Assembly: GCF_026914265.1 (NCBI RefSeq)
Contig: NC_069135.1
Span: 12,679,560-12,743,559 of the forward strand
DNA: 64,000 nt
From: Mya arenaria
Lineage: Eukaryota > Mollusca > Bivalvia > Myida > Myidae
Reading direction: 5' to 3'
The notes under the pieces are model-generated. The model was given only the letters and a program-made list of their open reading frames with translations. It made no database searches and had not been told where the DNA came from. Positions 1 to 64,000 of the stretch are shown piece after piece. Position 1 is the stretch's first letter, and each line of letters opens with the position of its first letter. A program made the position numbers and the translations under genes.

Positions 1-310
1 AAAAGAAAATTTCAAGTCTGATTTTAGTTGAAATGCAGAGCAAAAATTCAAACTACAATAATTATGGGCGGAATCTTAAAGTGTAAACACATACATTTTT
101 TTATATCATGTAGAATTGATTTGTTCTCCTGAATGTTGCCTTATACATGCATGTACTTAAAAAATGAAAATATTTACCATCTTTGTTCATGCATAATTCT
201 TCTCATTTTTTTTTTAAATTTCAGGTGTTACAAAACCACTTTAAAGAAATCAATTTTTATTTTCAAACTTTCATGGAGTCTGATATTAGGCTTTTATTCA
301 TGTTTTGCAG

Positions 311-1554
311 GTATGTTGTTAGTTTTCTTCTAGACTCTACCATCGGACTGTTTGTGATATACCTTGGGCTAAAGATAACACAGATCATTGTCCACAGAAA
401 GAAGATAGAGACACTGTACTTTGGAGAATACGGTACTCACTAACTTTGAAATATTTGTAATGTCTTTGTAGATTTTTATTAAAATCATTTAATGAATGTA
501 AATGTTGTAAGACCTAAACAATGTCAGACTTGTATATTAAAGATAATATTTGGTTTGTTCTGTAGCCCATTATACATACCACAGTATGACTACCCTAGAT
601 AATTTCAGGTTAGATTACCTGTATAATGCATTTTTTTTTGTTTTTTTATCACTATTATCCACATAATTTTAAAACAATCTGTTTGTTTTGTTTCTTCTTT
701 TAGTTCCGAAGGCATCAATTTCTGTAATATTTGCAACTTTTATTTAAGCTTTACGTTACTTATACTAATCCCATTACTTTGTGACAGTTATTTGTGTTAT
801 AGCCTTATGCAGCTATATGAAACACTGCAGTATATTATAATAACTCAGTGTACACATGATTTCATAGTTACTCCCTGCTGTGCTACAGGTCAGCCAGCCC
901 AGTGCAGTGCGTGGATGGGACAGTGTGGCCTCTACATCCTGGTGATGGTGGTCGAGAAGATCCTCATGACTGGTCTCATACAGTTCAACTTCTGGGAGGA
1001 TGTATGATTCCTTAACTCTATATTTGTGTTGTTGTTATGTGTTCTTTCAAAGCAAGACAGGACGTTGACATATTCCACTTTTCTGGCGGAACCTTACTCT
1101 TTTTAACTCGTTGCTAGAGCATCGCTTCCTGTGAAAAAGCAGTTGTAAATACATTTCTCTTTGTAGTCTACCATACAGCAGTCAAGCATATTTACTTTGA
1201 CGTCCACTGATTATCTTAGGGTTGGAATGCTTTGTTTGAGTACTTTAAGCAGTGGTTGGTGGCGTAAAGCAAAATTTGCATATCATTTAAACTACAGCAA
1301 TACAGATGGCACAAGTTTGTTTTTAAGCCATCAACATTTTGTTTTTTATACCTTGAGCCAAATTTTATTGCCCAATCCAGAGCTGATTTGAAAAATCATA
1401 TTTCAGTGAGAAATACAACTCTGTTAAGTGTATAATGTGGGAAGTTTTCAACCATAGTTGCATGTCAACTACGTAGGTTTTGCATCATTCTTATTGCTGA
1501 GGTTTATCGTTTATATCATGTCCTGTATTTTCTATACAGTGTATACCAGATTAA

Positions 1555-1586
<32 letters not shown>

Positions 1587-4538
1587 TAATAATAAATATA
1601 GATACAATATGCATGGATAACAATAATACAAAAAAATCATCAATTATTTCACATACATGCAATCAATATGAAAAACAACCATCAACACTGCTTATTTTCC
1701 AAAGGCATTCATAATACAATTACTTTGATTACAAGCATTCTTTACTCAGAAATAAAACAACACATTAATATTTCATTTTGTTGGGTTAATACAAGGGCAA
1801 ACCAAAACACTATGTTCTCACTGTCACATGCTACCTGATTGATATGTATTTACCCCACAAAGTTTATCAGAAAGTGTTTGCAGATCTCATATAAATAATA
1901 TGTTTATTGCATATATTATTTCAGGTTCGTAAGCTTATAATGTCTCCTGTGAAGAACCCCAAGGTCGAGCTGGTCATTGTGATGTTCGTCGTTCCTCTGG
2001 TGGTCAACGTAAGTGACCTAGTATAGTGGTGTGGTCAACATAAGTGACCTAGGGTAGTGGTGTGGTCAACATCAGTGACCTAGCGTAGTGGTGTGGTCAA
2101 CGTCAGTGACTAAGTGTAGTGGTGTGATCAACGTCAGTGACCTAGTGTAGTGGTGTGGTCAACGTCAGTGACCTAGCGTAGTGTGTGGTCAACGTCAGTG
2201 ACCTAGCGTAGTGGTGTGGTCAACGTCAGTGACCTAGTGTAGTAGTGTGGTCAATGTCAGTGACCTAGCGTAGTGGTGTGGTCAACGTCAGTGACCTAGT
2301 GTAGTGGTGTGGTCAACGTCAGTGACCTAGTGTAGTGGTGTGGTCAACGTCAGTCTAGCCTAGTGGTCTAGCCTAGTGGTGTGGTCAACATCACTGACCT
2401 AGTGTAGTGGTTTGGTCAACGTCACTGACCTAGTGTAGTGGTGTGGTCAATGTCATTGACCTAGCGTAGTGGTGTGGTCAACGTCACTGACCTAGCGTAG
2501 TGGTGTGGTCAACGTGAGTGACCTAGCGTAGTGGTGGGGTCAACGTCAGTGACCTAGTGTAGTGGTGTGGTCAACGTCAGTCTAGCCTAGTGGTCTAGCC
2601 TAGTGGTGTGGTCAACATCACTGACCTAGTGTAGTGGTTTGGTCAACGTCACTGACCTAGTGTAGTGGTGTGGTCAATGTCATTGACCTAGCGTAGTGGT
2701 GTGGTCAACGTCACTGACCTAGCGTAGTGGTGTGGTCAACGTGAGTGACCTAGCGTAGTGGTGGGGTCAACGTCAGTGACCTAGCGTAGTGGTGTGGTCA
2801 ACGTCACTGACCTAGCGTAGTGGTGTGGTCAACGTCAGTGACCTAGCTTAGTGGTGTGGTCAACGTCAGTGATCTAGCGTAGTGGTGCGGTTAACGTAAG
2901 TGACCTAGCGTAGTGGTGCGGTCAACGTAAGTGACCTAAAATAGTGGTCACCGTAAGTGACCTAGCGTGGTGGTGTGGGCAACGTCAGTGACCTAGCTTA
3001 GTGGTGCGGTCAACGTAAGTGACCTAGCGTAGTGGTGCGGTCAACGTAAGTGACCTAGCGTAGTGGTACGGTCACCGTAAGTGACCTAGCGTAGTGGTGT
3101 GGTAAATGTAAGTGACCTAGTGTAGTGGTGCGGTCACCAACGTCAGTGACCTAGCGTAGTGGTGCGGTCAACGTCAGTGACCTAGCGTAGTGGTGCGGTC
3201 AACGTATGTGACCTAGCATAGTGGTGCGGTCACCGTAAGTGACCTAGCGTAGTGGTGTGGTCAACGTCAGTGACCTAGCTTAGTGGTGCGGTCAACGTCA
3301 GTGACCTAGCTTAGTGGTGCGGTCAACGTCATTGACCTAGCGTAGTGGTGCGGTCAACGTAAGTGACCTAGCGTAGTGGTGCGGTCACCGTAAGTGACCT
3401 AGCGTAGTGGTGTGGTCAATGTAAGTGACCTAGTGTAGTGGTGCGGTCACCAACGTCAGTGACCTAGCGTAGTGGTGCGGTCAACGTAAGTGACCTAGCG
3501 TAGTGGTGCGGTCACCGTAAGTGACCTAGTGTAGTGGTGTGGTCAATGTAAGTGACCTAGTGTAGTGGTGCGGTCACCGACGTCAGTGACCTAGTGTAGT
3601 GGTGTGGTCAACGTCAGTGACCTAGTGTAGTGGTGTGGTCAACGTCAGTGACCTAGTGTAGTGGTGTGGTCAACGGCAGTGACCTAGCATAGTGGTGTGG
3701 TCAACGTAAGTGACCTAGCGTAGTGGTGTGGTCAACATCAGTGACCTAGCGTAGTGGTGTGGTCAACGTCATTGACCTAGTGTAGTGGTGTGGTCAACGT
3801 CAGTGACCTAGTGTAGTGGTGTGGTCAACGTCATTGACCTAGTGTAGTGGTGTGGTCAACGTCAGTGACCTAGTGTAGTGGTGTGGTCAACGTCATTGAC
3901 CTAGCGTAGTGGTGTTGTCAACGTCAGTGACCTAGGGTAGTGGTGTAGTCATTGTTCTTTGCCTGCGTCTTATATACAGGGCCGTCTTATAATCAGTCAT
4001 TTACGGTAAGTGATGTAGCGTAGTGGTGTCTCAAATCTATTTACTTGTTCTCACAGTATGTGAATTAGTTTTATGTACAGAAATTAGACTGCAACATAAT
4101 AAAAAAATATAAACATAACACAGTGTTAAAGAGATAAATGTTTTTGTTATATTTTTGTTTTATTATTATTGTAACACTTTAATGTGTTCAATAACAACAA
4201 ATGTGAACACTTTTAAGGTGTTTCTTACAAAAAAGCTATAAAAGATGCTGATGTTATTGTGTTCAGGTGAAAATTGCATAAATCATACACTGGATTGATT
4301 TCAGGCTTTTATATTCTGGGTTGTTGACAATTTCCTAAAGAGAAATACCAAAAACACAAAGACAATCTATGTGAATGGTGATGACCACTCAGTCCGGTAC
4401 AACCGTGCAGAAAACTCTGCCCGACTGTACAACCGTATAGAGCGAATGGAGGATGGTGATTCTGACATCATCCTGACAGACGAGGATGCAGATCTGAGAC
4501 AGAGGCGTGGTGATGGCACAGATTTACTAATTAGCTGA
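311..4538 (+). CDS. STIMATE: STIMATE (TMEM110) store-operated calcium entry regulator, last four exons
   Basis: STIMATE is an ER multi-pass membrane protein that in vertebrates binds STIM1 and promotes Orai calcium entry at ER-plasma membrane junctions. The exons I place are 311-432, 889-1001, 1925-2008 and 4305-4538 (stop TGA 4536-4538). Each has AG/GT borders and the phases join cleanly. The translated pieces contain FLLDSTIGLFVIYLG, GEYG-QPAQCSAWMGQCGLYI, SPVKNPKVELVIVM and FIFWVVDNFLKR, which follow the vertebrate STIMATE order (FLLDxTxGxxxIY, FGEYGxPxQCxAWxGQC, NPxxNPDLKLAIVM, FWVVDNFLxR). Hydrophobic stretches match the family's membrane helices. The tail after the last helix is acidic (ERMEDGDSDIILTDEDADL), like the vertebrate cytosolic tail, but lacks its long basic end. 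The N-terminal exons lie before the window. The intron 2009-4304 is dominated by a 31-bp minisatellite made from the donor region. Identity is confident; the exact borders rest on splice signals only. Confidence 0.92.
1552..1596. repeat. AAT trinucleotide microsatellite
   Basis: A short interrupted run of AAT/ATA units inside a STIMATE intron (1002-1924). The rest of that intron is AT-rich, with nothing recognised. Confidence 0.9.
2000..4033 (+). repeat. 31-bp minisatellite derived from the STIMATE exon-intron junction, ~60 copies
   Basis: The period is 31 bp. The unit consists of the last nine exon bases (gtggtcaac) followed by 22 intron bases beginning with the donor gtaagtgacctag. The first unit is the real exon end plus donor (exon ends at 2008). 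The block runs almost unbroken to about 3955, and one isolated unit lies at about 4002-4033. Most units have gtcagt in place of gtaagt, but about fifteen by my count keep GTAAGT, clustered at 2890-3560, and two carry GTGAGT. A 227-bp higher-order block starting at 2351 recurs at 2578. There is no coding role. It sits wholly in the intron apart from the source unit. Confidence 0.95.
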
Positions 4539-4761
4539 TGTTGTGTGCGTGTGTTGCTGAGTAATCTCATATACTTAGAGATATAGCGATGGCACAGAGT
4601 TGAGCACCATTTGAGGAGAAGGTGTTTATTGCTGTGTAATCGTAGATACTAAGAGATAAAGTGATGACACAGAGTTGCACATCAGTTTTTGATGTTGTAT
4701 ATGACTAAGAGACATAGTGATAGCATGGAGTGGCTGATCAGTTCATGATCTGTGTGGATCT

Positions 4762-4767
4762 AATAAA
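4762..4767 (+). terminator. Candidate poly(A) signal of STIMATE
   Basis: AATAAA lies about 225 bases after the stop codon. It is the first canonical signal downstream. The position is plausible, but nothing else supports it in this AT-rich stretch. Confidence 0.4.
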
Positions 4768-4822
4768 AATAATAATATAAATTTATCCATAACTATTTAT
4801 TTATCCATGACTATTTATTGAT

Positions 4823-4948
4823 TCATCTGGATAAACCTGAACCTGCCTAGGACCTATACAAAGGTCTACTCATTTGTTTGTGTATCATCTGGATAAACCT
4901 GAACCTGCCTAGGACCTATACAATGGTCTACTCATTTATTTGGGTATC
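4823..4948. repeat. Two-copy tandem duplication, 63 bp
   Basis: The sequence starting catctggataaacctgaac recurs at 4886 with few changes. It lies just after the STIMATE 3' end. Confidence 0.85.
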
Positions 4949-7270
4949 ATTTTTCATTTTTATTTTTTATAAAAAAATATACAACTTGCTTGCTGGATCT
5001 TTCTCAAGTGAGCAATAACATGCTTAATATTACTACAAGATGTAGTATGCCAAAATCTTGATACTTTTAAATACAGTTCTTGTGGTTTGCATTACATTCA
5101 CAACCACATCCATTAATTTTTTATATGCATGTATTTGAGTTTACTGAATTTTCATCATATTGCACTTTTAGTCATCAAAATGAAAATTTTCTTCAACAGG
5201 CCAACATTCGTTTATGTATATGTTATTATAAAATGTTGACCTTCAAAGCTTGTATATATTCAACGACTTGTTTTACCAATCTAAGCTTAATTCAGGCTTG
5301 TGCTTGATTTGATGATTGTACTTGGGAGCCCATACAGGTACTTACCTGATATGGGAATAAGAACGGTGAAACTATAAGGCTAAGTGATATGTTATGGTTG
5401 TGATTAAAAGCATGTGTAATATTATTTAAATCAGTACTGAGTACAGTAAATGAGGCTGTGATCTACATGTTTTCTTTATTTATTTCAATGATTGAAGGAT
5501 ATAATTTCAGAAGAGAGATGTTGCACATGTATATCCTGTGTTAATATGTACGTAGGTTCATGCCAATAGCCTGTAATGGTTGGGTGTTATAACATTATTG
5601 GGGATAAGGTGCATTGAGTTCTTCACTTTTCATATATAAAACTTGACAAGATACAATAATTTAATATGTATTTTTAATATAAAGAATATCACATGATACA
5701 TATATTTGAATTCAAGTAAAAGCAGGGAGTTTGTTTGTGCCATGTTTTGAACATTATCAGTGCTTTAAAAATGTGCATTCTCTAGTCACTTAAGAAATGA
5801 TGTTGTTGTTCTTTTTGTGAAATTTGCTAGCCTCATGACAATTCTATATGCTGCATTTAAGTTAGGTCACAAATTGTTAAGTTCACAATAATGTAAATAA
5901 TAATGTAAATAATTTATTTAAAATATGTGAGAAAGTAGTAATGACAGTCTTTTGGCAATGTTTACAGAAACACCTGTAGATATGCCTGTCTTTGCTGGGG
6001 CCGTATTACAAGATCACCTCAAGAACATTTTAAAATGATTTAACAGATGAGTAGTTTTTTGTTATATTTCTTGAAAAATATAATCCTTTAAAATGGTGTT
6101 TTCATTTTAGTTTCCATACTTTGGTATAACATACATTAAGCATTACATTTCCTAAAAATGTTTGAATATAAGGGAAACTTGAAATGCTGTTGTAATATGG
6201 CCCCAGCTGGTGTGTAAATGCTAAATGTACGCATATTTTCCTTTCAGTAGCTGTTAGTCGTATTGTTATTATAACTTTAACCAGTCAAAAACGGTAATCA
6301 CAGAAACACAGTTTGTCCATGTATGTGAAGGGAACCTTACTTTTGTGATAGTATATACAGACAAACATGTGTTCATGAATTGCTTGTTTAATAGGGACAA
6401 CAAAACACTAATGTTTAAAATACTAACTTAATATAGAAATCTATGTAAGAATCTAAGGTTTGTGATGTCCAATTGCCATACAATGCTTGAATACTCAGTA
6501 TGAACATGTTGTAGAGATTTAATTTTATTATTTAAGATAAGACTTGTTGTTAGGCAATATTTTTATACATGTACTATTACATTTATGTGTATTTTGAGAG
6601 CCAGCAGATGGCAGATGTAACACCTAATAGTCCTACTTCTATATGGAACTATGCCCGACATGCACTGAGCTTTCAATTTGAAGACATTTCCTTAAAGGCC
6701 TATTACTAATAAAAGTAATACTAATTAGTGATAATATATATTTTATCAATTTATCAATATGAGATTATATAGATTGTGTAAACAGGACCTTTGTACCTTT
6801 ACTCTCCATGTGTTGCTTCATCTGATGGTGCTGAAAATAGTGTTAAAATTCGCTGGAGGTGCATAATTATCTACTTTAATTGTTTGTTGTTCATTAAAAA
6901 AGTAGTTTGAAAACATAAAATGTTTTATTTGTCTCCATGTGAACACATTTATACATGTTTCCCTTCCTTCCTTGATGTAATTTGTAAAGTCATTCAGTAT
7001 TAAATTTTGTAGATAGTATTGCTTTTATCCGGGGTTATAACTTATAATCATACATATGTTATAGCCTTCTCGGAAAACATGTGGTGTTTGTAAAAGTTTT
7101 TGATTCGAATAATTGTGGGATCTAGAACAATAAGCTACCGTTGCTCGATACATTCAAACATCTGCCTTTGATGCTTTCATTAGCTTTAATTTCTTTCCAA
7201 TAGCGCTCTGAAATTGACATGCTATTTTCACTGTTCTATCAAGTGTCTGATTTCTTGCCATTCGCAGTGT
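4949..7270. other. Intergenic, AT-rich, no gene recognised
   Basis: No open frame with recognisable similarity, no splice-bounded exon and no RNA gene were seen. It contains one MITE-like element (5994-6207). The rest is featureless AT-rich DNA between STIMATE and the 61-bp minisatellite. An upstream untranslated exon of the next gene could be hidden here. Confidence 0.6.
5994..6207. mobile_element. MITE-like element with 18-bp imperfect terminal inverted repeats
   Basis: The left end gctggggccgtattacaa matches the reverse complement of the right end ttgtaatatggccccagc with one mismatch. The inside (about 180 bp) is AT-rich and non-coding. I could not see a clear target duplication. A related pair of ends, less well matched, appears at about 61384-61557. 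The family is not assigned. Confidence 0.6.
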
Positions 7271-7274
7271 TTTG

Positions 7275-9174
7275 CAGGAAAACATAAGAGTATTGTAATA
7301 TATGTACTCCCTGTAACTGACTAGTATACTGGACGTGGAAAACATAAGAGTATTGTAATATATGTACTCCCTGTAAATGACTAGTATACTGGATGTGGCA
7401 AACATAAAGAGTATTGTAATATATGTACTCCCTGTAAATGAGTAGTATACTGGATGTGGCAAACATAAAGAGTATTGTAATATATGTACTCCCTGTAAAT
7501 GACTAGTATACTGGATGTGGAAAACATAAAGAGTATTGTAATATATGTACTCCCTGTAAATGAGTAGTATACTGGATGTGGCAAACATAAAGAGTATTGT
7601 AATATATGTACTCCCTGTAAATGACTAGTATACTGGACGTGGAAAACATAAGAGTATTGTAATATATGTACTCCCTGTAAATGACTAGTATACTGGACGT
7701 GGAAAACATAAAGAGTATTGTAATATATGTACTCCCTGTAAATGAGTAGTATACTGGATGTGGCAAACATAAAGAGTATTGTAATATATGTACTCCCTGT
7801 AAATGACTAGTATACTGGATGTGAGTATTGTAATATATGTACTCCCTGTAACTGACCAGTATACTGGACGTGGAAAACATAAGAGTATTGTAATATATGT
7901 ACTCCCTGTAAATGACTAGTATACTGGACGTGGAAAACATAAAGAGTATTGTAATATATGTACTCCCTGTAAATGACTAGTATACTGGATGTGAGTATTG
8001 TAATATATGTACTCCCTGTAACTGACCAGTATACTGGACGTGGAAAACATAAGAGTATTGTAATATATGTACTCCCTGTAAATGACTAGTATACTGGATG
8101 TGAGTATTGTAATATATGTACTCCCTGTAACTGACCAGTATACTGGACGTGGAAAACATAAGAGTATTGTAATATATGTACTCCCTGTAAATGACTAGTA
8201 TACTGGACGTGGAAAACATAAAGAGTATTGTAATATATGTACTCCCTGTAAATGACTAGTATACTGGACGTGGAAAACATAAAGAGTATTGTAATATATG
8301 TACTCCCTGTAAATGACTAGTATACTGGATGTGGCAAACATAAAGAGTATTGTAATATATGTACTCCCTGTAAATGACTAGTATACTGGACGTGGAAAAC
8401 ATAAGAGTATTGTAATATATGTACTCCCTGTAAATGACTAGTATACTGGACGTGGAAAACATAAGAGTTTATAATATATGTACTCCCTGTAATGACTAGT
8501 ATACTGGACGTGGAAAACATAAGAGCTTATAATATATGTACTTCCTGTAAATGACTAGTATACTGGACGTGGAAAACATAAGAGTTTATAATATATGTAC
8601 TCCCTGTAATGACTAGTATACTGGACCTGGAAAACATAAGAGCTTATAATATATGTACTCCCTGTAACTGACTAGTATACTGGACGTGGAAAACATAAAG
8701 AGTATTGTAATATATAAGAGTTTATAATATATGTACTACCTGTAAATGACTAGTATTAATACTGGACGTGGAAAACATAAAGAGTATTGTAATATATAAG
8801 AGTTTATAATATATGTACTACCTGTAAATGACTAGTATTAATACTGGACGTGGAAAACATAAAGAGTATTGTAATATATAAGAGTTTATAATATATGTAC
8901 TACCTGTAAATGACTAGTATTAATACTGGACGTGGCAAACATAAAGAGTATTGTAATATATGTACTCCCTGTAACCGACTAGTATACTGGACGTGGAAAA
9001 CATAAGAGCTTATAATATATGTACTCCCTGTAACTGACTAGTATACTGGACGTTAAAACATAAAGAGTATTGTAATATATGTACTCCCTGTAAATGACTA
9101 GTATACTGGATGTGGAAAACATAAGAGTATTGTAATATATGTACTCCCTGTAACCGACTAGTATACTGGACGTG
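7275..9174. repeat. 61-bp minisatellite, about 31 copies
   Basis: The period is 60-61 bp, with unit core tattgtaatatatgtactcc followed by ctgtaaatgactagtatactggacgtgg. Several variants exist: units of 60 versus 61 bp, a shortened type lacking the gcaaacataaa piece (as near 7820 and 7990), and an 82-bp-type composite repeated three times at about 8700-8935. Blocks of variants recur in the same order, so the array has grown by multi-unit duplication. Because 60-bp units are divisible by three, the minus strand shows long repetitive open frames (peptide STSSILVIYREYIYYNTL per unit); I treat these as by-products. It lies between STIMATE and EFCAB12. Confidence 0.95.
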
Positions 9175-9418
9175 GTTACATGCATGATTATACAGATAGA
9201 GCCAAAATTGTTTGATTTGAATAAAATATGAATACAATTCACAATGTTTTGATTGGTCTTGTCCTGTGCCAGTATTTATAAAATAACTTCTGTCAGTTCC
9301 TAAATTATGTCATTTTCCTTGTTAAAGAATCTTGCTGGTCGAATGATTTAATTACTGAATAATTTCTGAATTACTTTATATTCATTGACCTTATTGAAAA
9401 ATACATACTTTCATTTTT

Positions 9419-10645
9419 AGCTCACCAGAGCACAAAGTGGTGAGGTATATTGAGATCGGTCTTTGTCCGTCGTCCGTCCGTCCGTCCGTCAACAATTGCT
9501 TAAAAAACATCTCCTCTGAAACTACCTGGCCAAATTCAATGAAACTTCACAGGAAGCTTCCTTGGTGTCCCTCTACAAAACAACAAGGGGTTACGATTGT
9601 TCAACAACAACAAAATGGCCGACTTCCTGTTTTGCTTGAAAAAGCATCTCCTCTGAAACTATCAGTCCAAATTCAATGAAACTTTACAGGAAGCTTCCTT
9701 GGGTGACCCTTTCCAAAAATACAACAAGGGGTCACAATTGATCAACAACAACAAAATGGCTGACTTCCTGTTTTGCTTAAAAAAAAAATCTCTGAAACTA
9801 TCACTCCAGGTTCAATGAAACTTTACAGGCAGCTTTCTTGGGTGACCCTTTTTAAAAATACAACAAGGGGTCACGATTGATCAACAACAACAACAACAAC
9901 AAAATGGCCGACTTTCTGTTTTGCTTTAAAAAACATCTCCTCCGAAACTACCAGTCCAAATTTAATGAAACTTTACAGGAAGCTTCATTGGGTGACCCTC
10001 TACAAAAATACAACAAGGGGTCACGATTGATCAACAACAACAACAACAGCAACAACAACAAAATGGCTGACTTCCTGTTTTGCTTTAAAAAAAAATCATC
10101 TGAAACTATCGCTCCAAATTCAATGAAACTTTACAGGAAGCTTCATTGGGTGACCCTCTACAAAAATACAACAAGGGGTCACGATTGATCAACAACAACA
10201 ACAAAATGGCCAACTTCCTGTTTAGCTTTAAAAAACATCTTCTCTAAAACTACCAGTCCAAATTCAATGAAACTTTACAGGAAGCTTCCTTGGGTAACCT
10301 TCTACAAAAATACAAGGGGTCGCGATTGATCAAGAACAACAACAATCTGGCCAACTTCCTGCTTTGCCTTAAAAACATCTCTGAAACTACCAGGGCAAAT
10401 TCACCGAAACTTACAGGAAGCTTCATTGCATGACCCTCTACAAAAAATACAACAAGGCATTGAGATTGAATAAGAAAATGGCCGACTTACTGTTTTGCTT
10501 TAAAAATATCCCTGAAACTACCAGGCCAAATTCAATGTAACTTTACAGGGAGCTTCATTGCATGACCCTTTACAAATATAAAACAAGACATCGTTGTGGC
10601 CCTTTGCTTAGGTGAGCGTTTTAGGGCCATTATGGCCCTCTTGTT
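9419..10645 (+). mobile_element. Helentron-like non-autonomous element with internal ~145-bp tandem repeats
   Basis: It begins agctcacc, followed by a (cgtc)n-rich head at about 9468-9490. It then carries about seven copies of a ~145-bp unit marked by acaacaaaatggccgacttc and by atgaaactttacaggaagct. It ends with ggtgagcg (10611-10618, the inverse of the start), then an 8-bp palindrome agggccat/atggccct, then ctcttgtta. The short 5' motif pairing with a 3' subterminal copy, the terminal hairpin and the lack of long inverted repeats resemble Helentron non-autonomous (HINE) elements. That family call is my inference. There is no coding capacity. Repeats of this kind are widespread in bivalves. 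Confidence 0.6.
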
Positions 10646-10649
10646 AAAA

Positions 10650-13170
10650 TAATCTATTCGTTTCTTTAACTTGACTAAGCATATTTTAGGGACTCGACTT
10701 ATGTTTGGAGATGTCTTAAGATGATTTATGAATACAGACACTGTGGTAAGGCTTAATTTAAATTATTTGGGATATGCTACAACATTAAAACCATTGAAGA
10801 TCTAAATGGTTTTGCCAAAAATCCGGAACAATCTCATTCTTTGTTCATTAAAAATGCGAATTTAATATCACGAACAAAGTCACAATCTGCAACAAGCCAA
10901 GGCGCTAACTTATGTAGTCTAGTCATGTATAAACAGATTAAAGCCTAAATGCCATCGGACCCCAATTTCTCAAACGAGCTCAGGCATGACAAGCGTAGTT
11001 TATTTCAATAAGCCAAATTTCTTACTTAATTTTACTAAATGAAAATTAGTAAAGATGGTTTCCTTTTAAAGTCAAAAAACTCTTAAGAATGTAAATATTA
11101 CGAGTTTTATATCAAAACAAAATAGCTTAGGTTTATCCTGTTATAAGGGACATACGATGTTTTGAGCAATAGGTGACAGGAGATTAGGAGCGAACACCAA
11201 ATCAAAGCTCAAACTCTTAGTATAGTATGGTGACATTGACGTTGAGCCATTAATATTCCAAATGACATTGTGCACGTGTGTTTTTCTAATGATAGAACGT
11301 ATTGACCAAAGTTTCACTGGAATCCGCCAAAATATGGAGATATGGAGCAGAAAAAAACAACAACAGAAACCCTTGACCTTCTCATTGTGACATTGAGATT
11401 TCGATGGACTGGAATGAACTGCATACTCAAATCCTGACGTAGAATCATAGCTTCATTAGTCCACTCCCCGTGAGTTCCTGTGAAGTTGCAAGGATATTTG
11501 CTAGAGTGATAATTGAGGGTGTCCCCACATCCCCTCTCGGAGTCCGGAATACCCACCTTTTTGCACCATTCAATATCAATATTGAATGAAATATCCCAAT
11601 ACTGATTTATTTTCGTTTAAACATTTGATTAAATCTATAGCTTTCTTGTTATTTCTAACATTAATCAGTAGTTACATTTTCATAGCGAGTTGGAAATAAA
11701 TACGATACGATTAACTAGTGTTGATAAGACGCTCACAGAGTGCGAAGAAAGTTTGGGACCAAAAGTTTGTACATGTAACATTTATTGCTTATACAGTATT
11801 ACTGCATTTCTTGTGAATTGTATACACCATCATTTGTAGCTACAACAGGGGACCAGGAAGTTGAGGCAATACCAGTTATATGCATGGGACGCATACTTTC
11901 TTAAGGCAGTGTATACTCAACTATACTGATATTTTTGGGTCGAAGTGTTAGATGTGTCTTTACCCACGAACCTATATAAGTATATTGCTTTAAATGTGAT
12001 GCGAGGATCGGGGGCTCTCACCGAGTAAACGTGTGTTCTTTTTGTGGACCATAGATTATATATCAAAATGTTCGCAAGGTCTGTTATTTCTGGAATTGCT
12101 ACTCATTTAGTTCGATACCGATGAGAAGCTAAGAAATCCAAAGAGGCCAACAAAACACCAAACTTTAGCGAGTATTGTTTGCTTATTTCATTAATACATT
12201 TGAGTTACCAATGATATTCACACCACCTTATATTCAAGACGTTATATAAGCAATGCGATATAAGTGTACTTTATTAATATCTATTTTCTTTTCAATTAAT
12301 TACCTAAACTATGCTTAACTAGAGCTATCACTTATGATTTATACCCCCGAACATACGAAATGGCAGTGAACTATTTGGAAATCGCCATCGCATCTAAAAT
12401 GACAATGCTGTATATAGAGTAATGGCTATTGTACATTGCACTTCCTCTAATTGTGCTTTGCCATTGTATGAAGTTTAATTAAATTCCATTTAGTAGCTTT
12501 CAAAGTATGCCCCGGAAAATAATATAATAACAAATGGCAATAACTCTGTAATTGGCCAAACATGTTAATGATCTTGTTCACCGCACTTTTTGTCTTTTTA
12601 CTTTACCATTGTATGAAGTTTCAATCAATTTAATCCAGTAGTTATTTTGTTTTGTCATTACAAAAATGGACTACTAAAAATCAATAAAGGGCAACAACTA
12701 TAACCAAATTGCAGATATAGAGAAGCGAAGAGTACGGAATACAGTACGGGTAATGCTAATGAATGGGTAACGTAAAGATTAGTCTGGAGTTCCTTCCCCT
12801 TTCTGCTAAGCAAACTGTATGATTAGATGCCGGGAACCAGAACATATACGTCCGAGGTTGTTTTTGGAAAAAATGGCCGAGGAGCTCCGAATGCATAAAA
12901 TCGGGATAAAAATCCGAGGTTGTCCGAAAATGTTTACCAACGCAACGATTTAATTTTCGCATGATTTCAATCTTTGGTAAGATCAGCTGACTTTCGAGTT
13001 GCTACTGAAATTTTTGTTTGTTTCTACACACACATATGTATTCAATTATTACCATTGTCATTGACTTCCTGTTATAAGTTATATCTTGACAGTTGTATGA
13101 AAGAAAGGATTGACATTCGCAATAGAGCAACATATGATCTATACATGTCTCTTTTAGTATTTATACATAA
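10650..13170. other. Intergenic; degenerate repeats and one exon-like frame, no recognised gene
   Basis: No gene was identified. A minus-strand frame at 11314-11556 contains CGDTLNYHSSKYPCNFTG, which looks protein-like but matches nothing I know. At about 12440-12720 there are two degenerate ~150-bp copies marked by gccattgtatgaagttt, a motif common in molluscan interspersed repeats. Confidence 0.5.
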
Positions 13171-13176
13171 ATATAA

Positions 13177-13519
13177 TGCACCAGTCAGTTGTAACCAAGG
13201 CCCCCCCCCCCCCCCCCAGGTCCAGGTGATAGCAGAGACTTTTACATTCAGTCCAGCCAATCCCAAGTAAAATCTTCAACCTGCAGGAACAAACTGCTGG
13301 TAAAATCCCAGCCAAATGCCGGCGCATCCCGGAAACATCATAGTGAAGGCCCATTCCGGAAACATCATAGTGAAGGCCCATTCCCTGCTGTTTTCAGCTT
13401 GAAAACAAAACCAACGCATTCACTTGGCAATGCAGAGCCACCTGGTTGGTCAAAACATGGCCCATTACCCCTGGAATACCCCTGGACCTGGGGTGCCATG
13501 GTTACAATTGACTGGTGCA
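13177..13519. mobile_element. DNA-transposon MITE with ~40-bp terminal inverted repeats
   Basis: The left end tgcaccagtcagttgtaacc is the inverse of the right end ggttacaattgactggtgca with one mismatch. The match continues inward through a (C)n tract on the left and ccaggtccagg/cctggacctgg. The inside carries a 27-bp tandem duplication (ccggaaacatcatagtgaag, about 13329-13382). No transposase is present. The target duplication is unclear, possibly TA or ATA. Superfamily not assigned. Confidence 0.75.
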
Positions 13520-13776
13520 TAAGGTATGCATAAAATGTCTTCCGGGCTTGCTCAAATTCTGAATTTTATATAGCAGAGCTTGTTCAAAAATTTGATGCCA
13601 AGTTATAGTATATGAATTCGGGCTTGTTCATCCAAAAGTCTAATTTCAATGACTGACTAAGGAGTTAAAGGAAAAAGGACAAGTCGAGATCTGTGTTAAT
13701 TTGGCTGCAACCAACAACTGATGGAACGCTACCACTGTGCTTAACTTACTGAGCTAACAAGGCTGATGGTTCCCAC

Positions 13777-14158
13777 TAGTGTTGGGAAGCGGTTGCAATT
13801 TTACTTTCGATGATCGGTTTCACTCAAGTAACCGATTATCGATAGTACAATCGGTTTTTAAAATACTAGATAGTACCTGAGTTGTAGTTTTATTCATGAA
13901 CAGTATTAAACTCTTAATCATTATATGCATACCTTATGTCTATGATTGAAGTTATTAAGTGTTGTTGTATAAAAAATAGTTCATTTTCTTGCTCATTGTG
14001 GCTTTCATCAGCCATTTTGTTAAAGATAACATCTAAACACTAACTAATATTTTTGTTTTTTCTTCGATAATCGATTATAACTAAATACTATCGATTGTCG
14101 CCGATTTTAGGCCGAACCAATTGATTTTCGATTATAATCGATCATCGGAACATCACTA
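13777..14158. mobile_element. hAT-type MITE with perfect 8-bp target site duplication
   Basis: The element runs from tagtgttggg to catcacta, 382 bp, and is flanked on both sides by gttcccac (13769-13776 and 14159-14166). Eight-base duplications and TAGTG/CAGTG-type ends are the signature of the hAT superfamily. The inside is rich in cgataatcgattata-like palindromic pieces and has no coding capacity. The intact duplication suggests a fairly recent insertion, just upstream of the EFCAB12 coding region. Confidence 0.85.
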
Positions 14159-14243
14159 GTTCCCACCAAACAAAATATGGATGTAAATGATCTTTGAGAT
14201 AAATGAATATTATTTTTTTCACAACTACAGGTTTCAAGGGAGA

Positions 14244-14303
14244 TGTGAATGATTTTTGACAGTACTTGATCAATGTGAATGATTTTTGACAGTACTTGAT
14301 CAT
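14244..14303. repeat. 30-bp tandem duplication
   Basis: Two adjacent near-identical copies beginning tgtgaatgatttttgacagt lie just before the first EFCAB12 coding exon. Confidence 0.9.
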
Positions 14304-14335
14304 TGTTTAATCCCTATAAATATGTGTCATTTCAG

Positions 14336-17300
14336 AATCACAAAAATATGCCACCTCATAGGAGAAGGCGCCATGGTGGGCCAGCAGAGGACCTCACGGA
14401 TGCTGACATCAGCTTTCCCCTAGCTCGTCTGTTTGACAGGTTCAACCTTGACCACATACCGGAGCGCAAACGGATGGAGGAGTTTGAACACAGAGATTTA
14501 GCACACATAAAGCATTACAAGGCAGCAGTCAAAATTTTTGGTGGTCCCTTGAGCCGTAAAAGAGTAATGGTTGCACCACCTATGGAAACACCTATGAAGC
14601 ATAGACTTGGTTTATATGCAGACAAAAAGCCAAGTCCACCTTCACTTCAGCTTAATAATGAATTAAAACCACAAATACCATTTGAGAGACCAGAACCTGA
14701 TGAAATTGTGGCTGCAAGACAGTACAGAGAACGTGAGGACAACTATAAATCTTGGTTTAAAGACAGACAAAAATTCAGAGGTGATTTGGAAAATATGGGT
14801 TTAAATACTGAGTGGTTATCAAAGAAACCAAATAAAACTGCTCTTGAGAAGAGAGTTTTTAGACAGCTTCAGGATGATGAAAATAAAAAAGTAATTGAGC
14901 ACGCACCACATGAAATTACTGAGGAGATTTCAAAGGAAACCTCATATGACTCTGACACAAGCAGTATTCCAAATTTAAAAATGCCTGCACCTCTAGGGCT
15001 TAAAATCTTAGACCAACATTTAAAAGAGCAGAAATTGCGCCTCATCGATCTGTTTACTTCGACAGATAAAAACAAAGATTGGAAAATTTCAAGGGAAGAA
15101 TTTATAAAAATCTGTAATGAGGTATGATCAGTTTGTCTTATAAGTCTTATAATACTTTGAATTCAATTTGATTAAAACTTATTTACAATTGCAAGTATCA
15201 AAATAAATAATAATACGTAAAAACATCCGGCTTCATATAAGACACACATTCAATGAAAGAATCAAGTTTATGTAATTAAAGTGAAATTTTAAAGGAAATC
15301 CCTCGTTTGACTTTAATTTCCAGAAGAAGATCCCGATCTCAACAGGCCTCCTGGAAGACATGCTGATCTCACTCGACATGAACTTGGATGAGGAGCTTGA
15401 TTACAAGGAGATGGCACGTGGGATGGAGCTGGCACGCCGGGAGAAACGTGAGGACAGAAGAAAAGAGCTTTCAAGGGAGGCAACAAGCATCAGCCAGAAA
15501 TCGGGTATTCCCAATGCCTTACAAAGACAAATATTTGTGCCTTTTCAAATTTATATTATTGCAGTTTGTCTATGTTTAACTCTCAATAATTTTATTGTAC
15601 TTTTTTGTAGTTCTGCATTTTGTCCAGTGTTTATATCCAGCATTTATTCAACCAGGGTCTGGATCCAGTGAGCAGGGTCAGGGTGACAAGCCTCCAACCC
15701 CCAGGTCATCTGGCAGCCGATCAAACAAGACCACTAAAATCAGTGACCCTAACACCCCAAACTCATCCAACCACTCCAGGAGACAGAAGCTCGACAAACA
15801 GGAAACATTTGGGTCCCCAAAGAACCAGTCCATTACCTCCTCTAAGAGTAAGGGCACTGTTAAGTCTGGCTATGGGCATGATGGGTCAAGGTCACTGGCA
15901 GGGTCACCTTCCCTGCTCGAGCCCCCGGCTAAAGACACCAGGCAGGAGAGGCTGGTATTGAACACTGAGGAGGAGATGGTGGACCTTAGGAAGAGGGACA
16001 GAGAAGGGCTAAAGGGATACAATGCAAAGGTAGAAAGGAACAGCTATGTCTTAATTTTGTTTACCTCTATTAGAGTCTAAGGAAAGAAGTTTCCATATGC
16101 ATTAATTTTGTGAATTATTTGAAAAATTATTGATTTACAGTATTAAACCATTTTTGAATAGTTATTGGACATAACATACAGGAAAATGGTAACAAATTAA
16201 CGTACGTGTATATTGTTCATTTAATGATGTGTTATTTAATATGTTTACAAATATTTATATTTAGTTTGGTACTTATCTGCAAATACACACACCATATTGC
16301 ACCTTTGTTCTGCTATCCCAGCTGGAGGGAACACCTGCGACAATCCTGACTGGGAACAGGGCCATAGATGACCACTCCATGAACTCCACCCTGGTTGGTG
16401 ATGTGGGTGTCATGGTGGATAAATTCAGGCAGAAACGACTCCAGGAGTTCTTCTCCATTCAACGTCTTTGTGAGGAACATGATATCAATCTGTCAGAGAA
16501 ACTGCTTGAGAGGGGTTTGTTTTTTCCATTGATTCGGCATTAGATGTGATCAATTTTTAATAGAAATAACTTACAAATGTTAAATCTCTAAGCGTTATTG
16601 ATAAAAAGAATGAATTTTGCAATGAATATTCATATAAAGTACTTTTTGTAATTGTTTGGAGATGTTTTCCAATCTCAATCACATGTAAATAAGTAAGGAA
16701 CATTTGAAGAACTTTGCCATAATGTATTACAGGAATGTTTTTCAGAATGTAAAATTTCTTTGTTGAGGAACACTTTCTTTTCACATTAGGTTTAGCTTAA
16801 TTGAAGAAGTAAGTGACAAGCTGTTAATGTGTATTTCATCTGTTGATTATAGATGTTGGCATTGCATGCAGTATATCTTTTAATTCTTCACTTATTAAAA
16901 TTTGTTGTTCGGAATGATTTGTTTTGTTTCTTTGTGTTGTTCTTTAAACATTATTTTATTACTGTATATGCTGAGCAGTATGAAGTTAATAAAACGGTTC
17001 AGTTACTTTACTTTCTTAGCATTTCTGTTTAAGTCTTTTAAATTTTGTGTTAGTTATATAAGAAATATAATTTTGTTATTTTTTGTAAAGTAACTTTTTA
17101 TACCATGTTCAAAAATGGCCCTACATGTATATGGATGTTTTTTTAAATTTATATTGCATATTATTTTTCATTTTGCTAGTTCTACTGTATCCACCCGACA
17201 AGCCACACTCGGGTCTTCGGAAGGTTCGTCACCCAGACTCTGCTCCTCTTGTGTCCTCACACTTTGCTGATAAGGCAAAACGACCACGCACCCCAATAGA

Positions 17301-18316
17301 GGTTAAACACAAGGACAAGGTCAGGAGGTCAAAGAGCGGGAAGCTGATGATTGACAGTCGCCACAAGTATCCAGACAGCAAGCGTGTTTATGCTGAAGGA
17401 TATAAGCAGAACCTCTCCACTGGACGTGCTGTGATCAGGCGCAGGGTTGACTGCTGGATGACATTTGAAGCATATGAAAGACTGACCAGGTATGAATAGA
17501 GACAAATTTACACCTTCAGTTTAAGCATGATTAATTACCATACAGCTTGTCAGTTTTTTAAAGAAAAAAGTTAACCTAAATGAATTTTCATGGCCATGAT
17601 GCTTTTTGTCAATGACCTTGTCATAGTCATGCAACAACTGTAATGTTGGCCAGATCCGTCAAACTTGGTTACTTTTTATTAAACAAGTTTAAACTGATTC
17701 ATATTTATATGATTCATTAAGTTAAATGAAGTCGCATCACTCTGGTTTAACATGTTGAGTTACTAATAAGAATGGACCACCTGCAGTTGTGGGCTCTTGT
17801 TTCGTTTTCACGTGATTTTATTTATTTATTGTTGTTAACTATAAAGCTTCTTGATATATTTAACATAATTCTAAAGACATTATGTATTAATAGTATTATA
17901 TATATAATGTCTTTAGAAATGTATTAATTTAATACATCTTGTCACTACATTATTTCAAGATAATAATGATGAAAAGTCATCAATACAAGAAGGAAAACAA
18001 AAAATACAAACATACTAAAAGTATAAAGAAGTGTTTGGTTGTTTTTAGGCACCTTGCAGTGCGGTACCAACATCTGCATGGCATGTCAGGGGATAATGCA
18101 TTCTGGCCTGGTCACCTGTTGGACAAGATGCGTCTGTGCATGCCCCCGTATGACAAGCCTCACGGACGGGACACTGAGGCCGCATTGTTCTCCCGCAAAC
18201 ATCGCACACCAGCTGTCAACTATGGCTACGAACCTGTGGATGTGTGGCCAACAAATAGTGACAATTATACACAGATTGGCATCCATGACCACTTCAGGAA
18301 CAAGACCATTATTTAG
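14336..18316 (+). CDS. EFCAB12: EF-hand protein, probably EFCAB12; six coding exons, 699 residues
   Basis: Exons are 14336-15121 (ATG at 14348, MPPHRRRRHGG), 15324-15504, 15656-16029, 16322-16514, 17180-17489 and 18049-18316 (TAG). All phases join and the total is 2100 nt. An acceptor just before 14336 implies an upstream 5' UTR exon. Two paired EF-hands are complete. Loop 1, DKNKDWKISREE (about residues 240-251), and loop 2, DMNLDEELDYKE (about 276-287), both have acidic or oxygen ligands at positions 1, 3, 5, 9 and 12, and an exon boundary separates them. A low-complexity Ser/Pro/Lys region follows, then a basic segment and a conserved C-terminal part (VDCWMTFEAYERL, FWPGHLLDKMRL). The order (helical N-terminus, EF pair, conserved tail) suggests EFCAB12, a poorly characterised animal EF-hand protein. 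The gene is certain; the name is moderate, from memory. Exon 3 has three in-frame acceptors. Confidence 0.8.
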
Positions 18317-18389
18317 ATTTTGTTTCACTTTGTTATGTTTATGTCCCTGTTAATTTGTGCTCTTGTTGGTTTTGTTTAGTTTTATGCAA

Positions 18390-18395
18390 ATTAAA
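18390..18395 (+). terminator. Candidate poly(A) signal of EFCAB12
   Basis: ATTAAA lies 74 bases after the stop codon. AATAAA-type alternatives lie further on, at about 18520-18545. Confidence 0.35.
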
Positions 18396-18399
18396 GCAT

Positions 18400-19734
18400 C
18401 CTGTGATATTTTTTTACTGACATTAAGCCATCTGAAAAATACATAATTTAAAACACAAGAATCATGCATTAACCATGAATTTTTTACTTGTATTGAAATG
18501 GAAAGAAACAAAAAATTGCAATAAATTACATTGTGAAATAAAATATTAAATGTTTCCAAGCCAACAAACAACCAGAAAAATCGACCGGTCCTCAACATTT
18601 TTTTGTGCGGTAAATGTGTGATGATATAATGATCAACACTGACTGAGGTTCGAACACAAAAAAGCTCTGTTTCCACATAATTCTGGCCATATTTGTTCTC
18701 GTACATTTTGAAGTTTTGCAAAGAAGGCTGTGATTTGAACATTAGAATTCAGTCAAATTAAAATATTAAGTACTGAGTGCATTTAAAACCAAATAAAATA
18801 AATGCGCTCAGAAAGCAATTCCATTTCAAATGAAACCATTTTTACCAACATTATATGGATTCACAGGGCAATTAAACTTAACATAATGGTCCTACTGTAT
18901 AAGAAAACATCAGAGAACTTGCATTTTTATTGGCCTGAAAAAAATCCCTGATAAGCAAATACAGGTCTTTTAGAAAAAAAAACCCAAACACAGTCAAATG
19001 TTTTGACAAAGCCTTAGTATCGATGTTGCCTGGGTCATCATTGTTTAATTGCATGTTGGTTGGTTTGTCGTTCCATGGGTAGACCAAAGCTTGTCCAAGT
19101 GGAGGTTGGAGGTTGGGGATGACCAGTAGATGACCCCTATTGATTTCATCCTATTTGGGTCAAAGGGCAAGGTTACAGTAGACCAAAGCGTGTCTGAGTG
19201 ATAACTCAACAATTCCTGGACCTATGATAATCAAACTTAACATTTTAGTGATTTAGTGGTCATCGGGTCAAAGGTCAAAGTCATATTGAGCTTGAATGTG
19301 AAAAGGTTGTCAGAGTGATAACTCGACAATGCCTGCACCCATGGCCCTCAAACTTGACTTGGGGGTGGGGCCTCAGACCAGAAGATGACCCCTATTGAGT
19401 GCCTGCACCCATGGCCCTCAAACCTGACACTTGATTACCCCTATTGATTTTGAGGTCACAGGGTCAAAGGTCAAGATTTCAACTCATACCGGTATTTGTC
19501 ATTAAAATTTATGTCATATTTACTTATTCCTTGCTGCTAACATCTGAACATGATTAAAAACTGTACCTACTATCCTCAAACCTTGAATGGTCATAATCTT
19601 AAAACTGCCTGGAAGGCATCCAATATCAAATGACAAATCAGCTGTCAATTCAGTCCATGCATATTTCATTCAATTGTCCAAATATGCCTGACAAAATGGT
19701 GCTCATTGGGGCATAACTTTTGACAAACATGTTT
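18400..19734. other. Intergenic; degenerate interspersed repeat, no gene
   Basis: Nothing coding was recognised. From about 19080 to 19500 there are about three degenerate copies of a ~140-160-bp unit marked by gtcaaaggtcaag, gataactcaacaatt/cgacaatgcctgc and ccctattgatttt. This is the internal repeat type seen in many molluscan interspersed elements. No ends were identified. Confidence 0.55.
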
Positions 19735-20746
19735 TAGTGGCCGATCCAGGACTTCCTAAATGGGGGGGGGGGGGGGGGGGGCACAACTAATAATAAACAT
19801 ATCAAATTTGTTTTGAATGCATTATTTTAATCATATAATGACATGGAATTAACATTTGTCTTCACTGTCAATGATGTTTGGCAGATCAATTGAATTAAAA
19901 AGATACCATTTACTGATCTAAGATAAACCTTTCAAAAAAACAACAACGATATCTTGCCGGTTTGGGGAATCGAAACACAGTCGACGGATTAACAGGTTAA
20001 GTCGTTAACCACTCGTCCACCTGAGACACACACATATGCTGTTGAATAAATGCTATATAAACCTACAGTATATGGATTGTACTCAATGATACTGTAGGTA
20101 CTTCGGATGCCATTGTCATTTAAGTTAACTGAAGTAAAAACAACTTGACAACAAATTCCAAAAAGGGTTTCAAATAAATTATAATGTATTAATTTACAAA
20201 GGCTTTAGCATAATTCTGAGAACTAGACGATAATAAAGGCCGAAATGGAAAGTTTCAAGGCGGCAACGTTTTGAATTTAAACCTTTGTTAGATGCACGTC
20301 ATGCACACACATATCTTGTTGACATACAATGACATTATTAAAAGCAATGACGATCATATCATGTGTACATGTTAACAGTTTAAAACAACTTATATTTCTG
20401 GTATATGATATATTCTGAAAACAGTAACCTTACGCGTATGACTGCAGCCATATATTATTTGTCTACTTTTAATCAGCTGCCTGTGTGAAATGCGGAGCCA
20501 ATTTTTCATTATGGAATGTTCGGGCCCCGATGTCATTTTCAAGAGACTTTTTCGTATCGTATACTATATTCTACTTGATTATCAGGTTCAACTGTTTATT
20601 TGCTCAAATGCTTCTATAAAATTTAATTTGTGCCAAAACAACTTATTTGTACAGTTAAATCAATAAAGATGTGCCCCAAAAAACATTCCTTGCCGGCCGC
20701 TGGGGGAGCACTGGCCCTCTGTGCCCCACTGGTAGATCCGCCACTG
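19735..20746. mobile_element. hAT-like non-autonomous DNA transposon, ~1 kb
   Basis: The left end agtggccgatccagg is inversely matched by the right end gatccgccactg (reverse complement cagtggcggatc). Both ends continue into G-rich tracts (poly-G at about 19764-19780; gtgccccact and tgggggagca near the right end). Ends of the cagtggcggatc type occur on hAT-like elements in many animals. I could not find a matching 8-bp target duplication, so the family call is tentative. A tRNA-like sequence lies inside on the minus strand. Confidence 0.55.
19957..20036 (-). repeat. tRNA-like (SINE head) sequence inside the 19.7-20.7 kb element
   Basis: Read on the minus strand, ggtggacgagtggttaac resembles an A box and gtttcgattcc a B box (consensus GGTTCGANTCC), about 40 bases apart. 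This is the layout of an RNA polymerase III promoter. It does not fold into an obvious complete tRNA, so a SINE head or tRNA relic is more likely than a working tRNA gene. Confidence 0.4.
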
Positions 20747-21048
20747 TCTCTTGTTTAAATAAAACTTGGTATATGTTTGTCAGAGACAATTCACACACAT
20801 TATATAAAGCCTTAACTGTAGCTCGAACAATTGTTGAGTTATGCCCCCTTATTAAAAATAACAGACGAGCATTAGCATTGGCTCAGCAGCACTCAGTGTA
20901 CCATCTTTTACCCAATACACTGGAAGCTATGGTTCTGATGCCTGATTGTTTTCTGAGATACCTATGACAGTCTGAGGGCTATCTGTGTGCGGCCATTGAA
21001 AATAATTGAGAAGCATGGCTGTTGTGTGTTTGCTGATGATGCAAAAAT

Positions 21049-21054
21049 AGATGA

Positions 21055-21088
<34 letters not shown>

Positions 21089-21093
21089 GATGG

Positions 21094-21126
<33 letters not shown>

Positions 21127-21132
21127 CGAGGG

Positions 21133-21187
<55 letters not shown>

Positions 21188-21255
21188 AACGATGATGATG
21201 ATGATGACGATGATGATGAGGAGGAGGATGAGAATGATGACGACGACGACGACAA
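21049..21255. repeat. GAT/GGT/GAC trinucleotide microsatellite, ~200 bp
   Basis: An interrupted run of gat with some ggt, gac and gag units. It gives long poly-Asp, poly-Met and poly-Ser/Ile frames on both strands that have no exon context. Confidence 0.95.
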
Positions 21256-21859
21256 ACATATGACCTGTAACGATATTAACATTCGTCACATAAACAATCC
21301 GCGGTTTTAAGGTTTTGTTATTGTTATTGTTTCATGTAATAAAATGTTTCTTGAAACTCGTTTTAATTTTAATTAGCTATATAAAGAAAAATACATAGCT
21401 GACTCATAGGATCAACCCGCTTTATTGGTAACTTGATCAGATTTTGACCACTTTTTGTTTGTCATTTTACACATATTCGGATACTTTTATTTCGGATACA
21501 AATACATGAAATAGATTTTTTTTATATAATTATATGATTGAAGATGTTAGGCAGAGGTCACATTAGCCACAATAATTCGCGTTTAGGGAACTTTTTTTAC
21601 ATTTGTATATTTATTTTGTTCCCTAATTCCCACAAGTCGACATTTTAAACAAATGTAGAATCCAGCATAAGTAGTTACTCCAGAATATTTAACAATGCAT
21701 TGATAAATAAAAACAAAAAAAGTTACAATTAAATTATTTTTAGCCAATACTTTCTGTTATTACACTTAAGTGTTTCATGAAACTCTAATTCAGATCGACT
21801 TTGGTCAACAAGCATCACCATTTTGGAACTATCTAGCAGGTGCCCAGTTATCTTTACGC

Positions 21860-23485
21860 TCAATATACCTGTACCTGTACCTGTAATCTTCAGGCCGTAA
21901 ATTTAGCTTTCGCTATCGTGGCCCCTCTGGTAAATGTCTTCTTTAGTGGTTTCTCGACTGAGTGCGGTTATGTTAACATAAAAACTTTTTTCTATTCCAA
22001 TGTTCAATGTTAAGCATTGATTTAAACTGGTTTATGGACTTGGCAGAAACAGTCTCTTCACTAAGGGAATTCCAGTACATAATCGATCTCTGACTGAATG
22101 AATAAAGTCTTGAATTGTGTTTGCTTTTCTTCTTGACAAATTTGAGATGATGTCCTCTTAGGTCTCCAGACGAAAGAGTGAAGAGATGATCCCATTTTAA
22201 CTCATCGTGGCCATACACAGACTTATAAATCTGGATCATATCCGCCCTATCTCGTCTATATTCCAGAGTTGGAATTCCTAAGGCTTTTAGTCTTTGCTCA
22301 TATGACAAGTCCGATACATCTTTAACTAATTTGGTGGCGCGTCTCTGAACATCCTCTAGTCTTTTTATGTCCTTCTTTAGGTATGGAGACCATACACAAG
22401 AGCCATATTCTACAATTGGTCTAATAATTGACTTATAAAGGTTGAGAAACATATCTTTGTTCATGAACTCGAAGGATCTCCATATCATTCCAGTAACTCT
22501 GTGTGCTTTGGAAGCAATTTCTGTGATGTGTTCTTCAAAAGTTAGCCTCGAATCAAAAATCACACCTAAGTCCTTTTCTGAAGCAACTGGCTCGACTTTA
22601 ACGTAGTTTCCATCAATGTCCTGCATAGTGTATCTAGCACAATCATTATTAGACCCAATGTGCATGACCTTGCATTTGCTTGCATTAAAGCTAAGTTTAC
22701 TTTCAGTGCTCCAGTTACATAAATTGTCAAGATCCTGCTGTAACTTTTCACATTGTTGAGGATCGCTTATGGCCGAATAAATCTTAGTGTCGTCTGCAAA
22801 AATCTTCACTATACCCTCCACCACTTGCGGCAAGTCATTTATAAAGCACAAGAACAGCACCGGTCCCAGCACGCTTCCCTGAGGTACCCCACTGACCACG
22901 TTTGACCAAGATGAAACGCATGATCCAATACGAACACTTTGGACACGATGTTGTAAGAATGATTTTATCCATTTATGTACTGTACCACAGATACCAAGAT
23001 TATTCAGTTTTATAGACAGACGATCATGTGCCACCTTATCGAAAGCTTTACTAAAATCCAAGTAAATCACATCAATTGGGTTACCTTCATCTATCAGTTG
23101 AGTCCATTCGTCTAATATTTCAAGAAGTTGAATTGCACAGGACCTGCCACTTCTAAATCCGTATTGGTCATTGGATAAAAGTTTGTTTTGATTCAAGTGG
23201 ATCATTAATGCATCACGAACTAGCTTTTCACAAAGTTTGCAAATAATACACGTTAAACTCACTGGCCTATAATTGCTAGGATCCTTTTTACTTCCTTTTT
23301 TAAAAATGGGTGTGACAATCGCCTTTTTCCAGTCTTCTGGGACTTCTCCTTCTCTCAAGGATTTACTAAATAGTAAGTACAATGGATAACTGATTAAATC
23401 ACTTGTTTCACATAGAACTTTTGGGTGAATATTGTCAGGTCCAGGAGATTTATACTTAGCGCTGAGATCTGTCATACTTTTCTAG
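21860..23485 (-). mobile_element. 5'-truncated LINE (CR1/Jockey-type) with intact reverse transcriptase frame
   Basis: The 500-residue minus-strand frame (23475 to 21973) is a non-LTR reverse transcriptase. It begins inside the conserved KSPGPDNIHPKVL block and continues with YRPVSLTCIICKLCEK, YLDFSKAFDKV (residues 138-148), SGVPQGSVLGP (195-205), the catalytic FADD (226-229) and a LINE-like C-terminal part (KDLGVIFDSRL, RRATKLVKD, YRRDRADMIQIYK). The upstream endonuclease is absent, so the copy is 5' truncated, as expected from incomplete target-primed reverse transcription. The 3' end is a short tandem tail of acaggt units (plus strand cctgtacctgtacctgt, about 21866-21885). The undamaged frame over 1.5 kb suggests a young copy. 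The clade is inferred from motif style only. Confidence 0.88.
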
Positions 23486-23589
23486 GAAAACAACAAGTGG
23501 GATGTGGACGCGTAGAGTCTTCAAAACAAAAATTGTCAAAGACTGATGTTGCTGTTTATATGGAATACAGTTACATTAACAGCACTCAC

Positions 23590-23640
23590 CCTTTTGACCC
23601 CCCCCCCCCCACACACACACACTCTCACACACACTTTTAT
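23590..23640. repeat. C-rich and CA-rich simple repeat
   Basis: A poly-C run followed by acacac units, between the LINE and the LTR element. Confidence 0.85.
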
Positions 23641-23726
23641 TAATGGTTAAAACAAATGGTACAAACTATGACTTTAGTTGTAATTTATCATATCAACCTT
23701 TTTATCAATGTTTTCTGAGTTCAATT

Positions 23727-23960
23727 TGTTGCGTTGTTGGTTTAGTTCTTACAACAACCTGTGGAATGGGTTAGATTCATAAGATCTCAAATGGAGTTAC
23801 ATGTTTATTCATTCATACCCAAGCATCAAGTGAAATACAATACTACAGGCATAGCTATATATGAAACATAGTATTCAGTATGAATAACTACAATAGAGAA
23901 ATATGCTGTAGTATATAAAGAATTGTGTCCCTTAGATACATTAAGATTAAGAATGCAACA
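23727..23960 (-). repeat. 3' LTR of the Ty3/Gypsy element
   Basis: 234 bp, from tgttgcgttg to gaatgcaaca, the left-hand copy on the plus strand. It shares its sequence with the right-hand copy but is longer. Confidence 0.88.
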
Positions 23961-26900
23961 TCTCTCTTCTTTTAAAACAAATTAGTAAATTTATGAAGAA
24001 CACATTTAATCTAAAGTAATTTAGTCAACACCCTAGCGTTATCATTATTTTCAGCTGAGCAGAAAATCTTCTTGACAGATTAATTGTTCCAGCAGAGTGT
24101 ATCTGGAAATTAATGAGAATTTCTTCTAACTAAATGTTAACAGTTCAGATAAGGACACTTGAATCCTCCCCGAAATGTCATCTGAAAGTGTATTGTTTTC
24201 ATACCGCAGATAGCTGTTGATATATCCAATTAACATTGTAGAAATATTGTCCAAATATCTTTTTCACACGGTTACAGGATATAGGTGATTATGAATTTCC
24301 TTCACAGCACAGAATATTGAAGAAAAGTTTTTACATTTGAAATATATTGAAGTATCACAAATATATATATATACAACATAACACAAAACACATCATAAAT
24401 TAGTTCAAAGATCCAACCTTTGAGGTACTTTGACCTGTCTTCCTGATCTAGTGACGTACATGTTAGAATTTTGATCAGTATTGCCAACAACATCAGTTGG
24501 TGCTGATGGTTGTTGTTGTTGCGACTGAGTGTTATCATGAGAAAAGTTTCGCTCTGATTGATTTTGTATGTTTCTGTCACTGTCATGTTGTGATTGATCA
24601 GTTAGACCAATGTCGTTGCCATTGCATGGATGTGTATCTATGATTTGAAATGGTTTTTCATTTGTCTTCAACAAATGACTTCTGTTTCGTCTATAGACAC
24701 CACCATCATTAGTTTCAACAATGTATGATCTGTCATGCACTTGTTTCCTAACAATTGCCTGTTTCCAGTGTTTACCTTGTTTGATTCTAATTGTTTCTCC
24801 TTGTGACAATTGTGTGAGTGGCTTGGCAGATTTATCAAACCATGTCTTTGATTTGATTTTTGATTTTGACATTTTGCTTTTGATTTCTTGCCTATTTTGA
24901 ACTTTCGGCTCAAGGTGTTTGCGTGTTACTGGCAAAATAGACCTAGTCTCCCTACTCATTAGTAATTGTACTGGTGATTTGCCACATGAAAGCGGTGCAT
25001 TTCTGTTTTCGAGAACTGCAAGATACGGATCTTTGTTATCTTGTAGAGATTTTGTGAAAATCTTTTTGATTGTTTGAATACATCTTTCAGCAACACCGTT
25101 GCCTTGTGAGTGTAACGGCGATGACGTAACATGTTCAAAATCCCATTCTCTAATAAATTTGTCAAATTCCTGACTACAATATTGTCCTGCATTGTCACTA
25201 ATGACTTTTGAGGGTATTCCATGTGTAGCAAAATAGCCCTTCAATTTGTGAATAACCGTGTGAGTTCTCATATTTCTGAGTAACCCGCATTCAAAATATC
25301 TGCTATACAGATCAACTACAACAATGTACGGTAATTACTGTCATTCCAGTGAAAAATATCAGTAGCCACAACTTCCCATGGCCTGCTGGGAATCTGATTA
25401 GGAATCATTGGTTCCTTGACATTGGAGTTTCTGTGTTCAAGACATATGGGACAATTGAGTACTTTGTTCTTTATGTCTTTGGTCATATTGGGCCATTTAC
25501 ATTACACTTCTTACACGCTGAGTACATTTCTCTATGCCTAAGTGTGAATCATGAACTTTGTCCAGCATCATATGTCTCAAATCTTTGGGAATTATGACAT
25601 TGTTTCCTTTTAACAAAAAATCGTCAATGACTGTTAGTTCGTCTCTGAAATTCCAATATTGTAAAATACTATTTGGACAGTTCTGTCTCTTATCAGGCCA
25701 ACCTGTTAATATTGTGTGTTTCAGAGTCTGCATCTCTTGATCAGTCTCAATTTTGCTTTTGATCAGGGTCATTTTCTGATCACTCATAGCAATGTTTTTC
25801 ATGACAGAATGTACATGAACATCTATGTCTTTACATACATCAATCTGTTCATCTTGCAAATAGTTGCGACTTAGTGTATCAGCTACTGGAATGTCCTTTC
25901 CAGGTACATGAACAATTTCATAATCGTATTTCTGTAATTGCAAAATCATCTTTTGCAATCTTGGCAAAACATGCAAACTTTTGCGTGTTATACTCACAAG
26001 TGGCTTTTGATCACTTTGGACTACTACATGTCAACCATATGTCATTTGATGAAACTTGGTCATGCCATACAATACAGCATAGAGCTCTTTTGTAATCTGG
26101 GCATAGTTTCTTTCTGCAGACGTCAATGCTTTCGAAGCAAAGAAAACTGGTTTGTCGTTTTGAAGCAAAACACAACCAAGTCCATTTTGTGATGCGTCTA
26201 CTTGCAGCACAACTTCAATATTTGGATAAAAGTACGAGAGTACCTGTCCTGGGTTTTGAGTTATTACCCTTTTTATTTTGTTCAAGGCAATTTCATGTTC
26301 CGCGTCCCACCTGAAAATACTGTCTTTCTTCAGCAACTGTCGTAACAGACTAGTCATTTCTGCAAGATTGGGTGCAAATCGTTGCAGATAATTCACCATT
26401 CCTAATATAGTCTCTAGCTCAGACTTTGACTTAGGAGACGGCATTTCCTGGACAGCTCTTACCTTTGAAGGATCAATTTTCAGTCCGTCTGACGTCAGTA
26501 AATGTCCAAAGAAAGGTATTTCTGACTTACCAATCTCGGTTTTGTCAGCATTGAGTTTGAGACCTTTTTGTTGACATCTTTCCATGAGTTTGTCCAAGTT
26601 TCTGTCATGTTCTTGTTTGTCTTTGCCATAACAAACAATATCGTCAACAATGACCTTGACGCCATTCAAACCTTCAAGACAAGACTCCATTTTCTGGACG
26701 AAGACGTCTTGAGCACAATTTACACCATAGGGAAGTCTCAGATACCTATATCTGCCAAATGGAGTATTGAAAACTGTCAGAAATGAGGATTTCTTGTTCA
26801 GTTTAACAGACCAATAAACGGTTCTCGCGTCAAATTTGGAAAATACGGTTGCACCTGTCAAGTCAGGCAAAATATCATCTATTGATCTAGATGGATAGTG

Positions 26901-28533
26901 TGGTCTCACTATTGCCTCATTCAGGTCTTTAGGGTCTAGGCATACCCTTAAAGAGCCATTGGGTTTTTCAACAGTTACCATACTGTTGACCCATACAGAC
27001 GGTTCTGTCACTTTGACAATGACTTTGTCTTTAACCATTCTGTCTAATTCTGTTTTTAGTCTGTCCTTAATCGCAATAGGTACACGTCTTGGAGGGTGTA
27101 CTACAGGTATTGCATCTGATTTTATATGTATGTCACATTCACCTGGAAGTGTTCCCAGACCAGTAAATACATTATGGTATTTTGAAATAACTTGGTCTTT
27201 TGTGTAAGAAACGTCAGGTTCTACTGCTGATACAAATTTTAGTAGATTCATTGCAAGGCAAGTGTCAAGACCTAAAATTGGACATGAGGGTGTATCTACA
27301 ATGTAAAATTCGTTTCTTGAAATTTTACCATTGTACAAGCATTGAAGACTAACTACACCGTGTACTTTGAGTGGTGTGCCATTGTAAGCTGTCAATTTGC
27401 TGTTTGTGTGTTTCAACTGAATTTTGCTACCAAGTGATTTGTACATGTGGTATGGTATGATATTAACTTGTGCACCAGAATCAATCTTGAATTTGAATTG
27501 TGTGCTGTTGTCACCAACTGAAATATTGACAAAAGCTTGATTTTTGTGTTTGTCATGAGTAACAGTATTAACAAAATAACCATCACAGTTGTCACTTAGA
27601 TCTGAGGAAGAAAAATCATTTACCTCATACACTCGTGATTTGTTCTGTTCCTTTTGCTTTTTGTAGCATACACTAACAAAGTGATTTCTTTTCCCACAGT
27701 AGTTACAGTCTTTCCCTCTTGCTGGGCATATGTCCTTGGTCTCGTGTTTTGATCCACAGTTTGAACACATAGCCTTCTTCGTGCCAGCGTTAGCATACTT
27801 CAGTTTGCCTCTCGACCTTTGTTTTGGATTCCTCTTTGCCTCTGGGTGGTGATATGTCCTTGGTGTAACGGCATTTACACTTTTATTGTTGTCTATTTGT
27901 TGAATGTGTGATTTTGTAAGTTCATACGTTCTAGCAATGTCCAAAGATTTCTGTAACGTTAAACCGTTCCCTTCGCTTATAAACTTTTTGCGGAGTTTCA
28001 CAGATCGAACGCCAAATACAATGTGATCCCGGATCATGTCATCAAGAATGTCCTCTGGATAATCACATTCTTTGATGAGTAATCTCAAGTCCGTAAAAAA
28101 CTGTTCAAACGATTCGCCATCTTTTTGTATTTTCATTTTGAAAATGTATCTTGAATATATACGGTTTGATTTTGGTTTACAATAGTTCTCGAACTGGTTG
28201 TAGAAGTATGTAAGATCTTTTTGTTGATCGTCTGTTGGTCTCCAAGTGCTAAAAATGGAACGACCTTTTTCTCCAACCCACAGCATTAGGTAATTACACT
28301 TCACTTCTTGTGATTGTTCCTTTAGAGGACCCTTAAACATAAAGTCGGAATGTGACTTGAACGACTTGAATGACTGTGACAAATCCCTGCTGTCCCAGTC
28401 CATTTTGGGTGTTTGTCCTTGCATATTGTTAAAGCTTGCCATTTTGTTAGAATGAGCTTCACAATTACAATTTAATTATTCCATTTAATTTCAATTTAAT
28501 CCATAAGAATCAGTTCACCAACTTCTGACACCA

Positions 28534-28630
28534 TGTTGCGTTGTTGGTCATAAGATCTCAAATGGAGTTACATGTTTATTCATTCATACCCAAGCATCAA
28601 GTGAAATACAATACTATTAAGAATGCAACA
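28534..28630 (-). repeat. 5' LTR of the Ty3/Gypsy element
   Basis: 97 bp with the same TG...CA ends as the left-hand copy. It is next to the putative primer binding site. Confidence 0.85.
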
Positions 28631-29130
28631 CAATTATCAAAAAATTGGATGTTGAAAATGAACCAGTACAGTACTGGTTGAGTTTGTAATATAGTACAGG
28701 TAAAAAGACTTTCTTAAAAAAAAAAAAAAAAAAAATTTGATTGGGATTTTTTTCTTAAGATTGGGAAAAATATCTTATATTTTGCTTTGGGAATGGGTCC
28801 GATAGTCGGACCTGTGGGTACTAGAGAAAAAGCCCTGTGCATGACAAAAACAAATGGTACAAACTATGACTTTAGTTGTAATTTATCATATCAACCTTTT
28901 TATCAATGTTTTCTGAGTTCAATTATCAAAAAATTGGATGTTGAAAATGAACCAGTACAGTACTGGTTGAGTTTGTAATATAGTACAGGTGAAAAGACTT
29001 TCTTAAAAAAAAAAAAAAAAATTTTGATTGGGATTTTTTTCTTAAGATTGGGAAAAATATCTTATATTTTGCTTTGGGAATGGGTCCGATAGTCTGACCT
29101 GTGGGTACTAGAGAAAAAGCCCTTTGCATG
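28631..29130. repeat. 289-bp tandem duplication split by the LTR insertion
   Basis: The segment starting caattatcaaaaaattgg at 28631 repeats at 28920. The tail of a matching copy (aacaaatggtacaaactatg to gagttcaatt) also lies on the far side of the LTR element at about 23652-23726. The host DNA was therefore already duplicated before the element inserted. The second copy at 28916-28937 preserves the uninterrupted pre-insertion sequence. Confidence 0.9.
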
Positions 29131-29253
29131 AATGTAACATGCTTTAAAATTAGGAGAGTGATTACTTGGAACATAATTAGAGGTCTTTGAAATATCAGCT
29201 CTGTTAATCAATTTCTGATATCTTCATTTACAGAGTTCATCCAAATTTAAAAT

Positions 29254-32200
29254 ATGGCTAGTGGTGTTGATAAGCCGGAGGGGCTTAATAAGCCAGATGC
29301 AAATGCACAGACAACCACAGAAAAACCTGACAGACCAGATAACTTCCTGAAGCCGGACGAAAAGACACGGACATCCACATTCAGAGAAGTATTCAGTGAC
29401 TTCCAACGCTTTCTGCAGACAGAGCAAAGGGACATAGATGGCATGTTAAAGGAGGATTTGAAGAATGTTTATATTGGAGAATACAGCCAGTATCGGCAGC
29501 AAATCAGTCCTGATCAGAGCTTACCATCATTCTTTAAGCTCTTCAGGATTCTATATCAGCAAAATATTGCTCATTTTGAAGGTGATAAAATAGTTCTTGG
29601 GCCAATGAATGGTAAAACTGTGAAAAGAGTTAGAAATAAAGGCAGAAAAAGTAATGAGAAAAAAGCAAACTTAAGCCCATTTCGAGAACCCGTAAACCAG
29701 CTAGCAGCTCCAGCTGAAGGTGTACATGTACAGACCCCAGCAAATGAACAGTCAACACAGAATTATAGTAAAAAACATTTCATGAACAGAAACAAGTATG
29801 CTGTAGATCAGCACTTGACATTTAAAAATGGTCTCAGAAAGGTGGTTGAACTACCTGAGTTTGAAGGTGACATTGCTCTATGGAAGCATGTGGGGAAGAC
29901 CTTGAACAACAATGTGTATTTCTGTACTGTGTGCCAGTCAAAGTGTAACTCACTGCTAGATATGGACCAGCATGTAAACGGCAGGAGACATCGACTAGCC
30001 AACTCTATAAAAGCTGTCAAGTCAAAGAAGTAAGCAACATGAGTAATTACTTTTATTTTCAATAAATAAACTGTTTGAATTATCCATATGCTTTAAATAG
30101 ATTTGAATGGTTGGTAAGAGCTTTAGAAATACATAAAACCAACACCTTATTATAATTGAATATTTTTTATGTTTATGTATATAATGGATTTTATAATGAT
30201 CAAAAAGTAATAGTTTATAGTACTTTAATGCTTATATTCAATGTTATATAACTTAAATTCTAACAAATCATTGATATATTTATTAAACGATTTATTGTTG
30301 ATTTCAGAAGAGAGCTTGTGACTGGCATGGCTGAGGTGCGGGTGTCATGCAAAAAGACAGACAAACTTGAAATGACAGGAGAGGGGGTGCTGCAGATGAT
30401 GGTGCGGGAAGGGGACACAATGCTGGCTGACCTCGTTCTGCAGAATGTCAGTACCGTGCCTGTGGAACTGGCCCACTGTGAGATGATGAAGAAATGCCGC
30501 GTGTTCACACTACAAGACAGCAGTCATGTCACTGATGGCATGGGGAAAACTGCAGTTATACGGCCAGGTTGCTTACTTATTTTATACATTTTTTTTAAGA
30601 TGTAGTTTAGAAGTTTTGTACATTTGATTGTTCCGCATAATCTCATTTTGCTGTTAAAAATTTCATGTGAGTTTTCAGCCTGTCTAATTTTTTTGTGTCC
30701 AATGTCACATTAAAAACAAAATCAACTCCACATTTAGGACAGAGTTACACAGTGACAGTGCGTGCTCAGCCCCAGCACTGTGGGAGCTACCACTGTCCAG
30801 TCATGTTCCACATGGTCGCCCACCACCCAGCAACACCCCAGACAGGCTACATCCTGCGCTACCTCCACTGCAGGTGTAAGAACAGCGTGTTGGATGAACT
30901 CCAGCCAACTTCGGAATACAAGAAGCCACCTCGCACCAACAAACTGAAGGGCAAGGCTTTAGAGGTTGTGCCTGGCTTCAAGTTACCCAGGTTCGTATAA
31001 ATGTCACCAGCATGTTGAAACCAAATTATACACAATTATCTTGGTAGAACTTTGGTAAGATCACTTGTTTGAAGGAAAACTGGACAAGTGTGTTTCCTTT
31101 AATGCTTAGGATATCACCACAATGTGAGTCTTTAGATCTTATACTCACAACTCTATGTTGTATTTCCAGCTGGTCTGGAGACTGCCTCGAGAGAAAGTTA
31201 GAGCTAGGACAGTACTCCGTGCCACCAGATGACCGCAGGATGATCAACCGAGGGCTTGCGATCACTGATGGACTAACTGAACAGGAATGTCTTCAGATAG
31301 AGAGGCTAAGGTGCATAATATGTTTTATTATATACCCATCATATATGCACATGTAAAACATATCACAAAATAATTCCATAATATTTATGAAAAACTACAG
31401 AAACAAGCTTAGTAGACAAAAGTTAACTCTGCTGATGTCACATCAAAATGACATTAAAAATGACATCCTAAAACAAAATAGTGCATCATTAAATTGACAT
31501 TTTTTGTGAACCCAAGTGTCTTTTTAAGTTATTTAAAGCAGTTATGTATACAATTAAAGGGTTGTTAGTACTGTGTTTCGATTCGGAATGTAGTATAATA
31601 CTCTCTTGGATTTGTGCAGATTTTGGAACAATCCACTCAAGTGGAATACGACCTCCCTGATCAAAATGCAATACTGCTTACCCTGCTTACCCTATTACAT
31701 TTTACCAATTATTTCCTATACTAGAATGAGGGAAGATATTCATTTGCATTTTGCGGGGGACGAAATGATATTATAGATGTATGAATAAAAGACAAAGGGG
31801 TAAATTATCGATGACAGTGTTTTCATCCCATCTTTTTGTGAATAGGGCAAGGGTACCAGGGAACAAAACCCTTTAAACTCTTGGGATTGTAGCATTTTTT
31901 CTAGATGCCATGAATTATGACAGATAATAATAAAATGTATGAAGTTGATTAATTTAATTAATATAAGTTGTTTCCTTTCTCCTACTTGAAGGAATGAGGT
32001 GGAGAGTGACTTGACCATGTCAGGTTACGTGCGGAGATTTTCCAGCCTGCTCTTCTTTGAGGAGGTACAGATGGAGGTGGATATCCGAAGATACGACATG
32101 GAGGACGTCCAGCTTAGACCATATCCTGCCAACAGAAGGCTACTACTATTGCAGGTTGGGATAAATTTTGATTTTTTATTGGACATCAAGTAAAAATGTG

Positions 32201-35200
32201 TGACTTTTTGTTGAATTGAAATCATTGCTAGATTCTGTTGTATCATTTTCATATGATATAGAAAATTTAATTTGCCTTTACTTATAATGCTTTGGTGCTT
32301 ACCCAAGTCTGTCCTTAAGTGTTACTAGAAATAGACTAACAATAGAAGATATAAAGACATAAATTTTTTTACAGAATAAAAAAAAATAGTTTGTATGAAA
32401 CATCTATATATATTTTCCCTGTGATCCCCCTCCCAAGGTTCCTGGCCTGTGTGAGAACCGTCCATCTGTGTTGCGTGGTGACTGGCTGTATGTGCGGAAC
32501 CGAGACCCTAATGGACAGCTTGGGACCCGGGAATACCAGGGATTTGTACATGACGTACACCAGAATGATGTTGCTCTCGGCTTCCATAACAGGTTGGTTG
32601 TGCCCATTTCTTGTTTTTAAAGGTTGGTATGAATGACCCCAAATATCATACAGTACAGCCATTTGGCTGAGGAGTCCTGGTTAATCTGGTTTATGAGGTC
32701 TGCTCAGGTCAGGTTTTGATTGTAAACATTCACCCCTATTGACCTGGCCTTCTATACTATTACCCCAGCCTTTTAGTGCTTTGTTACATTCCACACCTTG
32801 TAATTTCAAAATATATGAAGTTTTCCTCTGACCATTTAAATGGAAAATGAACTACTTTATTGAAATAAATCTTTATCATAAAAACAAACTAAGAAATAAG
32901 CGTATGACTTGCAGGACTATCACCAATTAAGCAACCAATTAAGCAAGTATTATTTCTAATTACAGTGTTTACATACCTGTGGAGTAGTATTGTTATATTA
33001 CACATGTGTTAAACAGAAAATTGTGTGATAGTTGAATGTTTAAAACCGGAAACAAGGTAAAGCATGTGATGTATGTACACTATCACATTTGTGGTCATTT
33101 AGTACAAATTTATTAAACTTGTTTATTTAAGTTGATTAAAACTCTTTACAGCTCATTTTTTTTAATTTTGAATTTTCAAATTTTGTAGAATAATTTCAGC
33201 ATTGAAATAACACTCATTTCATACCTTCTTTTTAATTGTTTTCTAGTCTCCTTATATAAAATGACAGAAAATGATTTTTTTTTTTCAGTTTCCGCGACTC
33301 GTATGTGGAAAAGCAGAGCTATAATGTTCGGTTTGTTTTCAACCGTTTGCCGTCCCGCCTGCAGCACCGTGCCCTTCAGTTGGCAGATGAGCTCAGTCTG
33401 GGGCCCATACTGTTCCCGGAGGAGCAACATATAGCATCCCCTACACCGCTATTACCCAGTCTCAAGTAATTTGGACTCTTGTGTAGATTTTGTGTCTTCT
33501 GTTACTGTCAATGTTGCTGTTCTGATTTGTGTTTGTTAAAACTGATATCACTGTAATTATTCCTCAGGGATAATGAAGATACATGTAAGTGAAGCTTGTG
33601 GGGGATTTAAAATAGTACTAAAATAATTTCAACTGTGCTCTGTGCCCCTTACTCCTGTTTTGGTGCTTACTGACTTATACACAAACTTTTCAGGATTGGG
33701 ATTGTTGGAATGTTATCATTCCTGTTTCGGCAGGCAGCTTCTTAATCTTATACAAAAGAAGCCCTCATTAAATTACCTGTGTCTTGCTTCCAGGTTGTAC
33801 AACTCTGACCTGGAGAGGAATCATGAGCAGTTGTGTGCGGTGCAGCACATTGTGGCTGGGACCTCGCGGCCGGCGCCCTACCTAGTGTTTGGTCCACCAG
33901 GAACAGGCAAAACAGTTACCATAGTAGAGGCTATCAAACAGGTATGGGATGGATGGAATTGCTTTCATGCAATATATATAAAACGCCATTTAGAACAAAT
34001 TATTCAAGCCCAATCATCATAAGATTGATATTTTTAAGACATGAATGATATTTTTAAGACATGAATCATTAATAAATACAGAACAAGCTGTTCAACCAGG
34101 AAACCTTATTGTTTTTTGCAGTAAAATTGAACCTATGCATCAAACGTTGAAAAACGTATTCATGCTTAATGGTTTGGTTCATCATGTTCCAACTTAACGG
34201 GCAATTTCTACTAACTTTTTATGATTTTTTTAGTATTTTGACTTGGTATCCCTAAAAAGCATATTGTGATATATTGATAATTCATACTGCGGTTCAATTA
34301 TCTAAGAAAGTATACCAGTATACTGGTATATTTTTGCAGCTCAACAAACATCTTACTTGAGCCAGTTATCTGACCTTAGGATTATTTCAACTGCTAGTCT
34401 CTGGTTTCAGGTATGGAAGCAGTCACGTGGGAACCGTGTGTTGGCCTGTACCCCATCCAACTCTGCAGCAGACCTGATCACCAAGAGGCTGATCAAGCAC
34501 ATACCTGCCACGGAGATTCTCCGGCTCAATGCCGCCTCACGCTCCCTCAGAGCTATACCTCAAGAGATAAGGGTCAGTTTGAATGTGGACAACCTTCCTT
34601 TAATTAGTATTCATTAGGTTCAGACCAAAGATAGAACTTTTTGGTGCTTAACAGAAAAAAAGACAATGATATAGCTTTAAGATGTTGTTTTCTTGGCAAC
34701 ATTTATTTGGAGTGAGGTTATAGTTCATATTTCAGTTTTTGGGGATTTTAATTGCTACATAAAAATAGTATAAATATCACTTTTAGGTGATTTGTGCATT
34801 ACTAAAAACTCTTATAGAAATTGCTGTATTAACTTTTTATATGTTTATTGTTCGACTTGATATCTTGGTGTATCAGTTTGTGTTATCAGAATAAGTAAGA
34901 TATAATTATATTTTAGAGAACTTACATGGTACAAAAGTCCTTTCCTGTATATAAGGTTAAGGGTTTGAGCTCTATACACAGTGTAGTTGTTTTACTGCAG
35001 GTGGTGTGTAACTATGACAACAGCCGAGGTCAGTTCCAATTCCCATCAAAGGCCATCCTGAGCGAGTACCGTATTATTGTCACCACTCTTGTCACAGCCG
35101 GCAGGTGAGCACTCAGTTCAATATCCGCCATTTTGTGAAGGGGTTCATGACCTTTTCGTTTGGAAAATTGCGTTGATATTACTAAATTGGGAAATCCATT

Positions 35201-38200
35201 TTTCCAAGAAAAGAATGCCATAAGGAATATTGTTTGATAGAAGAAGAAATTAAAAGACTAGAATATTTTTTTTCTGCCAGATGATGTCAATTCTTATATT
35301 TCTTAAAAGATTCATATTTTATCTTAAAAGGTATTACTTTTCAGAGCTACAGATAAGGGTGTAAATACAATTTAAAAATCGCCCATTACGACATAAAATC
35401 AAACAGCTGTTCGTACCAATACCATTAAAAATAATAAATAGGGCGTTACGTTCTTCTGAGTATTTTTTACCGTTCTAGCTAGCTGTTTTGACTAAATGCT
35501 AAACTAACGGTTTCTGAAAATTGATTCACTATCCTAAGAGACTTACAGAAGGCTATAAGCCAAGAAAGTAGTAAAGATGTTTAAATTAATCTGGACTTAT
35601 AAATTGCTGAGCAACATTTCAATTTTGGGTAAGTTCGTATAAAATTATGTACTATAAAAGTTCATTAAATAAAATAAGTCATTCAATTTTGTAATTTAAT
35701 GCACCAGTACACTTTAGAAATCGCTGTTACACTCTAATGAATGGCAGGGTGTACCATACACTTTACTAGATTGCATAAGGGTGTAAAATACACTTTAAGT
35801 AAAGAAGTTATCTGTAGCACTGCTTTTTATTTGGGAAGAGTATATGTTTTGGCATTGAACATTGGGTGGGTTTTTCAGCTCCTGTTGAGTCAGAAAATAA
35901 CATTGGTACTGGTCGTGAGGAAATGGTGCATGTCTTAATGTTTAGCATAGGATGTAGACAAGGAGAAGGGACAAGAGGAACTTACAAGATGTAACACACA
36001 ACAGGGACAAAATCAATTGATATATTACATTAAGTTGTGTTTAAAAAAACACATGAGTATAATACTACTCATGTGTATATTTCTGTATTCCAGTGTAAGC
36101 TTCTTCCCTGTCTTTTTGATCCCGTCATTATTTGTGCTAAATTCATTTGGTAAAAAAAGTTTAGAGATCATGTAGATAAAGCAGATATTTCTCTTGTTTA
36201 AGTTATAACATTTTATGGATTATACCATCATTTTGCTGCAGAGCCTGTCCGTCCTGCTGCTTATATAGAGTGAGATGTTGTTGACCATTCATTACCACAT
36301 GTTATGTGCATGTTTAACGGACAGTTCATTTGTCATCACAGCTGTTACATGCATGTTTTTCTTATTTCTTTGCATGTACTAGAGATTGCTTTTGCTTATT
36401 AGAAAACCCTATTTCTAACATGTTACAATGTTATTGGGTCACTAACTATTTACATGTTACAATATTGTTGGTTACTAAATATGTTCATGTTGATAAGAAA
36501 TGCAGATGCAATTTATGCTGAAACAGTCTACAAAATATCTAGTAGTTAGGTGGTCAATTACTACTATTTGACTTCAAGAATTGGACTTGATGACTCATAC
36601 ATGTTAAAGTCAGTGAATCCAGCGGACTCTTAAAATACTCGTGTGTGAATAACATTAAACAAGAGATGGGTTTTATTCAAGAGGAATAGAGACTTTATTT
36701 TTGGAAATACTACACAGAAATAAATAAGATATGTCCCATAGGGGAAGTAGACACTCTAATGTTCACAGTTATGCTGGCCGTGTGTCTCACTCTGTCAGTA
36801 TTGCTGTTTTTCTTGATGTACCGGTATGTACAAAATATGTTTTCACAAAAGCTCCAAAACTGATGAAGGGAATTTCACAGGATTGATACTGGTAAGTATC
36901 AAGCCTAGTTATGCATTGACATCGGCATGCTCCACGCAGTAAATATTTCATAAAGTTATAGCCCATTGATATTTTACATGTAGTGCACAAAGAGATACGT
37001 TTGCCCGCATTCAAATCACTGCTTCTGGGATTTTTATGAAACTCCATGGGAATGATCAGTACACTGTATTATTTGGAGTTGTGCATTAACACTAGCATAT
37101 TCCGCTTGGATAATCTTTCAAAGAATTATGGTCGAAATCACTAAAACTGCCAGAGAGATTTTGATGAAACTTCATAAAAATGATAAGTACCAAGCCTACT
37201 TATGCATTAACATTGGCATGGTCTGCTCTGCTTATTTAACGCTGAGAAATGGTCCTTTGAGTTTTTACATATGGTGTACCATCTATAGATGGTCTACCTT
37301 GGCACAGGGACTGAGCATACAAATGTTTTCCAACCCTTTTCAAGACTAAGGCCATATAGGATTTTGGCAAAATTTTGAGAAGCAAACTTCTTCTTCAGTT
37401 TATGCTTCATCTTCTTGATACAGTACTTCACAAACATAATCATCTTGAGATGGTGTGGTTCTTGACAATTTTTTTCTTTCAGGTTGGCTTAAAAATGATG
37501 CGATGATGCAAAGTATTTGTAATTTCTGTACATTGAACATCATAAGATTGAACAACAACCACATTTTTAAAACCTCTAAGAACTGTCAATTTGACTTCAT
37601 GCGTTGTTACATTGTTTTTATTCCCTCAAGATTTCCACTCCTTGTTTCAGACTGGTGTCGGCAAGTTTCCCGCCAGGCCATTTCAGCCACATCTTTATAG
37701 ATGAGGCTGGCCATGCCCCAGAGCCTGAGGCTATCATAGCTGTTGCTGGGATAATGGAGGTGAACCCTGCCTTGCGCACCGGTGGACAAGTTGTCATTGC
37801 AGGCGACCACAAACAACTGGGGCCTGTCTTGCGTTCACCCCTGGCTATCAAGTATGGACTTGGTATGTAGGTGTTGTAGAGCTCAGTGGTCGATTACTTT
37901 GTGGGGTATTGCGAATAGTTTACTCTGATTCTTTAATTTTATTGTGAAGATTCGTAACTTCCAAAAAATGAGGTATGATTTGGAACTAAACATTTAAATG
38001 TCTTACAGTTGCAATGCCGGTTAATAACTTTATTAAATTAAAAAGATGATAAGAACCATAATTTCCGAATTCTTTAAAAAAAAATATTATGCAAACTATA
38101 TACTAAGAAAAATAAAAAGGATTTTCTTATGATAATTGCATCATTACTTCATTTCTATCATGACAGACATCTCCCTGTTGGAGAGGTACATGGACTGCTG

Positions 38201-41200
38201 TCATCTGTACAGACCCGTGATCGACAGCGTTGGACACAAGAGTTACGATGTGCGTGTTGTCACCAAGCTTCTCAATAACTACAGATCACATCCCGACATC
38301 CTTAAACTGCCCAATGAGCTCTTCTATGAATCAGAGTTGAAGCCCTGTGCAAGCATAGACCGGGAGAAGCTCTGTAAGTCATCTGTTGGCGTATACTGTG
38401 AAATCATTTATATTCATTGGCATGAAATTTCCTGGTTTTCCAAAAATCTACATTATCGTGGTTACTTGAAACAAAAATCTGAAACGGCCTAAATCGTCTG
38501 CATAATCTGCATGCGTTGGGAACGTGATTTCCGTCTTCAATGTCACTCGGTTTATGACACGTGGTACAACATGCCAATTAGTGCATATACCCATCTAAAT
38601 TATCGAATTAATTGGAAACTAAGGTCATAAAAGAAGATCACCCTGATCAAAGATATAGATGGGGAAGCCACTGAATACCAATGAACAGTTTTGCAAATTG
38701 TGAAAACACCGAGAAGGTGCATATATTTTAATAAACAATCTATGTAATATATAGTGAACAATGGATGTTATCAATTAAATATTTGATTAAAGGAATAAAT
38801 CGAGTTCCGATACTCAACACACACATCTTTTGAACGTGGAGATTTTGATGAACAGCACATCTTAAGCAGGTGTTTCTGTCATTTGGTTCATTAAAAATAC
38901 ACAATGAATTGTTTGTTTATTATTTGTTACAGGCAGATATAATATATTAACAGTAATAGTAAGTTATACAGTGAGTTCGATATTTATGCTGTATACTGCT
39001 GTATAGGGCAACATCTTTAAAGAATAAACTAGAGAATGTACATAACAAGGCAATTGAAAAGGTGAATAAGGTGTCTATATTTCGTGGGATCTTTAATTCG
39101 TGGATCACCCAACCCACGAAAACTACAAACATTAATGGCCCACGAACATTAATGGCCCACGAACATTAATGGCCCACGAACAATAATGATTACACAGTAT
39201 TCAGTTTCTCTTCATTTTTTAAACTAAAGGAATAGAATAGGCATGTTTAGAGACATATTGAAAACATTTAACTATCCACAAGGTATGTTTTTGCTTCTCA
39301 CCTTACCTTCAATGGAGTCGGTCAAAGTCACACTCTGTATGGTTGTACGAATTTGAATATTGATCAATAAGACAACTGAACGTAACTCAGGTGTGAATTA
39401 AATATTAGTAGATCCAATAGCAAAAGATCAAGGAAATATCAAGTATGTGTTTAAATGAGATGTTGTAAGGTCAGGCATGTGTGTACAATGTGTATGCATA
39501 TATTGTGTTGTCTGTTTCCACTGTTTTCATTTATGTCAATCGGTGTGGTGAACTTGTTTTCTAGGCAATTGATATAATTGTAACTTTATAGTTTATTGAT
39601 AGATTTTAACAACTGACATTGTTTTTTTTTCTGAATAAATCTCCTTGGCCCTTTTCTTAAATATATCTTTGACATAAGCCTAATAAGCTGCTTAAGAGTG
39701 CATGGGGACACAATAAGTTTATCAGTTTATGCCAAAACGGGGTTATGCCTGAAAATTTACGATTTGAGGAATTACAATCTTTCCTGGACTACAAAATCAT
39801 TGAAGAGACAGTATCTACTCGCCTTAAGAGTTAGATTTAATGATTTTTCTACACAACTGCCTGTTATGTTTACAATTGTCATTTATTAAATGATAATTTA
39901 ATTGAGTATATTTTATTTTTTACTGATTAATATCATTATTGCACTAAAGCATTGACAATTGCTTTTTAACTCTATAATTATTTGCAATTTAGTTTTTTTT
40001 AATGCTTGCAGCATTTTACCTAAAAAAAAATAAAAGAATTAATGCATGTACCAGCTAGAAAAATTATTGGTAGATGAGTAAGGCATGCTATGGCCTGGGT
40101 AACAAAGTCTGATCATCTTTAGTATAAACTTATGGTGATATTTCCACTAACTCTCACCCTCCTTGCCAGGTCAGTGGGCAAAGCTGCCTGTGAAGGGTTT
40201 CCCAGTATTATTCCACGGGGTGGCCGGGGAGGACATGCGGGAGGAGAGGTCGCCCTCATTCTTCAACCCCGTCGAGGTTGCCGTGGTTACTAAGTATGTG
40301 GAAGAGCTACTCGCCTGTCGCACAGGTGGCATCAACCTCAAACCTGCAGACATCGGGGTTATCTCCCCTTATAGGAAGCAGGTGGGATATTAAAATGTTG
40401 GTAAACTATTTGAACGAGGAAAACTGAAACATGAATGGCTTTTTCCTTAGAAGGGAAATATCTGTATTACATAGGTGCATGACTTGGTAACTATCAAGTA
40501 ATTCCTTCACAATTAGGTCATATTTGAGTGTTGATAAGCAATGTGAAAGGGGAAATAAAAATGTATAAGTTATTTCTATAAAATATGCAAGTTATATCTA
40601 CCCTGGTACTTTAAAAACAAGTTTCATTGAGAAAGGTTATACTTCTATATCTATTTAAAATGAGTTGATACTTGTTTTCTATTAAATGCACATATATTCA
40701 CATGTACAATATTACAGTTATCTGTTAAATTCCCATTCCCTGCCCACAGGTACAGAAGATCCAGCAGGTGTTACGTAAGAAGCATTTGGAGGACGTTTCC
40801 GTGGGGTCCGTGGAGGAGTTCCAGGGGCAGGAGCGTACCGTTATCATCGTCTCTACCGTCAGATCTAACCCTCAGTACATGTCCCTAGATATGACCTACA
40901 AACTTGGCTTCCTGAAAAACCCCAAGGTCAGTAAAGAATACTGGATGCCAAGAACATAATAGTGCTTCATAGTAACTCCTCAGAATATGTTGACAGAAAT
41001 CATTTAAGAGAGTTTAGCAGTAATTTCAGTCAGTTTCTAATTTGTTGTATCTCTATTGAATCATGTTTATTTCAAGAGTACTGTATTTTGAATAGTATAT
41101 ATATATACTAATATATATAGCTTATGGAAAAATCAAAATTATGTTTTCTATGACACAAATTATAGATGATTTACTGAAATGGTCATGCTGTAAGAATCAT

Positions 41201-44200
41201 GATTTAGTTATTGGCTGTCTTCATTAAACTCCATCATTATTCTTGTAGAGGTTTAATGTGACGGTGACGCGTGCCAAGGCGCTGCTGATTGTGGTGGGTA
41301 ACCCCAATACCCTGGGTGGTGACGAGTACTGGCGACAGTGAGTATCATCATACGTTATAGTGGGATAAACAAACATTCACACTTTTTTTTTGTAAAACAT
41401 TTTCAATCAAAAGAATATAACTGGTCAATACTTGAAACTGGAAGATATACTGTAAAACAGATATTGGTGACGATTTTCATAATATTCTGTCATGCCCAGA
41501 ATTCATTAATACAAACAAGAAATAAATGCCTTTGTACTACGGTACTTTTAACACCTGAATGTCAAAGTGACGCTCTTATACAAAATCAATACATACACAT
41601 GTATAACAATCATAAATTTTAAGTGATAAACATTAAACTACTTACTAAATAATGCATTTATTAAAAATATTAACTACTGATAACAAGATTGTAACCGTGA
41701 ATTTAATAGCAGAAAGCGCAAAAATATTAAAAGATTTACTGTGGTTTACTATAGTATCATAAGGTAAAAATACCGTGTTTTATGCTCATTTTTTTCAAAT
41801 TAAACTCGGTATCCTTCATAAAAGAACCATTGTTTTTGACATTAAATCATCCTTTTTGGAATATTAAAACAAAATTATTAATTGTGGTTCATCTTATTTG
41901 GGAGTAAGAGTGCATCTTTAATATTTTTTTATCAAAGATTTTGCAAATAAAATTAAATCATTTTTTAACCAAAAAATAAACCGTTTAAACATATGGAAAC
42001 CGTAACAATCCATTTCTTCACTATGCTGTTTGGGAAATGTTTGAACACTTAATATCCAATAATTATATGTAACTTGAATATTGAAACAATGAAACAATCA
42101 AATATGCTCTGTTTTTGTTTACAATTTTGAAAACAATAATTGCAAACTGCTTTTGCCACTACATACATATATACAAACTGAAATATGCTATGGTTATTTA
42201 CACTTAGGTTATAGCAACATTTCATTTCAATTACTCATGTTGGCAGATAAGCAGCCTGAGAGATTCAATAAAGTGACTTGACTTGACTGATTGATTTTGC
42301 AGGTTAATAGAATACTGTGAAGACAATGGTTCATATGTTGGCATCGAACGTGAGAGGCAGGAGGAGGAGATGGAGGACCTCATACAGCGCCTCCAAGCCA
42401 TCGATCTCATAGATGGTAGGTTACCTGAGGGACATTATTTTTAACAATTTGTTAAACCTCAATTATAGTTGAAGTTGAAAGCTTATAGTCAGGCTATATG
42501 CAGCCCTAGTCTGTTCCTTAGATTGTAACTACCGTGAAATCATAAATATTCATGGGACATTAATTTTCGTGAATTTCGTGGGTTGGCTTTTCCACGAATT
42601 TAAGATCCCAACCAAAATTTGACTTTTAATTGTGAAATTATACTGTCTTATGTAAAAGGGTGTAAATGTATTCACATGAATATACATGGTTGTGGTATAC
42701 AACATGTAATAATTTAATTTAACATCGTTACTTTGTTGGAAAAACAATGGCTTCTCTATTTCATATCCTTGATGAGGGTGCATCTTTATTTAAGACCCTT
42801 TAATTACCAATCAAGCGATAATTGACATTGGTAACTGCGCTAATTGACATATTGTCCCATTGTAGTGGCATAAACTGCGTTACTCAGATAATACATAGCA
42901 CAAGATTGGCGCATTGAGAATTTGCAGACGATTTAGGATCGCAGTCTTGATTATAAATTTTTTTCAAAAAAATGAAAATCCACGAATTTAAGAACCCACG
43001 AAATTGTCCTTTTTATAAGAAACACGAAATTTCAAGCTGACAAATATAAGTGATTTCACAGTAGTTTTGCTGTAGTGTTGCAAAATTGAACCAAAAACAT
43101 ATTAAAAATCAAATTTGAAGGAATAAGGTGAAAAAATAAAATGGAAACGAATAGTTAAAAGGTAAAAATGGAGAAGCCTTTTATAAAATAAGGATTTTTT
43201 TGTGCAAATATACAGCAAATGTTTAGTGTATGAAGTGATGATGATTATTATTTCACCACTATGCTGTAGTTCTAGAGTTTGCAGTTACCCCGCCTGGGAA
43301 AACATAATTATAATTTCATCACAATGCTGTAGCATTATAGGCTTAGATTCCCAGCCTGGGAAAGAACCTGGAACCTTTCTGAACAGATTTGGGCTTTAGT
43401 CATGACACTTTTTTCGATATAATTGCATGGGTGAAAGTTTTCCGGACTGCTCCGGAAGTTCCGGATTTTTGATGTCCTCAGGGATCACTTTTCCAAATCG
43501 TGTAAATCCGTTGAGATTTCAGAGTGGGGTAGGGTGTATAGGCCTACCTCAACCCTGACTTCGACTTTCAAATTGTTGAAACGAAAACGAAAGTAAATTC
43601 CAGTGACTTGATCTGTTTTGCGATTTATTTTTAGTAACGATTCGTCATTGCAAGGTGCTCGCTTACGGGTTTTTAAGAAGATAGCCCAGACCGCGTTCGG
43701 CTACGGCCGTAAATAGACTAGCTGGGTTCAACCGTTTCCGCCAATAAATTCCGAAAGGAAAAGCCAATCGCTCCCAATCAGGAAGGTTCGCGATCATCAA
43801 GACATTGCAGACGCTTTTTAAACGCCTAGGTAGCGGTGAATTACGATATAATACGACAATTCAGATTGGCTCGCTGTATGCTGTAGTCCAATAAAATAGC
43901 TGGTCTTTTGGCGGTTAGGTGATTGTTTCAAAAAACAACAACAATATTCTTGTGATAAAAGATCGTTGCAAAAAATATTGAAAATGAAGTTTCTACCCCC
44001 AGCGTACAACACTAAGGACTTAGAAAGTAAACAAACTAACAAATGGAGATGGGCACGGCTATCTGAATGTGACACTAATGGTGTTTACAGAAAATCATGC
44101 ATTTTCTGCATGATAATAAGTCAATTTCTTTGGCAATCTTATGATCTTGGAAAAGCACTGAACAAGCACTCAAAACCACTAATTTCCAGGAGCTGGTATT

Positions 44201-44423
44201 AAGACTGTAGTAGGACTGAAAATGTATCAGTGCACCCCCAGGGAATAAACACATGTGGGCACTTAATGGTTTAGATGTTAGCCAAGTATAGAATAAAGAG
44301 GTTTTGTAAAATGTTTAAAATAATCATTAAGCAATGGATTTTCTTGCATTTTCAGAGGAGTTAAACATGATTCCTGAAATTCAGAGTAACTACAATGAAC
44401 AGGCGTGGAGGTCTGATCTCTGA
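29254..44423 (+). CDS. MOV10: MOV10-type SF1 RNA helicase, 17 coding exons, 1138 residues
   Basis: MOV10 is a cytoplasmic 5'-3' RNA helicase linked to Argonaute/UPF1 mRNA regulation and restriction of retroelements. Coding exons are 29254-30029, 30308-30567, 30738-30990, 31170-31310, 31992-32154, 32438-32592, 33289-33465, 33794-33941, 34411-34572, 35001-35104, 37651-37862, 38167-38373, 40170-40381, 40750-40926, 41249-41337, 42303-42415 and 44356-44423 (TGA). All borders are GT-AG, every phase joins, and the total is 3417 nt. A C2H2 finger (C224, C227, H240, H246) precedes the family beta-rich region. Helicase motifs are GPPGTGKT (675-682), [14 protein letters not shown] (797-801), GDHKQLGPV (831-839), [28 protein letters not shown] and [14 protein letters not shown], so the active site looks whole. 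It is longer than human MOV10 (about 1000) through its N-terminus. MOV10L1 is the alternative. An acceptor ending at 29233 implies an upstream 5' UTR exon. Confidence 0.93.
35105..37650. other. MOV10 intron 10 (2.5 kb) with degenerate tandem repeat
   Basis: No exon was recognised. From about 36780 to 37330 there are degenerate copies of a unit marked by ttttgatgaaactt(c/a)at, gatcagtac/gataagtacc and gcattaaca(c/t)tggcat, an interspersed-repeat type common in bivalves. The rest is AT-rich. Confidence 0.6.
38394..39199. mobile_element. MITE in MOV10 intron 12 (actgtgaaatca family)
   Basis: The left end actgtgaaatcattta is the inverse of the right end aataatgattacacagt with small changes. The inner part contains cgtgg/cccacga pieces and three copies of aatggcccacgaacatt at about 39130-39180. 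It shares an internal block, cctaaatcgtctgca, with the element in intron 16. Non-coding. Confidence 0.65.
42528..43065. mobile_element. MITE in MOV10 intron 16 (same family as intron 12)
   Basis: The ends actaccgtgaaatca and tgatttcacagtagt are inverse with one mismatch. Inside them, cgtgaatttcgtgggttggc and ccacgaatttaagatccc on the left face aatccacgaatttaagaacc and cacgaaatt on the right. It is about 538 bp and has no coding capacity. The internal cgtctgca block reads in opposite orientation to that of the intron 12 copy. Confidence 0.78.
43200..44340. other. MOV10 last intron: CpG-rich island and short protein-like frame
   Basis: At about 43225-43380 two degenerate copies of a ctgtag...cctgggaaa unit occur. 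From about 43430 to 43850 the sequence becomes CpG-rich (for example gaccgcgttcggctacggcc), unlike its surroundings. It is followed by a plus-strand frame at 43984-44199 starting [20 protein letters not shown] and containing [13 protein letters not shown] and CIFC. The block looks like the 5' end of an inserted gene or DNA transposon; I could not name it. Confidence 0.4.
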
Positions 44424-44565
44424 CGTGGAGGTCCAATCTCTGACGTGGAGGTCCGATCGCTGACATGGAGGTCTGATCTCTGATGTGGAGGTCTGATCTC
44501 TGATGTGGAGTGCTGATCTCTGATGTGGAGGTCTGATCTCTGACGTGGAGGTCTCATCTCTAATG
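44404..44565 (+). repeat. 20-bp minisatellite spanning the MOV10 stop codon, ~8 copies
   Basis: The unit is gtggaggtctgatctctgac with small variants. The first unit encodes the last residues of MOV10 (W-R-S-D-L) and its TGA stop (44421-44423); the others run into the 3' UTR. Because 20 is not divisible by three, unit gain or loss inside the coding part would shift the frame. Confidence 0.92.
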
Positions 44566-44569
44566 TGTT

Positions 44570-46690
44570 TTGGTGGAGAAGTGGTGTCTGTATTAATCAG
44601 GGACAGTTTAGCAAGTCAACAGTGTCATCAAGATGTACTTTGTGCCTTTGACACCTTCGTAGATTTCACAAGTGCCTTGAGAGTCTACTGCAGGTATTGA
44701 GTCTGGCGGTTCTATTACCATCTCATGATCTCCTTCTTAGCAGGTATCCAGTGAATATGGATATGATGAGTGTCAAGTGTAGTTATTGTTGATGGTAGTT
44801 TTGTCTTAAAGTTTTAGTTTTTATCTTTTTCTTGTGGGGAGAGTTTCATTTACCATTTTGTTAAAAACCAAGTACTGTGATATCTATTTTAACAAAAGCT
44901 GGTGATAGTGTTCTTGAATCTATTAATGTCACATTAATTTGATTTGTGATGAATTATTTTTAAATTGGTGTAAAGAAATTGTTTATAGAAATTCATGTCA
45001 TTTGGTTATACATATCAGTATAATAATTATGTTACAGTAATGATATTGTCACATTCAAAATTAGTCACATTCATGTAATTGATCTGAAACAAATTGAGTT
45101 TTCATTCATTCACATGAGTTAAATAAGTATATGTATGTTTTTAAGTGTTGTTCAATTTTTTTTCAAAATTATGAAAGTGAATTTAATTTGTCACGGAGAG
45201 AAATTTAACCAATGAACTATTTATTAAAGTATAAGTACTTAAACAAATGAATTATAGGTTGTCTGTTTTTTAAAAAAAACAGTGGAGGTATTGTCATAGC
45301 TTCATGTCGTCCGTAATGTGTAAAAACTTTTACTTCAGCCAGATATTCAAAAGAAACATGGCATACATGTTTCTAAGGATATTATGAACATGTATGGCAA
45401 GGCCCAGAACTCTGGCTGTAATAATTGTGGAGTTATATCCATGTCTTCACTGTAAAATAACAGTCATGCATAGGCACTCTTGTCTTCTTGCATGATCATG
45501 TAATGTTTCATAGTTATATGGGCTATTTCATTTCATGTCAGTATGAAGCAATAGGTAAATATCACTTTAACAGTAAAAATCTTACTACAGTGTATAACAT
45601 AAAAGGTTGTATCATGATTTCTTTATGTTAGTAATTTCTGACGAAAAATTGTTTTGTTTGTGATTTTTTTGTAAAAAAACAACAGAGAGCCTATTTTTTG
45701 TCAGATAAATGGTAAAAGCCTTATAGTTGATTGATACACAATTACTGGTATGATATATGTGTAGACCTGCCATATTCCTTGAGGCTATTTCAAGTTTGTA
45801 AACAAGAGTCTGTGTTTAAACCATGGGTGCTTCCCTAAACAATCCTCAAAGAGTGCTCAGCCTGTTTCCGAATATGATAGTGATCCAATGGGGTCCTGTC
45901 ATGCTGTTCGTCTGCTTCTGTCCCGCCCAGTCTGATCACGTGCTCGCCTTTGGCTGTACTTTGTTCCCTGTTGTCTGTGCACTGGTCCAATTTCATAGAT
46001 CGATCTCCACTAACATAATAGCAATACATATTATCTAGCTTGAGTAAAAGGTGCATAACAGAAGAAAAGGTAGCAACAACAACAACAACAAAATATTTTG
46101 TAGGGCCTGTAACCTTTAATCACACTTGTTTTGTAAGATGATTACCGTCCCTGAAGAAGTCTCTACCTCCTTGGCCGCTTTATCCATATCAGACGTTGCC
46201 CTTTTCGGTGACTTTAACAATCACATGTTCACACAACAAGCACTTGTATATCTGACTCTGCATGAAAATAGCTAATTGATAACACGATTAAAATAAATAG
46301 CAAATGTACATTATGTCTTGAACATCCCTACCAGTGCTGTTATAACAGGTTTTATGAAGTAAATTGTTTATCTGCTTGAATACAGGAGTAGGGCATTTTG
46401 ACAATTGTTGGAGCAATAAACGGCTACATCACATTGTTAACATCATGTATAAAAGTATTCTATCAAGGTAGTACATGCCTTTGATCAACATTTCATCAGT
46501 CTCATAGGTTTTAAGTAGTGTGTATGCTGTAGTACGGATCTGTTCATTTTGTATTCCAGACGCAACACTATTGCTGGACTGGTGAACAACCAGCATTTTA
46601 TCGTGACATGGTAGGCCAGATTTTTTGCAAGCAAATATTATTATTGGACACAGCTCAAAATTTTTTTGCTCGAATGATAATTTTTTGCAT
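44570..46690. other. MOV10 3' flank and intergenic DNA
   Basis: AT-rich, probably including the MOV10 3' UTR. No clear canonical poly(A) signal stands out (ATTAAA at about 45223 is possible). A (caa)n tract lies at about 46075-46090. No gene was recognised; a minus-strand frame at 46429-46698 follows the orphan frame described next, in another phase. Confidence 0.45.
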
Positions 46691-46698
46691 GCGTTCAT

Positions 46699-46935
46699 TT
46701 CTTAATCAAAGGTTCATCCATCTTTGAGCAAATTTCTTTTTGTTGTTCCATTGCATTCTTTTCTTTGATCAAGTTCCCGAAGAAATCTTCAAAAGCCATG
46801 ATGGTGACTGCCCTTGTTGATGCCTTTTTCAAAAGTGGGAGGTACAAATTGGCAATTGTTTTAAAGCCGCCTCTGATGCTAGCAATACCATTGTCTTCAC
46901 AGCAATCAGTGCCATTGCCGTATGTTCCCCCATGT
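46699..46935 (-). CDS. Unrecognised minus-strand reading frame, possible terminal exon or relic
   Basis: Reading down from about 46935 on the minus strand, an open frame of roughly 75 codons ends TGA at about 46699. It contains GTDCCEDNGIASIRGGF, TIANLYLPLLKK, AVTIMAFEDFFGNLIKEK and ends KMDEPLIKK. Its composition is that of a real helical protein rather than repeat DNA, and it has no internal start before MAFEDFF. I do not recognise the family. It could be the last exon of a gene, part of a transposon protein or a decayed gene. Just downstream, another phase is open through 46429 (PCHDKMLVVHQSSN). No splice partner was identified with confidence. Confidence 0.35.
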
Positions 46936-47059
46936 TACTGATTCTGTGTGAATCCTGGACGAGCCTCCTAATGAAAGCTCCTGAAGTCCAGATTTAATAG
47001 ATGAAACAACTCTTCAGTCAATTTGGCGCATTTTATCCACCCAACATGGCGGAAGTTCT

Positions 47060-48055
47060 GTGATTAAAATAATGTTGCAACATAATACATCGAACATGGC
47101 TTGTTTACCAAGCACCAAATTTCTAAATAGACAAATTTATTTATTGGCAACAATGGAAAAGTAATTTGAGATGATCAAAATGTGATGGTAGAGTAAAGAT
47201 ATTTAAGAATATTAACATTAAATAGAATTTGCTTATATAAATAGTGATTGAAAAGGTCTATACTAATGTCAGAGACCTATTTCTAAACAAATATTTTTTA
47301 ACAGCTTGATAGATACCACATTAGAAATTGCATAAAGATACGAATGTAATAGCTGTTGAAAAATTTACAACTATGTATTAGCTGTACGCTAGTCAAAAAC
47401 AAATATTAAACTGGGTTTCTACTCAAAACCTATTTCGTATGTTTCTTGCAAAAATATTTTGCAAAAGGAACATGTGCTCATACCTTCGCAATATAAATAT
47501 GATCTCTTTCACCGCTAACTTACTCAGGAAATGGTATTCTGAGTTCCTAATAAATAGTAGGAAATTCTGATAAATATAGGGTATATATATATTGGATTAT
47601 TCTAAAATACTTCTTTGTTCATAGACTTTTATGAAAATTCCAGGAAATAAAGTATTTATGTTACTCGTCATCACTAGGCATTTCATATGGGTATATTGTG
47701 AGTATGTGACCATGACCATGACCTTTACCTTTAACCTGAAAAATAAAGCATTTTTTTATGTTGACATTTGCTTTGCTCAAATAACTACAAAAATGATCTA
47801 TTCTGACCAAAAAAATCTCATTCATAATAAAGAAATAATTGTGATTGAAACTTGACATATATTACCCATCAAAGGCAGCCAGAATATATCAGACATACAG
47901 ATAATAATCCTCAAAAATAACTCATAATTTTTTGCTTAACCCAACCAAATGTTTTTGTTCAAAATAGTACAAAAAGTACACAAATGAGGGTCCAATTGTA
48001 AATATTAACACAATAAATACTAGCTGTCATAGTAGGGTTTAGTTTGTTATTTTTT
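47060..48055. other. Intergenic, AT-rich, nothing recognised
   Basis: No coding, RNA or structured repeat signal was seen. Confidence 0.5.
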
Positions 48056-48059
48056 GTTA

Positions 48060-48560
48060 TGGTTCCTGACCGCTGCACGGAAATGCTATTTAGTGTGGTA
48101 CCACATAAAACAGTCTGTTGGGTAAATTGCCATTTCACATTGTCTGCAATACGTCCACACCACATGGTCTTTGTGAAACTTTTTGTGCAGTATCCGACTT
48201 TTCAGTAGCGGCGGCCTGTCAGTCAGATTGCTATTACATTCGCCCATTTATAAATATGTCACTTAATGCCTTATCTGGTTCCTGCTCTCGCAGTACATGA
48301 TGTCTAAATTAATTGGCTCGATTTGCAGTTTTGAATAACTTGTTGCAATATTTCCATGTCAGCATTTGTGAAGTCACGGTTGTCAGCAAGTGACCAGAGT
48401 TCCATCACAAACTCATCCAATTATTGTGTGTCATTTTGTTTGCGTGACTGGATATTGTAAATTTCCATATTAGCATTCTTCTGGGGGGCAAAATAATCAT
48501 TGATTACTTTTCTTGTTGCCTCACATGTCAGATTCGTGCCCCTCTTTTCGACGTCATCTG
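48060..48560 (-). mobile_element. Old gag relic of a Ty3/Gypsy-like retroelement
   Basis: The minus strand shows pieces typical of retroelement gag: INDYFAPQKNANMEIY, then RKQND, ELWSLADNRDFTN and DMEILQQVIQNCKSS. This matches the order in Gypsy gag proteins (YFxPxxN, a DTxxxF/Y stretch, then LxxLAxxC/DFxxxD). It is heavily broken, with several interruptions, and no LTRs were found nearby. It is much older than the 23.7-28.6 kb element. Confidence 0.5.
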
Positions 48561-48769
48561 TTATTTATTAAATGATATTATCCCTGAAAATATGATCTAG
48601 CACTGTGGATACTGTTTATAAATGGTGTTATATAACATTTAGTTTTAATATTTATGCAAATTTTTGTTAAACACAGCATTCAATCCTTTCAAATAGACAT
48701 GGACAAGTCAAATGCTAGCACACCGTCCAACAACAATGTATGAACTCCTTAATTGGGGATGTAGTCTCG

Positions 48770-49375
48770 GTTAACACTGATGGGGCACTGCATCTGCCAT
48801 ATTACTGACCAATATCCGCACATGTATCCTGACCAAGGAAGTGCATGTCCCTCTCCATTTTCTTTTATTTTTATTTTGCAAGATGGGAGAAAATCTATTT
48901 GAAGTTTTAGCCATTGTGTATTGTAAACAATGAGTTCCTGAATAATATAATTTGATCAAACAAAGATATGTACATGCATCATATATCAGTAGTAAAACTG
49001 TCAACAAAATGAAACAGTACTTAAGACTAATGGTAATGAAACAGTGTTTAAAAATTTGAAGTATATATATAAAATTATATATATAAATAATATCAGTAAC
49101 AGTTTATTTTAAGTTGAACTTTAAGTTATAGTATAAAACTAAGAAACAACATAGGGAATAAAGAGATTATTATTAATAAAGAAATATTTACCCCAGAAAT
49201 TAAATAATGTTTCTCTTATAATGCCCCTTACAGCAGACTTACACTTGGACATATGGTTGTGCATTACTATGTTGAAAGATTCTAACTATAAAAAGATGAA
49301 GGCAATAGTGGTACCAATACTATTTTAGTCCTTGTTTTAGTTAAGGGCTATTCCTGTAAAGGTAATACAATCCAG
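48770..49375. other. Intergenic, AT-rich, nothing recognised
   Basis: Only short AT-rich low-complexity pieces (for example at about 49060-49090). Confidence 0.5.
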
Positions 49376-49379
49376 GAAG

Positions 49380-49865
49380 TTCTGTCATCAGCGTGTCGTA
49401 TGATGGCTTGTTACAGTGTGCTTAAATACCAACCCCATTCTGTGGGCAAGACAATGGATAATCACGTTGTTAGGATGTGACCTTGTCTGTAGTGCCGCAG
49501 AGCCCGAGACCCTTGGGCAAGAACTCCCTCTTGGTTCAAATTAACCCCTGGTGGGTGGACCGCTTCAAGGGGCAATTTGAATCCTGAGACCTCATCCTCC
49601 CACCCCCTTCTAGGTTAACCTCTAAAAGGTCAGCCCAAACTGGTTCCATGGGAACCTCCCGTACTTCCGGGATGGGGGTACTGCTCCTGCTCATCGGGCG
49701 CACCTCCTAGACTTGCCTACCTTCCCCTGAGACATCCAGTTCTTATAATCGCAAGGAGACATCCATCAAGCCGGGCCCGATTTCTGTCAGCTCATCTCTA
49801 TTCTCACTTCCAGCTGATTTCGGTACTGAAAGAACAAGTGTGGACCAACGTATATAATAACCTTA
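49380..49865. repeat. GC-rich insert of unknown type
   Basis: The base composition shifts sharply to about half GC, with segments such as gtggaccgcttcaaggggc and cgtacttccgggatggggg. It ends in an attttattttatttt tract. The abrupt edges and A/T-rich tail fit an inserted non-LTR or SINE-like copy on the plus strand, but I could not find an A/B box pair or an open frame. Confidence 0.3.
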
Positions 49866-50237
49866 TTTTATTTTATTTTTAAAACAAAATTACAAATTAT
49901 GTTTCATTTTTATGAGCATTGACATTACATTATATTATATGAAAATGCATATGGTTAATACTATAAAACCATCAATAAAGAGTAAGGAGATGTAGCGTTT
50001 TACTTTTACCCGTTAAATCAACAAATTTAGAAATCAAGAAAAATTTAGATTCTCTGACTTTCTGGTCACAGGTGCAATTGACTGTATAAGGAGAGCACAA
50101 CTTGAATCGTTTGTTCAACATCCAGCCCTTTTATGCGGTCCAAAGAACATAATAGGGAAAGTCTGTAAATGGTTTATTATGTCTACCAATGTAATGGACA
50201 TTGCTCATTTTGATTGTTAACTGCTTGTATTCAACTT

Positions 50238-51285
50238 TCAGTAGTTCATAGCATTTGGTTTTATTTTTTCTTGAGGTGCAGTTTCCATAGCATGAAGGTG
50301 CACAGTCACTTTCATGTGGGTTGTTGTCACTTCATGAGTCTTGATTGTATCAAGTCTCCGGTTGGAACAGCCCACTCTAATTGAAAATGTGGTGTGTGTG
50401 ATTTTGGTGTCAATGCTCCACTTGCATTTCTTGACATGTACTTGGTATCGAACAGAAGCCACGGATGATTTGTTTGCCATTTTGGCAAAAGTTTCTTTCC
50501 CTCTTAGCTTCATAATCAGCTGGTTTTGCACCTGGCATATATTTCGAGGACATTATTTATAGGAATCTTACGCTTCAACGAGAATCAATTTGAATTAAGT
50601 ATTACAATTTACACATAAAAATGCTACAATTATTATTTTTATCATTAATTTTACGAACAACTTCTTCTGATACACAGGCATACATCTGAGGGAAATGGCT
50701 GAGGTATTCTGATCACATACACCTTGGTTATAAAAGCATTGTAAATGTAATAGTAAAAAATGTTATAAAAACATTGTAAACATAGCGGTAAATAACGTAA
50801 TCAAAACAAATAGCCACATTATTAGTTCTTAAACAGTTTTGTTTCGATGAGATTTTTAATCAACTCATTGGGGCAATTTAGTTGACATTTTTGAAAAGCG
50901 TCCCTTCCATCCAAATTAGGAAAAGGATGTGGGTATCTCTAAAGCGGCTCCGTTGCTGTTAACCATATCCCTACAGTCGTGCAGGATGATTCAGCTGCAG
51001 GGCCAGTCCGGCAACAGCTACTTTACAAGGCAAAGGATAGCTCTATTTAGCCCACCCTTTCATCATCATAATCTTGTTATTTCTCTTACCTTTATCAGTG
51101 TCTGATAGCAGGTACTCAAAATGTCAGTGGTTTTCACATCTTTGTGCCAGTCATATGGCACATTTTTGGCATCTTGAGATGCCCAAATTTGGATTATTAG
51201 TGGTAGAGTTTTCTGCATTTGTATTGCACATTGAAAGTAGGCTTCTCTTATAGTCTTCAAGGATGTCCTAGCTACTGGATTGCCT
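50238..51285 (-). CDS. Unrecognised two-exon coding unit, 3' end
   Basis: Exon 1 runs from about 51285 down to 51090. It contains SLKTIREAYFQCAIQMQKTL, IIQIWASQDAKN and TCYQTLIK, and ends at a good donor (AAG/GTAAGA). Exon 2, 50531-50238, starts after an acceptor with VQNQLIMKLRGKETF, continues through SSVASVRYQVHVKK, SIDTKITHTTF and RVGCSNRRLDTIK, and stops at 50238. Both exons meet in phase 0, and both are open where chance frames would usually break. The 5' edge of exon 1 is uncertain and upstream exons were not found. I do not recognise the family; it could be a lineage-specific host gene or part of a transposon gene. The orphan frame at 46.7-46.9 kb lies downstream on the same strand. 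Confidence 0.5.
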
Positions 51286-51299
51286 TTGCCTCAACTCTT

Positions 51300-52560
51300 C
51301 TTAACCTCCTCTTCTTCTAATCTGACAAAACAATCCCACAGCTATAGAGTACATTGGCTTCGTTTTAGAATGTGTCTTAGCTTTCTTTGGAGTAAAATGA
51401 AACAGCCCATAAATATATATACATCATGCAAAACTGTACAATGTTTTACCTTATTTTATTTTGTACCATTAACTGATGTATGGGATAGAGTTAACTGATT
51501 GCCATGAAATTCTGATAATTTGGGCCCCACAAAAATAACTTCACTTTTAACATTTCCTCAAACCCCTCCCCCATTCATATGAGCTATTATTCCAGGCCCT
51601 TATCACATTCTGTGATAGCTGTAGTTCTGCTTTTGTTTTCAATGTGTCAAAAACGTTTTGGTAGTTCATAGGAAGTAAAACAAATCTAATAGAATGGTAG
51701 GATCTCATTTTAAGAAGAATATGTATATGATATTAAGCCTTTGGAAATGCTTCCATTCTCTGGAAATAAGACTGAACTGCTTTTTTGAACACCAGATCAA
51801 ATGTGTGCTATTTCCTTTTTTATTCTCAAATTGGCTTCTTGCATAATCATAGACGAGCACATGCCTAACATTAACAAGTTGGTAAAATTCACTCTAGCTG
51901 TAAATTCCTTCATATTGAAATGAACTTATATTATGCATTGATAAGACCATAATTCATTGTTTAAGTGAAAATAACTACTTTTATTTGATGTGTTTCATGC
52001 TTTTCATGTTTGTGTGAATTATGAAAACGTTTCATTTGAAATTTTCATTTTATTTGTATGTACATGAATTATTATTTCAATGAAATCCTTATGCATAGTT
52101 TTGTTTATGCAATTATATTGTTACTGGTAATGCTCAAATAAATTGACAGAAACCACATGAACTACTTTTTTGTTTCTTGAAAAAAGTAATGTAAGCCCTG
52201 GTGCCATTGTCTCCCTCCATAAACTTGTTTTTGCTGAAGTTGTCTGTCCGTCATCAGTCATCACCAATCTTGTCTGCTTTATATGTCTTTGTTTATGTTC
52301 ACCATATTGAAATGATGTGCAGAGCATATGTTATAACCAGCTCGATTCAAGGTTAAGGTCACACTTAAAGGTCAAAGGTCATCTGATAAGAACCCTGCTA
52401 AAGTCTTTTTTCTGGGTAAAAACAATGGAAATGAAAGAGTCACTGGCTTTGTTTAAAGCAATCTGTATGTGTCTGCCATGCCTTGCTGGTCACACACAAA
52501 AAATATTTCAATTTTCAATTATCTTGATTGAAGAAATCAGCAAAAAATTAAATATTATCA
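51300..52560. other. Intergenic between the unrecognised unit and CENPK
   Basis: No clear gene. A scrap of interspersed repeat (caaggttaaggtcacactt) lies at about 52346-52385. A minus-strand frame at 52121-52327 lacks exon context. Confidence 0.45.
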
Positions 52561-52566
52561 TTTATT
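52561..52566 (-). terminator. Candidate poly(A) signal of CENPK
   Basis: AATAAA on the minus strand (plus-strand tttatt), about 135 bases past the CENPK stop codon. Confidence 0.5.
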
Positions 52567-52701
52567 GCACAATACATTTAACAACTCTATCTCAAAAATG
52601 TCTGTTGTAATTGTCCCTTTTCACATTTATCATCAAACTTGTGTCACTGAGCACAGCATATTTTGCTATTAAGATAAAGCAAACATCAGATTTTTACACT
52701 G

Positions 52702-55700
52702 TCAGAGGTGAAAGGGCGTGAGCTTGATGCGCTGTGAGTCGTCAGGGTGGAGGACTGCGATGCCGTAGACCAGGAGGAACTCGACATACAGCGGCCAGAA
52801 CCGGTGGTCAACCACAATGTATGGGTTGTTTGGACTGCTCATACACGCCTTCATCAACATCTGAAAGAGGAGAAGACAATGATGTTACAGGTAGATTTTT
52901 TTTTACACCTTACAACTCAATTACGATTAATTACATCTCAGTCAGTGGAAGGCTTATGTTTCAAGAAATCATGCCATAAGAAGCTTGAAATTGAATTGCA
53001 CACACTGCCTTGAAACCGGATGTCATTAATTGAAGAGGAAAATGAAATAACAAAAATCTTGCCAAATTGACGTGTTGCCTGTTTGAAGCAAGTAATTATG
53101 CCTACAGATATTGTATATGTAAGTTTAAACCTGATTGGATAATAAATTGTAAGTAAGAAATAATCTGCATAAGTTATAAACCAATTACATTTTACTGTTA
53201 AAGGGGCATTACTCTTAGAGTAAATGAGACAATTTATCCCATAATCAAACTTGGCCAATATGTTCTGCCATGCCGAACCATGATGGTCACCAAGTTCATC
53301 ATGGTTGGACAATGAACTTTTATGTCATTGTCTACACAAGGTTTTTATGACACAAACTGCACATTGATTATATAAAGGGAAACAGTACTAATTACCACAT
53401 GGGCAATGCAGATCATACCAACTTACTGAAGTAGTTGCCGACAGGGCACAGAACTAAAGACTAAAATAGTGGCTAATAAGCAAATTCATTGAATTGATAT
53501 CAGCCTCCAAATTGCATTAAGTAAATGGCATGGAGATCACGTCTTGGTGAAATATTCCAACCACAGCATGCAATACAGCTACAGAGTGAGGGACTCTAAT
53601 GAACATTGGATATGAGACACGAGTTTTTGCAATTTTTTTCTAATGAACATTGGATATGAGACAAGACAAAACTAAACGCTGCAATGCGTTGATAGGAGGT
53701 TTTTAATATGGGCAATTAGAAATTATAGCCAATTAATTTCTTTATGAGTTAGGAAAATGTAGCAGCCTAAAGTAATTGGATGAAAACCATTTTCCTGACC
53801 CCACCCCCTCAAAAGCAATCCCAAGCTAGCTCTTCACATAAGCTACCTACACACCAACTTTCATCACTATCCATCAATTACCACTTAAGTTATTGGGCAG
53901 AAACCATTTTTCTATTTTTAATTACAGTGACCTTGACTCCAGCACCCCTCAAAAGCAATTTCTAGCAAGCTCTTCACATAAATAACACGATTGTTTTCAA
54001 AATGGAAAATAATTATATGTAAACAGAAATAATGAAAAATCCTTAAAATATACAACAGTCTATTAGAAATCCTTAATATATTTTTAAAATCAAATTCAAA
54101 TCTAGACTTCATGTATTTCTAACTGGCATATTTAACTGCTCCTACATACATCTATGATGGACTTGAGTGGCAGAAGGTCGGCCAGTGTCTGTAGCTGTCC
54201 TCCCCTCTCCTCGCTACCCAACTGAAAACCAATGGTATGGTATGTTTATAGATATTTATTATTTTAATACTTAGTTGTTTTGCTTTGATTTTGCCAATGC
54301 AATCAATCTTGAGTTGTTTCCTGGGTAGAAAAGTAAGCCCCAGCTGGGACTGAAATCATTAACCTGTTTGTCGAGAGGAGATGCCTTATTTACCTCAAGG
54401 TAAATGTATTCTGAAGGTTGACAATATGCACTGTCACACCCTCAAGGCAGTTTATATCTATTTTATTATACTGAACAAAAACTAAAATTGTCAATTTCAT
54501 TGAGACAGTATTTAGGAGACTGACAACAAGGATATTAAATAATGTTTTGCCCTTGTTTATAAAGGACAAACAGCATCAATGAAAGTATAAATCAGAGACA
54601 GTGAGACAAATACCTTCTTTTTAACTCTGTTAAATGTCACTTGATCAGGAAGTGGAAATTTTCTGTCAAGAAAGTCTACCTGCAATATAGGGAAGAAAGT
54701 TGAAGTTGAAATCACTAAAGAAAATCACTTAACTTTCTACAAAACATGGTAAGGATATTAAATAAAACTTACAATCCAAATTAACAAACATTTAATCCAG
54801 AAAACACAATTTTATGCACTTATTAATATTCATTTATATAAACACTGAAAAAAAATGACTACATGTTGAATACGTTCTTGTATTTTCCTAACATATGATG
54901 ACATGTGCTTACCATTTGCTTTTTCTTTTCTTTGTCCGTGTCTTTCAATTTCTTTAATTTTGTCTGAACTCTGTCACAGACCCTGCAACAGAAAAATAAC
55001 CATAAAATAATATTTCATACAATGCATTCAACATGCAAATGTTACATGTTATAAACATGTTCCATGTTAAATTCAATAGCATCCAGACTTACCAAATAAT
55101 GACTCAAGCAATAATTATGTTTGAGAAAAATATGACCTCCGATAGGGAAAAGAGTGCTGTAACTTAACAATCTTCATGTCACCACTTTCCAGGGATCAGT
55201 TAATGGCATCTGTTATAAGACTTTCTCAGCATGTGAGGGATTGTGTGTGTGAGTCTGTTATAAGTCTTACCTGGCATGCAAGGGGTTGTGTGAGTCTGTT
55301 ATAAGTCTTACTCAGCATACAAGGGGTTGTGTGAGTCTGTTATAAGTCCTACTCAGAATGCAAGGGGTTGTGTGAGTCTGTTATAAGTCTTACTCAGCAT
55401 GCAAGGGGTTGTGTGAGTCTGTTATAAGTCTTACTCAGAATGCAAGGGGTTGTGTGAGTCTCTTATAAGTCTTACTCAGAATGCAAGGGGTTGTGTGAGT
55501 CTGTTATAAGTCTTATTCAGAATGCAAGGGGTTGTGTGAGTCTGTTATAAGTCTTACTCGGCATGCAAGGGGTTGTGTGAGTCTGTTATAAGTCTTACTC
55601 AGAATGCAAGAGGTTGTGTGAGTCTGTTATAAGTCTTACTCAGCATGCAAGGGGTTGTGTGAGTCTGTTATAAGTCTTACTCAGAATGCAAGGGGTTGTG

Positions 55701-58552
55701 TGAGTCTGTTATAAGTCTTACTCAGCATGCAAGGGGTTGTGTGAGTCTGTTATAAGTCTTACTCAGAATGCAAGGGGTCGTGTGAGTCTCTTATAAGTCT
55801 TACTCTGCATCTGAGGGATTGTGTGAGTCTGTTATAAGACTTACTCGGCCTGTGAGAGATTGTGTGAGTCTGTTTAATATAAGACTTTCTTAGCATGCAA
55901 GGGGTTGTGTAAGTCTGTCACAAGAATTTACTCAGCATGTGAGGGATTGCGTGCGTCAATCATAAGACTTTCTCAGCATGCCAGGGGTTGTGTGAGTCTG
56001 TTATAAGTCTTACTCAGCATGCAAGGGGTTGTGTGAGTCTGTTATAAGTCTTACTCAGAATGCAAGGGGTTGTGTGAGTCTCTTATAAGTCTTACTCTGC
56101 ATCTGAGGGATTGTGTGAGTCTGTTATAAGACTTACTCCGCCTGTGAGAGATTGTGTGAGTCTGTTTAATATAAGACTTTCTTAGCATGCAAGGGGTTGT
56201 GTAAGTCTGTCACAAGAATTTACTCAGCATGCGAGGGGTTGTGTGAGTCTGTTATAAGTCTTACTCGGCATGCAAGGGGTTGTGTGAGTCTGTTATAAGT
56301 CTTACTCAGAATGCAAGAGGTTGTGTGAGTCTGTTATAAGTCTTACTCAGAATGCAAGGGGTTGTGTGAGTCTGTTATAAGTCTTACTCAGCATGCAAGG
56401 GGTTGTGTGAGTCTGTTATAAGTCTTACTCAGAATGCAAGGGGTTGTGTGAGTCTCTTATAAGTCTTACTCTGCATCTGAGGGATTGTGTGAGTCTGTTA
56501 TAAGACTTACTCCGCCTGTGAGAGATTGTGTGAGTCTGTTTAATATAAGACTTTCTTAGCATGCAAGGGGTTGTGTAAGTCTGTCACAAGAATTTACTCA
56601 GCATGCGAGGGATTGCGTGCGTCAATCATAAGACTTTCTCAGCATGCCAGGGGTTGTGTGAGTCTGTTATAAGTCTTACTCAGCATACAAGGGGTTGTGT
56701 GAGTCTGTTATAAGTCTTACTCAGAATGCAAAGGGTTGTTTGAGTCTCTTTTAAGTCTTACTCGGCATGTGAGGGATTGTGCATGCCTGTTTAAAGACTA
56801 ACTCGGCATGTGAGGGATTGTGCGAGTCTGTTATAAGACTCACTGGGCATTTGAGGGATTGTGTGAGTCTGTTATAAGACTCACCGGGCATGTGAGGGAT
56901 TGTGCGAGTCTGTTATAAGACTTGCTCGGCATGTGAGGGATTGTGTGAGTCTGTTATAATTCTTACCCGGCATGTGAGGGATTGTGTGAGTCTGTTTAAA
57001 TGCTTACCTGGAATGTGAGGGATTGTGTGAGTCTGTTATAAGACTTACCCGGCATGTGAGGGATCGTGTGAGTCTGTTATAAGACTTACCCGGCATGTGA
57101 GGAATTGTGTGAGTCTGTTATAAGACTTACCTGGAATGTGAGGGATTGTGTGAGTCTGTTATAATACTTACCCGGCATGTGAGGGATTGTGTGAGTCTGA
57201 TATAATGCTTACCTGGAATGTGAGGGATTGTGTGAGTCTGTTATAAGACTTACCCGGCATGTGAGGGAATGTGTGAGTCTGTTACAAGACTTACCCGGCA
57301 TGTGAGGAAGTGTTTGAGTCTGTTATTAGACTAACTCTGCATTTGTGGGTTTTTGCTAGTCTGTTATAAGACTCACTCGGCATTTGAGGGATTGTTTGAG
57401 TCAGTTATAAGACTTTCTCGGCATTTGAGGGATTTTGCTAGTCTGTTATAAGACTCACTCAGCATTTGAGGGATTGTGTGAGTCTGTTATAAGACTTACT
57501 CGGCATGTGAGAGATTGTGTGAGTCTGTTTCTGTTAGTTTGGCCTCTGCAGCTTTAATGATGAGTCTCAACTCTTCTCTCTGCTTACACTCCCTGAAATA
57601 CAGACATAAAATTAAATATAAAAAGGAAATAAAACAATTAAAAGCAGATTCATTTTGATTTGAGTAAACGGCATTATGAGCATCTCATCTCAAATTCAGG
57701 TAACACTTATTATATTAATTCAAACTAAATCATATATCAACAATACCTATAAAGTAATGAAATATTATAAGTACACTGTACAATCAGTTTTTTTCAACAA
57801 TCTCAATCAGCGATTCATTTTGATATCTGCTTTAAGGAATATTTTGGACTCCCATTCTTCAAAAAAGTCCTCAGCAATATAATGGAGTCCAAGGTATTTT
57901 TTTGGCACAGATAACTTGAATATGATCATATGCATCCCGTAAATTCATGTGTTTAAGAAAAATGGGTCCTCAGGAAAAGCAAGGAGTAAAAGATGTGGGA
58001 TGTGCATCCAAATGAATCACTGAAAATTTACATAAAACAAACACGGTATAAAATAAAAGCAGTGCTTCATGTATCACCATAATACATTGCTACCAGCAAA
58101 TATATCACAGATCCTGACCTCTCATATTCCTGGTGCATGTCTGAACACTGTGCAGAGAGGAAGTCAACACACTCCTTGTACTGGGAGATCCGCTGTTCTG
58201 TGTCTGCACACAATTCATTGAACCGCACACCAGGGTCATTGGGAAGTACTGCAAACAAGGTATCTAACATTTACTATCTAATGCAATATGAAATTGGACG
58301 TACTTTATTCACGTTACTTAATGTAAACACAAATATATATTAAGACTTAAAATATAATTGCAACAAACAGGTTAAAGACATACACATAATGGATTCCGGT
58401 GTCTTTGTGACAGCTATCTCTGCCTCCAGCTGCTTACACCTGGCCCTGATGATGTCAATATCTGGCTGTACATTGCCCTCACTGCCAGCCTCTGTAGCTG
58501 GAATGTGTTTCTTCTCTGTCCTGGTGTGCAGTTCATGTAACTTCCCAGAAAG
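52702..58552 (-). CDS. CENPK: CENP-K, kinetochore (CCAN) subunit, seven exons
   Basis: CENP-K belongs to the constitutive centromere-associated network (CENP-H/I/K group) that links CENP-A chromatin to the outer kinetochore. Minus-strand exons in reading order are 58552-58384, 58248-58119, 57592-57500, 54982-54913, 54679-54614, 54221-54150 and 52860-52702 (stop 52704-52702). All have GT-AG borders and matching phases, giving 252 codons plus stop. The protein is mostly coiled coil (IIRARCKQLEAEIAVTKTPE, NELCADTEQRISQYKECV, CKQREELRLIIKAAEAKL). It then has FLDRKFPLPD, equivalent to the vertebrate FLExHFPLPD motif, and ends with NPYIVVDHRFWPLYVEFLLV and GIAVLHPDDSQRIKL, matching the vertebrate DPYVKxxDSFWPPYVELLLRNGIALRHPEDPxRIRL tail. 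The N-terminus (perhaps 20-50 residues) lies upstream. It is convergent with MOV10. The intron 57499-54983 holds a junction-derived minisatellite. Confidence 0.9.
53775..53985. repeat. Two degenerate copies of a ~139-bp interspersed-repeat unit in a CENPK intron
   Basis: Marked by gaaaccattttcctgacc/cagaaaccatttttc and by cctcaaaagcaat at 53807 and 53946. Confidence 0.6.
55209..57530 (-). repeat. 41-bp minisatellite derived from a CENPK exon-intron junction, ~57 copies
   Basis: Read on the minus strand, the unit is 28 bases of exon end (acagactcacacaatctctc then acatgccga) followed by 13 intron bases starting with the donor gtaagtcttat. The first unit is the real exon end (exon 57592-57500, donor at 57499). 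The array then fills the intron down to about 55209. Nearly every unit keeps GTAAG. Units near the exon mostly read GTAAGT or GTAAGC, some preceded by CAG, which makes a strong donor; distant units read GTAAGA. Distant units also share aaccccttgcat-type changes, and multi-unit blocks recur (for example 55795-55930, 56090-56230 and 56455-56600). Confidence 0.95.
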
Positions 58553-58921
58553 CTACAAAGACAAATTCAAACATAAACAGAAATATCCACAATAGCCTGA
58601 GACTCAGCTAAAGGGAGTTTGTGAAATAACCACTTCACCAGTAGTCAATACATTCAAAGATAACCTTGATTTTGATCAGGGCTCATTCTTTTTGAAGTCA
58701 ATGAGGTCAAAATACAACCAACTTGTGAAGGACATTAACTGGCAGCTTAACATATGAGGTAACCAGTAACTTCAGTTAATCCCCAGTTCTATAAACTGAT
58801 TATTTCATTTGATTCTTCCAGTTTTTTTGGTGAAATGGATTATTTGTATAGATTAAAAAATGACATCAGCACAATAAAATATATTATGGTAATGTTTGAA
58901 AAAAAAAATCAGTGTGTTTTT

Positions 58922-60156
58922 ATGCCCCCGAAGCTGGGCATATTAAAATCACACCGTCCATCCGTCTGTCCGTCCATGTGTCCGGCTCAATAACTTGTGT
59001 CTGGGCTGTAACTTTCTCTTGTATAGACAGATTTTAAAATAACTTGCCACATGTGTTTGACACACCAAGACAATGTGTTGCGTGCAAGACCCGTGTCCCT
59101 ACCTCTAAGGTCAAGGTCACACTTAGTGTTATTCACAATGGAATGCTGCATATATCAGGACATAGACTATAGGTTTTCGTGTCCGCACTGTTCCTTTCTC
59201 TTGTATGGACAGATTTTAAAAATGACTTGCCACATGTGTTCGACATACCAAGACGACGTGTGCAAGACCCGTTCCCTATCTCTAAGGTCAAGGTCACTCT
59301 TAGTGTTTATTCACAATGGAATGCTGCATATAAGGACATAGAGTGTAGTTTTTTTGTCCGGGCTGTTACTTTCTCTTGTATAGACAGATTTTAAAATGAC
59401 TTGCCACATGTGTTCGACATACCAAGACGATGTGTCCCTAGCAAGACCAGTGTCCCTACCTCTAAGGTCAAGGTCACACTTAGGTGTCTATTCACAATGG
59501 AATGCTGCATATAAGGATAAGAGTAAAGGTTGTGGTGTTCGGGCTGTAACTTTCTCTTGTATGGATAGATTTTAAAATGACTTGCCACATGTGTTCGACA
59601 TACCAAGACGACATGTCGCATGCAAGACCCGTGTCCCTACCTCTTAGTTCAAGGTCACACTTAGGTATTTATTCACAATTGAATGCTGCATATAAGGATG
59701 CAGAGAATAGGTTGTCGTGTCCGGGCTGTAACTTTCTCTTGTACGGACATGTTTAAATATAACTTGCCACATGTGTTTGACATACCAAGACGGCGTGTCG
59801 CGTGCAAGACCCGTGTCCCTACCTCTAAGGTCAAGGTCACACTTAGGTGTTTATTCACAAGGGAATGCTGAATATAAGGACATAGAGTATAGGTTGTTGT
59901 GTCCGGGCTGTTACTTTTTCTTGCATGCACAGATTTTAAAATAACTTGCCACAGGTGTTCAACATACCAAGACCACGTGTTGCGTGCAAGACCCGTGTCC
60001 CTACCTCTTAAGTGAAAGATACACTTTATATACGATTGTGTGTCGTATGCATGATCCACATGCATACATCAAAGGTCAGTGTTTGAGCTTTAACATTTCA
60101 TGTTTCCTTGTTCAGGTCAATGTCACATTCGGGGGCATTCGTCACACACTCTTGTT
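58922..60156 (+). mobile_element. Second Helentron-like element with internal ~170-bp tandem repeats
   Basis: It begins atgcccccgaa and ends with the exact inverse, ttcgggggcat (60128-60138), about 18 bases before the end ctcttgtt. A (cgtc)n-rich head (ccgtccatccgtctgtccgt) follows the start. About six copies of a ~170-bp unit make up the middle, marked by acttgccacatgtgttcgac and by ctacctctaaggtcaaggtc. The overall plan matches the 9.4-10.6 kb element. Non-coding. The Helentron assignment is my inference; repeats of this type are widespread in molluscs. Confidence 0.6.
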
Positions 60157-60275
60157 AACTTAATATTTTTCCCCTATATTGAAATAAAAAGTAAACTTGG
60201 GCGATTTGGGGGGGGGGGGGACGGTAGCTAGGCCCAGACTTTAAGCCACGACTGGTTGACTTTAAAATAACTTTA

Positions 60276-60470
60276 ATGGGTAGTCCGGTTAGCGCAGTGG
60301 TTAGAGCACTCGCTTCTCACCAAGGCGACCTGGGTTCAATTCCCAGCCTGTGCGCATGTGAGTTTGGTAAGTGGTCACCAAGCCGGACAAGTGGGTTTTC
60401 TCCGGGTTTCCCCACAACACAAGACCACACTCTCGTGCAACATTGTGCCAACGAGAGTAATTAATTTAAG
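60276..60470 (+). mobile_element. tRNA-derived SINE
   Basis: An A-box region, gttagcgcagtggttagagc, and a B box, gggttcaattcc, sit about 35 bases apart in a tRNA-like head. The head is followed by a conserved-looking central block (gtgggttttctccgggtttc) and a short 3' tail. The layout of pol III promoter, tRNA-unrelated core and A/T-rich end is that of a SINE. It is about 190 bp, upstream of the CENPK exons found here and possibly in one of its introns. Confidence 0.82.
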
Positions 60471-60479
60471 TTGCAATAG

Positions 60480-62010
60480 CTTGTTTTACATTTGTTTTAA
60501 AATTAAATTAAACTTAAATTGGTTGTCAATCAGGCACATTAACATATTTCAAACTGACTCCTCTGTACCACAAGTTGGAGCTTTATCATTCATGAATTTG
60601 TGTATGTCATCTTTAAATCTGGACCATAAATGATAAAAGACATGTTATGATTCCTTGTTCTGCTATCATTGAATCGTGGAAAAAAAACTTGTAAATTCAG
60701 TGCCAATTTGTTTACGTTTTGTTAATAATTACATTCTTAATTCAACGAGACATAACAAAATCGCACTGAAATAGACTGATTTGTCTGATGCACTGGACCA
60801 GGAAAGCCAAATTGTGACCTGTCTTGTAGAGAACGAGTGTTACTAATTAAGAAACTTTGGCAAATCCACATTGATTTGTGTCAGTACACATGTAAAACAC
60901 GTTGAATTGATTCAAACGATACGCACAGAACGAATTTCACTTCTTGTCTTGGAATTGTTGAGCTCCAATGACTTATGCATCTTCAATGAAAGATTTCATA
61001 CAAAATATTTTTTGAAAGCCGCCTTAGCTTAGGCTTATTTACATATAATGGAACCCTACGAAAATAATTTAGCATGTCAGGTTACATAAAACCATAATAA
61101 ACACTTCTAATCTCGTGCACATTGACTTCCCATTAAAAGTACCATGGGCACAGTAATTTGAATTTTGGACATTAAATGTTATTATTGACAATTAATGTGT
61201 TGTTACCAAGCTCGAGGTCATTGCTCATCATTCCATCCACAACACATTCATTATGTGATATAAAAATGATACTTTTTATAAGTCCCAATTGAGTGGATTC
61301 AACAAATTTGGTCCAATCAACTAGAATTTCCTCTTTTCAGTCTCAAACTGCATTGAATATTTTGTTGCATTGTTATATCTGCAGGGTCGTTATTTATAAA
61401 GCTTCTTAAGTCATTTCCTGACTTAAGTCACTTTCCTGAATCATACATTATTTTCATTGAGCTTAAAAAATAAACTTTAATATTAAAGGCACTTTGAACT
61501 CGACTTACGTGTAAGTTAGAAAATGTCTCTTAGATGTTTTAAGAATATGGCCAGTATTTTAGAACTATGCATTGTTTATGTGATATATTTTCAAGAACTG
61601 CTTAATGTTAGCATCTGATCTACTGAATCTGTAGAACAAAATGGTATATTGAGTGTGTATTACCTAAATAAACATCAATCAATCAACTCAACATCTCCTT
61701 TTTAAGCCTTCAGTCCTTCTTTGAATAATGTATTCAATGTTACATATTTGTACAGCAACTTGATGAAGTGAGCAGCTCTTATAAACAGGTCAAGATAAAG
61801 TGTATATTTTGGCTTACATGTCATGGATTAAATTACTTTCCTTGTATAAACAAAAACACAATAGAAAAGGTCTATTTAACTTCCAACCTTTATGAGATTA
61901 TAAGTCGTTAATATTTAAAAATACTCTAGTCCAATATATTATCATACATTTTGTAAAAATATATAAAAGTTTATTAAAAAATAGTTTTGATAAACATGTT
62001 TTTAATTATA
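60480..62010. other. AT-rich stretch upstream of CENPK exons, one possible degenerate MITE
   Basis: No exon with good borders was found. At about 61384-61557 the ends ggtcgttatttataaagc and gttttaagaatatggccagt are weakly inverse and resemble the ends of the 5994-6207 element. This is low confidence. Confidence 0.35.
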
Positions 62011-62014
62011 TATA

Positions 62015-62512
62015 CTGGGCGAGTACCTAAATCTGAACAGTACCTCAATATGGAAGACCTGTTATAAAAGCGTTTTTCCGATTGTGATAGGTTTATTTAT
62101 GATTTTAATCAATAAAGACATTTGCCTAAGATACATGTTCCAAAGAAAACAATACTCCGGTAGGTATTTCAAATGCTGCTATCATTCAAACTTTTTCATG
62201 TTCAAATGTCAATACATGGCACACGGGGAAAAATGTTCATGCTTGCCACAATCACAGCATACTGGTACAGTATGAACTTTTTAAATTATATCATCAAATT
62301 TTACTGACAAAAAACAAGCTGGAAATAAAATAAATTATTAATTTACTAAACCAAATTACTCTTTATGCAGATTGGTAGTATCTTAAAAAATCCCATTTAT
62401 ATCAACTCATTGGTCTTGAATCCTAGTATGCTGATGGAAAATTTTGTAGTTGTGGTGCAAGTCTTACTAAAAATATTTAAAAAATAGGGCTCCGATTTAG
62501 GTACTCACCCAG
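62015..62512. mobile_element. MITE with ~20-bp terminal inverted repeats
   Basis: The left end ctgggcgagtacctaaatct and the reverse complement of the right end, ctgggtgagtacctaaatcg, match at 18 of 20 positions. The inside, about 450 bp, is AT-rich and non-coding. No clear target duplication. Confidence 0.7.
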
Positions 62513-63168
62513 AAATTGTTTTTATTAAAGAACATATCAATCAAGTAAGATTATAACTAAGCATACGGGCAATTAGTTATCCTCATACAGTAGTCATAAT
62601 GTTTTATCAATTAATTATTGTAGGTACATACATGTATATGAAATATATCAGCAATCATGTTCTTTAAATTGAAATTCTGCCTACTTTCGTCACCAACGAT
62701 TGTGTCTCTATATATCATTAACGGAGTGAGTTACAAACACTTGAGGTATAAATGGTCAGATCATAATGCTGCCTTTTCATTTCACATTAATCTTCTTCTT
62801 GAACACTGTTACATAAATGTTCTGAGAAATCACATCTCATTTATTAAACAGCTTGATTCCAGCCCAAATTCAAACAATGTAAGTAAATGGTGAACACAAG
62901 AAGCATGCTAAACTCATATATATCTGACAGTCAACAAAACTAATGTAGATGATAAATGTGCATACTTGTATAATCTACACCTAGCAACAGAAACTAAGAG
63001 CAACTAACAGTGTCAAACAAATAATACAAGAAAAAACATTTATGAAAATAATATAATATCTGACAATTGTTATGATGTAATTAAGTATTATAATTTACAT
63101 GCTATTCCCGTAATTATAAAGCATAAATGAGAACATAGCTACCGGTAAGTTAATAACAATTTTGTTTG

Positions 63169-63372
63169 ATATTCAATTCAGCAAACTTAAACATGTTTGG
63201 ATTGATATATTTACAAGGGAGAACAATAAAAGCAGTACACTTCATTGTGAAATATATATATATGGGCAGTCATATTATGATCTAGATATATTTCACAATG
63301 AAGTGTACTGCTTTTATTGTTCTCCCTTGTATAATATCAATCCAAACATGTTTCAGTTTGCTGAATTGAATA
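63169..63372. repeat. Near-perfect long palindrome, ~88-bp arms, ~26-base loop
   Basis: The left arm (63169-63257, with caattcagcaaact, aacatgtttggattgatat and gcagtacacttcattgtgaa) is repeated in reverse complement at 63284-63372 with only a few differences. The loop is about 26 bases. It could be a fold-back MITE or could make a hairpin RNA. Confidence 0.9.
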
Positions 63373-63944
63373 TATATATATATAATGACCAGATTTCAGT
63401 TCATAAGCAGAATAGTCAGCTAAAGGCATGCAATGATTAACCAGATGCTATTTAATCAATATGACAAAAACAGCCAGCTTTAAGTTCTGACAGAATACCC
63501 CTGGTAGAATAGTAAGATTTAAGTCCATAAGTAGGTTAGCCAAATGTTGCTCAATGAAGAGAATGTAGCCAGATATCAGTTTATAAGAGGAATAGTGGGT
63601 TCATGAGTAGAACAGTTTGGTGAACATGGTGTCATGCGTGTTTTGACAGATATCTGCCTGGGGAAAAAGCATACAAGCATCCTCACTGCTTCTTTGTTTG
63701 TGCCTGCAAGTATAAAACATGCCATAAGCATGGTAAAACATCATCCTTTACAATCATACATTTATGATTTCTATTCAAAATCTTTTTTAAGTTTGTCTAG
63801 GAACATATCAAAAACCCATGGGAAATGGCTGTATAATTTGATTTAGTAACGTTTTTCTATGTAAAAAGCTTATTTTATTTTAGTAAACCACATTTCTCAA
63901 CTTCCATTCAATAAGAATAACTATTATATTATATTTAATATTAC

Positions 63945-64000
63945 CTTTCAATAACTGCAGGTATCTCCTTCTGCAGCTCACGCTGTACAGCTTGAGCCTG
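63945..64000 (-). CDS. Exon edge at window end, possibly an N-terminal CENPK exon
   Basis: The minus strand shows an open stretch, QAQAVQRELQKEIPAVIE, ending at a donor (GAAAG/GTAATA) at 63944. The exon leaves two bases of a codon, but the first CENPK exon I place starts at codon position one. So either a short exon between them was missed or this belongs to another gene. Composition and the glutamine/glutamate-rich helix fit the CENP-K N-terminal part. Its 5' side is cut by the window. Confidence 0.4.

Follow-up and report, generated by a model that had tools for sequence, protein, structure and literature searches.

A 56-Unit Array of Donor Look-Alikes in a CENPK Intron of the Clam Mya arenaria, Most Likely a Neutral Mirage Minisatellite

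Introduction

Minisatellite-like tandem copies of intron/exon boundaries have been reported in the globin genes of lancelets (PMC3087553), and troponin C and PGBD5 have been added to the lancelet genes that carry them (PMC3902484). They are called "mirages," a name that comes from the Adh3 case as cited in PMC3087553, where the Adh3 units are given as 10–72 bp and the haplotypes of the globin gene BflGb6 as having 6 and 3 units of 150–160 bp. The data presented there suggest that regular splicing is undisturbed by mirages, and the same source discusses intron gain by tandem duplication with AG/GT proto-splice sites (PMC3087553). No recognised case from a mollusc was found in our literature search, which was made mostly at the level of titles.

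Here we analyse a 41-bp array in CENPK of the bivalve Mya arenaria, within a window of 64,000 nucleotides to which all positions refer unless stated otherwise. Like the reported mirages of lancelets (Adh3, the globins BflGb6 and BflGb9, troponin C, and PGBD5), it is made of boundary-spanning tandem copies with splice signals (PMC3087553, PMC3902484), begins at an authentic boundary and has undergone concerted evolution inside the cluster (PMC3087553), and its unit length lies within the range given for Adh3 (PMC3087553). Unlike them, it is hosted by a clam, on the donor side of a gene for a centromere protein; it has 56 units, as against the 6 and 3 reported for BflGb6, and 13 of its copied donors outscore the authentic one on a mammalian-type weight matrix. 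By analogy, the CENPK array can be regarded as a long, donor-side clam example of a mirage, and mirages may thereby prove to occur in a mollusc as well as in lancelets.

Other systems are comparable in part. Recursive splice sites have an acceptor and a donor back to back, as do units 8, 10, 13, and 55 of the clam array, which read CCAG|GTAAG; unlike recursive splice sites, those of the clam are born of a minisatellite and give no sign of conservation, and their acceptor and donor roles are putative. A Drosophila study reportedly described intron gain through tandem duplication of exon segments, and the clam array likewise starts from the tandem duplication of a sequence bearing splice signals, but no new intron position is seen, the array beyond unit 1 lies inside an existing intron, and the read-throughs tested all run into a stop.

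Mirages offer a natural test of the choice that the spliceosome makes of one donor among dozens of equal or better ones, spaced a few dozen bases apart. What looks notable in the present case is the length of the array, its position in a CENPK gene of which no second copy was found, and the presence of donors that are apparently better than the one that keeps the frame. Use of any later donor would lead to one truncated protein from single-locus CENPK, so mistakes of splicing could be counted easily in RNA. If neutrality is confirmed, a gene can bear a 2.3-kb ladder of cryptic donors that selection has not purged.

The CENPK Gene and the Exon That Bears the Array

The minus-strand gene is CENPK. 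Its 252-residue spliced model matches Pfam PF11802 (CENP-K) over profile positions 26–262 with an E-value of 6.7e-33 and 114.8 bits, the gathering score being 27.2, and it also matches solved CENP-K chains (best E 2.6e-20); the first 176 residues, including the array-bearing exon, reach 26.7 bits alone, just under the cut-off. When the model was searched against the clam's own genome, an assembly of 1,216,080,610 bases in 18 contigs, all seven of the seven matches fell at the CENPK locus. The exons and the donor around the array are as follows.

57500..57592, minus strand: CENPK coding exon of 93 nt, of which the last 29 bases make up the exonic part of unit 1 of the array, with acceptor ...TATTTCAG|GG, an in-frame join with the flanking exons, and the Pfam CENP-K match of the spliced model
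57494..57502, minus strand: presumed authentic donor CGA|GTAAGT, with the exon end at 57500 and the intron from 57499
54913..54982, minus strand: next CENPK exon after the array-bearing intron, 70 nt, with acceptor ...TGTTGCAG|GG
54614..54679, minus strand: CENPK exon following 54982–54913, 66 nt, with an in-frame join

One open frame runs across the upstream exon, which ends GAATATGAGAG, the exon 57592–57500, and the next two, so that the joins read EYERECKQREELRLIIKAAEAKLTETDSHNLSHAE|VCDRVQTKLKKLKDTDKEKKKQM|VDFLDRKFPLPDQ..., and at the junction of the array-bearing exon with the next one the reading is ...TETDSHNLSHAE|VCDRVQTKL.... The in-frame joins and the Pfam match of the model bear out the claim of an earlier note on this DNA, made from the sequence alone, that the first unit of the array is the genuine exon end at 57500. 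The same note had pointed out that the exon, read through its donor, meets TAA at once (GAG-TAA) and that extended use would truncate the protein. This is indeed what is found: moving the exon end to any one of the 55 later donor positions gives one identical truncated end, ...TETDSHNLSHAE, with a common stop in 55 of 55, which falls upstream of the C-terminal part that a solved CENP-K fragment (7pb4) matches. Since no donor but that of unit 1 leaves the reading frame open across the junction with the next exon, unit 1 would remain the working exon end, and the donor at 57500 is presumed, on the evidence of the frame, to be authentic and mainly used. The CENP-K alignment spans this exon end, in a region of weak conservation and with a gap of 2 residues, and thus the coding end probably preceded the array.

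Anatomy and Expansion of the Array

The array and a duplication inside it are located at the following positions.

55209..57529, minus strand: 41-bp minisatellite of 56 units, by TRF and unit alignment, with about 29 exon-derived and 12 intron-derived bases counted from the donor
56038..56611, minus strand: block duplication, 56611–56412 being the same as 56237–56038 (200 of 200 bases identical, offset 374 bp)

TRF gives the array as 55209–57529 with 56.1 copies and 85% matches, while wraparound alignment places 56 units from 57528 to about 55214 on the minus strand. An array of copies of an exon end with its donor is therefore present as the earlier note had described, although its count of about 57 was slightly too high; likewise the exon/intron make-up of the unit stands, but the split into 28 exon bases, GTAAGT, and 7 more is replaced by 29 exonic (28–30 depending on the register) and 12 intronic bases. 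The tandem unit spans the exon/intron boundary, unit 1 consisting of the exon end at 57500, whose donor use is deduced from the frame, and 12 intron bases; it overlaps the end of the coding exon 57592–57500, and the array begins within that exon.

Among the 56 units there are 39 distinct sequences, with one subfamily formed by units 1–19 and another by most of units 20–56, the latter marked by C, T, G, T, and A at columns 14, 19, 20, 26, and 34 (counted from 0). Copies resembling unit 1, with one or two differences, lie inside the array as units 15, 25, 34, and 41. The array as a query against the clam's own genome (1.216 Gb) matched one place and none elsewhere, and a 142-base query of the exon and the array start matched 40 places, all within this exon and array; the search skips very common words, and these match counts are lower bounds.

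Concerted evolution within the cluster is seen in the sharing of sequence, at the level of both units and blocks. Twenty-seven of the 56 units are identical to some other unit, and seven offsets have 196–200 matches in a 200-base window: besides the perfect block at 374 bp, the best windows reach 198 of 200 at 292 and 666 bp and lie within 196–198 at 82, 328, 707, and 994 bp. Taking the best window for each offset in this one haplotype, none of the seven starts closer to the exon than 56731. Near-identical blocks and shared units together argue for recent block expansion, which fits the exception that the earlier note had allowed to its argument for preservation, namely that the array might be kept uniform by such expansion.

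Content and Strength of the Donor-Like Sites

Many units, not all, carry splice signals. Exact GTAAG is found in 37 of the 56, and the claim that nearly every unit keeps it was too strong; in the others the motif is GAAAG (7 units), GTGAG (4), GTAAA (3), GTTAG (2), GCAAG (1), ATAAG (1), or GTAGG (1). Several units had been said to have CAG before GTAAG, which is correct for four of them (8, 10, 13, and 55). Donors were scored with a mammalian-type weight matrix rather than one trained on clams. On this matrix the score exceeds 0 in 48 of 56 units, and the real donor, at 7.23, is surpassed by 13 of the 55 copies and equalled by one, the top donor being CAG|GTAAGT of unit 10 (12.9). The dense ladder of plausible donors over 2.3 kb that had been proposed is supported. 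Four other donors taken as those of CENPK, one of them (at 63944) only presumed to be, score 4.5, 5.7, 8.1, and 9.2, so that the real donor is an ordinary one. Pairing with the U1 5′ end is at least equal to that of the real donor in 17 of 55 copies, and sites scoring at least as high as the real donor number 15, counting that donor itself, in the 2322 bases of the array, compared with 23 in the 17,679 surrounding bases of the same strand. One run of stronger sites has the following position.

56961..57297, minus strand: units 6–14, nine donors of the form CGG|GTAAG or CAG|GTAAG, all nine outscoring the real donor

Three of these units, 8, 10, and 13, read TTCCAG|GTAAGY, where an acceptor-like and a donor-like site stand back to back. 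Together with unit 55 they have CCAG|GTAAG, the last base before the donor being at 57213, 57131, 57008, and 55271, respectively. Pyrimidines make up 69% of the sequence upstream of it in units 8, 10, and 13, the same as for the exon's own acceptor, and are more abundant at the next two acceptors (75 and 88%).

Conservation of the Donor Positions

The earlier note had argued that GTAAG is preserved beyond what neutral decay would leave, and had proposed comparing its divergence with that of the other unit positions. The comparison was run, and GTAAG is not significantly less divergent, which is one half of the outcome that the note had named as refuting its argument. In raw counts, non-majority bases per column number 3.8 for GTAAG and a mean of 7.0 (median 3.0) elsewhere, a few subfamily columns accounting for the high mean; five columns drawn at random have counts as low as GTAAG with P = 0.30, and among contiguous windows, 16 of 41 do not exceed it. 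Parsimony, applied to a tree built from the 39 distinct unit sequences, infers 2.4 changes per column in GTAAG against 1.92 elsewhere, or 1.71 elsewhere when two CpG columns are left out, and in a set of 40 bootstrap trees the two averages come to 2.28 and 2.08, GTAAG falling below the non-CpG remainder in 9 of the 40. The T of GT alone has five inferred changes, two of which are inferred back-changes. Because the units share descent and sequence may pass between them, all these counts are approximate.

The strength of the donors was considered in the same manner. The observed mean score is 4.89, compared with 2.9 and 3.2 for random placement of the inferred changes on two trees; over 1000 trials such placement equals or exceeds the observed mean 22 and 29% of the time, which is not significant. 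For the whole donor nonamer 30 changes are inferred where about 17–18 are expected (P of 0.002 or less); 18 of them weaken and 12 strengthen the donor, with no clear drift. The CpG at −3/−2 accounts for 11 of the 30, and for this reason we do not claim selection against the donors from the fast change of the nonamer, although the excess leaves room for donor selection in one direction or the other. In sum, raw divergence and mean donor score lean toward preservation without significance, no significant trace of purifying selection is seen on the array donors, and selection for GTAAG is unsupported by the raw counts, parsimony, the 40 bootstrap trees, and the random-placement control on two trees. 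The earlier observation is mostly right, and it is its argument for special preservation that fails.

Origin and Possible Role of the Array

The likeliest reading is that of a neutral mirage minisatellite, and we hold it highly probable that the array is a recent, essentially neutral one, with donor look-alikes downstream of a working exon end. A 41-bp stretch over the 3′ end of the CENPK exon and the start of the intron would have been duplicated in tandem, and slippage or unequal exchange would then have produced the 56 units within the intron; unit 1 would have stayed the functional exon end, the remaining donors being look-alikes carried along, and GTAAG would be frequent through the youth and block spread of the copies, not through selection. 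We infer both the direction from exon to array and the neutrality, direction and age being read from the clam sequence, that of a single species. In favour of this reading are a donor core no more conserved than the other columns, block copies of up to 200 of 200 bases with 27 of 56 units identical to another, and the abundance of tandem arrays in the window and the genome; by analogy, the lancelet mirages, which share the anatomy and are reportedly harmless to splicing, would point the same way. Against it count the 13 of 55 copies that outscore the real donor, which one would not expect of sites both harmless and freely accessible, the tilt, non-significant as it is, of raw divergence and mean donor score to preservation, and the excess of changes in the nonamer.

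In another, unlikely explanation the array masks itself, many of the copied donors being hidden in hairpins with the next unit and the array made tolerable thereby. Six bases separate the intronic GTAAGTCT from the exonic AGACTCAC with which the next unit starts, and the two are almost reverse complements of each other; among 20 local folds a hairpin of 7 pairs with a 6-base loop is predicted in units 1, 2, 4, 6, 7, 10, 11, 12, and 15 and one of 8 pairs in units 16 and 17, with stabilities down to −11.6 kcal/mol; among the same folds it is missing in units 8, 9, 13, 14, 19, and 20. Although 53 of 56 donors are predicted to be less accessible than the median 9-mer of 54700–57900, a stretch that is mostly the array itself, the strong units 8 and 13 are predicted to be more accessible than the real donor, and units with A at +6 stay at low accessibility via other predicted pairings, and the masking is therefore not the work of a single retained structure. 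Accessibility is below that with permuted flanks in four of five statistics (150 permutations; P of 0.027 for the mean, 0.013 for the median, 0.053 for units 2–19, and 0.047 for units 20–56), but the outcome is marginal given that five statistics were tried, no such effect is seen for the real donor (P = 0.35), and the permuted flanks, which omitted the array insertions, were slightly unlike those of the accessibility prediction.

Given donor competition and nonsense-mediated decay as general processes, the ladder could be a functional decoy, the array donors vying with the weaker real one for U1 snRNP and giving stop-bearing CENPK transcripts at a level tuned by the length or accessibility of the array. 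The stronger copies, those that bind U1 equally or better (both on the matrix and U1 sequence used here), the density of strong sites relative to the surroundings, the identical stop of all 55 extensions, and the single locus of CENPK would suit such a role; we nevertheless regard it as very unlikely, since the donor positions are not significantly less divergent than other columns, splicing is reportedly undisturbed by the lancelet mirages, and the real donor is predicted to be more accessible than 11 of the 13 stronger decoys. More improbable still is that donors stronger than the authentic one form a ladder of variable number, partly masked by hairpins between adjacent units and bearing back-to-back acceptor/donor sites, that sets the amount of productive CENPK mRNA; if true, kinetochore dosage would vary with the length of the minisatellite. 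We are extremely doubtful, too, that the array came first, as an intronic minisatellite captured by the exon with replacement of the original exon end: unit 1 shares its family with the other units, four of which differ from it by one or two bases, but the exon end lies within the CENP-K alignment with a small gap, frame and phase are intact, and copies of the unit elsewhere in the genome were not found by a search that gives lower bounds. That the copy number of the array, itself real, was inflated or collapsed in the assembly is decidedly improbable; near-identical blocks assemble poorly, whereas 39 distinct sequences among 56 units and an assembly that is presumably PacBio-based, as far as PMC10663159 indicates, argue against it.

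Other Donor-Headed and Tandem Arrays

Genome-wide, triplets of AGGTAAGT with gaps of 12–42 bases give 1801 matches, as against 1224 for the reversed pattern, and tandem triplets of strong donors are common; the counts are of matches, not arrays, dozens being possible in one array. Twelve regions were taken among the matches listed on contigs C1–C3, one of them over 10 kb only, and several other listed places look to be of the same families. An open frame of at least 25 residues up to the first strong donor was found in six of the 12 regions (L041, L043, L044, L045, L046, and L049), and in four of these, L041, L045, L046, and L049, the frame runs, by eye, mostly through the repeats themselves. 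At 2397–2683 of L043, on the minus strand, an exon-like frame ends in AAAG|GTAGGT at the start of a 16-bp array of GTAGGT/GTAAGT donors, with an acceptor-like site upstream and, downstream, an open frame in matching phase (both by eye). The joined product had no match in Pfam, and L043 is, from its sequence features, a candidate for a second donor-headed array in the clam genome.

The 64-kb window itself is rich in minisatellites, TRF listing 35 rows, some overlapping, which include four other arrays or array clusters of over 500 bp. At 2000–3951 a 31-bp unit is repeated in 62 copies (TRF) with a GC content of 52%, compared with about 32% in the adjoining 2-kb bins, and long tandem arrays also occupy 7277–9175 (61-bp unit) and 9496–10587 (units of about 131–144 bp). 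The eight copies of a 20-bp unit at 44404–44561 (TRF) are open in several minus-strand frames. A further tandem array at 58997–60010 (182-bp unit, 5.6 copies by TRF) adjoins the CENPK exon at 58552 on its upstream side, and would be intronic to CENPK should the presumed exon that ends at 63944 be part of that gene.
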